From positions 1-50,364 of the forward strand of contig NZ_AUPZ01000008.1 in NCBI RefSeq assembly GCF_000445475.1: a DNA stretch of 50,364 nucleotides, read 5' to 3'. The DNA comes from Sulfurimonas hongkongensis. Lineage in GTDB: Bacteria; Campylobacterota; Campylobacteria; Campylobacterales; Sulfurimonadaceae. The notes under the pieces were generated by a model that saw only the letters and a list, made by a program, of their open reading frames with translations, was not told where the DNA came from and did no database searches. Numbering within the stretch: position 1 is the stretch's first letter; each line of letters opens with the position of its first letter. This document shows, in pieces, positions 1 to 50,364 of this stretch. Position numbers and translations under genes: made by a program.

Positions 1-72
1 AATGTGACTGGTGAAAGCTATAGATTAAAGCAAAAAAGGGAAGCTGGATTATTAGATATTTCAGTTAAATAA
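1..72 (+). CDS. C-terminal end of an IstB-like IS21 helper ATPase (partial)
   Basis: An open frame enters from the left edge and ends at TAA 70-72. The last 23 residues include GESYRLKQKREAG, which resembles the C-terminus of IstB-type AAA+ ATPases that assist the IS21 transposase IstA. The sequence directly downstream carries IS21-like terminal repeats, which supports the call. Only the tail is visible, so intactness and function cannot be judged. Confidence 0.5.
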   Translation, partial: NVTGESYRLKQKREAGLLDISVK

Positions 73-136
73 TAAGTGTTACGAAGTGGTGCATTTTTGC
101 ACTGCGTTTTGGTACATTTTTGGATTGCGCTTGACA
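73..136 (+). mobile_element. Putative right end of an IS21-family element
   Basis: Between the IstB-like stop and position 136 lie two near-identical copies of GGTRCATTTTT (88-98 and 111-121, 23 bp apart), and the segment closes with TTGACA at 131-136. Repeated subterminal motifs and a terminus reading TGTCA inward are typical of IS21-family ends. From 137 on, the sequence reads as IS3-family orfA, so 136/137 is the likely insertion junction. The exact end and any target duplication cannot be fixed because the left end is outside the window. Confidence 0.5.
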
Positions 137-348
137 TTAACGATACAGCTGAGAGATTAGGAGTTCATCCTGATTCACTCAGAGGTTGGATAAAACGCTT
201 AGAGTCTCCAGAAGCAATTGAAAAACACAAGGTTTCTGATGCATCACAAGCGGAGATTAAGAAGCTCCAGAAAGAACTTAAGCGAGTTACCGAAGAGAGG
301 GATATCCTAAAAAAGGCCGCGGTGTACTTTGCAAGCCACACAAACTAA
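137..348 (+). pseudogene. IS3-family orfA (HTH transposase subunit), 5' part removed by the IS21-type insertion
   Basis: Codons from about 140 read NDTAERLGVHPDSLRGWIKRLE and then a leucine-zipper-like helix ending ILKKAAVYFAS. This is the HTH_Tnp_1 domain plus coiled coil of IS3-family OrfA. The usual N-terminal 25-30 residues are missing and are replaced by translated IS21 end sequence. A reading frame stays open from a GTG at 76, but its first 20 residues come from the terminal repeats and are not transposase. OrfA is therefore N-terminally truncated, and the element is probably dead unless the chimera still works. Confidence 0.75.
309..315 (+). other. A AAA AAG slippery heptamer for programmed -1 frameshifting
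   Basis: In the orfA frame the codons read CTA AAA AAG, so A AAA AAG lies at 309-315. This is the canonical -1 slip site of IS3-family elements. orfB lies in the -1 frame relative to orfA and is open from this point, which would give an OrfAB fusion transposase. Confidence 0.65.
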
Positions 349-407
349 AATATGCTTTTATTCAAGAGCATAGTCAACTTTATACAGTTGGTAGACTGTG
401 TAAAGTT

Positions 408-1220
408 ATGCAAGTACACCGAAGCGGATACTATCAATGGTTAAATCAGCCCATTTCAAACAGAGAGCTTGAAAATCAAGAATTACTACTGCACATAAAA
501 GATGCGTTTAAAGCGTCTAGTGGTGTATATGGACATAGAAATATACACAAGGATTTAAAAGAGCTTGGACTCCATGTCAATAAAAAAAGAGTTGCTAGAC
601 TGATGCGCGAAGCGAAACTCTATGGAGTAGGCACTTATAAGCGCAAGCCTTACTCTAAGCCTGGTCAAGTTCATAAAGCGCATCCAAATCACCTACATCA
701 GTGCTTCATATCTAGTAAGCCAAATGATACTTGGGTTAGCGATATTACATATATCAGAACGAAAGAGGGATGGATATTCTTAGCAACAGTATTAGATTTA
801 TATAGTCGTAAGATTATTGGCTGGGCAACGGGGCATCGTCAAACAACACCATTGATAATTTCAGCACTTAAAATGGCAACCACAAGACTTAAAAAAACTG
901 ACGAAGTTATTCTTCACTCTGATCAAGGAAGCCAGTACAGCTCTTATGAGTACAAAAGATTTGCTGTAAAATATAATATTACTCTTAGTATGAGTAGACG
1001 AGGCAATTGCTATGATAATGCTGTCGCAGAAAGCTTCTTTAAAACTCTAAAAAAAGAGCTAGTCAGAAAACAGATATTTTTAACAAGAGATATAGCAGCC
1101 TCAAAGATATTTGAATATATAGAGATGTTCTACAATTCAAAAAGAAGACATAGTTATCTGGATTATATTTCGCCTAATGAGTTTGAAAAAAGGTATAATT
1201 TAAAGTCTTTAAATAAATAG
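408..1220 (+). CDS. IS3-family transposase OrfB (DDE integrase domain)
   Basis: A 270-residue product with the rve integrase-core layout. It has an N-terminal HTH_21-type segment (SGVYGHRNIHKDLKELG), then the catalytic acids in WVSDITYI, HSDQGSQYSS and NAVAESFFKTLKKEL (D, D, E). It ends in the usual RRHSYLDYISPNEFE motif. In IS3 elements this frame is translated mainly as the C-terminal part of OrfAB after a -1 frameshift. The frame is open back to the slip site at 309-315 and encodes the family-typical KLKYAFIQEHSQLYTVGRLC upstream of the ATG used here. The catalytic domain looks intact, but its orfA partner is truncated by the upstream insertion. Confidence 0.93.
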   Translation: MQVHRSGYYQWLNQPISNRELENQELLLHIKDAFKASSGVYGHRNIHKDLKELGLHVNKKRVARLMREAKLYGVGTYKRKPYSKPGQVHKAHPNHLHQCFISSKPNDTWVSDITYIRTKEGWIFLATVLDLYSRKIIGWATGHRQTTPLIISALKMATTRLKKTDEVILHSDQGSQYSSYEYKRFAVKYNITLSMSRRGNCYDNAVAESFFKTLKKELVRKQIFLTRDIAASKIFEYIEMFYNSKRRHSYLDYISPNEFEKRYNLKSLNK

Positions 1221-1227
1221 GTTTTTA

Positions 1228-1260
1228 CTGGATTGGTAATTGTCTAGTTTATAGGGGACA
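1228..1260 (+). repeat. Putative right inverted repeat of the IS3-family element
   Basis: Eight bases after the orfB stop starts a segment that reads on the opposite strand, inward from 1260, TGTCCCCTATAAACTAGACA. A terminus with TG/CA and a C-run followed by A/T is usual for IS3-family ends. The left end is not in the window, so the boundary is inferred from one side only. Confidence 0.4.
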
Positions 1261-1321
1261 TTCCATATCGCTAGTTTTAGGCTTTATATGGCTAAAATCG
1301 TTGCAATTATTTTTATGGTAG

Positions 1322-1348
1322 AATTTAGGCAAAAAAATTGCCTAAATT
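1322..1348. repeat. Perfect 11-bp inverted repeat between orfB and the HNH gene
   Basis: AATTTAGGCAA (1322-1332), a loop of five A, and TTGCCTAAATT (1338-1348) form a perfect stem. It sits between two converging genes, so it could act as a bidirectional terminator. Neither side is followed by a clear run of T. The rest of 1261-1409 shows nothing else recognisable. Confidence 0.5.
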
Positions 1349-1409
1349 AAGTTGAAATTAGAAAATTATGTGTTGTGGGGTTTGATTATTTCACAGTCTC
1401 ACTGATTTG

Positions 1410-2600
1410 TTAGTCTTTCTTCTCAAGATTAAATGGAGGCAATTCACTTTGGTCTTGATACAAACTTTCCAATTCTATTAACTCAGGCAAAAAACTTTTA
1501 TCACCAGTATTGAATGCTAAAATATTTGGAATTTCAATTTCACCTATAAATAGTTCTCTTTGCGGAACTAAAATATATCCCCAGCCATAAGGATACTTTT
1601 TAATTAATTCATGTTCATATTTATCAAGTTCGTTTGTAATGACTGTTAGAATTGGATATTGATTTTCTCCATACAAATTGCCATAAAAAACCAATGTATT
1701 ACTTACTGGAATAAAAAATAATCCATGACAACCTTTGAAGTTCAAAAACTTCATAAATTTTTCAAGGTCATTCTTTCCTTTGGAAAAAAATGACATCATT
1801 TTTGGTTGTAATTCTATTAGTTTTTTATGATCTTTATTCCAAAAAATATCTCTGTAAAAATTTGCTTCATTAGATGTAGAAAATTGCTTTCCAAATAAAG
1901 AATATCCTAATCCAAGAGATAATTTTGCTTGAAACCTAACATTGAAGTCAATATTTATTGGCATAGTATGTTTTTGTATATCTTTAGATTGATGAATAGT
2001 AAAAAGTTCTTTTTTTATGTTTTGTTGTTCATTTGATAGACTTTCTGATGATTGATTTGGAAGTATATAATTAACAGAAATTTTTTTTGATTTTTTAAAT
2101 TGCTTAATAAAAGAATTTAAAAGTAGTTCTATCCAAAATGGATTATCTGTCAAACCAACTAAATATACCTCTCCTGCATTTTTCCCTTTTCTTTTTCGAG
2201 GATCTCCACCTGCAATTGTTTGAAAACTCTCTGTAGAGTTATTGTGAAAATGGTAAATCATACTGCCACCACACCAAAGCCACTTTTCACAATATTTATA
2301 ATTCGGATGCTTTATATACTCAACAAAACCCATATAGCTAAAAGGTATTATTGGTTTTTTTTCAAAGTCGTAATATCCTAGATAATCTGAAAAAGCAGGT
2401 AATGTAGTAGAAAAAAAGTTTTTTACAAAAGAACTATCAACATATAGTCCAGATAAACTATTACATCTTTGGCATACTAGTCTAGTCTTGAAAATATTAT
2501 TTGCAAACGCGCCCCCTAAACTATCAGGAAAAATATGTTCAAGAGAAAATTCATCTGTATTTTTTTCTTGATTACAATAAATACACGTATGATCTTGCAA
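1410..2600 (-). CDS. HNH-endonuclease-like protein, orphan
   Basis: A 396-residue protein. The first 50 residues form an HNH_5-like zinc fold: C6-x2-C9, the E21-H22 pair in SLEHIFPDSLGG, then C43-x2-C46-N47 in LVCQRCNSLSG. The remaining ~340 residues resemble nothing I recognise; they are rich in aromatics and lysine and have no clear membrane segment. The start is a TTG at 2598-2600. It is preceded by GGGA as a weak ribosome site and directly by an in-frame TAA, and the first zinc cysteine is residue 6, so a later start is unlikely. It stands alone, convergent to the IS3 transposase and next to integrase and toxin-antitoxin sequences. That context suggests an acquired nuclease gene, possibly defensive; this is inference. 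Confidence 0.6.
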   Translation of the reverse strand: MQDHTCIYCNQEKNTDEFSLEHIFPDSLGGAFANNIFKTRLVCQRCNSLSGLYVDSSFVKNFFSTTLPAFSDYLGYYDFEKKPIIPFSYMGFVEYIKHPNYKYCEKWLWCGGSMIYHFHNNSTESFQTIAGGDPRKRKGKNAGEVYLVGLTDNPFWIELLLNSFIKQFKKSKKISVNYILPNQSSESLSNEQQNIKKELFTIHQSKDIQKHTMPINIDFNVRFQAKLSLGLGYSLFGKQFSTSNEANFYRDIFWNKDHKKLIELQPKMMSFFSKGKNDLEKFMKFLNFKGCHGLFFIPVSNTLVFYGNLYGENQYPILTVITNELDKYEHELIKKYPYGWGYILVPQRELFIGEIEIPNILAFNTGDKSFLPELIELESLYQDQSELPPFNLEKKD

Positions 2601-2779
2601 TTACATTCCCTATATCTTTTTTTTACTAACTATTTATTCATACCCATTATAGTGAAGGCAACCTTAAGTAATATCCTTAAAGAAAAAATGTCCTTTTAAA
2701 AATATAATTGCTCTTATTGGAACATATATAAGTATTATTTATTGTATATCCGTTAAAAGAACATAAATGAGCTTAAATT

Positions 2780-2932
2780 ATGGAGTCAGCTATGGAAGCT
2801 AAAAAGAAATTACTAGATATTGTTCGTGAGAAAATTCGCCTTAAACACTATAGTTATTCTACTGAAAAAAATTATGTTCATTGGATTAAGCACTATATTT
2901 TTTTTAGATACACCCCTGAGATTCACTCTTAG
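2780..2932 (+). pseudogene. Truncated integron-integrase-like tyrosine recombinase (N-terminal SAM-like domain only)
   Basis: From ATG 2780 (or the in-frame ATG 2792) the frame encodes KKKLLDIVREKIRLKHYSYS followed by TEKNYVHWIKHYIFF. This matches the N-terminal core-binding domain of IntI-type integrases, whose usual form is LLDxVRxxIRxKHYSxRTExxYVxWIKRFI. After the HYIFF stretch the similarity stops abruptly and a stop follows at 2930-2932. The catalytic R-H-R-Y domain is absent. No attI or attC site was recognised nearby. It is a relic of an integron or of a related phage-type integrase. Confidence 0.65.
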
Positions 2933-2936
2933 GGGT
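2912..2936. repeat. Hairpin at the breakpoint of the integrase remnant
   Basis: ACCCCTGAG (2912-2920) pairs with CTTAGGGGT (2928-2936) across a 7-base loop, with one G-T wobble. It begins about where similarity to the integrase ends. It may be the end of a lost insertion element or a recombination site. It is not followed by a T-tract, so a terminator is unlikely. Confidence 0.45.
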
Positions 2937-3012
2937 ATAGAGACATCTTTACACAAAATAAAGAGGAATTAGAGTAGAATCGTAAATACAAAATTTATAA
3001 AAGGGGTAGAAA

Positions 3013-3300
3013 ATGTACACAACAACAAAAATTGCAGAAGTACTTAAAAATAAAAAACTACCTTACAACATAAAAAACTTTATACTCTTTGGTTCTGTTG
3101 CATCCCAAACAAATACAGATAAAAGTGATATAGATATAGCATATATAGAAAATGAAAACTCAAGATTAAATTTTGAAAACTATTTAAAACTTGAAAATGA
3201 ACTTGAAACTATATTTCAAACTAAGGTTGATCTAATAAATTATAAAAAATTCAACCCACTTATCAAGCTCCATTCTCAAAAGGATTTCATCTATGTTTGA
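3013..3300 (+). CDS. mntA: MntA-type nucleotidyltransferase antitoxin
   Basis: A 95-residue minimal nucleotidyltransferase. The signature GSx10DxD is exact: G27-S28, ten residues, D39-I-D41, within FILFGSVASQTNTDKSDIDI. Known MntA proteins neutralise the partner RNase HepT by transferring AMP to a tyrosine of its active-site motif. A strong ribosome site (AAAAGGGG) precedes the ATG. The gene overlaps hepT by 8 bp, which fits translational coupling. It lies between an integrase relic and a metabolic operon, as expected for a mobile toxin-antitoxin module. The role is inferred from family and gene order. Confidence 0.82.
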   Translation: MYTTTKIAEVLKNKKLPYNIKNFILFGSVASQTNTDKSDIDIAYIENENSRLNFENYLKLENELETIFQTKVDLINYKKFNPLIKLHSQKDFIYV

Positions 3301-3718
3301 TAGTAAAAACACCTTGTATGTACTGACTATACTTGAAGCTATAGAGAAAATTTTTATATATTCATCAGGGTTTAAAGATGAAGAGACATTTTACTTTGCA
3401 AATAAGAAACTAAACTTTAATGCTACAGTCAACTTGCTCATAGCAATAGGCGAAGAAAATAAAAAGATTGATGACAAACTGAAAAGTTCAAATAAATTAA
3501 ATTGGAAAAACATATCTGCAATGAGAGATAAAATATCACACAATTACCGTGGTGTTGATGAGTCTATGGTGTGGGAAATCATCATAGATTATCTTCCTGT
3601 ATTAAAACAGTTGCTTATAGAGATGCTACCAAAGATAAAAGATAGTACAGCTTATATAAAAGAAGCGTTAAAAACTCCCTATTATGAAGAGCTTTACTAT
3701 TTACAAATAGAAAAATGA
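3293..3718 (+). CDS. hepT: HepT-type HEPN RNase toxin (DUF86)
   Basis: A 141-residue, largely helical HEPN protein. It carries the catalytic RX4HXY motif intact as R78-DKIS-H83-N-Y85 in MRDKISHNYRG. In the type VII MntA/HepT system, Arg and His form the RNase site and the Tyr is the residue AMPylated by MntA. Start ATG 3293 lies inside the mntA end. Length matches the family (about 130-145). No mutation suggests inactivation, so the pair is probably functional. Targets in this organism are unknown. Confidence 0.85.
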   Translation: MFDSKNTLYVLTILEAIEKIFIYSSGFKDEETFYFANKKLNFNATVNLLIAIGEENKKIDDKLKSSNKLNWKNISAMRDKISHNYRGVDESMVWEIIIDYLPVLKQLLIEMLPKIKDSTAYIKEALKTPYYEELYYLQIEK

Positions 3719-3790
3719 TGAACAATCTTAAGATAGATCACGAAGGCGATATTTGTATCTATATATCTATAGTATCTAATATAAGGGACA

Positions 3791-5212
3791 ATGATGCGAA
3801 ATGAGATTATTTTTTATCTAAATGGTGAAAAACATCTAGTTAGCGGCGAAAAGGTATATTGGCCCTTATCACGATATATAAGGGAGTGTGCAGGAAAAAC
3901 AGGAACAAAAGTAGTCTGTGCTGAGGGTGATTGTGGTGCTTGTACAGTGCTAATCTCTAATCACTCTACTGATGATTTTTACTCTATAAACTCATGTATA
4001 AGCCCAATCTTTACAAATGATGCAAAGCATATTGTGACTATTGAAGGTCTCTCTCTGCTTCAAGAGGGTTCTAACACAATATCTAAAGCTTTAGCTCATG
4101 GAAATGCTGCTCAATGTGGTTTCTGCTCACCAGGGTTTGTAATGTCCCTAGCAGACCTTTTTGAACATAACAAAAAGGTTGATGAGCAGATGATTAAAGA
4201 CTATACTACTGGTAATTTATGCCGTTGTACAGGTTATGTTGATATTATAAAATCCGCTCTTTGTGTAGATACTTCAAAGTATAAATCTGTAAAAGATTTT
4301 TTCCTCACACCAAAGCATATTGCAGAGCTTAGTGCTTTAGCACAAGAATCTCTATGTTTAAATTTTAACGCGAGAACAGTTGTAATCGTGACAAGTTTAG
4401 AAGAACTATATAGCTATCGTAAAAAATTTCCACAAGCCAAACTAATTGCATCAGCAACAGACCTAGGTGTCTTGATGAATAAAGGCATCTCCAAAGAGCA
4501 AGAGTTTATCTTTATTGGGAAAATCGCTTCGCTAAACACTTTAAATGCCCAGGATGATTATATAAATATAGGCTCAAACAAGACACTCACAGATGTACAA
4601 AAAGGTTTAGAAGAGTTTTATCCTGAATTTTCAAAATTTTTAGATGAATTTGCTTCGCCTCAAATCAAAAACAGAGCTACTCTTGTTGGTAATATTGCAA
4701 ATGGCTCACCTATTGGAGATACTCTGCCTTTTCTTGTTAGCATTGAAGCTATCTTGGTTATTTCAAGCATTAGAGGAACTAGAGAGCTTCCTATAGATAA
4801 ATTTTACAAGGCTTATAAAGATTTTGATCTCTTAAGTGATGAAATCATCACTGCTGTAAAAATTCCTAAACCAAAAGATGGAACTGTTTTAAAACTCTAT
4901 AAAGTAGCAAATAGAACCCATCTTGATATCGCAACTCTTAGCGCGGCTTTTTATATTAAGATAGATAAATCAAGCCTTATAGAACACCTTCGCATCGCTT
5001 ATGGTGGTGTAGCAGAGACTGTACTTCGCCTAGAAGAGATAGAAAAAAAGTATCTTGATTGTAGCTTTACTTTAGAGACTTTTGAGATGATAGGAAAAGA
5101 TATTTCAGACTCCATAAAACCACTAACAGATGTTAGAGCAAGTGCAGAGTTTCGCAAATCAGTAGCACGCAATCTTTTAAGCCGTCTCTACTATGATTTA
5201 GGAGGTCTTTAA
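3791..5212 (+). CDS. xdhA: Xanthine dehydrogenase small subunit (2x[2Fe-2S] + FAD)
   Basis: A 473-residue iron-sulfur/flavin subunit of a molybdenum hydroxylase. The plant-type [2Fe-2S] site uses C43, C48, C51 and C69 (CAEGDCGAC, then NSC). The second cluster uses C109, C112, C144 and C146 (CGFCSPGF ... TGNLCRCTGY). Residues ~185-460 are the FAD-binding domain, with ASATDLGVLMNKG and NRATLVGNIANGSPIGDTLP, followed by the CO-dehydrogenase-flavoprotein C-terminal domain. It passes electrons from the molybdenum subunit to NAD+ or another acceptor. AAGGG lies just before ATG 3791. Its stop overlaps the xdhB start by one base (TAATG). The substrate is most likely hypoxanthine/xanthine; another N-heterocycle cannot be excluded. 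Confidence 0.9.
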   Translation: MMRNEIIFYLNGEKHLVSGEKVYWPLSRYIRECAGKTGTKVVCAEGDCGACTVLISNHSTDDFYSINSCISPIFTNDAKHIVTIEGLSLLQEGSNTISKALAHGNAAQCGFCSPGFVMSLADLFEHNKKVDEQMIKDYTTGNLCRCTGYVDIIKSALCVDTSKYKSVKDFFLTPKHIAELSALAQESLCLNFNARTVVIVTSLEELYSYRKKFPQAKLIASATDLGVLMNKGISKEQEFIFIGKIASLNTLNAQDDYINIGSNKTLTDVQKGLEEFYPEFSKFLDEFASPQIKNRATLVGNIANGSPIGDTLPFLVSIEAILVISSIRGTRELPIDKFYKAYKDFDLLSDEIITAVKIPKPKDGTVLKLYKVANRTHLDIATLSAAFYIKIDKSSLIEHLRIAYGGVAETVLRLEEIEKKYLDCSFTLETFEMIGKDISDSIKPLTDVRASAEFRKSVARNLLSRLYYDLGGL

Positions 5213-7518
5213 TGAGTAGTGTGAATCATGACAATGCCAAAGGACATCTAGATGGCACAACGGAGTTTATAGAAGATAGAGTTATGATGAAAAATGAAGT
5301 CTATGTCTCTTATATCGCTTCGCCTTACGCTAAAGCTAAAATATTAGAGCGTGACTATAGAGATGCAAAAGAGATAGAGGGTGTTTTAGGCATTTGGGAT
5401 TATAGAGATCTTAGTGGAAATCTCTGGGGAAATATCGATGCTGATCAACCTATCTTGGCAGAGGCGATTACGCACTATGTTGGGGAACCTATTGCAATTA
5501 TAGCCGCTACGACTGTAGAAGCCTTAGAGAGCGTGAGGAAATTGACACTTATAACTTTTGAAGAACTCCCCTCAGTGCTAAACCTTGATGAGGCAATAGA
5601 AGAAAAAGATTACTTTGGTGATGTGCAAGTGATAAAGCGTGGAGATTTTGAGAGTGCTTATAAGAGTGCGCCATTAAGACTTAGTGGAGAGTATGAAAAT
5701 AAAGCTCAAGAACATTTTTATCTTGAATCACAAGCGGCTATTGCTTACCCTGTTGATAATGATGAAATTGATATTCTTAGTTCATCACAAAACCCAACAG
5801 AGGTTCAGTATATCGTTGCAAAATGCCTAGGTTTAAAACTCAGACAAGTAACTTCTAAAGTCAAGAGAATGGGAGGTGCTTTTGGTGGAAAAGAGACACA
5901 ATCTGTTCCTTTTGCTGTTATGGCTGCCTTTGTTGCTTTTAAACTAAAGCGTCCTGCTCGGATTATCCTTAGTAAAGTGGATGATATGATTGTAACAGGT
6001 AAGCGACACCCTTTTAAAGGCTTTTATAGGGTTGGTTTTAATGCAGAGGGCATAGTGCTAGGGCTTGAGACAAAGTTGTTTGCTGATGGTGGTGCATACA
6101 CAGACATCTCTCCATCTGTAGTTCAAAGAGCAATCCTACATAGTGATAATGCATACTATGTAAAAAACTGGAGTATTAGCGGAGTAGCTTGCAGAACAAA
6201 CCATCATCCTCATACTGCCTTTCGTGGCTTTGGTGCTCCTCAAGGGATAGCTTTAGTTGAGCAGGTTTTTGATGATATCGCTTACCATCTTAAGATGGAT
6301 CCTTTGAGTGTAAGAGAGAGAAATCTATATGCCATTGATAGAAACAATACTGCACCTTATGGTCAAAAGATTACACAAAACACCCTGCCTCAAATAGTAG
6401 AAAAACTTGTAAACTCAAGTAACTACAAACAAAGACGAGAGGCCATTGAGGCCTTTAACAGAGAGTCTAAAACTACTATCAAAGGTATTGGACTTACTCC
6501 CGTGAAATTTGGTATATCTTTTACTTCGAGATTTTTAAACCAAGCCAATGCTCTAGTAAATATATTTCCAGATGCAAGTGTTCAAATCTCAACAGGTGCA
6601 ACAGAGATGGGGCAAGGTGTTAACACTAAAATAGCACAAGTTGTTGCACAGACTCTAGGCGTAGATGTTTCTATGTGTAAGGTAATGATTACCTCCACAG
6701 AGAAAAATCACAATACCTCGCCAACAGCCGCTTCAAGTGGAACTGATCTAAATGCAATGGCGGCAAATTTAGCTGCAATGAAGATAAAAAATCGCCTTTT
6801 AAACTTGGCAGCTCAACTATTTTTAAATGAGGGGCATGATGCTCACTTTGAATATAGTGTGAGTGAAGCCATTGAGACAAGTCACATATATATCGAAAAT
6901 GGAGTTGTAATAAACAGAGAAACAAATCAAAAAATGGCTCTTAGAGAGCTTTTAGATATTGCATATAAAAATAGAATATCGATGGGAGATTATGCTTTTT
7001 ATAAAACCCCAAATCTCAGTTTTGATGTTAAAAAAGGAGAGGGAAAACCTTTTGCCTACTATACAAACTGTGCGGCTGTTAGCGAGGTTACAATAGACCG
7101 CTTTAGCGGAAAAACAAGCGTTGATAGAGTTGAGATACTAATGGATTTAGGACGCTCTATAAATGAAGGTATAGATAGAGGTCAAATCGCAGGTGCTTTT
7201 GTTCAGTGTATGGGTTGGGTAACAAATGAAAATCTCGTTTATTCTGATAAAGGGGCTCTGCTTTCACACTCTCCTACAACTTATAAAATTCCTAATATTC
7301 AAGATATTCCATCAGATTTTATAATCAATTTTCTTGATAACCCTTATGAAGTAGACAATATAAGAGGTTCAAAAACCGTAGCTGAACCACCATTTATTCT
7401 TGGTCTGTCTATCTTCTCAGCCATTCGTCATGCACTCTCATCAAAGGGATTTAAGGGCAATATAAAAATTCCAGCTACAGCTGAGAATATTTTAATGAAA
7501 CTGGAATCCCTCAGGTAA
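5212..7518 (+). CDS. xdhB: Xanthine dehydrogenase large subunit (molybdopterin-binding)
   Basis: A 768-residue molybdenum-cofactor subunit that hydroxylates the purine. Residues that define xanthine dehydrogenases are present: the glutamate of RMGGAFGGKE (E228), the arginine of HTAFRGFGAPQG (R338), the stacking phenylalanine in FGISFTSRFLNQA, and the catalytic glutamate in SKTVAEPPF (E725). Cofactor motifs GATEMGQGVN, NTSPTAASSGTDLN and GRSINEGIDRGQIAGAFVQ are also visible. The usual KAVGEPP is SKTVAEPP here, a small deviation beside the catalytic Glu. It overlaps xdhA and xdhC by single bases, so the three are one translationally coupled unit. Confidence 0.92.
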   Translation: MSSVNHDNAKGHLDGTTEFIEDRVMMKNEVYVSYIASPYAKAKILERDYRDAKEIEGVLGIWDYRDLSGNLWGNIDADQPILAEAITHYVGEPIAIIAATTVEALESVRKLTLITFEELPSVLNLDEAIEEKDYFGDVQVIKRGDFESAYKSAPLRLSGEYENKAQEHFYLESQAAIAYPVDNDEIDILSSSQNPTEVQYIVAKCLGLKLRQVTSKVKRMGGAFGGKETQSVPFAVMAAFVAFKLKRPARIILSKVDDMIVTGKRHPFKGFYRVGFNAEGIVLGLETKLFADGGAYTDISPSVVQRAILHSDNAYYVKNWSISGVACRTNHHPHTAFRGFGAPQGIALVEQVFDDIAYHLKMDPLSVRERNLYAIDRNNTAPYGQKITQNTLPQIVEKLVNSSNYKQRREAIEAFNRESKTTIKGIGLTPVKFGISFTSRFLNQANALVNIFPDASVQISTGATEMGQGVNTKIAQVVAQTLGVDVSMCKVMITSTEKNHNTSPTAASSGTDLNAMAANLAAMKIKNRLLNLAAQLFLNEGHDAHFEYSVSEAIETSHIYIENGVVINRETNQKMALRELLDIAYKNRISMGDYAFYKTPNLSFDVKKGEGKPFAYYTNCAAVSEVTIDRFSGKTSVDRVEILMDLGRSINEGIDRGQIAGAFVQCMGWVTNENLVYSDKGALLSHSPTTYKIPNIQDIPSDFIINFLDNPYEVDNIRGSKTVAEPPFILGLSIFSAIRHALSSKGFKGNIKIPATAENILMKLESLR

Positions 7519-8291
7519 TGAATCTATATAAAAAAATTAAAAAACTAGGGCGTGATACTAGTTATGTCTTGGTCACTATCGTAGATGCACAGCGAAGTGT
7601 TCCTCAAGAGATTGGTGCAAAAATGTTAGTGACACAAGAGTGTATAGATACTCCACTCTATGGAACCATCGGTGGGGGAAAAATTGAAAAAGAGTCTCTG
7701 CACTATGCACTATCACTTTTAGAAGATAGGAATGCAACAAGTCATTTAAAGCATTTTTGCTTAACTAAAGATTTGGACATGGTGTGTGGCGGTGAAATGA
7801 CAATATTTTTTGAAATTTCTAGAGTTAAAAAATGGAATATTGCTATTTTTGGGGCAGGGCATATTGCTCAAAAGCTTATTCGTATACTCAAAACTCTTGA
7901 TTGTCATATATACTCTTTAGATTTACGCAAAGAGTGGCTTAAAAAACTTCCTAAATCAAAAAATATTATGACAGGCTCATTTGAACATCTTTTACCACAA
8001 GATTGTTTTTGCCTTATCATGACACACTCTCATGATTTAGATTTTTCTATAGCACAAAAGTTACTAAAGAGTAGCCAAGACATTCCTTATCTTGGGGTTA
8101 TAGGAAGTTCCTCTAAGGCTAAAAGTATGAAGCATAGACTTAAAGAGAGTGGAGTTTCTCAAGAAGATATTTCAAAAATATACTCTCCGGTTGGATTAGA
8201 TATAGGAAACAACACACCAGAAGAGATAGCCATTAGTATTTCAGCACAATTATTAGAAGTTCGAGACTCCATGAGCAACACAAAACTTTAA
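7518..8291 (+). CDS. xdhC: XdhC-type molybdenum cofactor insertion/sulfuration chaperone
   Basis: A 257-residue XdhC/CoxI-family protein. The N-terminal XdhC domain has VDAQRSVPQEIGAKMLV and GTIGGGKIEKE. A Rossmann-like C-terminal domain begins at IAIFGAGHIAQKLIRIL (~residue 113) and contains VIGSSSKAKSMKHRL. XdhC binds molybdenum cofactor, promotes its sulfuration and delivers it to XdhB. Its place at the end of the xdhAB operon, overlapping by one base, agrees. Purine deaminases, transporters and moco-biosynthesis genes are not in the window. Confidence 0.88.
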   Translation: MNLYKKIKKLGRDTSYVLVTIVDAQRSVPQEIGAKMLVTQECIDTPLYGTIGGGKIEKESLHYALSLLEDRNATSHLKHFCLTKDLDMVCGGEMTIFFEISRVKKWNIAIFGAGHIAQKLIRILKTLDCHIYSLDLRKEWLKKLPKSKNIMTGSFEHLLPQDCFCLIMTHSHDLDFSIAQKLLKSSQDIPYLGVIGSSSKAKSMKHRLKESGVSQEDISKIYSPVGLDIGNNTPEEIAISISAQLLEVRDSMSNTKL

Positions 8292-8352
8292 GACTCATTT
8301 ACATCTAAAACTCTTATGCTATTATTACTCTAAAAATAAAAAGAGAAAAGCA

Positions 8353-10923
8353 ATGAGTGATATGAGTGTTATTTGTTTAAAAGACTATAAAAAGTGTGGG
8401 TTTGAAGTAGAGAGTTGTGAGCTCTACTTCGAGCTTTTTGAAGAGTTTGTGATTGTTACAAACACTATGGAGATAAATAAGTTAGATGCTCAAGAAAAGC
8501 ACATAAAGCTTGATTCTCAAGAGTTGGAACTTCTTGAAGTCTATCTAAATGACTTGAAATTAAACGATACTCGCTACGATATACAAGAGGAGAGTTTCAC
8601 TGTTTATAATGTTCCAAACTCATTTTCACTAAAGATAAAAAACAAGCTCTATCCACAAAACAATACTGAGCTAGAAGGTCTTTACAAATCAGGTTCTATC
8701 TTTTGTACACAAAATGAGCCAGAGGGTTTTAGAAGAATAACTCCATATCTTGACCGTCCAGATATTATGAGCGTCTTTACTACAACGATCGTGGCAGACA
8801 AAGAGAGATATCCCGTACTTTTAGGTAATGGAAACAAGCAAAGCTCTCATGACTTAGCAGATGGCAGACATGAGGTTACTTGGTTTGACCCACATCCAAA
8901 ACCATCATATCTTTTTGCCATAGTTGCAGGCGATTTAGGAGTTATAAGCGATGAGTTTATAACAGCTTCACAAACAAAAGTAGAGCTAAATATTTACTGC
9001 GACAAAGGAGCCGAGTCGAAGTGTTTTTTTGCGATGAAGTCACTTAAAGATGCAATGATTTGGGATGAACAAAAGTATGGTAGAGAGTATGATTTAGATG
9101 TTTATAACATCGTAGCAGTAGATAGTTTTAACATGGGAGCTATGGAGAACAAGGGCTTAAATATCTTTAACTCTCACTACGTCTTAGCAGATGAGGATAA
9201 GGCTACAGATGCTGACTTTATGGGGATACAAAGTGTTATAGCTCATGAGTATTTTCATAACTGGACGGGAAACCGCATCACTTGTTGTGACTGGTTTGAG
9301 CTAACTCTAAAAGAGGGACTTACAGTCTTTCGCGACCAGTGTTTCTCAGCAGATTTAAACTCACAAGAGGTCCAGCGCATCGAAGATGTGAAGGGTTTAA
9401 GAGAGAGACAGTTTGTAGAAGATGCCTCTCCTATGGCACATCCCATCCAACCCGACTCATACATCTCTATAAACAACTTCTACACTTCAACAGTCTATGA
9501 AAAAGGTGCAGAAGTTATAAGAATGTTGCACACTCTTTTAGGAGAGAGCAGGTTTAGAGAGGCGATGGACCTATACTTTAAGACCTTTGATGGAAGAGCT
9601 GTAAGAACTGGTGACTTTTTATGGGCTATGAGCGAGGTTGATAAAGAAAAAAGAGTTGATTTTACGCAGTTTAAGAGATGGTATCATCAATCAGGCACGC
9701 CAATCTTAGAAGTTAAAGACTCATTTTGTGATGGAGTTTACACACTTGATTTGAAGCAGGTTGTACCAAACAAGGTTGATGAGATTAAACAAGAACCTTT
9801 TTATTTTCCACTAAAAGTAGGACTTATTGGCTCTGATGGCAAGGAGATTAAAGAGGAGATGCTTGTAGTCTCAAAAGAAGAGGAGAGTTTTGTCTTTGAG
9901 GGGCTAGAGGCAAAGCCTTATCTCTCTATAAACCGTGGCTTTAGTGCACCCATCATTATAAAACAAGAGAAAAATGAGTACGCATTTTTAATGAAACACG
10001 ACAAAGATAGCTTTGTAAAGTATGAATCAGCACAATCTTTTGCCCTAGAGACTACAGAGAAACTCATGGAGAGTGCAGAGCTTGATGCGGAGTTTTTAAA
10101 CTCTTTTGGATATGTTTTAGATTTAGATGTAGAGCTTTCATACAAAGCACTTCTACTTGAACTTCCATCTATCTCAAGCTTGATGCAAAGACAAAAAGTG
10201 GTTGATTTTACTCCTATCTATAAAGCTAAAGAGAGACTAGAGCGTGAGATAGCCACAGAGTTCAAAGAGAAGCTTCTTGATATTTATAGACTCCATCATA
10301 AACCAAAAAACAAAGAGTTAGATACAGTGAGTGTTGGAGAGAGAGCCTTGAAAAATAGAGCTTTGAGACTACTCTCAAGCTTAGAGAGTAGAGAGGTTAT
10401 AGACTTAGCATATAAACAGTACCAAGAATCCCTTACCATGACTGATAGAGTCGTAGCTCTTGATGTGTTAGAAAACATCACAAGCCATGAGGGAGGTCTT
10501 GCCTTAGACGATTTTTATGAAAGATACAAAGATGATACTTTAGTTATGAACAAGTACTTCTCCATCATAGCAGCCTCACAAAGAGAGGGAGTGTTGCTTC
10601 GCGTTATAGCGTCACAAGATGATGAAGTTTATGATAAAAGAGTTCCAAATCTAGTTCGCTCTCTTGTTGGAGTCTTTGCAAAAAATTACAAATATTTCCA
10701 CGCTGCTGATGGATCAGGATATGCTTTTGTAGCAGATAAAATCATAGAGATAGATAAGATAAATGCACAGATGGCATCGGGACTAGCATCTGCGTTTAAA
10801 ATATATAATAGATTAAATCAAAATAACAAAAATTTGATAAAAAAAGAGTTGGAATGTGTAATTTCTACACACTCTCTTTCAAAGAACACTTATGAAATTA
10901 TTAGCAAAATCCTTAAAATTTAG
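8353..10923 (+). CDS. pepN: Aminopeptidase N (M1 family)
   Basis: An 856-residue cytoplasmic zinc aminopeptidase of the bacterial PepN (Ecoli-type) subfamily. The substrate-binding GAMENKGLN motif (~residues 262-270) and the zinc site H298-EYF-H302 with the downstream LKEGLTVFRDQ glutamate are intact. The DUF3458 and C-terminal helical domains follow. It trims N-terminal residues from peptides and works downstream of endopeptidases. It starts 61 bp after xdhC behind AAAAGAGAAAAGC, and a TATTATTA-like -10 near 8320 suggests its own promoter. Length agrees with the family (about 860-880). Confidence 0.93.
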   Translation: MSDMSVICLKDYKKCGFEVESCELYFELFEEFVIVTNTMEINKLDAQEKHIKLDSQELELLEVYLNDLKLNDTRYDIQEESFTVYNVPNSFSLKIKNKLYPQNNTELEGLYKSGSIFCTQNEPEGFRRITPYLDRPDIMSVFTTTIVADKERYPVLLGNGNKQSSHDLADGRHEVTWFDPHPKPSYLFAIVAGDLGVISDEFITASQTKVELNIYCDKGAESKCFFAMKSLKDAMIWDEQKYGREYDLDVYNIVAVDSFNMGAMENKGLNIFNSHYVLADEDKATDADFMGIQSVIAHEYFHNWTGNRITCCDWFELTLKEGLTVFRDQCFSADLNSQEVQRIEDVKGLRERQFVEDASPMAHPIQPDSYISINNFYTSTVYEKGAEVIRMLHTLLGESRFREAMDLYFKTFDGRAVRTGDFLWAMSEVDKEKRVDFTQFKRWYHQSGTPILEVKDSFCDGVYTLDLKQVVPNKVDEIKQEPFYFPLKVGLIGSDGKEIKEEMLVVSKEEESFVFEGLEAKPYLSINRGFSAPIIIKQEKNEYAFLMKHDKDSFVKYESAQSFALETTEKLMESAELDAEFLNSFGYVLDLDVELSYKALLLELPSISSLMQRQKVVDFTPIYKAKERLEREIATEFKEKLLDIYRLHHKPKNKELDTVSVGERALKNRALRLLSSLESREVIDLAYKQYQESLTMTDRVVALDVLENITSHEGGLALDDFYERYKDDTLVMNKYFSIIAASQREGVLLRVIASQDDEVYDKRVPNLVRSLVGVFAKNYKYFHAADGSGYAFVADKIIEIDKINAQMASGLASAFKIYNRLNQNNKNLIKKELECVISTHSLSKNTYEIISKILKI

Positions 10924-11032
10924 TTTTAATAAAATTTTCAGAAGCTTGAAAGTACCTAAAATAAAGCTCTAAATAGATATATAATTTATTTATATAATAA
11001 TTATTTGTTATAAAGGTAAGTTGATTTTGTGA

Positions 11033-11038
11033 TATGAT
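11033..11038 (+). promoter_or_regulatory. Possible -10 element of the SQR gene
   Basis: TATGAT lies 32 bp upstream of the SQR start, preceded by TG-rich, A/T-rich DNA without a clear -35. That is common for housekeeping promoters of Campylobacterota. The rest of 10924-11070 shows only A/T-rich sequence. Confidence 0.35.
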
Positions 11039-11070
11039 TGTTTTACTTTTACAATAAAAGGAGAAATTAT

Positions 11071-12540
11071 ATGGCAAGATTGGTAGTTTTAGGCGGAGGT
11101 GTTTCAGGACATACTGCCGCAACTTTTGCAGCAAAATGGCTGGGTTCATCCCACGAGGTTGTTGTGGTAACCCCAAACGCAAAATGGAATTGGATTCCAT
11201 CAAATATATGGGTTGGTGTTGGACTTATGTCCAAAGAAGAAGTCACTTTTGACTTAGCTAGTGTTTATGCAAAAGCAGGTATCACGTATAAACAAGCAAA
11301 AGCAGTTTCTATAAATCCAGAAGGAGGTTCTTCTAGTGATAAACCTTTTGTAAGTATAGAGTATACACTAGAATCAAGAGAGGGTGATGTTGAAGATGTT
11401 GAGTATGATTATCTCATTAACGCAACTGGACCCAAGCTAAACTTTGCAGCGACTCCAGGCTTAGGAGATGAAAATGGTTTAGGTGAGCATACAGTCTCAG
11501 TTTGTACGGCTGATCATGCAGTTCATGCATCGCAAGAGCTTAAAAAGTGTATACAAAAGATGAAAAATGGCGAGCGTCAAAAGTTTCTGATTGGGACTGG
11601 ACATGGTCTGTGTACATGCCAGGGTGCTGCATTTGAGTATATTTTTAACATAGAGCATGAGCTTAAAAAAGCTGGTGTGCGTGATATGGCAGATATAAAA
11701 TGGATATCAAATGAGTCCTTTTTAGGTGACTTTGGAGTTGGTGGGCTTCATATGAAAGCTATGGGCTTTGCTGTAAGTTCAAGGATATTTGCAGAATCTT
11801 TATTTGCCGAGCGTGATGTAGATTGGATTATCGGTGCGCATGTTTCTAAGGTAGAAGCTGGTTCCGTTGATTACGAACTACTTGATGGCTCTGTTGGTAA
11901 AGAGTCTTTTGACTTCTCAATGTTAATTCCACCATTTGCAGGTGTTGGAATCAAAGCATACAGCAAAGATGGCGAAGATATTACAGCTGAACTTTTTGCT
12001 CCAAATGGATTTATTAAAGTTGATGCTAACTACTCTGCTGGTGCGTATGAAAATTGGAAAGCTAGTGATTGGCCCGCAACTTATCAAAATCCAACTTATA
12101 CAAATATATTTGCATGCGGTATCGCTTTTGCACCTCCGCATCCAATTTCAAAACCGATGAGTTCTCCAAGTGGAACTCCTATCAACCCTACGCCACCTCG
12201 TACTGGTATGCCATCTGGTATAATGGGCAAAACAGTTGCTCACAGTATTTGTGATAGAATTTTAAAAGGAGAAGATGCTCCATTGCATAGAGCTTCTATG
12301 GCTGAGATGGGTGCTGCTTGTGTGGCATCTGCTGGTAAAGGAATCTTTGATGGTACCGCAGCTGCTATGACTATATACCCTGTTGTCCCTGATTTTGACA
12401 AGTATCCTGGGACTGGCCGTGATACGGACTATACTTTTGGTGAGATTGGTCTTGCAGGTCACTGGATAAAACATATCTTACACCATCTCTTTATGTATAA
12501 AGCTCAACTTAAACCAGGTTGGACGCTCATTCCAGAGTAG
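11071..12540 (+). CDS. sqr: Sulfide:quinone oxidoreductase-type flavoprotein
   Basis: A 489-residue FAD protein of the SQR/flavocytochrome c sulfide dehydrogenase family. The dinucleotide fold starts at once (LVVLGGGVSGHTAA). Candidate redox cysteines fall at ~147 (VCTADHA), ~181/183 (GLCTCQGAAFEY) and ~349 (IFACGIAFAP), in the order expected for the sulfide-oxidising Cys and the disulfide pair. The tail HWIKHILHHLFMYKAQLKPGWTLIPE is amphipathic, as in membrane-attached SQRs. It would oxidise sulfide to sulfane sulfur and reduce quinone. I use ATG 11071, preceded by AAAAGGAG, rather than an in-frame TTG at 11038. The subtype within SQR is uncertain. Confidence 0.8.
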   Translation: MARLVVLGGGVSGHTAATFAAKWLGSSHEVVVVTPNAKWNWIPSNIWVGVGLMSKEEVTFDLASVYAKAGITYKQAKAVSINPEGGSSSDKPFVSIEYTLESREGDVEDVEYDYLINATGPKLNFAATPGLGDENGLGEHTVSVCTADHAVHASQELKKCIQKMKNGERQKFLIGTGHGLCTCQGAAFEYIFNIEHELKKAGVRDMADIKWISNESFLGDFGVGGLHMKAMGFAVSSRIFAESLFAERDVDWIIGAHVSKVEAGSVDYELLDGSVGKESFDFSMLIPPFAGVGIKAYSKDGEDITAELFAPNGFIKVDANYSAGAYENWKASDWPATYQNPTYTNIFACGIAFAPPHPISKPMSSPSGTPINPTPPRTGMPSGIMGKTVAHSICDRILKGEDAPLHRASMAEMGAACVASAGKGIFDGTAAAMTIYPVVPDFDKYPGTGRDTDYTFGEIGLAGHWIKHILHHLFMYKAQLKPGWTLIPE

Positions 12541-12558
12541 GGTAAAAACACAAACTAA

Positions 12559-12652
12559 GTGCTGACGTAGATATCGGAATTATTTCCGATATCGTGATAA
12601 TTAAAAGGGAGGAATTCCCTTAAATTTATAAAATAAATTAAAGGATAAGAAA
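12559..12652 (+). promoter_or_regulatory. Two-hairpin leader, copy A (before the SQR-linked small gene)
   Basis: Hairpin 1 is GATATCGGAA (12570-12579), loop TTAT, TTCCGATATC (12584-12593): a perfect 10-bp stem. Hairpin 2 is AAGGGA (12605-12610), loop GGAAT, TCCCTT (12616-12621). Then follow TTATAAAATAAA, a ribosome site in AAAGGATAAG and the ATG at 12653. The same order of parts with changed but still paired stems precedes rpoZ (41310-41407). It could be a riboregulator, a processing site between SQR and downstream genes, or an attenuator. No known riboswitch class was recognised. Confidence 0.55.
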
Positions 12653-12817
12653 ATGTCAAAATATAGCGAAAAAAATATCAAAGCATATGGAAATAACTTT
12701 ACTACAATGACACCAGGTCCAGTGGCGAAGTTTTTAAGAACTTGTGTTATATATCAGTTTATAAGATTTATTGTCATAAATCTTAAGATGTTAGTAGTGG
12801 TTAAAAAAAGTCATTAG
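12653..12817 (+). CDS. Small membrane-associated protein linked to SQR (54 aa, unknown)
   Basis: A 54-residue gene starting MSKYSEKNIKAYGNNFTTMT. The second half (VAKFLRTCVIYQFIRFIVINLKM and following) is hydrophobic with interspersed arginines, and the protein ends VVVKKSH. That fits one membrane-embedded or interfacial helix with a basic tail. A ribosome site AAAGGATAAG lies ~8 bases upstream, and codon use is like its neighbours. It lies 112 bp after SQR and 19 bp before the deformylase-like gene, so the three are probably one transcript. A role in anchoring or assembling SQR at the membrane is a guess from position. Confidence 0.7.
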   Translation: MSKYSEKNIKAYGNNFTTMTPGPVAKFLRTCVIYQFIRFIVINLKMLVVVKKSH

Positions 12818-12836
12818 TTCTTAAAAAGGCAGTTTA

Positions 12837-13673
12837 ATGGTAAGAGAGATTACTACTTATCCAACACCACCTAGTGTAGAATACTCAACAGATGTAAGAG
12901 TTGTGACTAAAGAGATATTATCTATTATACAAGATTTAAAAGATACTATAAAAGAGAACTCTCTTGAGGCACTAGCTGCATTTCAAATAGGTGAGATGTA
13001 TAATATTATTGTTATTAAAAAAAAAGATTCATTTTTTAAAATTGGTGAGGATGATGAGTATTTAGAATTAATAAATCCTAGAATAATAAGTACTAGCGAT
13101 AAAATAACAACGGTAGAAAGAACAGCTTATTTCCCTGATTTGAGTGCAAAAGTACAGAGACATAAGAATATTTCCATCATATATGAAGATGTAAATCTTA
13201 AACAACATACTCTAAAGGCAACTGGCGAAGAGTCTATCTTGCTTCAAAGAAAAGTGGACTATACCTTTGGTTCATCTTTTATAAATAAGTTATCAAAAGA
13301 AGAAAAGAAGCTTTTTGTTAAAAAACTTGAGTTTGGAAGCGACATCGCAATTTCAGAAAATTGTCCGACAAGCTTTAAAAGAGATTATCTTATAAAGATT
13401 ATAAATATCATCATGATAGCTATGGCTTTATTGGTTATTGTCTCTTTGTTTGTATCTAACAAGAGCACATTAGATAGCATATGGTCTTATCAGCTTAATA
13501 TTTTTTATGTTGCTTTTGGGCTGTTGATATTTTATTTCTTCTACGCCCAATACGAAGGAAAGCAATTTACCTCTTGTACTAGTTGTCAGATAGGAAATAT
13601 AATTGGTACAAGTGTCATAATGCTTGTAAAGTTATTACTTATAATGTTAATATCATTTTTTGTAATAAATTGA
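12837..13673 (+). CDS. Membrane-anchored peptide-deformylase-like pseudoenzyme
   Basis: A 278-residue protein. Residues 1-~165 follow the peptide deformylase fold: MVREITTYPTPP start, LEALAAFQIGE where GxGLAAxQ is expected, ERTAYFPD where EGCLS is expected, and LQRKVDYTFGSSFINKL where LQHExDHLxG is expected. All three metal ligands (Cys, His, His) and the catalytic Glu are replaced, so deformylase activity is very unlikely. Residues ~187-278 form about three membrane helices with a CTSC motif between the second and third. It sits downstream of SQR and the 54-aa gene behind AAAAAGG. A binding or regulatory role at the membrane is inference. Confidence 0.75.
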   Translation: MVREITTYPTPPSVEYSTDVRVVTKEILSIIQDLKDTIKENSLEALAAFQIGEMYNIIVIKKKDSFFKIGEDDEYLELINPRIISTSDKITTVERTAYFPDLSAKVQRHKNISIIYEDVNLKQHTLKATGEESILLQRKVDYTFGSSFINKLSKEEKKLFVKKLEFGSDIAISENCPTSFKRDYLIKIINIIMIAMALLVIVSLFVSNKSTLDSIWSYQLNIFYVAFGLLIFYFFYAQYEGKQFTSCTSCQIGNIIGTSVIMLVKLLLIMLISFFVIN

Positions 13674-13703
13674 GTTCTCTGATTAATTTATAAACTAGAT
13701 TCC

Positions 13704-13796
13704 ATGTCAAGTAAAAATAGCAAAAAGCGATTCTTTTGTTTGATTCAGGATGCAATTGATAATTATTCAGAGCATTCAACTAGCAAATTTTACTAA
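13704..13796 (+). CDS. Possible 30-residue leader ORF coupled to the hybrid kinase
   Basis: ATG 13704 opens a frame of 30 codons starting MSSKNSKKRFFCLIQDAIDN. Its stop overlaps the kinase start as TAATG at 13794-13798, an arrangement typical of translational coupling. The kinase itself lacks a good ribosome site. No Shine-Dalgarno motif is visible before 13704 and the peptide is unlike anything I know, so chance remains possible. Confidence 0.3.
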   Translation: MSSKNSKKRFFCLIQDAIDNYSEHSTSKFY

Positions 13797-16087
13797 TGAA
13801 AGAAATGAAAATGAAGATACCAAACTTAGTTGAGTCACAAGAGACATTTGTAAATGCTAAAGAACGGATACTTCTACAATGGCTCTCTTATGACTCCCCA
13901 CAGCAGATTTTAGAGCAACACAAGATAGAGATAGATTTTTTTTTAAAAGAGTATGCTAGTGGAGTTTTTGATTATTTTATGGGAGTTATTGCAGGAGAGT
14001 TAGAGATTGGAAATTGTCCTATCATGCAAGGACTTTTAAGTTATCTAAAAGATAGAGAAATTAGTGCGGATGAACTTTTTGAAATTTGTAGTCATTTCCG
14101 CCGCTCTATGATAGAGTTTTCTTATGATGAAAAACTTGACTCAAAAGAGATGTCAAATGAAATTTCATTTGTTTTTGATAAAAACTTTAGAGGTATTTTA
14201 AAGTACTACACAGATACTATTTTTGAAAAACTCATATATGCAAGACAAAAAGCAGACAAAGCATCACAGGCAAAAGAGTATTTTTTGTCAAATATGTCGC
14301 ATGAGATTAGAACACCATTAAATGCGATACTTGGCTTTGTAAATCTTCTCATAGATGAAGATGTTTCAAAAATACATAGAAACTATCTCGACATTATCTT
14401 AAATAGTGGTGAAAATCTGCTTTGTATCATAAATGATATTTTGGATTTTTCAAAGCTAAGAAGTGGAGAGTTTACTATAGAGCCTAAAATCTTTTCACCA
14501 CATGATGAGATAAGTCACACAATGGAGCTTTTTGTTGCAAGTGCAAATGTGAAAAATATCACTATCACCTCTTTTATAGACCCACGTATCCCAAAAGAGC
14601 TCTATGCAGATGCACTTAGAATGAAACAGGTTTTATCAAACTTTTTAAGTAATGCTATAAAATTTACCCCAGATGGTGGACATATAAGCGTAGAGTCTTT
14701 TTGTAAAAATGGTACTTTAAGCATTAGTGTAAGTGATAGTGGGATAGGTATAGCAAAAGAAGATGTGCAAAACATCTTTTTAGCCTTTGCTCAAGCACAG
14801 CATTGTGAGCTAAAAAACTCCTCATCTGGGACAGGTTTGGGGCTCTCTATCTGCCATCAGCTAGCACAACATATGCAAGGGAGTGTTGATGTTGAGTCTA
14901 TTTATGGAGTTGGAAGTAAGTTCACTTTAAAAATCCCAGTAGAGGCTAAAAGCGAATTGTGCCCACTCTTAGAAGATGTTAGTGAGTTTAGAACCCTAAA
15001 GATAGCAGTCTGTTCAAAAGAGAGTAAAAATGCATATAAAGAGAACTCCTTTTTGAGATATGCAGATGCTTTTAAGATGGATACAAAAAAGATAAGCTCC
15101 ATGGATGAGGAGTTTGATATAGCTCTTTTTGTTCAAGAGGATGTAGATAAAGAGTTTATACAAATGGCGATAGACTCTGAGAAAAAATTTATAGTCTTAG
15201 CAAATGAGCCAAATGATGATTATGATAAGTATGACAACATAACTTCTATTAGTTTTCCACTCTATTGTTCTAAAATAAGAGGTGCTTTTGATGAAGTTAT
15301 AAATCCACACTCATATATGCCACACAAAAAGCACTCTAACATAAAGTTTAAAGGTCACATCTTAGTGGCTGAGGACAATGAAGCAAATCAGGAGCTTATA
15401 AAGATACTTTTGGAAAAGTACTCTCTAAGTTTTGACTTAGCTAATAATGGACTCGAAGCACTAGAGTTATACAAAAAAAATAATTATGATCTGATACTGA
15501 TGGATGAACAGATGCCACTTATGGATGGAAGTGAAGCTGTAAAACAGATAGCTAGTTATGAGAAAAAAAGAGGCTTAAAACATACTCCAGTCTCAGCATT
15601 GACAGCAAATGTTATAAAAGGAGCCAAAGAGAGAGGACTTCTTAGCGGTTTTGATTCGTTTTTAGGCAAGCCTATTATTTTAAAAGAGCTAGAGAGAGTT
15701 TTAAAACTCTACCTAAAAGAGGATAAACTTAAAGAGGCTAATATGCCAAGTGAATTTCATGAGAGGGTAGTAGGTATTGATGCCATAAAACTAAAAGAGG
15801 AGTTGAAGCTAAATGAAGATGAACTTATGCTGCTTCTTACTCTTTTTATTAAAAAAATGAAAAAACAGATGCCAAAACTTCAAGTTGCCATAGAGGAGAG
15901 AGACTATAAACAAATAGCACTAAATGCTCACTCTATAAAAGGTTCTAGTGGAAACTTTAGGATAGAAGCACTCCAAAAAAGTGCTAGTGAGATGGAGAAA
16001 AAGGCAAAAGAAGAAAATAGTGAGTATGACTATGAAGCAGTTTTTACAAATATAAAAAACAGAGTTAAGCAGATAAGTATTGTTTAA
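13796..16087 (+). CDS. Soluble hybrid sensor histidine kinase (HisKA-HATPase-REC-HPt)
   Basis: A 763-residue protein without membrane segments. Residues ~15-150 form a helical region like the N-terminal domain of RsbR-type proteins. HisKA follows with phosphorylatable H169 in MSHEIRTPLNAILGF, then HATPase_c (NFLSNAIKFTPDGG, SDSGIGI, GTGLGLSIC). Residues ~400-505 resemble a receiver that has lost its acidic pocket. The true receiver begins at HILVAEDNEANQEL with Asp in LILMDEQMPLMDG and Lys in LGKPI. The HPt domain ends it (NAHSIKGSSGNF). This is an in-cis phosphorelay; the signal is unknown. The convergent regulator at 16091-16840 is a candidate partner by position only. Confidence 0.88.
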   Translation: MKEMKMKIPNLVESQETFVNAKERILLQWLSYDSPQQILEQHKIEIDFFLKEYASGVFDYFMGVIAGELEIGNCPIMQGLLSYLKDREISADELFEICSHFRRSMIEFSYDEKLDSKEMSNEISFVFDKNFRGILKYYTDTIFEKLIYARQKADKASQAKEYFLSNMSHEIRTPLNAILGFVNLLIDEDVSKIHRNYLDIILNSGENLLCIINDILDFSKLRSGEFTIEPKIFSPHDEISHTMELFVASANVKNITITSFIDPRIPKELYADALRMKQVLSNFLSNAIKFTPDGGHISVESFCKNGTLSISVSDSGIGIAKEDVQNIFLAFAQAQHCELKNSSSGTGLGLSICHQLAQHMQGSVDVESIYGVGSKFTLKIPVEAKSELCPLLEDVSEFRTLKIAVCSKESKNAYKENSFLRYADAFKMDTKKISSMDEEFDIALFVQEDVDKEFIQMAIDSEKKFIVLANEPNDDYDKYDNITSISFPLYCSKIRGAFDEVINPHSYMPHKKHSNIKFKGHILVAEDNEANQELIKILLEKYSLSFDLANNGLEALELYKKNNYDLILMDEQMPLMDGSEAVKQIASYEKKRGLKHTPVSALTANVIKGAKERGLLSGFDSFLGKPIILKELERVLKLYLKEDKLKEANMPSEFHERVVGIDAIKLKEELKLNEDELMLLLTLFIKKMKKQMPKLQVAIEERDYKQIALNAHSIKGSSGNFRIEALQKSASEMEKKAKEENSEYDYEAVFTNIKNRVKQISIV

Positions 16088-16090
16088 TGT

Positions 16091-16840
16091 TTATTCTTCT
16101 ATATAGTAGCCTATACCAGAAGCATTTTTGATAATATCGGTCTCAAGTTTATTTCTCAGCCTCCAAACTAGAGTACGAACACTATTTTCAGTAGCCCCAT
16201 TTTCATCCCAAACATATTTCATAGCTTGTTCAAAACTCACAACAATGCCTAGTTGAGCTACTAAAAGACGCAAAAAAGCATTCTCCTTTTTTGTTAGTTT
16301 TATCTTTGTGTCATTATAAAAAGTCTCGCAAATACTAATGTCTAGATGATAGTTCTCCCCAAAACAAACTATGGGTTTGTCTGCTGATCTTCTTGCATAG
16401 AGTAGTTTTTCTAGATTTAGCTTGTCTACTTTAAGTGAGTCTAAATTGTTTTTTCTCTCATTTTCCATCTCATATTTAAAGATAGCCATCTGAATAGTTG
16501 CGTGAAGTGAGTTTGGATCAAAAGGTTTTACGATATAGCCGTAAGGCTCTGTAAGTTTAGCTTGAGAGATTATCTCATCATCGCTATATGAAGTTAGATA
16601 TATAAAAGGGATGTTATATTTTTGGCGCACAATTTTTGCAAGCTCTATACCATCATTGCTCTCATCAAGAGAGATATCTATGATGGCGATATCCGGATTG
16701 TATTGTTCAATTTTCTGTTTTGCATCATCAGCATTATCACACACTGCCAAAACTTTGTAGCCATGTTTTTGAAGAGATAAGCTCAGGTTTAGTGCTGTAA
16801 TCTCATCATCTTCTATAACGATGATACTATGCTTAACCAT
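16091..16840 (-). CDS. OmpR/PhoB-type response regulator
   Basis: A 249-residue two-domain regulator. The receiver starts IIVIEDDEITALNLSLSLQ, with the acceptor Asp in DIAIIDISLDE, the Thr/Ser switch in YLTSYSDDE and Lys in YIVKPFD. A linker of ~45 residues leads to a winged-helix C-terminal domain (LTKKENAFLRLLVAQLG ... SVRTLVWRLRNKLE ... SGIGYYIEE). I start at ATG 16840 because AAAAGGG lies 8 bases upstream; an in-frame TTG at 16861 overlaps that site. It converges on the hybrid kinase with 3 bp between the stops. Its own promoter region contains the palindrome AAAATAGTAACTATTTT, a possible autoregulatory site. Confidence 0.88.
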   Translation of the reverse strand: MVKHSIIVIEDDEITALNLSLSLQKHGYKVLAVCDNADDAKQKIEQYNPDIAIIDISLDESNDGIELAKIVRQKYNIPFIYLTSYSDDEIISQAKLTEPYGYIVKPFDPNSLHATIQMAIFKYEMENERKNNLDSLKVDKLNLEKLLYARRSADKPIVCFGENYHLDISICETFYNDTKIKLTKKENAFLRLLVAQLGIVVSFEQAMKYVWDENGATENSVRTLVWRLRNKLETDIIKNASGIGYYIEE

Positions 16841-16862
16841 ATATAAAACCCTTTTAGACAAA

Positions 16863-16879
16863 AATAGTAACTATTTTGT
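16863..16879. promoter_or_regulatory. 17-bp palindrome upstream of the response regulator
   Basis: AAAATAGT-A-ACTATTTT lies 23 bp before the regulator start. A symmetric A/T-rich site so close to the start may be an operator. A second ACTATTTTTT follows near 16906. This is suggestive only. Confidence 0.3.
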
Positions 16880-16975
16880 GATAAATTTGGTCTTATTATA
16901 ATATAACTATTTTTTATTTACAATAAATTAGGACACAAAGGGCTATTTTTTAGAGTTTTAGTATATAAAAGATAC

Positions 16976-17278
16976 TTAACTAGCTTGTAGAGTGTCTTTT
17001 AAAATATTATACTCTTCCTTATTTATAGCACCTTTGTTGAGTTTATTTGAGAGTTCTTTAAGTGTTTCATCTTTTCCTATGATTTTAACGATAGAACTAT
17101 TTAAAAAAGTATCAACAAGTTCTCGTTTTTTTACAGCTTCTTTTCTCTCGTCTAACGAGTGCTTATCTTCAAACTTTTTAGCACCTCTTCTTGTAATAAA
17201 GTAAGAGATGAAAAACATAACCCCAAATAGAGATAAAAATAGTATGGCTTGAATAAATATAATGTTTTGGTCTTGCAT
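16976..17278 (-). CDS. Small membrane protein with SHOCT-like C-terminus
   Basis: A 100-residue protein. One membrane helix spans residues ~5-28 (IIFIQAILFLSLFGVMFFISYFI), followed by a basic TRRGAKKFEDKH segment. The C-terminal ELSNKLNKGAINKEEYNILK resembles the SHOCT motif, a short helical domain often at the end of small membrane proteins. The start at ATG 17278 is chosen because AAGGAGAACATC directly precedes it; the longer frame from 17308 would run through that site. It is transcribed away from cetB. Function unknown. Confidence 0.7.
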   Translation of the reverse strand: MQDQNIIFIQAILFLSLFGVMFFISYFITRRGAKKFEDKHSLDERKEAVKKRELVDTFLNSSIVKIIGKDETLKELSNKLNKGAINKEEYNILKDTLQAS

Positions 17279-17303
17279 GATGTTCTCCTTAATTTCAGTT
17301 ATT

Positions 17304-17372
17304 GTCATATTATGACTAAATTGAATTTAAACTAACTAAAGCTTTAGAATTTGAATCCAGAATTTAAACTAA
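17304..17372. promoter_or_regulatory. Divergent control region with a palindrome and a 13-bp direct repeat
   Basis: Between the SHOCT-like gene and cetB lie GTCATA-T-TATGAC (17304-17316, perfect arms) and two exact copies of GAATTTAAACTAA (17323-17335 and 17360-17372, 37 bp apart). Repeats of this kind between divergent promoters suggest a shared regulator, not identified here. Confidence 0.45.
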
Positions 17373-17442
17373 AAAAAAGACAAGATAAACGATTTGAAAT
17401 ACATAAGAATATTTTATGATTTTCTTAGATATAGTATAAAGA

Positions 17443-17448
17443 TATAAT
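17443..17448 (+). promoter_or_regulatory. -10 element of cetB
   Basis: A perfect TATAAT at 17443-17448 lies 22 bp before the cetB start, in A/T-rich DNA. The ribosome site AGAGGA at about 17462 follows. Confidence 0.5.
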
Positions 17449-17470
17449 TAAATATAAAAAAAGAGGAATA

Positions 17471-17854
17471 ATGCGAGAATATATACTAAAAAACGACGAT
17501 TTTTTGGTCTCTCAAACAGATGAGAAAGGCATTATACTATTTGCGAATGACGATTTTTGCAAAATTGCTGGATACACTATAGATGAGATAGTTGGTAAGC
17601 CACACAATGTAGTAAGGCATCCAGATATGCCAAAGGCAGCGTTTAAAGATTTGTGGAATACAATAAAAGCTGGAGAAGTTTGGGGTGGTTACATAAAAAA
17701 CAGGACTAGAGATGGTGGTTTTTATTGGGTTTATGCTACAGTCTATCCCATGGTTGACTCGGTTACAAAAAAAACGATGTATATGTCGTGTAGAAGAAAG
17801 CCTTCAAAAGAAGAAGTAGAGGGTGCAGAGGCACTTTACAAAACATTAAGATAG
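17471..17854 (+). CDS. cetB: CetB-like PAS-domain energy-taxis sensor
   Basis: A 127-residue protein that is essentially one PAS domain: [39 protein letters not shown], then [23 protein letters not shown]. The [11 protein letters not shown] segment is that of Aer-type PAS domains, which bind FAD and sense the redox state of electron transport. In Campylobacter jejuni the sensor and the transducer of Aer are separate proteins, CetB and CetA. Here the MCP-type partner starts 7 bp downstream in the same order as an Aer split in two. FAD binding is inferred. Confidence 0.8.
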
Positions 17855-17861
17855 GGAAAAT

Positions 17862-18980
17862 ATGAACAGTAAACAAAAGATAGTAATAATTTCTATAGGT
17901 TTCATAGTATTGATAGCGTCTCTTTTTCTAACTACTTCAAGTATCGTTCATGTAGTTTTAGCTCTTTTATTGTTTGGAGTTACTGTTGCTGTTAGTATGC
18001 AAAAAGATTCTCAAAAAAATAGCCTTAACGCAAGAAGATTAGAGTTAGTTGAGCTTATGGAATTTAAAAGAAATAAAGTTGAGATAGATTTAGAGACAAC
18101 TGATGAAGGAGAAAAAAACTTCAACAAAATCGTAACTACATACCAAAATACTATACTAGAAGATACAAGAGTGGCTGGGGAGATGGTTTTATTAGCTGAT
18201 AAAGTATCAAAAGGGCATTTTTCATGTAGGGTAGCCGCTGATACTAAAACACCATATGTTCATGTTCTTAGAAATAGTATGAACAATATGCTTGTTGCAT
18301 CAGAAAAAAACCTTGATAATGCCATCACAACTCTGAAAAACTATGCAAATGGAGAGTTTACTTCAAGAAGTAAGGTAGATGTTGAGGCTAAAATGGCTGA
18401 CTTATTAAACAATATCAATCTTTTAGGTAAAGCACTCCAAGATATGGAGCAAGAGAATGTAGATAAACAGACGCAAATCATGCAAACATCTGCAAAGCTA
18501 AACGAGACTATTGGCAACATAACTAACACAACGATTATAGAACTTAAAGATATGATACATTCAGCGGTAAATCGAATACACAGCGTCTCTCAAAAAGAGA
18601 ATGAGATGGTTGAAAATCTAGGACACCTAGTCTCAAGTGCAAATGAGACTAAAGATATTTTATCAAATATTGCAGAGATAGCGGAACAGACAAATTTACT
18701 GGCTTTAAATGCTGCCATAGAAGCGGCACGTGCGGGTGAACATGGACGAGGCTTTGCAGTTGTAGCTGATGAAGTTAGAAAGTTAGCCGAGAGAACTCAA
18801 AGGTCTCTAGCTGAAACATCTGCTACTACAAATGTTCTTATTCAGTCCATCAGTGAAAGCTCAGACGCACTAAACTCAAACGCTAGTGAGGTAAATAATA
18901 TATCTGATGAAGTGAGTCTTATAAGCGATAAGATGGATGATATCATTAAAACTTTAAGTAAACTTGCACATGATAAATAA
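17862..18980 (+). CDS. cetA: CetA-like methyl-accepting transducer
   Basis: A 372-residue MCP. Residues ~5-43 form two adjacent membrane helices with almost no periplasmic loop, as in Aer. A HAMP-like region (~residues 95-190, repeated twice in appearance) leads to the kinase-control hairpin, with the strongly conserved [42 protein letters not shown]. With no ligand domain of its own it should take its input from the PAS protein upstream. The C-terminus ends shortly after the hairpin and lacks a CheR/CheB-tethering pentapeptide. GGGAAAAT precedes the start. Confidence 0.8.
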
Positions 18981-19000
18981 GAGTCTTAAAACTCTTATTT
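18975..19000. terminator. Bidirectional terminator between cetA and putP
   Basis: AAATAAGAGT (18975-18984), loop CTTAAA, ACTCTTATTT (18991-19000) form a perfect 10-bp stem with A-run and T-run flanks on both strands, between convergent genes. The cetA stop codon (18978-18980) lies inside the stem. Confidence 0.65.
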
Positions 19001-19007
19001 ATACATT

Positions 19008-20477
19008 CTACTTTTTCAACTTCTTTTGAACTTCTTGAAATATCTTTTTAGACTCATCTGAAGCACCCTCACCAACTCTACTAAATATTAAAATAGCAAT
19101 CCAAGCAAGGATAAAACCAGGTAAGAGTTCATATATGTCAAATATACCGCCCTCTATATTTTTATAGATGATGACAGTTAAAGAGCCAACTACCATTCCA
19201 GCTATTGCTCCAGTTCTTGTTATGTTCTGGTTGTAGAGAGATAAGATAACAAGTGGTCCAAAAGCGGCACCAAAACCAGCCCAAGCATAAGAAACAAGTT
19301 GCAATACACTAGAGTTTTCGTCTGTTGAGATATACCAAGCGATGACGGCTATGACTATAACAGTAGCACGACCAACCCAAACAAGTTCTTTATTGCTTGC
19401 ATCTTCTCTTAAGAGAGCGTGGTAGATATCTCTTGTTAGAACAGAAGAAGATACTAAAAGTTGAGAGTCAATAGTGCTCATAATAGCCGCTAAAATAGCA
19501 GCTAGCAGAAATCCGGCGATCCAAGGGTTAAAAAGTAGTTGAGAGAGGGTTATAAAAATCTTTTCACTATCATTTAAGTCAACTCCATGAGATAAAACAT
19601 AAACAAAACCAAAAAAACCAACAGCTAGTGAGCCTATTATTGAGAGTCCCATCCAAGTCATACCTATGGCTTTTGCACGATGCATCTCATCTTCATCTCT
19701 GATGGACATAAAACGCACCAAGATATGAGGCTGGCCAAAATATCCAAGCCCCCAAGCAAGAAGTGAGATAATTCCAATAAGCGAGCTTCCTCTTAAAATA
19801 TCTAACATTTTTGCATCATGTAATTCTATGACTTTTATAGCCTCATTAACCCCGCCGATATCGTATAAAACCACAAGAGGAGTGATAACAAGAGCTAACA
19901 TCATAAGGATGCCTTGAATGAAATCAGTCCAACTAACGGCGTTGTATCCACCTAAAAATGTGTATGAAACAATGATAAAGCTACCGACTATTAAAGCAGT
20001 TGAATACTCTAGGTTAAAGGTAGCTTCAAAAAGTTTAGCCCCGCCTACTAGTCCTGAGGATGTATAAAGGGTGTAAAAGATTAAAATAACAATAGCAGTT
20101 ATAACTCTTAGAGTATTTTTGTTGTCTTTAAATCTGTTTGAGAAATAATCAGGAATAGTAATAGCATCATGAAGATAGTGAGTATAAACACGAAGAGGTT
20201 TTGCAACATAGTGCCAGTTTAAAAAAGCTCCTATAAAAAGTCCAACTGCAATCCAACTACCAACCAAACCTTGGCTATACATCATCCCCGGAAGCCCTAA
20301 AAGTAGCCACCCGCTCATGTCAGATGCACCTGCACTAAGTGCTGTGACACCTGGACCTAAACCTCTTCCGCCTAGTACATAATCGCTTAAGTCATCAGTT
20401 TTAAAGTAAAAGTAAAACCCAATACCCACCATCACTATCATATAAAGAAAAAATGAAATTAAAAGTGGTGCCTCCAT
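19008..20477 (-). CDS. putP: Sodium/proline symporter PutP
   Basis: A 489-residue SSS-family transporter with about 13 membrane helices. The N-terminal LGPGVTALSAGASDMSGWLLLGLPG is the conserved Na+/substrate site of PutP. Further on, SYTFLGGYNAVSWTDFIQG and AAILAAIMSTIDSQLLVSSS (Na2 site) are also diagnostic. It imports proline for the dehydrogenase encoded immediately upstream. The putA stop directly abuts its ATG, and GGAGG inside the end of putA serves as the ribosome site, so the two are coupled. Length matches family norms. Confidence 0.92.
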   Translation of the reverse strand: MEAPLLISFFLYMIVMVGIGFYFYFKTDDLSDYVLGGRGLGPGVTALSAGASDMSGWLLLGLPGMMYSQGLVGSWIAVGLFIGAFLNWHYVAKPLRVYTHYLHDAITIPDYFSNRFKDNKNTLRVITAIVILIFYTLYTSSGLVGGAKLFEATFNLEYSTALIVGSFIIVSYTFLGGYNAVSWTDFIQGILMMLALVITPLVVLYDIGGVNEAIKVIELHDAKMLDILRGSSLIGIISLLAWGLGYFGQPHILVRFMSIRDEDEMHRAKAIGMTWMGLSIIGSLAVGFFGFVYVLSHGVDLNDSEKIFITLSQLLFNPWIAGFLLAAILAAIMSTIDSQLLVSSSVLTRDIYHALLREDASNKELVWVGRATVIVIAVIAWYISTDENSSVLQLVSYAWAGFGAAFGPLVILSLYNQNITRTGAIAGMVVGSLTVIIYKNIEGGIFDIYELLPGFILAWIAILIFSRVGEGASDESKKIFQEVQKKLKK

Positions 20478-23400
20478 CTACTTATCCTCCTTCTCATCGA
20501 GACTCTTTAGCCCTAGATTTCCATATCTATGATAACTGTGAGAGATGCTCTGTTCTAAAAAATAGTGCATAAGTTCAACTCTACCATGAGATATAAAAGG
20601 TTCGCTAGCAATATGTATAGCATCTTTTGCCATCTCTATATAAACTTCATCTTCAATGTTGTCTTTACTTAGATACCTAACTCTTTGTGACTCTCTCATG
20701 GACTCAATGGACTCTTCTAAAGACTCATTTGCAAGAGAGTCGCTATCATCAAGTAAGAAAGCTTTTTTACCCATCAGCCATAAAAGTTCATGAGAATCTA
20801 TCTTCTTTGGTAGGGAGACATGAAGGTTTACACCAGAGAGTTTTGCAGCTGCAATGGAGCAGAGTATCTCATATAGTGAGTCATCACTACTGATAACTAG
20901 TGTCATTTTTTTGACATTTAAGTATCTGATAATATTGCTTTCACCTCTGATATTTGCATAATCATGCTCTTGTAAAAACTCGCTTTGTAAGTAGTGAGCA
21001 AAACCTCCAAGAGTCTTAATGCTTCTCTTTAAAACGCTTTTGTAACTCTCTTCATCCTTTAAAATCTCTTGGAGATTTTTTAAGTATGGATGTGAAGCTG
21101 ATTTTTCATCTGTTGTTGTCTCACAAGTAATGTTTGTAAATTGAGAAACATAGTTAAATCCACCTGCTTTTTTGCCACTTCCTATAGCTGATTTACCCAT
21201 ACCGCCAAAAGGCTGTCTAATAACTATAGCTCCCGTTGTTACACGGTTTACATAAAGATTTCCAGCGAGTATCCCATCTTTAAACCTCTCAACTTCTCTC
21301 TCATCAAGAGACTCAATCCCCGAAGTTAAGCCATATCCAGTAGAGTTTACTATATCTATGGCGTCATCCAAATCCTCTGCACACATCACACTTAGAACTG
21401 GACCAAAAAGCTCGTTCATATGGCAAAAATCCCCTTTTTTTGTCCCCCATCTAATAGATGGTCTTAACATATAAGGATTTCCATTTTGTGCGTAGCTAGG
21501 AGTTATGATCCATTTCTCCCCATCATCTAAATGCTCTAGTGCATTTCTTAAGTTTCCTGATGGTATGTTTACTAGTGAACTAATTTTGTTTTCTAGGTCC
21601 CAGACCGAGCCAACATTTAAAGAGAGAGTTGCATCTACGAGCATTTTTTTAAACTCCGCATCTTCATAAAGCTCTCTTTCTAAAACTAAGAGCGAAGTAG
21701 CTGAACACTTTTGTCCAGAGTTGTTAAAAGCAGAAGCTACTACATTTTTTACGGCTTGATCTCTATCACAAAGGGCTGTAACTATTGTTGCATCTTTGCC
21801 CCCAGTCTCAGCACTTAGATGAATGTCTGGACGCTCACTTAGCATGCCATAAGCAGTATCTTCACTTCCTGTAAATATCACAAAATCAATATCTTTGCTC
21901 TTAACTAAGTGCTCTCCAGCTAATACTCCTTGAGTTGGAGTAAATTGTAGGGTGTTTTTACTAACTCCAGCGTCCCAAAAACATTTACAAAGCATATATG
22001 CACAAAGTAGGGCATCTGAAGATGGTTTTAGGATGACTCTGTTACCTGTTGCTAGGGTTGCTGCTATTCCTCCTACTGCTATGGCTATTGGAAAGTTCCA
22101 GGGGCTTATAACTAAACCGACACCTTTATGCTCAAGCTTTATACCATCTAGCTCACTTAGTTTTTTAACACTATAAGGATAGAAGTTTAAAAAGTCTATG
22201 GCTTCTGTGACTTCAACATCAGTCTCACTAAAGACTTTACCAAGTTCAGCTGCAGCCATTCCTATAAGCTCACCTCTGTTTTTTCTAAACTCATTTGCTA
22301 CTTTCATAAGGATTTGAGTTCTTTGTGCTAAATCTAGTTTGCTCCAGCCATCTTTATCACTCTTTGCAACACTTATGGCCTTTTTTAACTCATCCTCCCC
22401 AGCCATAAAACAACTACCTAAAATCACATTTTGGCTAAATTGTGACTTATCCATGACCTCTTTTATTTCATCACTCTCACGCTCTTTTCCATCTATGACC
22501 ATATAAGCTTTTAAAGGTTTCTCTTTTGATATATTTTTATATTTGTCTCGTATCTTGTTTGCCCATATTTGGTTCTGTGGAAGCGTAAAATCTGTGTCGA
22601 TCTCATTTTTAAAAACATAATCTTGGACGTTTACAATACTTTCAAAGCTTTCTGTATTTCTGTTTTGTGTTCTATATGGCTCTAGGCGAAGCGAACCGAG
22701 TGCTTCAAGTGAGTTATCGTAACTACGAAGCAAAATCTCCCAAGCCTCACTTCCTACTTCAAGTCCAAAACTATGTCTTAAAAAGTTTTGCTCTGCCGTA
22801 TTTTCATCAAAGCGTCTAACAAGATAGGCTATAGCGTTTGTAAAGGTTTTTGAAGTTGCAGTTGGAGCGTAGAGAATAACCTCAATATCTTCTTGTTTGA
22901 GAATATGATAAGCCGTTTCACTCATACCCTCAAGCATCTCAGCACTAAAGCACTCTAAAACCCCTCTTTGTTTTGCAAGCATGTAGCCTAGTGCTAAATC
23001 AAAAAGGTTGTGAGATGCAACTCCTGTGTCTATGTAAGGTGAGACTTCTTTGCTTATAAGAAAGTCCATAAGAAGTTTAAAGTTTGCATCACTTTGGGCT
23101 TTATCTAAGTAAGTCACACACTCCCAACCTCTAAGAGATGCTTCTGTGAGTTCCATCTCTTGATTTGCACCTTTTACGAGTCTTATTTTTATGCTAGCCC
23201 CGCCATCATCAACTCTTTTTTTTGCCCACTCATATAGTCTTTTTAGGTGAGTTATAGTTTCTGGAATATATGTTTGTAAAACTATGCCTGCATGAAGATG
23301 TTTAAACTCTTCAAGAGAGAGGGTTTTGATAAAAACATCTATAGTAAGATTTATATCTTTATACTCTTCCATATCAAGGTTTATAAACTTTGAGTTGTTC

Positions 23401-24038
23401 TCTTGCGCGGCTCTATAGATATCTTGGAGGCTTAAAGAGATTTGTTCAACACTCCAGTCATATGCAAGAGGATTTATTTGTGAAAATATTGTAGAGATTT
23501 TTATAGAGACATAGTCAATATTTGGATTCTCAAGAGCTGATATGTATTTTGAGACTCTATCTTTTGCCTCATCTTCACCTAAAACTGTTTCGCCAATTAT
23601 GTTGATATTTACTCTGGTTTTCTCAGCCAATCTTTTTTGAAGATGCTTATTTAATGATCTATCTTCGCCTTTTATAACTATATCTTTTATATCACCTCTT
23701 AAGTAAGTAATGAAAAGTGGCACAGAGATAGCTGGCAGGTAGATGCCAAGATTGCGAAAGAGCCAAACTAAGAGTTGCTCAAACTCTGTAAAAAAAGTTG
23801 TGTTATTGTACTTGTTGAAGATATACTCTAGTTGATCAGCTATGCGGTTATTGTCTTGTGATCTAAAGCTTTGGTCTAGTAGCTCTATAAGAAATATTTT
23901 GTTCCTAGGATTGCTCAGTAGTCGCTTCATGATGGCATGAAACTTCTTCTCAGAACGAATCCTGTTTTTTGCAATATCCCTCTGCCATGAAGTGGCAAGT
24001 ATTTTTGCCTCATTAAAGGTTGTTGTATCTATATTCAT
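20478..24038 (-). CDS. putA: Bifunctional proline dehydrogenase / glutamate-semialdehyde dehydrogenase PutA
   Basis: An 1186-residue enzyme that converts proline to glutamate in two steps. The N-terminal ~480 residues form the FAD-dependent PRODH barrel (SIKISTIFSQINPLAYDW, IRLVKGANQEMEL, DTGVASHNLFDLALGY, LVRRFDENTAEQNFLR). Residues ~500-985 form the aldehyde dehydrogenase, with SPWNFPIAIAVGG, FTGSEDTAYGML, AETGGKDA and the catalytic Cys in NNSGQKCSATS. A ~200-residue C-terminal domain follows. There is no N-terminal ribbon-helix-helix domain, so it should not repress its own operon. It overlaps the upstream TPR gene by 4 bp (ATGA). Confidence 0.93.
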   Translation of the reverse strand: MNIDTTTFNEAKILATSWQRDIAKNRIRSEKKFHAIMKRLLSNPRNKIFLIELLDQSFRSQDNNRIADQLEYIFNKYNNTTFFTEFEQLLVWLFRNLGIYLPAISVPLFITYLRGDIKDIVIKGEDRSLNKHLQKRLAEKTRVNINIIGETVLGEDEAKDRVSKYISALENPNIDYVSIKISTIFSQINPLAYDWSVEQISLSLQDIYRAAQENNSKFINLDMEEYKDINLTIDVFIKTLSLEEFKHLHAGIVLQTYIPETITHLKRLYEWAKKRVDDGGASIKIRLVKGANQEMELTEASLRGWECVTYLDKAQSDANFKLLMDFLISKEVSPYIDTGVASHNLFDLALGYMLAKQRGVLECFSAEMLEGMSETAYHILKQEDIEVILYAPTATSKTFTNAIAYLVRRFDENTAEQNFLRHSFGLEVGSEAWEILLRSYDNSLEALGSLRLEPYRTQNRNTESFESIVNVQDYVFKNEIDTDFTLPQNQIWANKIRDKYKNISKEKPLKAYMVIDGKERESDEIKEVMDKSQFSQNVILGSCFMAGEDELKKAISVAKSDKDGWSKLDLAQRTQILMKVANEFRKNRGELIGMAAAELGKVFSETDVEVTEAIDFLNFYPYSVKKLSELDGIKLEHKGVGLVISPWNFPIAIAVGGIAATLATGNRVILKPSSDALLCAYMLCKCFWDAGVSKNTLQFTPTQGVLAGEHLVKSKDIDFVIFTGSEDTAYGMLSERPDIHLSAETGGKDATIVTALCDRDQAVKNVVASAFNNSGQKCSATSLLVLERELYEDAEFKKMLVDATLSLNVGSVWDLENKISSLVNIPSGNLRNALEHLDDGEKWIITPSYAQNGNPYMLRPSIRWGTKKGDFCHMNELFGPVLSVMCAEDLDDAIDIVNSTGYGLTSGIESLDEREVERFKDGILAGNLYVNRVTTGAIVIRQPFGGMGKSAIGSGKKAGGFNYVSQFTNITCETTTDEKSASHPYLKNLQEILKDEESYKSVLKRSIKTLGGFAHYLQSEFLQEHDYANIRGESNIIRYLNVKKMTLVISSDDSLYEILCSIAAAKLSGVNLHVSLPKKIDSHELLWLMGKKAFLLDDSDSLANESLEESIESMRESQRVRYLSKDNIEDEVYIEMAKDAIHIASEPFISHGRVELMHYFLEQSISHSYHRYGNLGLKSLDEKEDK

Positions 24039-24889
24039 ATATTGACTCCTCTTTCTATTTGGGCTAGTATTTGTTTAAACTCTTTTGTATCTTTTATATC
24101 ATCAAATGATGTTTCATTTTCTACATCATCTCTTAAGTTTGGAGATTTTTGTAAGGCTAGTTCTAGGTCACTTATAGCATCTGTTAGATTTCCAAGTTCT
24201 GCATTTGCACAAGAACGTTGCCAATAAGCATACCCGTAATTGTCATCTATCTCTATAGCTTTGTTACTAAGGTTTAGTGCCCATTCATACTCATCTAAAT
24301 CTAAAACCGCATCAGCCTTGTAAGCGTATACTTCTGCATCATTAGAGTTTAGTTTTAGTATCTCATCGTAGATGTCTATTTTTGATTGTGGATTTGTCTC
24401 TAGGTTTGAACGCATCCATAAGGAGTGGATAAACTGGGTGTTATAAATCTTATTTTGATTTTCTAGTATTCGCTTAGACTGCTCAGTTAGTGTGTCTTGA
24501 AGCGAGTCTAGTTTCTCGTTGTACTTTTTAGTGATTTGCTCAACTCGTGACTCAACTATATCCTCAGTCTTTTTTTTGATATCTCTAAGAGAGTTCCAGC
24601 CTGCAAAGATGAGGATCGAAGTCGCAGCTGCAATGAGATAAAAAATATTTCCTATAGTATCTGTGATATATCTTGCTGATCTGTCAGTCTGAGCGACCTC
24701 AGCTTTTGAAATTCGCTGCTCAACATCAGAGCGAAGCCTATGATGGTCTATTCTTATCTCTTTTAACTCATCTAAGATATATCTCTCAATAAGTGGGACA
24801 TAGAGCTGTTTTTCGATCTTTTCATCTTTTTTTTCATTAGCAAAACCAAAAACAATAAAGATAGAAAAAAGTAGTAAAAATATTTTCAA
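24035..24889 (-). CDS. Membrane-anchored TPR protein, first gene before putA
   Basis: A 284-residue protein. A signal peptide (MKIFLLLFSIFIVFGFANE) is followed by a periplasmic helical stretch, one membrane helix at ~80-98 (IGNIFYLIAAATSILIFAGW), a long coiled coil (~100-150), and two or three tetratricopeptide repeats (~165-250, with EVYAYKADAVLDLDEYEWAL and YAYWQRSCANAELGNLTDAI). The topology is uncertain because the repeats follow the helix. Its stop overlaps the putA start as ATGA, so it is cotranslated with PutA. A role as a membrane scaffold for PutA is possible but unproven. Confidence 0.7.
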   Translation of the reverse strand: MKIFLLLFSIFIVFGFANEKKDEKIEKQLYVPLIERYILDELKEIRIDHHRLRSDVEQRISKAEVAQTDRSARYITDTIGNIFYLIAAATSILIFAGWNSLRDIKKKTEDIVESRVEQITKKYNEKLDSLQDTLTEQSKRILENQNKIYNTQFIHSLWMRSNLETNPQSKIDIYDEILKLNSNDAEVYAYKADAVLDLDEYEWALNLSNKAIEIDDNYGYAYWQRSCANAELGNLTDAISDLELALQKSPNLRDDVENETSFDDIKDTKEFKQILAQIERGVNI

Positions 24890-25013
24890 ACAAAACCTTT
24901 TAGTAAAAATTATTATGCTTTTAGTGTATAGTTTAGCACCTTAATAACTAATAATAGTGCGTAAATTGTGTAAAAAAGCTGATATACTTCTTTTTTTACT
25001 AAAAGGTTTTTTT

Positions 25014-25307
25014 ATGGATAGTGAGATTATTTACTCTGTTTTTGGGATTGTTGTTTTAGTTATTATTATCATCTTAGTTTTAAGAAGCAAAGAGGTGGTA
25101 GTTAGTAGAAGTCAGGAAGATAAAAAAAATGAGATCATCTCAAACTATAAACAAAAACTCCAAGATGCACTAAATGGATTAAAGGGTGATGCAAGAGTTG
25201 AAAAAAAGAAAAAATTACTAGGTCAAATCAGCAATGAACTTGCTTTAAATATATACTTTGAAGAAGATGAGATAAGAGAAGTTATCTTAGCCCTTTCAAA
25301 AGAGTAG
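25014..25307 (+). CDS. Small membrane-anchored protein of unknown function
   Basis: A 97-residue protein: one N-terminal membrane helix (IIYSVFGIVVLVIIIILVL, residues ~4-22), then a charged helical tail (SQEDKKNEIISNYKQKLQDA ... EDEIREVILALSKE). I start at ATG 25014, preceded by AAAAGG at a suitable distance; a longer frame from a GTG at 24957 runs through that site. It lies 3 bp before ung, so the two are probably cotranscribed. The family is not recognised. Confidence 0.6.
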   Translation: MDSEIIYSVFGIVVLVIIIILVLRSKEVVVSRSQEDKKNEIISNYKQKLQDALNGLKGDARVEKKKKLLGQISNELALNIYFEEDEIREVILALSKE

Positions 25308-25310
25308 CAG

Positions 25311-25988
25311 ATGCTAAAACAATTACTAGGTGCTACAAATTGGTCATCACTTGTCTCTTCACAGATGCAGATGAGTTACTTTATAAAATTAGAGAAGTTT
25401 ATAGAAAATGAGTACGAAACTAAAAAAATCTTTCCACCAAAAGAGCAGATATTTAGAGCATTTGAGTTAGTTAAACCAGAAGATGTAAAAGTTGTCATTA
25501 TTGGACAAGATCCATATCATGGACCTTCTCAAGCTAATGGTTTGGCCTTTTCAGTTGTAAAAGAGTGCAAAACTCCACCATCACTTAGAAATATTTTTGT
25601 AGAGCTTGTTGATGATATGGCTTGTTCTTATCCAAGTTCGCCAGATCTAACTCACTGGGCAAAAGAGGGTGTTTTACTAATAAACAGCGTCTTAAGTGTT
25701 GAGATGGCAAAAGCAAACTCTCATAAGAGCAGAGGATGGGAAGAGTTTACTAACTCTGTTATAAAAAAACTCTCAAAAGAGTATAAACATATAGTCTTTG
25801 TGCTTTGGGGAAATCCCTCACAAAAGAAAGAGAAGCTCATAGATACAAATAAGCATCTAATTCTAAAAGCTCCACACCCCTCGCCACTAAGTGCCTATAG
25901 AGGTTTTTTTGGCTCAAAACCTTTTTCAAAAGCAAATGCTTATCTAGCCAAACATAAAAGAGGCGAGATTAATTGGTGTTTGGATTGA
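25311..25988 (+). CDS. ung: Uracil-DNA glycosylase (family 1)
   Basis: A 225-residue enzyme that removes uracil from DNA as the first step of base excision repair. The catalytic water-activating loop GQDPYHGPSQANGLAFSV (Asp at ~67), the FVLWGNPSQKK strand and the DNA-intercalating loop APHPSPLSAYRGFFG with the catalytic His (~188) are intact. Length is normal for Ung. It follows the small membrane protein by 3 bp and converges on the endonuclease/phosphatase-fold gene. Confidence 0.95.
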   Translation: MLKQLLGATNWSSLVSSQMQMSYFIKLEKFIENEYETKKIFPPKEQIFRAFELVKPEDVKVVIIGQDPYHGPSQANGLAFSVVKECKTPPSLRNIFVELVDDMACSYPSSPDLTHWAKEGVLLINSVLSVEMAKANSHKSRGWEEFTNSVIKKLSKEYKHIVFVLWGNPSQKKEKLIDTNKHLILKAPHPSPLSAYRGFFGSKPFSKANAYLAKHKRGEINWCLD

Positions 25989-25993
25989 GTTTT

Positions 25994-26055
25994 TTCTTGG
26001 AAGCCACTTAGTACTTCAAAGCCCCACAGGGCGAAGCTAAAGCATCGCTTCCGAA
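25994..26055. terminator. Possible bidirectional terminator after ung
   Basis: GGAAGC (25999-26004) can pair with GCTTCC (26047-26052), and inside it GCGAAGC (26031-26037) with GCATCGC (26042-26048) around TAAA. A TTTTTT run precedes the left arm, which would be the U-tract for the minus-strand gene. The alternative pairings and lack of one clean stem keep this tentative. Confidence 0.35.
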
Positions 26056-26076
26056 AGTCTTGCCAGCTTAATATTA

Positions 26077-27087
26077 CTAGTTAGTTAATAGCTTAAACTT
26101 CGCCATAACAGGTAGATGGTCTGAATAACCTTCTCCTTTATGTCTTGGTATCCTTGCTTTTGAGATTTGCCATCTATAGATGTTTTTTTTCTTAAAGAGA
26201 TAGTCTCTTTGTAGATTTTTTATGCTTCCATCAAGATAGAACATCTCTCTTTTGTCTAACAAAGATTGAGAGATTAAGATATTGTCAAGTGCTTCTTTTT
26301 TACCTCTATAGATGTAAGTATATCTATCATCTGGGTCTGCATCATACCAGAGGTTATAAAAATTATTTTGTTCATATTTTGTATTTTTGGCTCTTTGAGT
26401 CTGTTTTACACTTCGTAAAACATGGTTGATGCCAGTTTTGCCGTTGGTATCATTTAATCTTCTTATACGCTCAAACTTTATGTACTCTTCATAGTCGGAG
26501 TTAAAGTCACCCAGTAAGATGATGTTTTTATCATATCCAATCTCTTGGATTCTATCTCTTAAGAGTTTAGCAGAAAAAATTCTTTTACTTTCAGGTTTTG
26601 ACTTTGAATTCCAGTGGTTTGCAAACAAGTAAAACTGGACTCCATCTATCTTAAACTTTGCCTCTAAGATATTTCTATATTTGTAAGTTTTTGTAACTTC
26701 TACTTCTTTAGTGTATACAAAGGGATACTTGCTTAAAATCGCTACATTTATAGCTGTATTTTTCTTGTTCGCAATTTTGTAAAATTCATAATAAAGTCCA
26801 GCTCTCTTTAGTGTAAAACGTAGGTCTTTTAGAGCTTTAAGGGAGTGAATCTCTTGTAGGGCTATGATGTCTGCATCTATCTCTTTTATGACTTTTGCAA
26901 TATTTTGTAGTTTGATTTTGTATGTTTTTTGATTCCAGTTACTCTTAGTATTTGGCTTATACTCTCTATATTTGTAGCCTTTTTTCTCTAAATCAAAAAG
27001 GTTTTCAACATTATAAGAGGCAATACTCAAAACTCTATCTCCAAAGAGTGTGCCAAGAAGAGCAAAGAGTAAAAAGAGATGTTTCAT
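26077..27087 (-). CDS. Secreted endonuclease/exonuclease/phosphatase-fold protein
   Basis: A 336-residue protein with a signal peptide (MKHLFLLFALLGTLFGD) and the EEP fold seen in DNase I-like nucleases. Motifs: IASYNVENLFD, DIIALQEIHS (Mg-binding Glu), FANHWNSKS (catalytic His), ILLGDFNSD, and SDHLPVMAKF at the end. It is expected to act in the periplasm or outside the cell on nucleic acid or another phosphodiester. Its start overlaps the stop of the M3 peptidase gene by one base (TAATG), making it the last gene of a leftward operon. Confidence 0.8.
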   Translation of the reverse strand: MKHLFLLFALLGTLFGDRVLSIASYNVENLFDLEKKGYKYREYKPNTKSNWNQKTYKIKLQNIAKVIKEIDADIIALQEIHSLKALKDLRFTLKRAGLYYEFYKIANKKNTAINVAILSKYPFVYTKEVEVTKTYKYRNILEAKFKIDGVQFYLFANHWNSKSKPESKRIFSAKLLRDRIQEIGYDKNIILLGDFNSDYEEYIKFERIRRLNDTNGKTGINHVLRSVKQTQRAKNTKYEQNNFYNLWYDADPDDRYTYIYRGKKEALDNILISQSLLDKREMFYLDGSIKNLQRDYLFKKKNIYRWQISKARIPRHKGEGYSDHLPVMAKFKLLTN

Positions 27088-29036
27088 TAGATGATTCCAT
27101 TTAATCTCAACAAGCTCTGCGCATCAGGCTCTCTGCCCATCAGAGTTTTAAAATACTCATCCATACTCTTTGCCCCTCCACCTTTTAGTACAATATCAAG
27201 ATAAGCCTTAGCTACGTTAGAGTCAAAAATCCCCTCATCAACCACGCTAAAAAAGAGATCAGCACTTAAAACCTCTGCCCATTTGTAACTGTAGTATCCA
27301 GCCGCATAACCACCTGCGAAGATATGAGAAAAGCCATTTTGAAACTTATTATATGCTGGTGGTTTTATAAGTGCAGTATCTTTTCTGATGGAATCTAGTA
27401 AGTCTTGAATACTCTCGCCACTATAAAGCTTTGAGTGGAGTTTAAAGTCAAACAAAGAGAACTCTAATTGTCTTAGCATCTGTGATGCTGACATAAAGTT
27501 TTTAGCACGAACAAGTCTCTCTATCATCTCATCTGGCAAAATTTCCTTTGTTTCATGATGAGATGCAAAGAGTTTTAAAACCTTTGGTTCATAAGCAAAG
27601 TTTTCTAAAAACTGTGATGGAAACTCAACTGCATCCCACTCCACTCCATTTACACCACTTACTTCAATCTCGCCAACTTCACTTAGTAGATGATGAATGG
27701 CATGACCCATCTCATGAAACAGAGTTACTACATCATCATGTCTTAAAAGTGATTTTTGCGTTTTACTAGATGGTGTAAAGTTACAAACTACAAAAGCAGA
27801 TGCAAGTTTTACTTCGCCATCTTTAGTTTTAGAGTGAGTCTCAAAGTTGTGCATCCACGCTCCGCCTCGCTTGCTTTTTCTAGCTTCAAGGTCAAGATAG
27901 ATTCTTGCTTTTAACTCGTCTTTTAGATAGATGTCATAAGCATTGGCTTTTTCATCCCAAAGCTTTTCATCCACTCTTACAAATGAGATGCCAAAGAGTC
28001 TATTTAAAAACTCAAATGTTCCATCTACTACTCTTGATTGCTCAAAATAAGGTCTATACTCCTCTTCATCTATCTCGTACTTCTTTTTTTTAAGCATCTC
28101 GCTATAGTAAGCAGTATCAAAACTCTCTAGTGGCTCTTTTGAGAGTGCTTGAACCTCTTTGAGCTCTTCTTTTGCCTGCTCTTTTGAGTTGTCTATTAGA
28201 GTTTGTAAAAAGTCTATAACGCTCTTTGTATCTTTTGCCATCTTAGATGCTAATGAGAGTTCTGCATAGTTACTAAAGCCTAAAATCTTGCTCATCTCAT
28301 CTTTTAAACTAAGAAGTTCATCTATGATGGCTGCATTTTCTGGAGATCTAGTAACATAAGCTTTGTAAAGCTCTTCTCTTATCTTGCAGTTAGGACCATA
28401 AGTCATGTAAGCTATGTATGATGGCATCTGAAGGGTGAATCTGTACTTTGTAACTCCATCCTCTTCAAACTTAGCACTCTCTATATCACTCTTTAAAAGT
28501 CCATCAACATCCTTTGCATCAGATGTTACATACTCATATGCATTGGTTGCATCTAGGAGGTTTTGAGAGAAGTCATTTGAGAGTTGGCTCTTTTTGATAT
28601 TTATCTCTTGAAGTCTTGTCTTTGACTTTTTATCAAGATGAGCACCGCTTAATTCAAAGTGCAAGATGTTTAAATCTAGAACTCTTTTTTGCTCAAAGTT
28701 TAAAGTTTTAGCTTCATCTTCTAAAATCTCTTTATAAGCCCTGTAAATCTCTATATTTTGAGATAGTTTTGTAGAGTAATCTGTAATGATGGGCAGAGAG
28801 TCGGCATATACTTTTTGCGATTCATCTGAATTGTTTACCGCATTTATGTGTGAGAGTGGCGAGAAAAACAGCTCAAGTCTCTCTTCATTTTCTTGTAGTG
28901 GTTTGACAAAAGAGCTATAACTCTTTTTATCAAGCTTGAGTAACTCATCAACGCTTTTATTATTTTGCTCTATAATCTTTTGTAAATCATCTATAAAACT
29001 CTCTAAATTTAGACTAAATTTTAAAAATTTGCTCAT
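27087..29036 (-). CDS. M3-family oligopeptidase (PrlC/OpdA-like)
   Basis: A 649-residue cytoplasmic zinc metallopeptidase of the thimet/oligopeptidase A family. The zinc site HEMGHAIHHLLSE lies at ~residues 440-452, with the third ligand Glu downstream in VEFPSQFLENFAYEP. The C-terminal FSHIFAGGYAAGYYSYKWAE segment lines the substrate channel. It degrades short peptides, including cleaved signal peptides in other bacteria, and would feed PepN. Overlaps of one base on both sides show it is coupled to the protease gene upstream and the EEP gene downstream. Confidence 0.9.
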   Translation of the reverse strand: MSKFLKFSLNLESFIDDLQKIIEQNNKSVDELLKLDKKSYSSFVKPLQENEERLELFFSPLSHINAVNNSDESQKVYADSLPIITDYSTKLSQNIEIYRAYKEILEDEAKTLNFEQKRVLDLNILHFELSGAHLDKKSKTRLQEINIKKSQLSNDFSQNLLDATNAYEYVTSDAKDVDGLLKSDIESAKFEEDGVTKYRFTLQMPSYIAYMTYGPNCKIREELYKAYVTRSPENAAIIDELLSLKDEMSKILGFSNYAELSLASKMAKDTKSVIDFLQTLIDNSKEQAKEELKEVQALSKEPLESFDTAYYSEMLKKKKYEIDEEEYRPYFEQSRVVDGTFEFLNRLFGISFVRVDEKLWDEKANAYDIYLKDELKARIYLDLEARKSKRGGAWMHNFETHSKTKDGEVKLASAFVVCNFTPSSKTQKSLLRHDDVVTLFHEMGHAIHHLLSEVGEIEVSGVNGVEWDAVEFPSQFLENFAYEPKVLKLFASHHETKEILPDEMIERLVRAKNFMSASQMLRQLEFSLFDFKLHSKLYSGESIQDLLDSIRKDTALIKPPAYNKFQNGFSHIFAGGYAAGYYSYKWAEVLSADLFFSVVDEGIFDSNVAKAYLDIVLKGGGAKSMDEYFKTLMGREPDAQSLLRLNGII

Positions 29037-30127
29037 TATCTATCTTCCTCATCTCTTTTTAATTTTATGGCTTTAAATCTATCTATCAAAATCTCATCAT
29101 ATTCATCAGAGAGTCTAAAGAGCCTCTCTAATGCAACTCTTCCCTCATCAAATGTGAGAGAAGAATCGACTATAAGATAAGATAGATAGATACTGTTTTC
29201 ATTTATGGAAAACTGCAAGTAGCTAAGGTTTTCATTCTCACTAAGAAGATAATCATAGATATTTTCTATATCCTCTTTTGGAATTCTACAAAGCTTAGAA
29301 TCACCGATAATGATGCCATTTTCATAGTAGTTAATCTCTATTCTTGCACTTCCATAGTCAACTCTCCACGAGGCTTGAGAGCGTCTTGAGAGGGTGACGT
29401 TTATGTTAAGTGAATCAAGTATATCTTCTAAGCGTTTTGTAGCACCTGATGGAGTGTAGCCTTTTCGTCTAAGCTTTGCAATCTCTAGCTTTGTACCACA
29501 CTCAGGGCAGTAGTCATTTTTGATATCTTTTTCTTTTATAAGATTTTTACAAGATGGACACTTTATGATGTTTATTTCGCCTACTTCTTTGAAATTTTGT
29601 ATAGCTTCTTTTACATAAAAGTGTGGAAGTGCAAAGCCTAGGTTATTGGCATTTTGAATGATAAAAGTATTTACACCTATAACATCGCCTTTGACGTTTA
29701 GGAGTGGTCCACCACTGTTTCCTGGGTTAATTGCCGCATCTATTTGGATGTACTCTAGGTCTTCATAGAGTCTTGATGCTTTTGAAACTATGCCTTCTGT
29801 AGCTGTATAGTTTAGTCCATAAGGGTGTCCTATGGCTATAGTTGTATCTCCATTTTTAACTCTGCTAGAAGAGAGTTTTAAAGGATTTTTCGGCTCATCA
29901 AACTCAGTTTTTATAAAAGCTAAATCATAATCACTATCATCATAAACAACCTTTGCGATAGTTCTTTTTATATCTTTTGAACTAACTACCACTTCTTTTA
30001 GTCCACCTACTACATGAGAGTTTGTCACAATTAAATCGCCCATGATAAAGCCACTTCCAGTTCCATAAGGTGTCATTATCTGGATGATGTTGTCTATATA
30101 AGTATCGAGTAGTGTTTGAGTTATCAT
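29036..30127 (-). CDS. Cytoplasmic trypsin-like serine protease with zinc ribbon and YbjN-like C-terminus
   Basis: A 363-residue protein in three parts. Residues 1-~180 are an S1C (DegP/HtrA-like) protease domain with an intact triad: H38 in TNSHVVG, D68 in DYDLAFI, S138 in NPGNSGGPL. A zinc ribbon follows (C190-x2-C193 ... C207-x2-C210). Residues ~225-363 look like a YbjN / type III-secretion-chaperone-like fold (SWRVDYGSARIEINYYENG). There is no PDZ domain, signal peptide or membrane helix, so it should act in the cytoplasm, unlike DegP. It is coupled to the unknown gene upstream (stop abuts start) and to the M3 peptidase downstream. Confidence 0.75.
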   Translation of the reverse strand: MITQTLLDTYIDNIIQIMTPYGTGSGFIMGDLIVTNSHVVGGLKEVVVSSKDIKRTIAKVVYDDSDYDLAFIKTEFDEPKNPLKLSSSRVKNGDTTIAIGHPYGLNYTATEGIVSKASRLYEDLEYIQIDAAINPGNSGGPLLNVKGDVIGVNTFIIQNANNLGFALPHFYVKEAIQNFKEVGEINIIKCPSCKNLIKEKDIKNDYCPECGTKLEIAKLRRKGYTPSGATKRLEDILDSLNINVTLSRRSQASWRVDYGSARIEINYYENGIIIGDSKLCRIPKEDIENIYDYLLSENENLSYLQFSINENSIYLSYLIVDSSLTFDEGRVALERLFRLSDEYDEILIDRFKAIKLKRDEEDR

Positions 30128-31444
30128 CTAAATCTCCTCAAAGTTTAGATGCTTTAGCTGTAAAAGATAGCTATTGCTAAACTCATTTAGAGATGAGAAG
30201 TTAAGCTTATCTCCAAAAGGTTTTAGCTCTTTATATCTTGCTTGATGTGGAACTATGGTATCGTTGATTCTGGCTTTGATGGCTTTTTTAGCAAAGATTT
30301 TTTTGTCTTTGTCATAAAGTACACTATAACCTAGTGCTTTAAAAAAAGTCGGATTTTGAATCTTAACTAGAGTATGCAGAAGCCTTTTTACAATAGGATT
30401 TAGCCCATAATTGTATAAAATATAAAAAGGAATATATCTATAGATGGTAGGTATGATCTGATTGTAGCGATTGTTTTTATACCATCTTATTTTTATAAAC
30501 GATTCATCTATAAAGTTGGAGATTTCTTCATGTGAAACCTTCTCCATCGGGTTAAAAGTGTATTTTGCACTATAAAATTTTTTGCTAAACTCTTTAAAAT
30601 CCATGTTCTTAAGTTTCTCTACGTACTTTCTTAGCTCTTCATTTTTGTACTCAGTTGAGAGGTTCTCATCACTAAAATATATCCGTATTTTTTTACTCAT
30701 CTTTTGATAAACATCACATTTTATGATTAAAAGGTAGTCAATTTTAAAGAGTAGATGCAGGTATAAAAAAGCCTGCATCCCAGCATTATCATTTGTTGGG
30801 AGTGTAAGTATCTTTGCTTCTAGTTCATCTATCCACTTATGCAAAAACTCATACTTAATCTTTAGCTCATCATCTTCTAGTTTTACAATATGAGAAGAAT
30901 CTTCAAGTCTGATATCTTTAAATTCACTCTTTAAATACTCTTTGTCAAAGTCAGCATTTAGAGCAATCTCTCGAAGTGGAAAAAATATCTTTTGTGGAGA
31001 TGCAGTTATATTGTCATGATAGAGTTTTAGCTTTATAAACTCACCATCGCTTGAGTAATTAGCATAAGTTAGTTGGTAGTTTCTCTCTAAGATGTAGCGT
31101 TTTAGTGCAACCGTAGCTTCTTTAGTCTTTATCATCACAACTTGCGCGTAAAGAGACTCTTTCGTTACAACTCCTGTGACTCTTGCACTCCCTTGAAATA
31201 TCTCAAACTCTAGCTTTTCATCATCTCTTATAATTGTGATGTTTTTGTTTGAGATTTGATTTGTGAAGTTCTCTAGCGTTTTGAGGAAAAACTCATAAGC
31301 ATCTAGTATCTCATGCTTCTCAAAAGATTCATAAGACTTGTTAAAAAGCTCCTCTTCATTAGGGGAGAGTGAAGCATTTATGCCTCTGCCAAAAGGATGG
31401 CGAAGTTCTGTTATTTTAGTATCAAAAAAGTTAAACCAGTTCAA
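30128..31444 (-). CDS. Protein of unknown function, partner of the serine protease
   Basis: A 438-residue, mostly helical protein with no signal peptide or clear membrane segment. I do not recognise a family. Residues ~60-180 (GSARVTGVVTKESLYAQVVM and GEFIKLKLYHDN) loosely resemble the YbjN-like fold also present at the end of the neighbouring protease. The remainder is basic, with several aromatic stretches such as IIPTIYRYIPFYILYNYG. Its stop lies directly against the protease start, so the two proteins are made together and may form an enzyme/adaptor or enzyme/substrate pair. That is inference from gene order. Confidence 0.6.
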   Translation of the reverse strand: MNWFNFFDTKITELRHPFGRGINASLSPNEEELFNKSYESFEKHEILDAYEFFLKTLENFTNQISNKNITIIRDDEKLEFEIFQGSARVTGVVTKESLYAQVVMIKTKEATVALKRYILERNYQLTYANYSSDGEFIKLKLYHDNITASPQKIFFPLREIALNADFDKEYLKSEFKDIRLEDSSHIVKLEDDELKIKYEFLHKWIDELEAKILTLPTNDNAGMQAFLYLHLLFKIDYLLIIKCDVYQKMSKKIRIYFSDENLSTEYKNEELRKYVEKLKNMDFKEFSKKFYSAKYTFNPMEKVSHEEISNFIDESFIKIRWYKNNRYNQIIPTIYRYIPFYILYNYGLNPIVKRLLHTLVKIQNPTFFKALGYSVLYDKDKKIFAKKAIKARINDTIVPHQARYKELKPFGDKLNFSSLNEFSNSYLLQLKHLNFEEI

Positions 31445-31511
31445 AAGTTTCCTATATTAAAGAGTATTTGTAATTTCTTTGCAATTATAGCATGCTTAAA
31501 AAAAAGCTATG

Positions 31512-34500
31512 CTATAAAATAGAAGTCATAATTTGATTTACAGTGATGCTAACCTCTTCGATACTCTTTGTCTCTTTTGACATAAAAAGTTCTATGTTAG
31601 CTCTCATATCTTCAAATGACTCTTGTTCATTTTCTAGATACTCTCTAAAAGCCTCCTGAGGTGTTTCGTTTACTCTTTGAAATTCCAAAACTTTGACGGT
31701 AAAATGAACCACGATAAACTCTATATACTGGAGGACTTGATGTCTTAGGATTTTTTGGCTACTAGATGCTATATCTATTGCATTTAGGGATGCTATCATC
31801 TCTAAAATCTTAAACTCATTTACTACAAAGTAAAAAAGCACTGCAACATCTTTAAAAGAGTGAAGTGAATTTTCTTTTACCATAATAGCAGCTACTGCAA
31901 ACTTTAGGTAGTCTATAGCACTAAAGAAAAGGTTAAACTTTTGGTTGTCATCTAAGATTTTTGTAATCTTTGAGTCATTCATATTGCCTAAAATCTCAAA
32001 AAGTTCCTCTTTGTAGTCTAGTATATGATTTACATCTACTTGATGTTTAGCTAGGTACCTTAACATCCATCTAGTAGTAAATCCTAGAGTCCTCTCTATC
32101 TCATCTAGGAGTTTGTACTGAAGCTTTACATTCATCTTAAAATCATTTCTATATATCTCATATCTTATATCATTAGCATCAAAGAGTTGGTTTGTGATGA
32201 GGTATGACTTTATCTTTAGTAAAAAGCCATCTCTTCCTATTTTGTTAAAGTCAGAAATAAAGGTAGCGCCTTGAAGGTTTACTATAGTATCTGCCATGAT
32301 TGTAGCTATGATTTCACGACGAAGGGGGTGGTTTTGAATTTCATGTTCATAAGCACTTATAAATGATTTTGGAAAGTATTTAAATAAAAATTGATTCGCA
32401 AAACTCTCATCAACAAGGGTAGAATTAAGTAAAATATTTTTAATAAATATCTTAGAATTAGAGATAAGTGAACTAATGATTGGTCTAACAATAGAGCCAG
32501 CAGGACAAAGTATCTCAGAGATATTTTCGTTTTTAGGTATAAAGTTATCTACTCTTTTAAAGGTTGATAGATTGGTCTCTAAAACCTCAATACTTGATAG
32601 AAAATCATCCAAATAGCGATGACTTAAACTAGAGTCTCGCGAAATTGCTAGAGATTGGTGATAATTGCTCCATAAAACTAAGTTTACTACTTGCTCAGTT
32701 AAGTCTTTTAGTGTTTTTTTAGCACCTTCTTCACTTAAAAGATTTTTTGATTTTATGATATTAAGGAGTATTTTTAAATTTACTTCATGGTCAGATGTAT
32801 TTACTCCAGCAGCGTTGTCTATTGCATCTAGATTCAACTCTCCGCCAGCTCTTGCATACTCTATTCTAGCTCTTTGAGTAAAACCTAAGTTTCCACCCTC
32901 ACATACAACTTTAGCCCTTAACTCAGTTGCGTCTAGTCTAACTGCTTCATTTTGTTTATCGCCAAGGTCTAAGTTTGACTCAAGAGAACTTTTAACATAG
33001 GTTCCAACTCCACCATTAAAGAGCATATCAACTCTCATCATTAGCATTTTTTTAGCTAACTCTTCTCCACTAAGAGTCTTTTTAGTAGTGCCAAGCAGTT
33101 TTTTTATCTCCTCACTTATCTCTATACTCTTTTGTGAACGTAAAAATACGCCTCCACCTTTAGAGATAAGCTCTTTATTATAAGCACTCCAACTTCCGTT
33201 TTTGGCTGTAAAGAGTCTCAAACGCTCTTTATAACTAATCTCTACATCAGGGTCTGGGTCTATGAAAATCTCTTTGTGGGAGATTGCACCTAGAAGTTTA
33301 AACATCCTAGAATAGAGCATCCCATTTCCAAAAACATCCCCATTCATACTTCCGATGCCAGCTATCGTGATGCTCTGCTCTTTTATATTTATACCTCTTT
33401 CTATAAAAAATCTCTCAGAAGATACCAATGCACCACGAGCTGTAATACCTAAATCTTTGTGTCCAAAACCATTGCTTCCACCACTAGCAAAAGCATCACC
33501 TAGCCAGTAGGAGCGGCTCTTTGCTATCTCGTTTGCTACATCACTCATAGATGCAGTACCTTTATCAGCTGCAACAACAAAGTAGTAGTCATCTCCATCA
33601 TAAGCTACAACCCTTTTATCTCTTACTATCTCTCCATCAACTCTGTTGTCAACAAGATCTAAAAGATTATTTATAAATGCACTATAAATGCTTTTAAACA
33701 GATCTTTTGTTATAGTAGATTCCTCTTTATGTATAACAAATCCACCTTTAGCGCCATCTGGAATGATGATGGAGTTTTTGCCCTCTTGAGTGAGCATAAG
33801 TGACTTTGTCTCTTGGCGATAATCCTCATGTCTCTCGCTCCATCTAAGTCCTCCACGGCTTATTTTGCTCATTCTTAAGTGCACACCGCTAAACTCAGGA
33901 TGATACACAAAAATCTCTATATTTGGTTGAAGCCCTTTAAGGTTTTGAGCATAAGATGCGGTATCTATTTTAAAAGCTATTTGTGGGTTGTTAAAAAAGT
34001 AGTTTGTTCTAGTTAGGTTTTGAATGAGTGCATAGGTGAGTTTTAAAATTTTGTCATCCATAATATTTGGAACATCTTTTATAAGCTCTTCTAAATGTGA
34101 CTCTAACTCTTTTAAAAGCTTATCTCTTTTGGTCTGTTCTGGATTAAATTTTGTCATAAAATAATCAATAAAAAGTTTAGATATCTGAGGATATGTTGTG
34201 ATAGTATTTAGTATCGCTTCTTGATTTATCGAGATAACAGACTGGTCAATATACTCAATCATAGCACGAAGAAGTAGCACTTCTCTAATAGAGAGGTTTT
34301 GAGAAAATACTAAAGAGTATAGCTTACATCTAAATAGAGCATTGCCTAAAAGTGAGTCTGAAATAACTCTCTGGACATTTAGTTTTGAGTTTTTTAAGCT
34401 CTTTATGTCATCTAGTTTTAGGTTAAATTTATTTAAATAGATTTGCTGCTTACCTTTTTTTATAGTATAGGTAATCTCATCTATTATGATAAAGCCAAAA

Positions 34501-34688
34501 TCATGCAAAACTGGAAGTATTGAAGATAAGTATATCTGTTTTGAAGAGTAAATATATATAAAGGGAAGTTTTGAATCATCAACAATCTCTGTGATGATTT
34601 TTTTCTCTAAAACATCACTGTAGAGTTCATCAGAAATAGTTGGGCTGTCTTTAGAAATAGCAGTCGAATTTGTAGAAGAAGATTTCAT
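31512..34688 (-). CDS. Large NAD-specific glutamate dehydrogenase
   Basis: A 1058-residue member of the large NAD-GDH group (Bac_GDH), shorter than the ~1600-residue proteobacterial form. The core motif FSGVHLRMSKISRGGLRWSERHEDYR is followed by IIIPDGAKGGFVIHK with the catalytic lysine, DKGTASMSDVANEIA, and the nucleotide-binding ITIAGIGSMNGDVFGNGMLYSR. It deaminates glutamate to 2-oxoglutarate and so connects to the proline-to-glutamate route encoded at 20-24 kb. The N-terminal ~200 residues are divergent. It may head the leftward gene run; 67 bp separate it from the unknown gene. Confidence 0.88.
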   Translation of the reverse strand: MKSSSTNSTAISKDSPTISDELYSDVLEKKIITEIVDDSKLPFIYIYSSKQIYLSSILPVLHDFGFIIIDEITYTIKKGKQQIYLNKFNLKLDDIKSLKNSKLNVQRVISDSLLGNALFRCKLYSLVFSQNLSIREVLLLRAMIEYIDQSVISINQEAILNTITTYPQISKLFIDYFMTKFNPEQTKRDKLLKELESHLEELIKDVPNIMDDKILKLTYALIQNLTRTNYFFNNPQIAFKIDTASYAQNLKGLQPNIEIFVYHPEFSGVHLRMSKISRGGLRWSERHEDYRQETKSLMLTQEGKNSIIIPDGAKGGFVIHKEESTITKDLFKSIYSAFINNLLDLVDNRVDGEIVRDKRVVAYDGDDYYFVVAADKGTASMSDVANEIAKSRSYWLGDAFASGGSNGFGHKDLGITARGALVSSERFFIERGINIKEQSITIAGIGSMNGDVFGNGMLYSRMFKLLGAISHKEIFIDPDPDVEISYKERLRLFTAKNGSWSAYNKELISKGGGVFLRSQKSIEISEEIKKLLGTTKKTLSGEELAKKMLMMRVDMLFNGGVGTYVKSSLESNLDLGDKQNEAVRLDATELRAKVVCEGGNLGFTQRARIEYARAGGELNLDAIDNAAGVNTSDHEVNLKILLNIIKSKNLLSEEGAKKTLKDLTEQVVNLVLWSNYHQSLAISRDSSLSHRYLDDFLSSIEVLETNLSTFKRVDNFIPKNENISEILCPAGSIVRPIISSLISNSKIFIKNILLNSTLVDESFANQFLFKYFPKSFISAYEHEIQNHPLRREIIATIMADTIVNLQGATFISDFNKIGRDGFLLKIKSYLITNQLFDANDIRYEIYRNDFKMNVKLQYKLLDEIERTLGFTTRWMLRYLAKHQVDVNHILDYKEELFEILGNMNDSKITKILDDNQKFNLFFSAIDYLKFAVAAIMVKENSLHSFKDVAVLFYFVVNEFKILEMIASLNAIDIASSSQKILRHQVLQYIEFIVVHFTVKVLEFQRVNETPQEAFREYLENEQESFEDMRANIELFMSKETKSIEEVSITVNQIMTSIL

Positions 34689-34784
34689 TAGAATTCCTTA
34701 TAAAAATTAATTTAATTGTAACACATTTTGAATTCTTTGGACATGTGTTGTATGATACATTTAACTCAAAAGGTAGGAGAAACT

Positions 34785-35531
34785 ATGCAAAAGGAAGCAA
34801 AATTTAAAGAATCACAAGTAAATATACTTCATTATGTGGCTTACAGCCTTTTAATAGCGGCACTTGGAATTGTTGGGTATCTCTATGTAGATTTAAACTC
34901 TCAAAGTTCTCAAGATAGAAACAATGCTAAAAAAGTTGTGAGTTTTGCAGAGTTACCACTAGATGTTCAAAAAGAGTATAAAAGCATTAATGAGTATAAA
35001 TCTCTAGAGATGAAGCTAAAAAATATACAAGAACAGAACAAACGACTAACTACAATCAACAGAGATGTTTCGCCAGCTCCTTTAGTAAAGAGCAGTGCTG
35101 ATAAAAACTTTGAGGATTTAAGTGAAGCTCCAAAAGGTGCGAAGCTTATAAAAGAGTTTGCAAGTTGTTATGACATGGAGATGGGGAGTTATATCATCTC
35201 TTGGGAGTGTAAAAAAAACATCATCTCTTTTATAAACAAACACAAAGATGCTAAGTATTTTGAAATCATCCCTTTAGTAGACGATGCGGAGTTTACACTA
35301 TATAAAAACTTAGAAAATAATGATTTTATATATGATAAGTTAAATGTAACCCAAAATAGCATCAACAAGATGAAAAAACTAAGCCAATCAGGACTTGCAA
35401 AACACAGAGCAGTTGAGGCTAACTGGGTTATAAAAGTTCACACAAACAAAAAAGCAAAAGTTTATAGTGCCAACTATCATTTGATATCTCATGATGGAAA
35501 AAGAGGGATTTTAGTTAGAGCCTACCATTGA
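34785..35531 (+). CDS. Membrane-anchored protein of unknown function
   Basis: A 248-residue protein with a short cytoplasmic N-terminus, one membrane helix at ~12-33 (YVAYSLLIAALGIVGYLYVDL), a coiled-coil linker, and a periplasmic domain with two cysteines (SCYDMEMG ... SWECKKN) that could form a disulfide. I start at ATG 34785, preceded by AGGAGAAACT; a longer frame from 34728 passes through the likely promoter (TTGGAC ... TATGAT). It is divergent from the glutamate dehydrogenase and convergent with the chemoreceptor. The C-terminal ~130 residues recall an OmpA-like fold without clear motifs. Confidence 0.55.
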   Translation: MQKEAKFKESQVNILHYVAYSLLIAALGIVGYLYVDLNSQSSQDRNNAKKVVSFAELPLDVQKEYKSINEYKSLEMKLKNIQEQNKRLTTINRDVSPAPLVKSSADKNFEDLSEAPKGAKLIKEFASCYDMEMGSYIISWECKKNIISFINKHKDAKYFEIIPLVDDAEFTLYKNLENNDFIYDKLNVTQNSINKMKKLSQSGLAKHRAVEANWVIKVHTNKKAKVYSANYHLISHDGKRGILVRAYH

Positions 35532-35537
35532 TAATAA

Positions 35538-35565
35538 CAATAAAACGAACTCGTCCATTTTATTG
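35538..35565. terminator. Possible terminator hairpin between convergent genes
   Basis: CAATAAAA (35538-35545) and TTTTATTG (35558-35565) form an 8-bp A/T stem with a 12-base loop just after the stop of the gene on the left. The remaining ~75 bp to the chemoreceptor stop show partly complementary GC-richer segments but no clear second hairpin. Confidence 0.35.
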
Positions 35566-35642
35566 GCAGGGACAGATGTCTCTTGCAATCCTCTTATCAT
35601 GGAGTATGCCATTGGTTAGCGTTCCTATAAAGGGTTTAATGA

Positions 35643-37688
35643 TTAAGTCCTAAACTCCTCTAGTTTTACATGCAGAGCGTCAGTTAGTGAGTTTAGATGC
35701 TCTGCAGCTGCTGCTATCTCTTCGACACTTCTTGCATTTTGAGATGAGATAGTGTTTATCTGCGTGATTTGATTTACGATAAACTCTATATCTTTACCAG
35801 TTTTTTCAAAATCATTTACAGTCTTATCACTCGCTTTTACAGCTAAGTTTACAATATTTACACTATCGTTTATCTTCACCTCTACATCAGTTGATATCTC
35901 AGCTAAAGCTTGAACTTCTTGAGAATTTGTGTTCATTTGAGTGCTCACATCATTTATGGATTGGACTATTACGCTAATAGTTGCATTTATCTCTCCTAGT
36001 GATTTTTGAGTTCTCTCTGCAAGTTTTCTAACTTCATCAGCCACAACCGCAAAGCCTCGTCCATGCTCGCCTGCACGTGCTGCTTCAATCGCAGCATTGA
36101 GTGCAAGTAGGTTTGTCTGGTCTGCAATATCTGAGATAACTTCTAAGATGCTCTTAACTGCATTTGCTTCACCTGAGAGAGCATCCATTTTATGGGCTAG
36201 ATCTATCTCTAGTTGGGCACTGCCTTGAACTCTAGAAGTAAGAGCAACAATATCATTTCTAGCAGCATTTAGATTCTCATTTGCTTTTTCAACTTCTTTT
36301 TTACTCTCTTGCGCATCAGTGATAGCTATTAAGATTTCATCTTTTGTAGTGTTTGCTTTTAGAGTTGCATCATCTACTGCTACAACTGATTTTTCAACAT
36401 TTTCTCCAACACCTTTTGCAGTAGTTGAGAGTTCATGAGAGATAGAAGCGTTTTCTGTAGCGCCCTGTTTAGAAATTTTTATAAGGTTTTTGAGACTATC
36501 TAAGAGTTCATTAAAAGTTGATGCCATTTGAGCTAACTCTAGTGGAGCATTTTCATCAACTTTCTTATTTAAGTCGTTGTTACTTCCGATGCTAAGAAGT
36601 GTATCTTTAAATCTATCTAGTGGTTTTATAACGCTAATGTTTATCATAACTACAGTAAGCGCAACTATGATAAGAAGTGCGATTATAGCTGCTATGATGA
36701 TAGAAGTTTTTATCTCATTTGGTGTTATCATAACCTCTTGTTCGCCTATTCTTGAGATAATAGCCCAGTCAAAATCTTGACCAATATCTATGTGTGAATA
36801 TGCAAGAAGGATTTGATTGCCATCATAACCTTCTGTCATTATAATGTCTGTTTTACCCTCAAATGCATCTCTTGAGGCTTGTGTATCAACTCTACCTTTT
36901 GCTGGATTTGCAAATGATGCTCTAATAGAGTGAGTACTATTGTTGATAAAACTATCACTTCTCATAAGCTTATCAGCTCCTACTAGATAGTCCTCTTGTG
37001 TCTCGCCATAGCCATTTCTTTGTTGCATAACTTTGTTTATAGCAGCGTCACTTATTTGAAATACAAGAACAGCTTGAACCTCTCCATCAATAGATACAGG
37101 AGTTGAGAGAAACATTGTCGGCTCATTTTCGCTTGGAGCGTATGGTTTCATATCTATAAATGTAGGGCGATTGTTCTTTAGAGCTTCTCTGTAAGCTTCT
37201 CCTAGAGGACTATCTTTTAATGCACCAACAGTTAAATTCGCACCATAATCAGACTCTTTTGTAGCACTATACATAACATGTCCATGTTTTGCACAAATGA
37301 TAAAGATATCATAATATTCATAGGCTTTCATATAAGTTTGAAAATACTCTTCATGTCTCTCTTTTTTATCTTTTGCTAACTCGTTGTTAACTGGATAAGG
37401 TTCATCTGCTTGTACATTTAGTGTCTCATGTACATCTATGAGATCTGTTAGTAGCTCTTTTACATTTTGTGAGCGAGAAAGAACTTCTATATCTACAAGA
37501 TTTTTATCAAAAAAAGATTGAATTTGACTTTTTTTCATATCACGAACAGTTGTTAAGTTCTCATAACTGTTTTTTAGTAGTGCATCTGCACTTTTGTTTG
37601 TTGAGATTAGTCCTATGATAAAAGCCAAAACGACTAAAGACACTGCTACAAGCAGGATAACTTGTAATTTTATAGATAGTTTGTTCAT
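35643..37688 (-). CDS. Methyl-accepting chemotaxis protein with dCache-type sensor
   Basis: A 681-residue chemoreceptor. TM1 at ~8-28, then a ~290-residue periplasmic dCache-like domain ([32 protein letters not shown], typical of amino-acid or amine sensors). TM2 is at ~330-352 ([21 protein letters not shown]), then HAMP, and a signalling domain with the invariant [39 protein letters not shown]. The C-terminus ([27 protein letters not shown]) has no NWETF-like tether. The ligand cannot be read from sequence. It is an independent gene with its own upstream region. Confidence 0.9.
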
Positions 37689-37783
37689 TAAATACTCCCC
37701 AATAATGTTAAAAAAAATTGTATCAAAGAAAAAGTTAAAAAAAACTTTTTAGAGCGACAATTTGACTATTTAACTTTAAAATG

Positions 37784-38788
37784 TTACTCAATTATCCATA
37801 AGTGACTATACCAGTACCACTTATTATCTCTTGTAGGGGCTGTACAAGTATACTTATCTCTAGGCTTTTTTAGCTCCTTATCAGCGCTTACTTCAAGTTC
37901 GGTTTGTGATACCCAAGTGTGATTTATCTTTTTACCACTTGAGATAAAGCACTGCATATTTGGAAGTTGCTCTTTTAGTGTCAGGGTAAGTTTTGGAGGA
38001 TTGTTGTTTTTTATGATGTTGTTTTTTGGTAAAACAGAGACAATTGGCATAGGTTTTGTGTTTAGCTTAGTTATAAAGCTATCCATGGATGCATAGGCCT
38101 CAGCCATAGGAAATCTAGGTATTTTTCTTAAATCTGTATCAAAACCAATAGCCCCAGAAGTTTGTGTGATGCCAACGAAGTCTAACTCTTCTAAGATGTT
38201 TTCAACCCTTTCATCATACTCTCCAAAAGGATATGAAAAGAGGCGTGGATTTTCATTGGTGCTATCCCCTAACTCTTCTTGAAGTCGCCTTTGAGCCTTT
38301 AAGATCTCATCTCGGATCTCTTTTTTATCTTTTTGTATGAGGTAGTGATGCATGACAGAGTGGTTTATAAACTCTGCTTTATGTTTTTTTATCTCTCTCA
38401 TTTGTGACCATGACATATAGTTTTTTGATTTGGCATCTACGGGATTGGTACTAACCATAAGACTAAAGGCGAAGCCCATCTCTTTAAGATGTGGGTAGCC
38501 ATCTTCATAAAAACTAATATATGCATCATCTATGGTTAGTGCTACAGTCTTTGGTGGTAACTCTTTTTTTGCTTTTATATATGAGATGATTTTAGATAGA
38601 TGCCAAACATTGTAGTCGTTAGCTTTTAAATACTCTAGTTGTTTTTTGAATTGTTCTATTTTGATATTTGTAGATGGGTACTTAGTCTCATTAAAACGAT
38701 GATACATAAAAGCAACAGCCCAGCTATCAGCAAATAGAGTTGATGCGTAAAGTATAAGAGAGATAAAAAGAGATTTTTTAAACTTCAT
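37784..38788 (-). CDS. Secreted polysaccharide deacetylase family protein
   Basis: A 334-residue protein with a signal peptide (MKFKKSLFISLILYASTLFA) and a NodB-homology domain. The first motif has the catalytic/metal aspartates in TVALTIDDAY; the second has the metal histidines in FINHSVMHHYL; FSYPFGEYDERV is the third. It probably removes acetyl groups from a cell-surface or extracellular glycan. The last ~85 residues form a separate beta-rich tail with two cysteines. I use ATG 38788 with TAAGGACAAAA upstream; the frame from 38818 would include that site. Confidence 0.8.
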   Translation of the reverse strand: MKFKKSLFISLILYASTLFADSWAVAFMYHRFNETKYPSTNIKIEQFKKQLEYLKANDYNVWHLSKIISYIKAKKELPPKTVALTIDDAYISFYEDGYPHLKEMGFAFSLMVSTNPVDAKSKNYMSWSQMREIKKHKAEFINHSVMHHYLIQKDKKEIRDEILKAQRRLQEELGDSTNENPRLFSYPFGEYDERVENILEELDFVGITQTSGAIGFDTDLRKIPRFPMAEAYASMDSFITKLNTKPMPIVSVLPKNNIIKNNNPPKLTLTLKEQLPNMQCFISSGKKINHTWVSQTELEVSADKELKKPRDKYTCTAPTRDNKWYWYSHLWIIE

Positions 38789-38863
38789 AAATTTTGTCCT
38801 TAGATATGTTTTGTGCATTATAGTATGTAACTATTTAAGAGTGCTATAAAGAGATATATTTGA

Positions 38864-38869
38864 TATAAT
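38864..38869 (+). promoter_or_regulatory. -10 element upstream of cheB
   Basis: A perfect TATAAT preceded by TTTGA at 38860-38862 lies about 60 bp before cheB, in the region divergent from the deacetylase gene. Confidence 0.45.
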
Positions 38870-38927
38870 ACAGTCACATTTTAGTAAAAAAATTAAGGCC
38901 TCGTTGTATGAAAATAGAAAAACAAAT

Positions 38928-39506
38928 ATGAGCTATACAGTACCAAAAAAAATAGTCCTAATAGCAGCTTCAACAGGTGGGCCCGGACAGATTGAAAAGA
39001 TTATAAAAGCTTTGCCAAAACTAAACGATACAAGCATTGTAATAGCTCAACATATGGTTGTTGGTTTTATGGATAGTTTTGCAAAAAGATTAGATGAGGA
39101 CCCAACAAACAATATCTTCATAGCTAATGATAAAACTTACTTAAAGAGTTCAGGTATCTATGTATGTTCAGGTTCTACTAGAGTTAGCAGAGATTCAAAT
39201 GGACTAATCTTTAGTAAAAAAGACTCTAGCTTAAATAGTTTTAATCCAGATATTAACTATATTTTTAACTCCTTTTTACCCTTTACAAAAGAGATAGAGT
39301 TTTTAAGCGTAATATTAACGGGAATTGGTGCAGATGGGATCGAGGCTTGCAAAGCTTTACAAGAAAACGGCTCTTTGTGCTTGACAGAGTCGCAGCAAAG
39401 CGCCATCGTAGATGGGATGCCTAGTCGTGCTAGAAAAGAGATAAAAGATATAAAAATTTTAGATATAAAAGAGATAATACAAACCATAAAGGAATTTTGT
39501 TCATAA
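38928..39506 (+). CDS. cheB: CheB-type methylesterase without receiver domain
   Basis: A 192-residue CheB catalytic domain. The triad is visible: Ser in IAASTGGP, His in IVIAQHMVVGFMDSFAKRL, Asp in LTGIGADGIEA. It removes methyl (or deamidates) groups from chemoreceptors. The N-terminal receiver of enterobacterial CheB is absent, as in Campylobacter and Helicobacter relatives, so activity is not controlled by CheA phosphorylation. The start is ambiguous: ATG 38928, or TTG 38904 eight codons earlier with AAGG upstream. A 7-codon frame from ATG 38908 ends inside ATG 38928 (ATGA) and may couple translation. The stop overlaps cheR by one base. Confidence 0.85.
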   Translation: MSYTVPKKIVLIAASTGGPGQIEKIIKALPKLNDTSIVIAQHMVVGFMDSFAKRLDEDPTNNIFIANDKTYLKSSGIYVCSGSTRVSRDSNGLIFSKKDSSLNSFNPDINYIFNSFLPFTKEIEFLSVILTGIGADGIEACKALQENGSLCLTESQQSAIVDGMPSRARKEIKDIKILDIKEIIQTIKEFCS

Positions 39507-40285
39507 TGTTTAGTTTTTTTAGAAAAAAAGAAGATAAGAGTTTTGGTGAGGTAAAAAAAGAGGAACCAACTGACTATAGTGATGCAACTGGGATTGCTGA
39601 ATACTTTAAAAATGAAACAGGTGTTACTTTTGATAAGCAGATGAATATTTTAAACAACAAAGTTATGACATTTTGTAAGCAAAGAGGGATAAATTCGTTT
39701 TCTAAACTTCTAAGTCTTTTAGATAGAGATGCAGATATAAAGCAAGAGCTTATAGATTATCTAACTACAAATGAGACATTTTTTTATAGAGAGTTTAAGC
39801 AGATAGAAGAGTTAGTAAGTCTTGTAAAAAAGGACTCCTCTACAGTTAAGATAATGTGTGCGCCATCATCAACGGGAGAAGAGCCTTATAGCATAGCGAT
39901 AGCTCTTCTTGAAGCTGGAGTAAAAGCAGATAAGTTTAAGATTTTAGGTATAGATATAAACTCAGATGCATTAAATAAAGCTAAAAGAGCAGTTTATAAA
40001 CAAAGAAATGTAAGAAATCTTAGCGATGAGATTGTGCAGAGGTATTTTTATAAGCAAGATGATAAGTTTATCTTAAAAGATAGTATTAAAAGTTTAGTAG
40101 AGTTTAGACTTATAAACATCTTTGATGCCTCATTCGCTACTCTTGGTAAATTTGACTATATTTTTTCAAGAAATATGTTTATCTACTTCGATGCGCAAAC
40201 TAAAGCAAGAGCTAAAGGGATACTCCAAGGGATGAGAAAAAACCAAGAACAAAAGATATTTTTCGGTCATGCCGATGAATTATAA
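39506..40285 (+). CDS. cheR: CheR chemoreceptor methyltransferase
   Basis: A 259-residue S-adenosylmethionine methyltransferase that methylates glutamates of chemoreceptors. After a ~35-residue basic tail (MFSFFRKKEDKSF) comes the CheR N-terminal helical domain, then TTNETFFYREFKQIEEL, the SAM site IMCAPSSTGEEPYSIAIAL with GIDINSDALNKAK, and FDYIFSRNMFIYFD. ATG 39506 overlaps the cheB stop (TAATG) and has AAGGA upstream, so I prefer it to an in-frame TTG at 39497. The C-terminus ends right after GHADEL, slightly short. Confidence 0.9.
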   Translation: MFSFFRKKEDKSFGEVKKEEPTDYSDATGIAEYFKNETGVTFDKQMNILNNKVMTFCKQRGINSFSKLLSLLDRDADIKQELIDYLTTNETFFYREFKQIEELVSLVKKDSSTVKIMCAPSSTGEEPYSIAIALLEAGVKADKFKILGIDINSDALNKAKRAVYKQRNVRNLSDEIVQRYFYKQDDKFILKDSIKSLVEFRLINIFDASFATLGKFDYIFSRNMFIYFDAQTKARAKGILQGMRKNQEQKIFFGHADEL

Positions 40286-40327
40286 AAAACGGAGATTTAT
40301 AAAAGCAATATCAAAGACAAATTTTAA

Positions 40328-40333
40328 TATAAT
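40328..40333 (+). promoter_or_regulatory. -10 element of the pyrH operon
   Basis: TATAAT at 40328-40333 in TTTTAATATAATTCGCGG would give a transcript with ~60 bases of leader before pyrH. Confidence 0.45.
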
Positions 40334-40352
40334 TCGCGGATTTAGATATAAG

Positions 40353-41108
<756 letters not shown>

Positions 41109-41124
41109 CATTAAGTCTCCTTTT

Positions 41125-41203
41125 AGCCTCGTTTTACCTTTTTTGAGACTGTGAAATAACTGTAGTTGTTTCACAGTCTCTCTTGAAGTAAAATGAGAAG
41201 GCT
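41125..41203 (+). repeat. Long imperfect inverted repeat after pyrH
   Basis: Three nested pairings share one axis: AGCCT (41125-41129) with AGGCT (41199-41203); TTTTAC (41132-41137) with GTAAAA (41188-41193); and a perfect 12-bp core GAGACTGTGAAA (41145-41156) with TTTCACAGTCTC (41169-41180). No T-tract follows, so it is not a standard terminator. The complement of GAGACTGTGAAATAA also occurs at 1386-1400 beside the IS3 element, hinting at a dispersed short repeat. Confidence 0.5.
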
Positions 41204-41259
41204 AGTGTTACTTTAAAGCCTAAAGCCCCAGAACAAATTCGCGGTTTTAAAAGCTTCAA

Positions 41260-41358
41260 ATGGTAGTCAAAGAGGCACAAGTGCCGAGGGCTTCCCGCCG
41301 AGGGAAACCAAGTGTTAGCGTAGGTAGCGGAATTACTTCCGATACCGTGACAAAATAA
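41260..41358 (+). CDS. Possible 32-residue ORF overlapping the rpoZ leader
   Basis: ATG 41260 opens a frame starting MVVKEAQVPRASRRGK and ending GSGITSDTVTK at TAA 41356-41358. It runs through hairpin 1 of the two-hairpin leader. The corresponding frame in copy A (12543 onward) is also open and reads SADVDIGIISDIV, partly similar, but has no start codon. No ribosome site is visible. More likely the similarity reflects RNA structure than a protein. Confidence 0.2.
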   Translation: MVVKEAQVPRASRRGKPSVSVGSGITSDTVTK

Positions 41359-41407
41359 GATGAAGGATCCCCTTCATCTTATAAAATAAAATTAAGGAAA
41401 TAATTGT
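41310..41407 (+). promoter_or_regulatory. Two-hairpin leader, copy B (before rpoZ)
   Basis: AAGTGTTAGCGTA leads into hairpin 1, GGTAGCGGAA (41323-41332), loop TTAC, TTCCGATACC (41337-41346), with one internal mismatch. Hairpin 2 is AAGATGAAGG (41357-41366), loop ATCC, CCTTCATCTT (41371-41380), perfect. Then follow TATAAAATAAAATTAAGGAA and the rpoZ start. Compared with copy A (12559-12652), the second base pair of hairpin 1 changes from A-T to G-C, and hairpin 2 keeps its place with a different stem. A further small stem, TTCCC/GGGAA, lies just upstream (41292-41305). Confidence 0.55.
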
Positions 41408-41629
41408 ATGAATGTTGAAGAATTAACAGCAAAAATATTAGATGACAACAAAACTCTTGATCGTTATCAGTTGGCACTTGCTGTCTCAAAGAGAAGTGAT
41501 GAGATTTTAAATGGTGCTACAAGCAAGTTAAATATTGATCCAAAAAGCATTAAAGCAGCAGATTTGGCTTTGATGGAGATTGCACAAGGTCTTATAGTTA
41601 TAAAAGGCTTTGAAGATATTATAAGATAG
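41408..41629 (+). CDS. rpoZ: RNA polymerase omega subunit
   Basis: A 73-residue omega subunit: LDRYQLALAVSKRSDEIL corresponds to the conserved RxxLVxxASKRARQL region that clamps the beta-prime C-terminus, and ALMEIAQGLI is the usual second helix. It helps assemble RNA polymerase and, in other bacteria, forms part of a ppGpp site, which fits its place 5 bp before spoT. The ribosome site AAGGAAATAATT follows directly on the two-hairpin leader. Length is normal for the phylum. Confidence 0.88.
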   Translation: MNVEELTAKILDDNKTLDRYQLALAVSKRSDEILNGATSKLNIDPKSIKAADLALMEIAQGLIVIKGFEDIIR

Positions 41630-41634
41630 TTGAT

Positions 41635-43785
41635 TTGAGTCTGAGTCAAGTTGATATAGAAAAAGTCAAACACATACATGATGTTGACTCAGCACAGGGG
41701 TACCTCTTTAGCCAAATGGCTCCAAGTAAGAGACTCCAAGATGCTCTGGAATATTCAAAGGCTGCTCATAAAGGGCAGTTTAGAAAGAGTGGCGAGCCTT
41801 ATGTTATTCACCCTATTTTAGTAGCTACTATAGTTGCTTCTATTACAGATGATGAGTCAATGGCGATAGCTGCACTTTTGCACGATATTGTAGAAGATAC
41901 AGATGTTGGGATTGAGACTATCACAGAGCTGTTTGGAAGTGATGTGTCGCATCTTGTTGAGGGACTTACTAAGATTGATACTATCCGTGATTTAGAGCTT
42001 GTTCCATCTAGTTCAAATGAAAAGTTAGTGGTCTCTGCACTCTCATTTAGAAAGATGTTGCTCGCTAGTATCGAAGATGTAAGAGTTTTAGTGGTAAAAC
42101 TTTGCGATAGACTTCACAATATGCTAACCTTAAATGCACTACCGCAACACAAACAGCTAAGAATTGCAGAAGAAACACTTGTAGTTTACGCTCCTATTGC
42201 ACATCGCTTAGGTATCTCTTTTTTAAAAAATATATTAGAAGATTTGAGTTTTTCATATATTTTCAAAGAAGAAAAACACCATATTGATAACTATCTTGAT
42301 ACGAACTATCACGCTATAGAGATGAAACTAGAAGAGTTTAAAGAGTCGATAAATAAAATCTTACTAAAAAACGGTATTTGTGAAGATGACTTTGAGATTC
42401 TCTCTCGTGTAAAACATCGCTACTCTATCTACTTAAAGATGCAAAGAAAAGGTGTCTCAATAGACGAAGTTTTAGACCTTTTGGCTATTAGAATCATCAC
42501 AACTGACCCAGTAAAGTGTTACAATATTTTAGGACTTATCCATCTAAACTTCCAACCTCTCTCATCAAGATTTAAAGACTATATAGCAGTAGCAAAAGAT
42601 AATGGTTATCAGACTATCCATACTACGGTTTTTTATAAAACTGCTATTTTTGAAGTTCAAATCAGAACTCATGAGATGCACAATACCGCAGAACTAGGAG
42701 TAGCAGCTCACTGGAAATATAAGAGTGGTGGAAATAATATAAAACTAGACTGGCTAAACAATCTAAGCTATCAAAATGAGTCAGTTGAAGACTTCTATGC
42801 ACTTATAAAAAATGACTTGTATTCTGAGGATATAGCTGTCTTTTCTCCTCGCGGAGAAGCCTTTACTCTTCCTAGAGGTGCAGTAGTTTTAGACTTTGCT
42901 TATATGGTCCATAGTGCAGTTGGAAATAGAGCAAAATCAGCACTTGTAAATAAGGTAAAAGCCTCACTCTTAAGCGAGCTTCAAAATGGCGATATTATAA
43001 AAATAAATATGTCTGATGATGTCATCACAAGATGTTCATGGATAGATGCAGTAAAAACATCTAAAGCCAAAACTAATATGCGGCTAAATTGCAACGCAAG
43101 ACTTAGGGATTTAAATGCAAAATCAAGTGTAAACATAGTCGCAACTGCAATGAAACTTAATAACTCAAGAGTTGAAGAGTGGTTTGATAGAAACAGCTTT
43201 GAGCGAAGAGCAAATATACCATCAGATATAGAATTGCTTCGTGAAGTCATGCATAGATATACTTTAGAAATTAGCAAAAACTCAAGGTTTAAGAGATTTC
43301 TTACTCGTCATAGATTTAAGCTAAAACCTTACACCATAAAGGGTGTTGAAATATTTAGCAACTCACATATTAGTGACGTAGTTTTTGATTATTGTTGTCA
43401 TCCAAAAGCTGGTGATGAGATAGTTGCTTTTTTAGAAAAATCTAAAGCTTATGTGCATCATAAGATGTGCAAAAGTGCTATCAAAAAACTAGAAGCAAAT
43501 GATGCTATGCTCTTTGTTAGATGGGAGAGACAAAATATCTACAACTACAATATGATAGTCTCCCTGCACAGTGGAAAAGGAACTTTAGCTGATTTTTTAA
43601 ACTTTTTAGTGAAGTTAAATATAGATATAAACTCTATAGAATTAGGAAAAAATAAAAGTGAATCTTCAAGATATTGCGAGCTTGGTTTTGAGTCAAAAGA
43701 AGCTGATATTAACTCACTTCGTGCTAGAATGGAGCAAAAAATAAAAGTCATTCATCTCATTCGTACAGATGATGCATATCGTTAA
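41635..43785 (+). CDS. spoT: Bifunctional (p)ppGpp synthetase/hydrolase
   Basis: A 716-residue RelA/SpoT homologue. The N-terminal HD hydrolase domain is intact (SGEPYVIHPILVA, AALLHDIVEDTDVG). The synthetase domain follows (RVKHRYSIYLKMQRKG, DLLAIRIITT, SRFKDYIAVAKDNGYQTIHT, VQIRTHEMHNTAELGVAAHWKYK). A TGS domain comes next (AVFSPRGEAFTLPRGAVVLDFAYMVHSAVG) and an ACT-like C-terminus. Both activities should be present, as expected for the single Rsh enzyme of Campylobacterota. The start is a TTG at 41635, 5 bp after rpoZ, without a clear ribosome site; translation may depend on coupling to rpoZ. Confidence 0.92.
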   Translation: MSLSQVDIEKVKHIHDVDSAQGYLFSQMAPSKRLQDALEYSKAAHKGQFRKSGEPYVIHPILVATIVASITDDESMAIAALLHDIVEDTDVGIETITELFGSDVSHLVEGLTKIDTIRDLELVPSSSNEKLVVSALSFRKMLLASIEDVRVLVVKLCDRLHNMLTLNALPQHKQLRIAEETLVVYAPIAHRLGISFLKNILEDLSFSYIFKEEKHHIDNYLDTNYHAIEMKLEEFKESINKILLKNGICEDDFEILSRVKHRYSIYLKMQRKGVSIDEVLDLLAIRIITTDPVKCYNILGLIHLNFQPLSSRFKDYIAVAKDNGYQTIHTTVFYKTAIFEVQIRTHEMHNTAELGVAAHWKYKSGGNNIKLDWLNNLSYQNESVEDFYALIKNDLYSEDIAVFSPRGEAFTLPRGAVVLDFAYMVHSAVGNRAKSALVNKVKASLLSELQNGDIIKINMSDDVITRCSWIDAVKTSKAKTNMRLNCNARLRDLNAKSSVNIVATAMKLNNSRVEEWFDRNSFERRANIPSDIELLREVMHRYTLEISKNSRFKRFLTRHRFKLKPYTIKGVEIFSNSHISDVVFDYCCHPKAGDEIVAFLEKSKAYVHHKMCKSAIKKLEANDAMLFVRWERQNIYNYNMIVSLHSGKGTLADFLNFLVKLNIDINSIELGKNKSESSRYCELGFESKEADINSLRARMEQKIKVIHLIRTDDAYR

Positions 43786-43798
43786 ATTTGTTGTGTTT

Positions 43799-43836
43799 TG
43801 GCCGCTGAGGCCATTAAAGCTTGGCTCTTTGAGCCA
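43799..43836 (+). promoter_or_regulatory. Tandem hairpins between spoT and tyrS
   Basis: TGGCC (43799-43803) pairs with GGCCA (43809-43813) around GCTGA. Eight bases on, TGGCTC (43822-43827) pairs with GAGCCA (43831-43836) around TTT and is followed by GAAAAATTAG. They lie 30 bp before tyrS in a gap of 81 bp. They may slow or process the spoT-tyrS transcript. No T-box features (AGGGTGG-type antiterminator) are visible. Confidence 0.4.
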
Positions 43837-43866
43837 GAAAAATTAGAAGATTAGGAATATATATAG

Positions 43867-45066
43867 ATGTTACAAGAGGCCCTAAGAGAGATACAAAGAG
43901 GTTGTGCTGAGATAATCGACATTGAGAGAGTAGAGAACTTATTAAAAGCTTATTTTGATGAGGGGAAAGCTTTTACTGTAAAGGCTGGTTTTGACCCTAC
44001 TGCACCAGACTTACACCTTGGTCACACAGTTTTATTGCAAAAGATGGCAACATTTCAAAAGTATGGGGCTAGAGTACAGTTTCTTATAGGTGATTTTACT
44101 GCGGCTATCGGCGATCCAAGTGGAAAGAGTGTGACTCGCAAGGTTTTAAGCAGCCAAGATATAGAAAAAAATATAGCAAGTTACACTACGCAAGCCTTTA
44201 AGATTTTAGATGAGAGCAAAACAGATATTGTTTATAACTCAAGCTGGTTAAACTCTCTTGGAACTGTTGGTATGATAGAGCTTGCATCTACTCTAACAGT
44301 TGCTAGAATGCTTGAACGTGATGATTTTTCAAAAAGATACACGGCAAATACACCAATAGCAGTTAGTGAATTTTTGTACCCACTTCTTCAAGGGTATGAC
44401 AGTGTTCATCTAAAGAGTGATATAGAAATTGGTGGGACAGACCAGAAATTCAACCTTCTGATGGGAAGACAACTTCAAAAAACTTATGATGTAAAAAAAC
44501 AACAAGCTGTGCTTATGATGCCAATATTAGAGGGACTTGATGGTGTTCAAAAGATGAGTAAATCTCTTAACAACTACATAGGAGTAACTGATGAAGCTAA
44601 CGATATGTATGGCAAAATCCTTAGTATCTCTGATGAGCTTATGTGGAGATTTTATGAGCTACTAAGTACAAAAACTCTTGATGAGATAGATACTCTTAAA
44701 GCCGGTGTTAGTGATGGCTTACTTCACCCAAAGAGTGTTAAAGAAGAGTTAGCCTTAGAGATTACGGCGAGATATCATACTAAAGAGTTAGCTGATGCAG
44801 CAAAAGAAGAGTTTCAAAAAGTTCATTCTCAAAGTCAAATCCCTACCGAGATAGAGGAGTTTAGTGCTGATGGAGATATCTGGATAGCAAAGGCTTTAGT
44901 TGATTGTAACTTAGAGCCATCTACTTCACAAGCTAGAAGAGATATTAAGCAAGGTGCTGTTAAAATAAATCAAGAAAAGATTTCAGATATAGAGTTACAA
45001 CTCACAAAAGGTGAGTATGTACTACAAGTTGGAAAAAGAAAGTTTGCAAAATTAAAGGTTAATTAG
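43867..45066 (+). CDS. tyrS: Tyrosyl-tRNA synthetase
   Basis: A 399-residue class I synthetase that charges tRNA-Tyr. The HIGH signature appears as HLGH in KAGFDPTAPDLHLGHTVLLQ; KMSKS is in GVQKMSKSLNNYIGV; the tyrosine/ATP site includes LLQGYDSVHLKSDIEIGGTDQKFNLLMG. A C-terminal S4 RNA-binding domain (SQARRDIKQGAVKINQEKI) ends the protein. Sequence features fit the TyrZ-like subtype of about 400 residues. It follows spoT as in Campylobacter and directly abuts the next gene. Confidence 0.95.
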   Translation: MLQEALREIQRGCAEIIDIERVENLLKAYFDEGKAFTVKAGFDPTAPDLHLGHTVLLQKMATFQKYGARVQFLIGDFTAAIGDPSGKSVTRKVLSSQDIEKNIASYTTQAFKILDESKTDIVYNSSWLNSLGTVGMIELASTLTVARMLERDDFSKRYTANTPIAVSEFLYPLLQGYDSVHLKSDIEIGGTDQKFNLLMGRQLQKTYDVKKQQAVLMMPILEGLDGVQKMSKSLNNYIGVTDEANDMYGKILSISDELMWRFYELLSTKTLDEIDTLKAGVSDGLLHPKSVKEELALEITARYHTKELADAAKEEFQKVHSQSQIPTEIEEFSADGDIWIAKALVDCNLEPSTSQARRDIKQGAVKINQEKISDIELQLTKGEYVLQVGKRKFAKLKVN

Positions 45067-46158
45067 ATGAGTTTTAAGTCACTAAAGATCGGAAAATATA
45101 CTATACAACATCCAATAGTCCAAGGTGGAATGGGTGTTGGAATTAGCTGGGATAAATTAGCTGGAACTGTGTCTTATGAGGGTGGTTTGGGAGTCATTAG
45201 TGCTGTTGGTACTGGTTACTACGAAGACAAAGTCTATGCTAAAAAATTAGTCTCAAATAGACCTTTGAGTGAAGTGAATTTCTACTCAAGCGAGGGGCTT
45301 AAAAAAATCATCTTCAATGCAAGAAAAATATGTGGAAATAAGCCTCTAGCTGTAAATGTTTTATACGCTATAAATGACTATGGTAGAGTTGTAAGAGATG
45401 CTTGTGAGGGTGGAGCTGATATCATTATAACTGGAGCAGGTCTACCTACAAATATGCCGGAGTTTACTGAGGGTTATCCAGATGTAGCTCTTGTACCTAT
45501 AGTCTCATCTGCAAAAGCTTTAAAAATTATTTGTAAAAGATGGCAAAAAAGATACAACAAAATCCCAGATGCAGTAGTAGTAGAGGGTCCAAAGAGTGGT
45601 GGACATCAAGGTTTTACTTATGAGCAGTGCAAATTAGAAGAGAATCAACTAGAAAATATAGTAGGTCCAGTTGTTGAGGAGGCGGCTCTTTGGGGAAATA
45701 TTCCAGTCATAGCAGCTGGTGGAGTTTGGGATAAGAGTGATATTGAACAGATGCTATCACTAGGTGCATCAGGCGTTCAGATGGGAACTCGCTTTATTGG
45801 AACTGATGAATGTGATGCCCATCAAAACTTTAAAGAAGTGCTACTAAATGCTAAAAAAGAGGATATACAGCTTATGGGCTCACCTGTTGGATACCCAGCT
45901 CAAGGTATAGTTACAAACTTAACTCATTTAGTCCAAAAAAGAGAAGGTCCAGCTATTAAGTGCATATCTAACTGTGTGTCACCATGTAATCGTGGAGAAG
46001 AGGCAAAGGTAGTTGGTTTTTGTATAGCAGATAGGCTAAGTGATGCTTATTTAGGAAATTTGGAAACGGGTCTATTTTTTTCGGGAACAAATGGCTATAG
46101 ACTAAATGAAATAATCTCAGTAAAAGAGTTAATGAAAAAGCTTGTCCAAGGTGAATAG
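45067..46158 (+). CDS. Nitronate monooxygenase-family flavoprotein
   Basis: A 363-residue FMN-dependent TIM-barrel protein of the 2-nitropropane dioxygenase group, related to enoyl-reductase FabK. Motifs: HPIVQGGMGVGISWDKLAGT, PLAVNVLYA, GADIIITGAGLPTNMPE, VEGPKSGGHQG (catalytic His region), VIAAGGVWD and LGASGVQMGTRFIGTDE. A C-terminal cluster of cysteines (CISNCVSPCNRG) is typical of this subgroup and may bind a metal. The true substrate is unknown. It begins on the base after the tyrS stop and sits 7 bp before the amidase gene. Confidence 0.88.
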   Translation: MSFKSLKIGKYTIQHPIVQGGMGVGISWDKLAGTVSYEGGLGVISAVGTGYYEDKVYAKKLVSNRPLSEVNFYSSEGLKKIIFNARKICGNKPLAVNVLYAINDYGRVVRDACEGGADIIITGAGLPTNMPEFTEGYPDVALVPIVSSAKALKIICKRWQKRYNKIPDAVVVEGPKSGGHQGFTYEQCKLEENQLENIVGPVVEEAALWGNIPVIAAGGVWDKSDIEQMLSLGASGVQMGTRFIGTDECDAHQNFKEVLLNAKKEDIQLMGSPVGYPAQGIVTNLTHLVQKREGPAIKCISNCVSPCNRGEEAKVVGFCIADRLSDAYLGNLETGLFFSGTNGYRLNEIISVKELMKKLVQGE

Positions 46159-46165
46159 ATAGCTG

Positions 46166-47578
46166 ATGATGCGTTTACTTGTTCTTATCTTCTTAATTGC
46201 TATATCTCTTTACGCTCAAAGTGACAGAGAGCTCTTAAAAAGAGCCGATACTTTTATGAAAACTGAATCAAAATCAAACTATTTTCGTGCATATAATGAC
46301 TACAAAAATCTCTATCTTCGTGCCATTATGTCAGAAGATGAGAAGCTTAGGAGTAGTGCATTAAAAGGGATCGTTAAAAGTGGTAAAGCACTTCATATAG
46401 ATATATCTCAGTATGAACAAGAACTAGCTAGTATAAAAACAAAACCATCCTCATATAAAGCTCCTAAAAAAAAGTATAAAGCTAAAAAAGTTAAAAGCAA
46501 AAGCCCAAATATTAAAATAACTTCATCACACAAATTAAAAAGTATAAAATGGCGAGATGGCAGACTTGTCTTGAAATTTGACAAAAAATTAAGAAATAAT
46601 CAACTAAATTATTTTACACTCTATGATGCAAAAGAGCAGAGATATAGATATGTTTTTGATGTTCACGCATCTATGCTCACAGATTCACAAAGCTTAAATA
46701 AACGAAATATAGATAGAATCAAAATAGCCCAGTACAACTCAAATACACTAAGACTTGTTATAGAAGATAGTCAAAAAGTGCGTATTAGCTTTAAAAAAGA
46801 TGATGATGAACTAGTTATTCATATGGTTGCATCTACTAAAACCAAAAGCATACAAACAGTAAAACAAAAACCAGAAAAGTCAAACTTCCCTAAAAGAGCT
46901 GATAGAGATAAAATCATAGTTATAGACCCAGGTCATGGTGGAAAAGATCCAGGAGCGGTTGGCTATAAAAGATATAGAGAAAAAGTTGTAGTTTACAAGA
47001 TATCTAAAGAGTTAAAGAAGATTTTAAAAGCTCGTGGATATACAGTGTATATGACAAGAGAGAGTGATAAGTACATAAAACTAAGCCAAAGGACTGCTTT
47101 TGCCAATAAAAAAAAGGCTGATGTTTTTGTAAGTATTCACGCAAATGCAGTTGGACGCAAAAATGCACATAAAGTTCATGGAATAGAGTGCTATTTCTTG
47201 TCTCCTTCTCGTTCTAAAAGGGCTGAGAGAGTTGCTGCGAAAGAGAACTCCGCAGATTTGAGTGAGATGAATAAATATGGTAAAGATACCTTTTTAAACT
47301 TTCTAAATTCTCATAAAATAGTTGCATCAAACAAACTAGCCATCGACCTACAAAGGGGAATGCTAGGAGAGTTAAACAAAAACTACAAAGCAAAAGATGG
47401 CGGAGTAAGAGAGGGACCTTTTTGGGTGCTAGTTGGTGCTCAAATGCCAGCTGTCTTAGTCGAAGTAGGTTTTATCTCACATCCGCAAGAGGCTAAAAGA
47501 TTGGTAAATCCTACATACAGAAAAAGAATAGCTCTAGGTTTAGCAAATGGGATTGAGAGATATTTTGAGAAAAACTAA
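46166..47578 (+). CDS. amiC: Periplasmic N-acetylmuramoyl-L-alanine amidase
   Basis: A 470-residue secreted amidase. A signal peptide (MMRLLVLIFLIAISLYAQS) is followed by a helical region, a lysine-rich linker, an AMIN domain at ~125-220, and an Amidase_3 catalytic domain from ~245. The zinc site has VIDPGHGGKDPGAVG (His), VVVYKISKELKKIL (Glu), VFVSIHANAVG (His) and a catalytic Glu in VLVEVGFISHPQEA. It cleaves the stem peptide from muramic acid during cell separation. The gene order tyrS-flavoprotein-amidase is also known in Campylobacter. Choice of the AmiC name over AmiA is arbitrary. Confidence 0.9.
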   Translation: MMRLLVLIFLIAISLYAQSDRELLKRADTFMKTESKSNYFRAYNDYKNLYLRAIMSEDEKLRSSALKGIVKSGKALHIDISQYEQELASIKTKPSSYKAPKKKYKAKKVKSKSPNIKITSSHKLKSIKWRDGRLVLKFDKKLRNNQLNYFTLYDAKEQRYRYVFDVHASMLTDSQSLNKRNIDRIKIAQYNSNTLRLVIEDSQKVRISFKKDDDELVIHMVASTKTKSIQTVKQKPEKSNFPKRADRDKIIVIDPGHGGKDPGAVGYKRYREKVVVYKISKELKKILKARGYTVYMTRESDKYIKLSQRTAFANKKKADVFVSIHANAVGRKNAHKVHGIECYFLSPSRSKRAERVAAKENSADLSEMNKYGKDTFLNFLNSHKIVASNKLAIDLQRGMLGELNKNYKAKDGGVREGPFWVLVGAQMPAVLVEVGFISHPQEAKRLVNPTYRKRIALGLANGIERYFEKN

Positions 47579-47609
47579 TTAAATTTTTACTTATCCAATT
47601 CAACTAGTA

Positions 47610-47673
47610 ATTGTAACACTTGATTAACTACTGCATAAGACTTCACAAACACTTCACAATAAATAGTTACAAT
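47610..47673. promoter_or_regulatory. Putative operator of the DUF1104-type gene
   Basis: ATTGTAAC (47610-47617) and its inverse GTTACAAT (47666-47673) flank two direct copies of ACTTCACAA at 47640-47648 and 47651-47659. The 11-bp period of the direct repeat is what OmpR/PhoB-type regulators bind. The regulator encoded at 16091-16840 is of that class, but a link is unproven. Confidence 0.35.
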
Positions 47674-47695
47674 CAAAAAAAAACGGAGATTTAAA

Positions 47696-48121
47696 ATGAG
47701 AAATATAATTATAAGTGCTTTGTTGGCTACAGCTCTCATTGCAGTTGATTACTCGAATATGTCAATACAAGAGTTAAAAAACCATAGAGGTGGTGTTGCA
47801 CCAGAAGATAAATCTGCGTTTAAAGCAGCTATGAAAGCTAAGATGCAAGCACTATCGCCTGAAGAGCGAAAAATAGAAAAAGAAGAAATGCATGCATTTA
47901 AGGCGTCTATACTCTCCACTACGCCAGAAAAAATTGCAGAATTTGAAGCAAAAATGAAATCGCTTACCCCTGAGAGAAAAAATGCTTTAAAAACAAAAAT
48001 GAGCTCATTGAGTATGGAAGAGAAGTTTGCATTTAAGACAAAAATGATATCAATGACTTCACAAGAGTTGGTTCAAAGAGCAGATGAACTTATTAAAGAA
48101 AAGCAAGTGCAAATAAAATAA
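47696..48121 (+). CDS. Periplasmic DUF1104-like protein with 15-residue helical repeats
   Basis: A 141-residue protein with a signal peptide (MRNIIISALLATALIA). The mature start VDYSNMSIQELKNHRGGVAPED resembles DUF1104, a small family of Campylobacterota. Residues ~45-130 are built from a repeating unit of about 15 residues with LSPEER/LTPERK/LSMEEK near the start and a FKxKM-like end, all predicted helix; the LTPE pattern also recalls Spy/CpxP stress chaperones. No cysteines. A strong ACGGAG ribosome site and repeat-rich upstream DNA suggest regulated, high expression. A stress or metal role is plausible but not shown. Confidence 0.65.
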   Translation: MRNIIISALLATALIAVDYSNMSIQELKNHRGGVAPEDKSAFKAAMKAKMQALSPEERKIEKEEMHAFKASILSTTPEKIAEFEAKMKSLTPERKNALKTKMSSLSMEEKFAFKTKMISMTSQELVQRADELIKEKQVQIK

Positions 48122-48133
48122 TACCTTAGAAGT

Positions 48134-48157
48134 GGTAGTACTCATCGCAGTATTACC
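48134..48157 (+). terminator. Terminator-like hairpin after the DUF1104-type gene
   Basis: GGTAGTACT (48134-48142) pairs with AGTATTACC (48149-48157) through one G-T pair around CATCGC, and TTT follows. It lies 12 bp after the stop codon and before the receptor gene. The T-tract is short. Confidence 0.5.
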
Positions 48158-48256
48158 TTTAAAAATTAATTACTTATCATATTCTATAGTAAATTAACAC
48201 AAATATAACACTCTTTTGCAATAATAATTTAAATTTATTGAAAAGAAGGATATAAG

Positions 48257-50284
48257 TTGAAAATTAATAATATTTTAAGCTTTAGTATAATTTTATCATC
48301 ACTGCTTGTAGCAAATGAGACATATTACTTAGGTGAAATTGTTGTCTTAAGTACTAAAACCAAAAGTACAATAGATGATTTACCTATGCAGGTAACTGTA
48401 ATTACACAAGATGAAATTGAAAATAGCGGCGCGACAAATGTTTCTGATATATTGATAAGTAGTGGAGAAGTTGTTACAAGGCCATCTGGCGCTAATGAAC
48501 AACAGGTTAGTATACGAGGAATGAAACCCGATGATACACTTTATCTAATAGATGGTAAAAGAGTTAATGGAGATTTTTCAGATGCAGGAAAGCTTCCTGC
48601 TAGCATGGTAGAGAGGATAGAGATAGTCAAGGGGAGTTCCGGTTTACTTTACGGGAGTGACTCTATAGGTGGAGTGGTAAACATTATTACTAAAAAAAGT
48701 AGTGATGATTTTGCCGGAGATGTACAATTAACTCATGCAAAAAGTAAAAATAGTGCTGATATGAGTGTGTTTGGTAAAAAAGACAATACCTCATTTAGAA
48801 TTTTCTCGAGTTATATTAAAAGAGATACTTATTCAAATGATACGACAGAAGATATTATCATTAAACAGGGAACTAACTCATATAAACCCTCTACACTCTC
48901 TCCCACACTACAATCAACAACAAATTTAGATAATTTAAACGATACATATACTTTTCAAGAAGATCTTCAAAATGAAATGGAGATTAAAAGTATTAGCGGG
49001 GGAGTAACGCACAGATTTAATGATCATTTTAAGATAGATGTAGATATGAGTTATCTTAAAGAGGATACCCAGGGAGATTTTGTAAGCGCACTATATAAGA
49101 CAAACTATGATAAAATCGTAGTAAATAATATTTTAGCAGAACAGTATGATGAAAATAAAAGAGTTACTGCGAGTTCTGGATTTACATATACACCTTCGGA
49201 TGCTTATGAATTAAGATATAGTATCTCATATTCAAAATATGAAAAAGACAAAAAAATATATACAAACTTCTGGGAAGAACTGGGGTATAATTCAAAAGAG
49301 GGCTCTATATCTGGGGTAGACAATTCTACTACAAGGTATGTTAACCATAATCTTGTAAACACATATGAATTTTCACAGAACAATAGAGTTTTAGTTGGAG
49401 GAGAGTATAGAGTTAATGATAGAGAAGCGACTGGATATAGCATAGATAATAGAACATATTCAGGAGTTTTTTTGCAACATGAGTATAGACCTATTAAGAA
49501 GTTAAATCTTGTATATGGGGCTAGGTATGATAAAGACTCTGTAGCAAAAAGTGAATCTTCTATCAGCTTTGGTGCCGTTTATGCAGTAGATAAAAACACA
49601 AAACTCAAGGCAAACTACTCCGAAGGTTTTAAAAGTGCAACTGATGAAGAACTCTATACTAACAGTACAACAGCTGTAGGAAAAAGTCTTCTAGGTTCTA
49701 CAATTATAGATGGAACAAAAACAGAGAGTTGGAATCTTACACCAGAAACAAGTCAAACTATAGAGATAGGAGTAAGTAACAAGGGGGATATGTATGATTT
49801 CAAAGCCTCCGCTTATAATACCAACATAGATGATAGAATAAGCAAGGTTGTACTAGATGCCACTACTACGACTTATAAAAATATAAGCAAGAGTGAGATA
49901 GAAGGGGTTGAAACCAGCATAGCTCTTTATCCAATAGATGAGTTAATTGTAAAATTTTATTATACCTATGTAGATGCAAAAAACAAAACAGATGATACTG
50001 ATCTGGTTGGAGTTCCAGAGAAACTCACAAGTATGACAATTAGCTATTTCCCCATTCCAAAGCTTGAGTTAAGAAGTGTAACAAAATATACGGGAAAACA
50101 GATAGGTTCAGAGGGAGAAGTTGGGAGTTATAGCACAACAAATATAAAGATAATGCAAAAAAATAGTTTTAAAAATATAGATCTCTTTGCCGGAATCGAC
50201 AATGTTTTTGATAAAAAAATACCAGAAGAATTGGGATATATACAAAAGTCATATTACTACATTGGTGCTAAATACAAGTTTTAA
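48257..50284 (+). CDS. TonB-dependent outer membrane receptor
   Basis: A 675-residue receptor with a signal peptide (MKINNILSFSIILSSLLVANE), a TonB-box-like LGEIVVLS segment, a plug domain (DDLPMQVTVITQDEIENSGA, VSIRGMKPDDTLYLIDGKRV, LPASMVERIEIVKGSSGLLYGSDSIGGVVNIITKK) and a 22-strand barrel. The barrel ends with the motif FAGIDNVFDKKIPEELGY and the aromatic C-terminus KYKF. It imports a large or scarce ligand, such as a siderophore, haem, catechol or corrinoid, with TonB energy; the ligand cannot be told. The start is a TTG at 48257 with GAAGGA 7 bases upstream. An A/T palindrome near 48221-48240 could be a Fur site. Confidence 0.9.
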   Translation: MKINNILSFSIILSSLLVANETYYLGEIVVLSTKTKSTIDDLPMQVTVITQDEIENSGATNVSDILISSGEVVTRPSGANEQQVSIRGMKPDDTLYLIDGKRVNGDFSDAGKLPASMVERIEIVKGSSGLLYGSDSIGGVVNIITKKSSDDFAGDVQLTHAKSKNSADMSVFGKKDNTSFRIFSSYIKRDTYSNDTTEDIIIKQGTNSYKPSTLSPTLQSTTNLDNLNDTYTFQEDLQNEMEIKSISGGVTHRFNDHFKIDVDMSYLKEDTQGDFVSALYKTNYDKIVVNNILAEQYDENKRVTASSGFTYTPSDAYELRYSISYSKYEKDKKIYTNFWEELGYNSKEGSISGVDNSTTRYVNHNLVNTYEFSQNNRVLVGGEYRVNDREATGYSIDNRTYSGVFLQHEYRPIKKLNLVYGARYDKDSVAKSESSISFGAVYAVDKNTKLKANYSEGFKSATDEELYTNSTTAVGKSLLGSTIIDGTKTESWNLTPETSQTIEIGVSNKGDMYDFKASAYNTNIDDRISKVVLDATTTTYKNISKSEIEGVETSIALYPIDELIVKFYYTYVDAKNKTDDTDLVGVPEKLTSMTISYFPIPKLELRSVTKYTGKQIGSEGEVGSYSTTNIKIMQKNSFKNIDLFAGIDNVFDKKIPEELGYIQKSYYYIGAKYKF

Positions 50285-50307
50285 GATATACAAAGTATGT
50301 CTAGAGA

Positions 50308-50325
50308 TAAGACTGTTCTGTCTTA
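50308..50325. terminator. Weak hairpin after the receptor gene
   Basis: TAAGAC (50308-50313) pairs with GTCTTA (50320-50325) around TGTTCT, 23 bp after the receptor stop. The stem is short and no T-tract follows. The last 40 bases contain GGGAGTGTTAGAAATTTCGTG, not assigned. Confidence 0.25.
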
Positions 50326-50364
50326 ACTGGGAGTGTTAGAAATTTCGTGTCAGTTTGATAAAAT

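Follow-up and report, generated by a model that had tools for sequence, protein, structure and literature searches.

Introduction

Peptide deformylase is an antibiotic target, and sulfide:quinone reductase (SQR) feeds electrons from sulfide into respiration in the Campylobacterota of vents and sediments. We know of no earlier case of the deformylase fold taking part in energy metabolism. In Bacillus subtilis, the available portion of one study presents DefA as an inhibitor of the kinase PtkA, on which it acts by binding, and ascribes its role in the stress response to protein binding and not to deformylation (PMC11194573). The SQRs of Sulfurimonas, types II to VI, have been reviewed (PMC4584964).

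The window analysed here is a stretch of 50,364 nucleotides from Sulfurimonas hongkongensis, the + strand of which holds at positions 12837-13673 an open reading frame (ORF) of 278 aa that we call pPDF, for pseudo-deformylase. This protein resembles peptide deformylase (PF01327, TIGR00079) in domain sequence and fold, and the ordinary deformylases (defs) of its order form the sister clade. However, pPDF lacks the metal and catalytic residues, carries three predicted membrane helices and a CxxC motif, and is encoded in an SQR operon, not in a translation-related setting. With DefA it would share the condition of a deformylase-fold protein acting through protein binding, although DefA is soluble, a minor but real metal deformylase, and the available portion of the study mentions no membrane part or SQR link (PMC11194573). 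The likeness to the Sulfurimonas SQRs lies in the neighbour of pPDF, an SQR-family protein, whereas the accessible part of the review names neither a small helix protein nor a deformylase-like partner (PMC4584964).

The family is a pseudoenzyme whose fold is known but whose architecture and genomic partner are new, present in many sulfur-oxidising bacteria related to Sulfurimonas and usually encoded beside the SQR gene. No description of the family was found among open-licence papers, and one named public record lists pPDF only as “peptide deformylase” and a small adjacent protein of 54 aa as “hypothetical protein”. Automatic annotation counts this dead family as a functional deformylase, itself an antibiotic target.

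The pPDF protein

The features of pPDF, all on the + strand, are as follows.

12837..13331, +: deformylase-fold domain lacking the metal and catalytic residues, residues 1-165 (Pfam, PDB sequence matches, model, Foldseek)
13122..13124, +: Thr96, replacing the metal Cys of EGCLS (three alignments; 167 homologues)
13248..13262, +: R138-K139-V-D-Y142, replacing H-E-x-D-H (R in 137, K in 131, D in 167 and Y in 136 of 167 homologues)
13362..13364, +: C176, immediately ahead of membrane helix 1 (kept in 160/167)
13386..13454, +: predicted membrane helix 1, residues 184-206 (hydropathy window ~182-212; model helix 181-203)
13470..13550, +: predicted membrane helix 2, residues 212-238, the weakest of the three (hydropathy, model)
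13575..13586, +: C247-T-S-C250 motif, helix 2-3 loop (CxxC in register in 167/167)
13593..13667, +: predicted membrane helix 3, residues 253-277 (hydropathy window ~250-278; model helix 252-277)

The initial annotation had recognised a deformylase domain followed by about three membrane helices with a CTSC motif, and both elements were recovered. PF01327 aligns over residues 2-157 with an E-value of 6.7e-30 and 104.2 bits, above the Pfam gathering cut-off of 22.8, and a single-sequence search of the PDB matched solved deformylases at up to 43.6 bits. With the NCBIfam equivalog TIGR00079 the protein scores 64.2 bits, below the cut-off of 103.95, a failure of enzyme membership that weakens the statement that pPDF is a deformylase, not that it has a deformylase fold. 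Structure prediction, which had been proposed as a check, points the same way: a template-free AlphaFold model built from six sequences (mean pLDDT 69, pTM 0.43, residues 1-21 poor) found peptide deformylases as its best Foldseek matches, these being all 50 matches listed of 580, with a probability of 1.00 and TM-scores by target of 0.54-0.66. The deformylase fold of the domain is thus supported both by the sequence and by this moderate-confidence model.

The metal site had also been described as lost, and this part of the description stands, but the residue assigned to the place of the metal Cys, Ala97, was wrong, since Thr96 replaces it. Residues were counted in 167 distinct homologues among 169 proteins, leaving out the contig-edge fragments L148 and L170. 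Position 96 is T in 118, S in 33, D in 13 and N in 3 of them, and never Cys. The HExxH of motif 3 is absent, with the first His in 10/167 and neither the catalytic Glu (Lys139 in the pPDF of the window) nor the second His in any. The commonest set at the four former active-site places is Thr-Arg-Lys-Tyr (111/167), and residues of the fold are kept: P9, N80, E94, R108 and D141 in all 167, Q137 in 166 and Q50 in 149. Judged from these alignments, the pPDF family is a deformylase-fold pseudoenzyme, whose catalytic residues have been lost family-wide and whose fold residues have been retained. A search for homologues with intact ligands, suggested at the outset as a way to reveal an error, returned none among the 167, and the pseudoenzyme reading extends well beyond this genome. 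A sequencing error or a decayed copy is ruled out, because 167 distinct homologues with long open frames miss the same residues.

In the membrane part, helix 2 corresponds to a weak hydrophobic window at ~219-238 (1.63) and to a model helix at 209-243; no convincing solved relative of this part was found. The mean net charge is +1.9 before helix 1, +1.1 for the helix 2-3 loop and -0.6 for the helix 1-2 loop. These loop charges favour a predicted topology where the stretch before helix 1 and the helix 2-3 loop would be cytoplasmic, with the helix 1-2 loop on the opposite side. The CxxC motif and the near-invariant third cysteine, C176, are accordingly placed by prediction on the same, cytoplasmic side. 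In the 86 proteins with exactly three cysteines, these are always C176, C247 and C250. C176 is present in 123/123 cassette loci (described below) vs 33/40 others, with a Fisher P of 3.5e-5 that overstates the independence of the data, because the seven losses come from only three genera.

A cassette with SQR and a 54-aa protein

Upstream of pPDF lie two genes and downstream a third:

11071..12540, +: SQR-family flavoprotein, 489 aa from the ATG common to relatives (PDB matches to sulfide-quinone reductase)
12653..12817, +: 54-aa protein, conserved beside SQR and ending in a long helix (loci comparison; model pLDDT 68, helix 23-53)
13796..16087, +: hybrid histidine kinase, outside the core cassette and with conservation limited to the window's family

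The ORF list begins the SQR at an upstream TTG, position 11038. The protein belongs with the SQRs by its relation to the solved enzymes and by two cysteines, C145 and C417, that align with those of the 3hyv chain and occur in 83/83 neighbour SQRs; we take cysteines of this type to have a catalytic redox role. The 54-aa protein gave no Pfam or NCBIfam match and no convincing solved relative in the PDB, and its 67 aligned sequences hold eleven invariant positions, the final K-S-H among them.

The neighbourhood was counted in the 163 of 169 loci with at least 1 kb upstream. The SQR and 54-aa genes are just upstream of pPDF in 122 of these loci and neither is in 38; the 54-aa gene alone adjoins pPDF in two (L099, L105), and in the remaining one (L103) SQR is accompanied by a 54-aa frame overlapping the called start of pPDF. 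The gap from the 54-aa gene to pPDF is 10-254 nt, and the spacer from SQR to the 54-aa gene has a median of 29 nt (178 pairs). In L099 and L105 the 54-aa protein is divergent and adjoins pPDF without SQR, an arrangement that hints at what may be a direct partnership of these two proteins.

Some candidate signatures of the cassette did not hold. The Thr-Arg-Lys-Tyr pocket set was ruled out as a cassette mark, being alike in cassette and other loci, and the form of the 54-aa tail (VV-KSH vs LI-KSHH) tracks pPDF only loosely, the other form being found in some pPDF genomes whose genes are unlinked. The window's spacer from SQR to the 54-aa gene contains a perfect 10-pair hairpin (12570-12593, z -3.6). 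This hairpin is not conserved, with 41/105 scored spacers below z -2 and relatives' spacers mostly short and unstructured. Promoter-like sites numbered 25 vs 22.1 expected.

Distribution across the order

The family and order samples are even draws and not all species (1851 genome draws with repeats over all the genome searches), and the order sample comprises 398 genomes. A profile of the membrane part matched 124 of them, or 122 under nine family labels after dropping, before the count, weak matches in 455- and 504-aa frames (G362, G431). The 54-aa profile matched 197/398 genomes, and 194/398 gave an SQR profile match with an E-value of 1e-120 or lower. Both partners are present in 118 of the 122 pPDF genomes; another two have pPDF with the 54-aa gene only, and the last two (G171 and G299) have neither partner, both matches lying at contig starts. 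SQR and the 54-aa protein occur without pPDF in 73/398 genomes, SQR alone in 3, the 54-aa protein alone in 4, and none of the three in 196. Where pPDF is unlinked, SQR and the 54-aa gene are still present elsewhere in the genome. The occurrence of pPDF is nested in genomes having both partners, and the link of pPDF to SQR and the 54-aa protein, which had been no more than a suggestion drawn from one locus, holds in both the neighbourhoods and the genomes. In one genome (G451) the contig that carries pPDF is 3 kb long and the sequence resembles that of the window's family, so that contamination is possible.

The pair also occurs without pPDF. Plasmids of Candidatus Thiodictyon syntrophicum and Marivivens carry an SQR (62% and 59% identity, respectively) followed by a related small protein, which in Marivivens matches the 54-aa protein with an E-value of 1.1e-11. 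The 54-aa protein is in this way also found beside SQR in Gamma- and Alphaproteobacteria lacking pPDF (L203:5998-6156; L264:4986-5144). From these two proteobacterial plasmids and the 73/398 genomes, it follows that SQR does not need pPDF. In Sulfurovum mangrovi, the cassette itself is on a plasmid, where pPDF (L202:6256-7071) is annotated as two short peptide deformylases and this copy appears interrupted.

A bare membrane module

Two genomes of one genus (G282 and G498 of g74) encode a 98-aa protein 4-5 nt after the SQR and 54-aa genes (L207:4551-4844; L208:4264-4557). It has three hydrophobic stretches and a CxxC, and matches the membrane profile of pPDF at E 1.3e-5 and 2.7e-7. Each of the two genomes has one def, of the ordinary kind, and lacks a pPDF domain, and both are among the 73 pPDF-less partner genomes; the third genome of the genus, G473, gave no bare-module match. 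The first order-wide profile of the membrane part missed the 98-aa module. A second profile, built with the two bare modules and therefore finding both by construction, matched 132/398 genomes at E up to 0.01 with no further clear bare module, the extra matches being weak (4e-4 or worse) or contig-end pieces. The bare modules have no Cys at the place of C176. Their existence means that at the SQR locus the membrane CxxC part can occur on its own, with no deformylase domain attached, and, because they occupy the same place, this part, and not the deformylase pocket, looks to be the SQR-linked module.

Origin of the family

The genome of the window has an intact def elsewhere, with EGCLS and QHEIDH, which answers the question whether a normal def accompanies pPDF, and 59/60 sampled relatives gave a PF01327 match. 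In a tree of 34 pPDF representatives and 30 ordinary defs of the order, rooted with three proteobacterial defs, the pPDFs form one clade (34/34, support 100), and EGCLS and QHExDH are kept in 33/33 ordinary sequences. Given this single clade and the intact ordinary defs, the dead branch looks old, probably of single origin rather than a series of recent decays. In phage families and records, the matches to the pPDF domain were only ordinary-deformylase-like.

Possible roles of pPDF

We favour, with a probability of roughly one half, the reading of pPDF as a non-catalytic membrane accessory subunit of the upstream SQR/54-aa pair. It would make physical contact with SQR, the 54-aa protein or both; its cysteines would be the likely working site, as a disulfide, a metal ligand or a persulfide; and the dead deformylase domain would serve as a docking or peptide-binding platform. 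This reading is based on the dead site, the old single origin, the conserved cassette, the nested occurrence, the conserved cysteines and the bare module, together with the 54-aa gene that stays beside pPDF even without SQR. It is weakened by the 73/398 partner genomes devoid of pPDF and by the 38/163 loci with neither partner adjacent, and a strict cysteine triad is weakened by the bare modules. A precedent is found in DefA, which acts by binding PtkA according to the available portion of that study (PMC11194573). A conserved membrane partner and a conserved 54-aa helix protein would add unrecognised subunits to an enzyme that is key to energy metabolism.

A more specific version can be put forward only tentatively. 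A membrane CxxC module of an SQR/54-aa complex would have been fused to a dead deformylase, giving a dedicated sulfide-oxidation subunit whose cytoplasmic cysteines might either accept the sulfane sulfur of SQR or ligate a metal centre, and whose former active site, refilled with Thr-Arg-Lys-Tyr, might bind a partner peptide or an anion. If true, the deformylase fold would, for the first time to our knowledge, have a part in energy metabolism.

Other explanations have to be weighed against the accessory subunit. A kinase/regulator cluster lies directly downstream of pPDF in 74/169 loci and, with families of neighbouring genes assigned from one representative each, second pPDF copies in the window's family are near a MerR-type regulator (16 loci), a CMD/AhpD-like protein (15) or a DsrE-family protein (6). 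The clusters and the MerR-type regulators would suit a sulfur or redox sensor, where the cysteines read the state of sulfide, persulfide or quinone and the cytoplasmic domain signals to a regulator such as the hybrid histidine kinase; however, outside the window's family the cluster is at +1 in just one of 54 loci, L148, which may be a contaminant, whereas the SQR/54-aa link is order-wide, and we consider a sensor unlikely. The CMD/AhpD-like and DsrE-family neighbours, together with the 38/163 loci away from SQR and the 54-aa gene, could instead speak for a membrane or thiol function of its own, with only regulation in common with SQR, an option rendered improbable by the presence of both partners elsewhere in the genomes with the unlinked form.

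Two further explanations look to the deformylase domain itself. Its non-catalytic groove might read N-termini, binding the formyl-Met or other termini of membrane proteins, for instance the 54-aa protein, in targeting or quality control. The retained fold residues and Q50, as well as the refilling of the former active site mostly by Thr-Arg-Lys-Tyr, speak for such a reader, but the pocket signature is alike in cassette and other loci and the bare membrane module sits at the SQR locus without the domain, which leaves this proposal with a small share of the probability. As for a still active deformylase, the name that Pfam and public annotation give to such proteins is countered by the disappearance of the metal Cys, the Glu and the second His from 167/167 homologues, by a score under the equivalog cut-off (64 vs 104 bits) and by the coexisting intact def, and we give it almost no credence.

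Other genes near pPDF

Some additional neighbours were observed. In second-copy loci such as L053:2526-5467, the CMD/AhpD-like protein has a CxxC, and the DsrE-family protein near second copies has an N-terminus that by eye resembles a signal peptide. In one group of loci, L078, L101, L108 and L112, a 162-aa lipoprotein-like protein with no Pfam match is encoded downstream of pPDF, in some of them also with a permease-like protein of ~365 aa.
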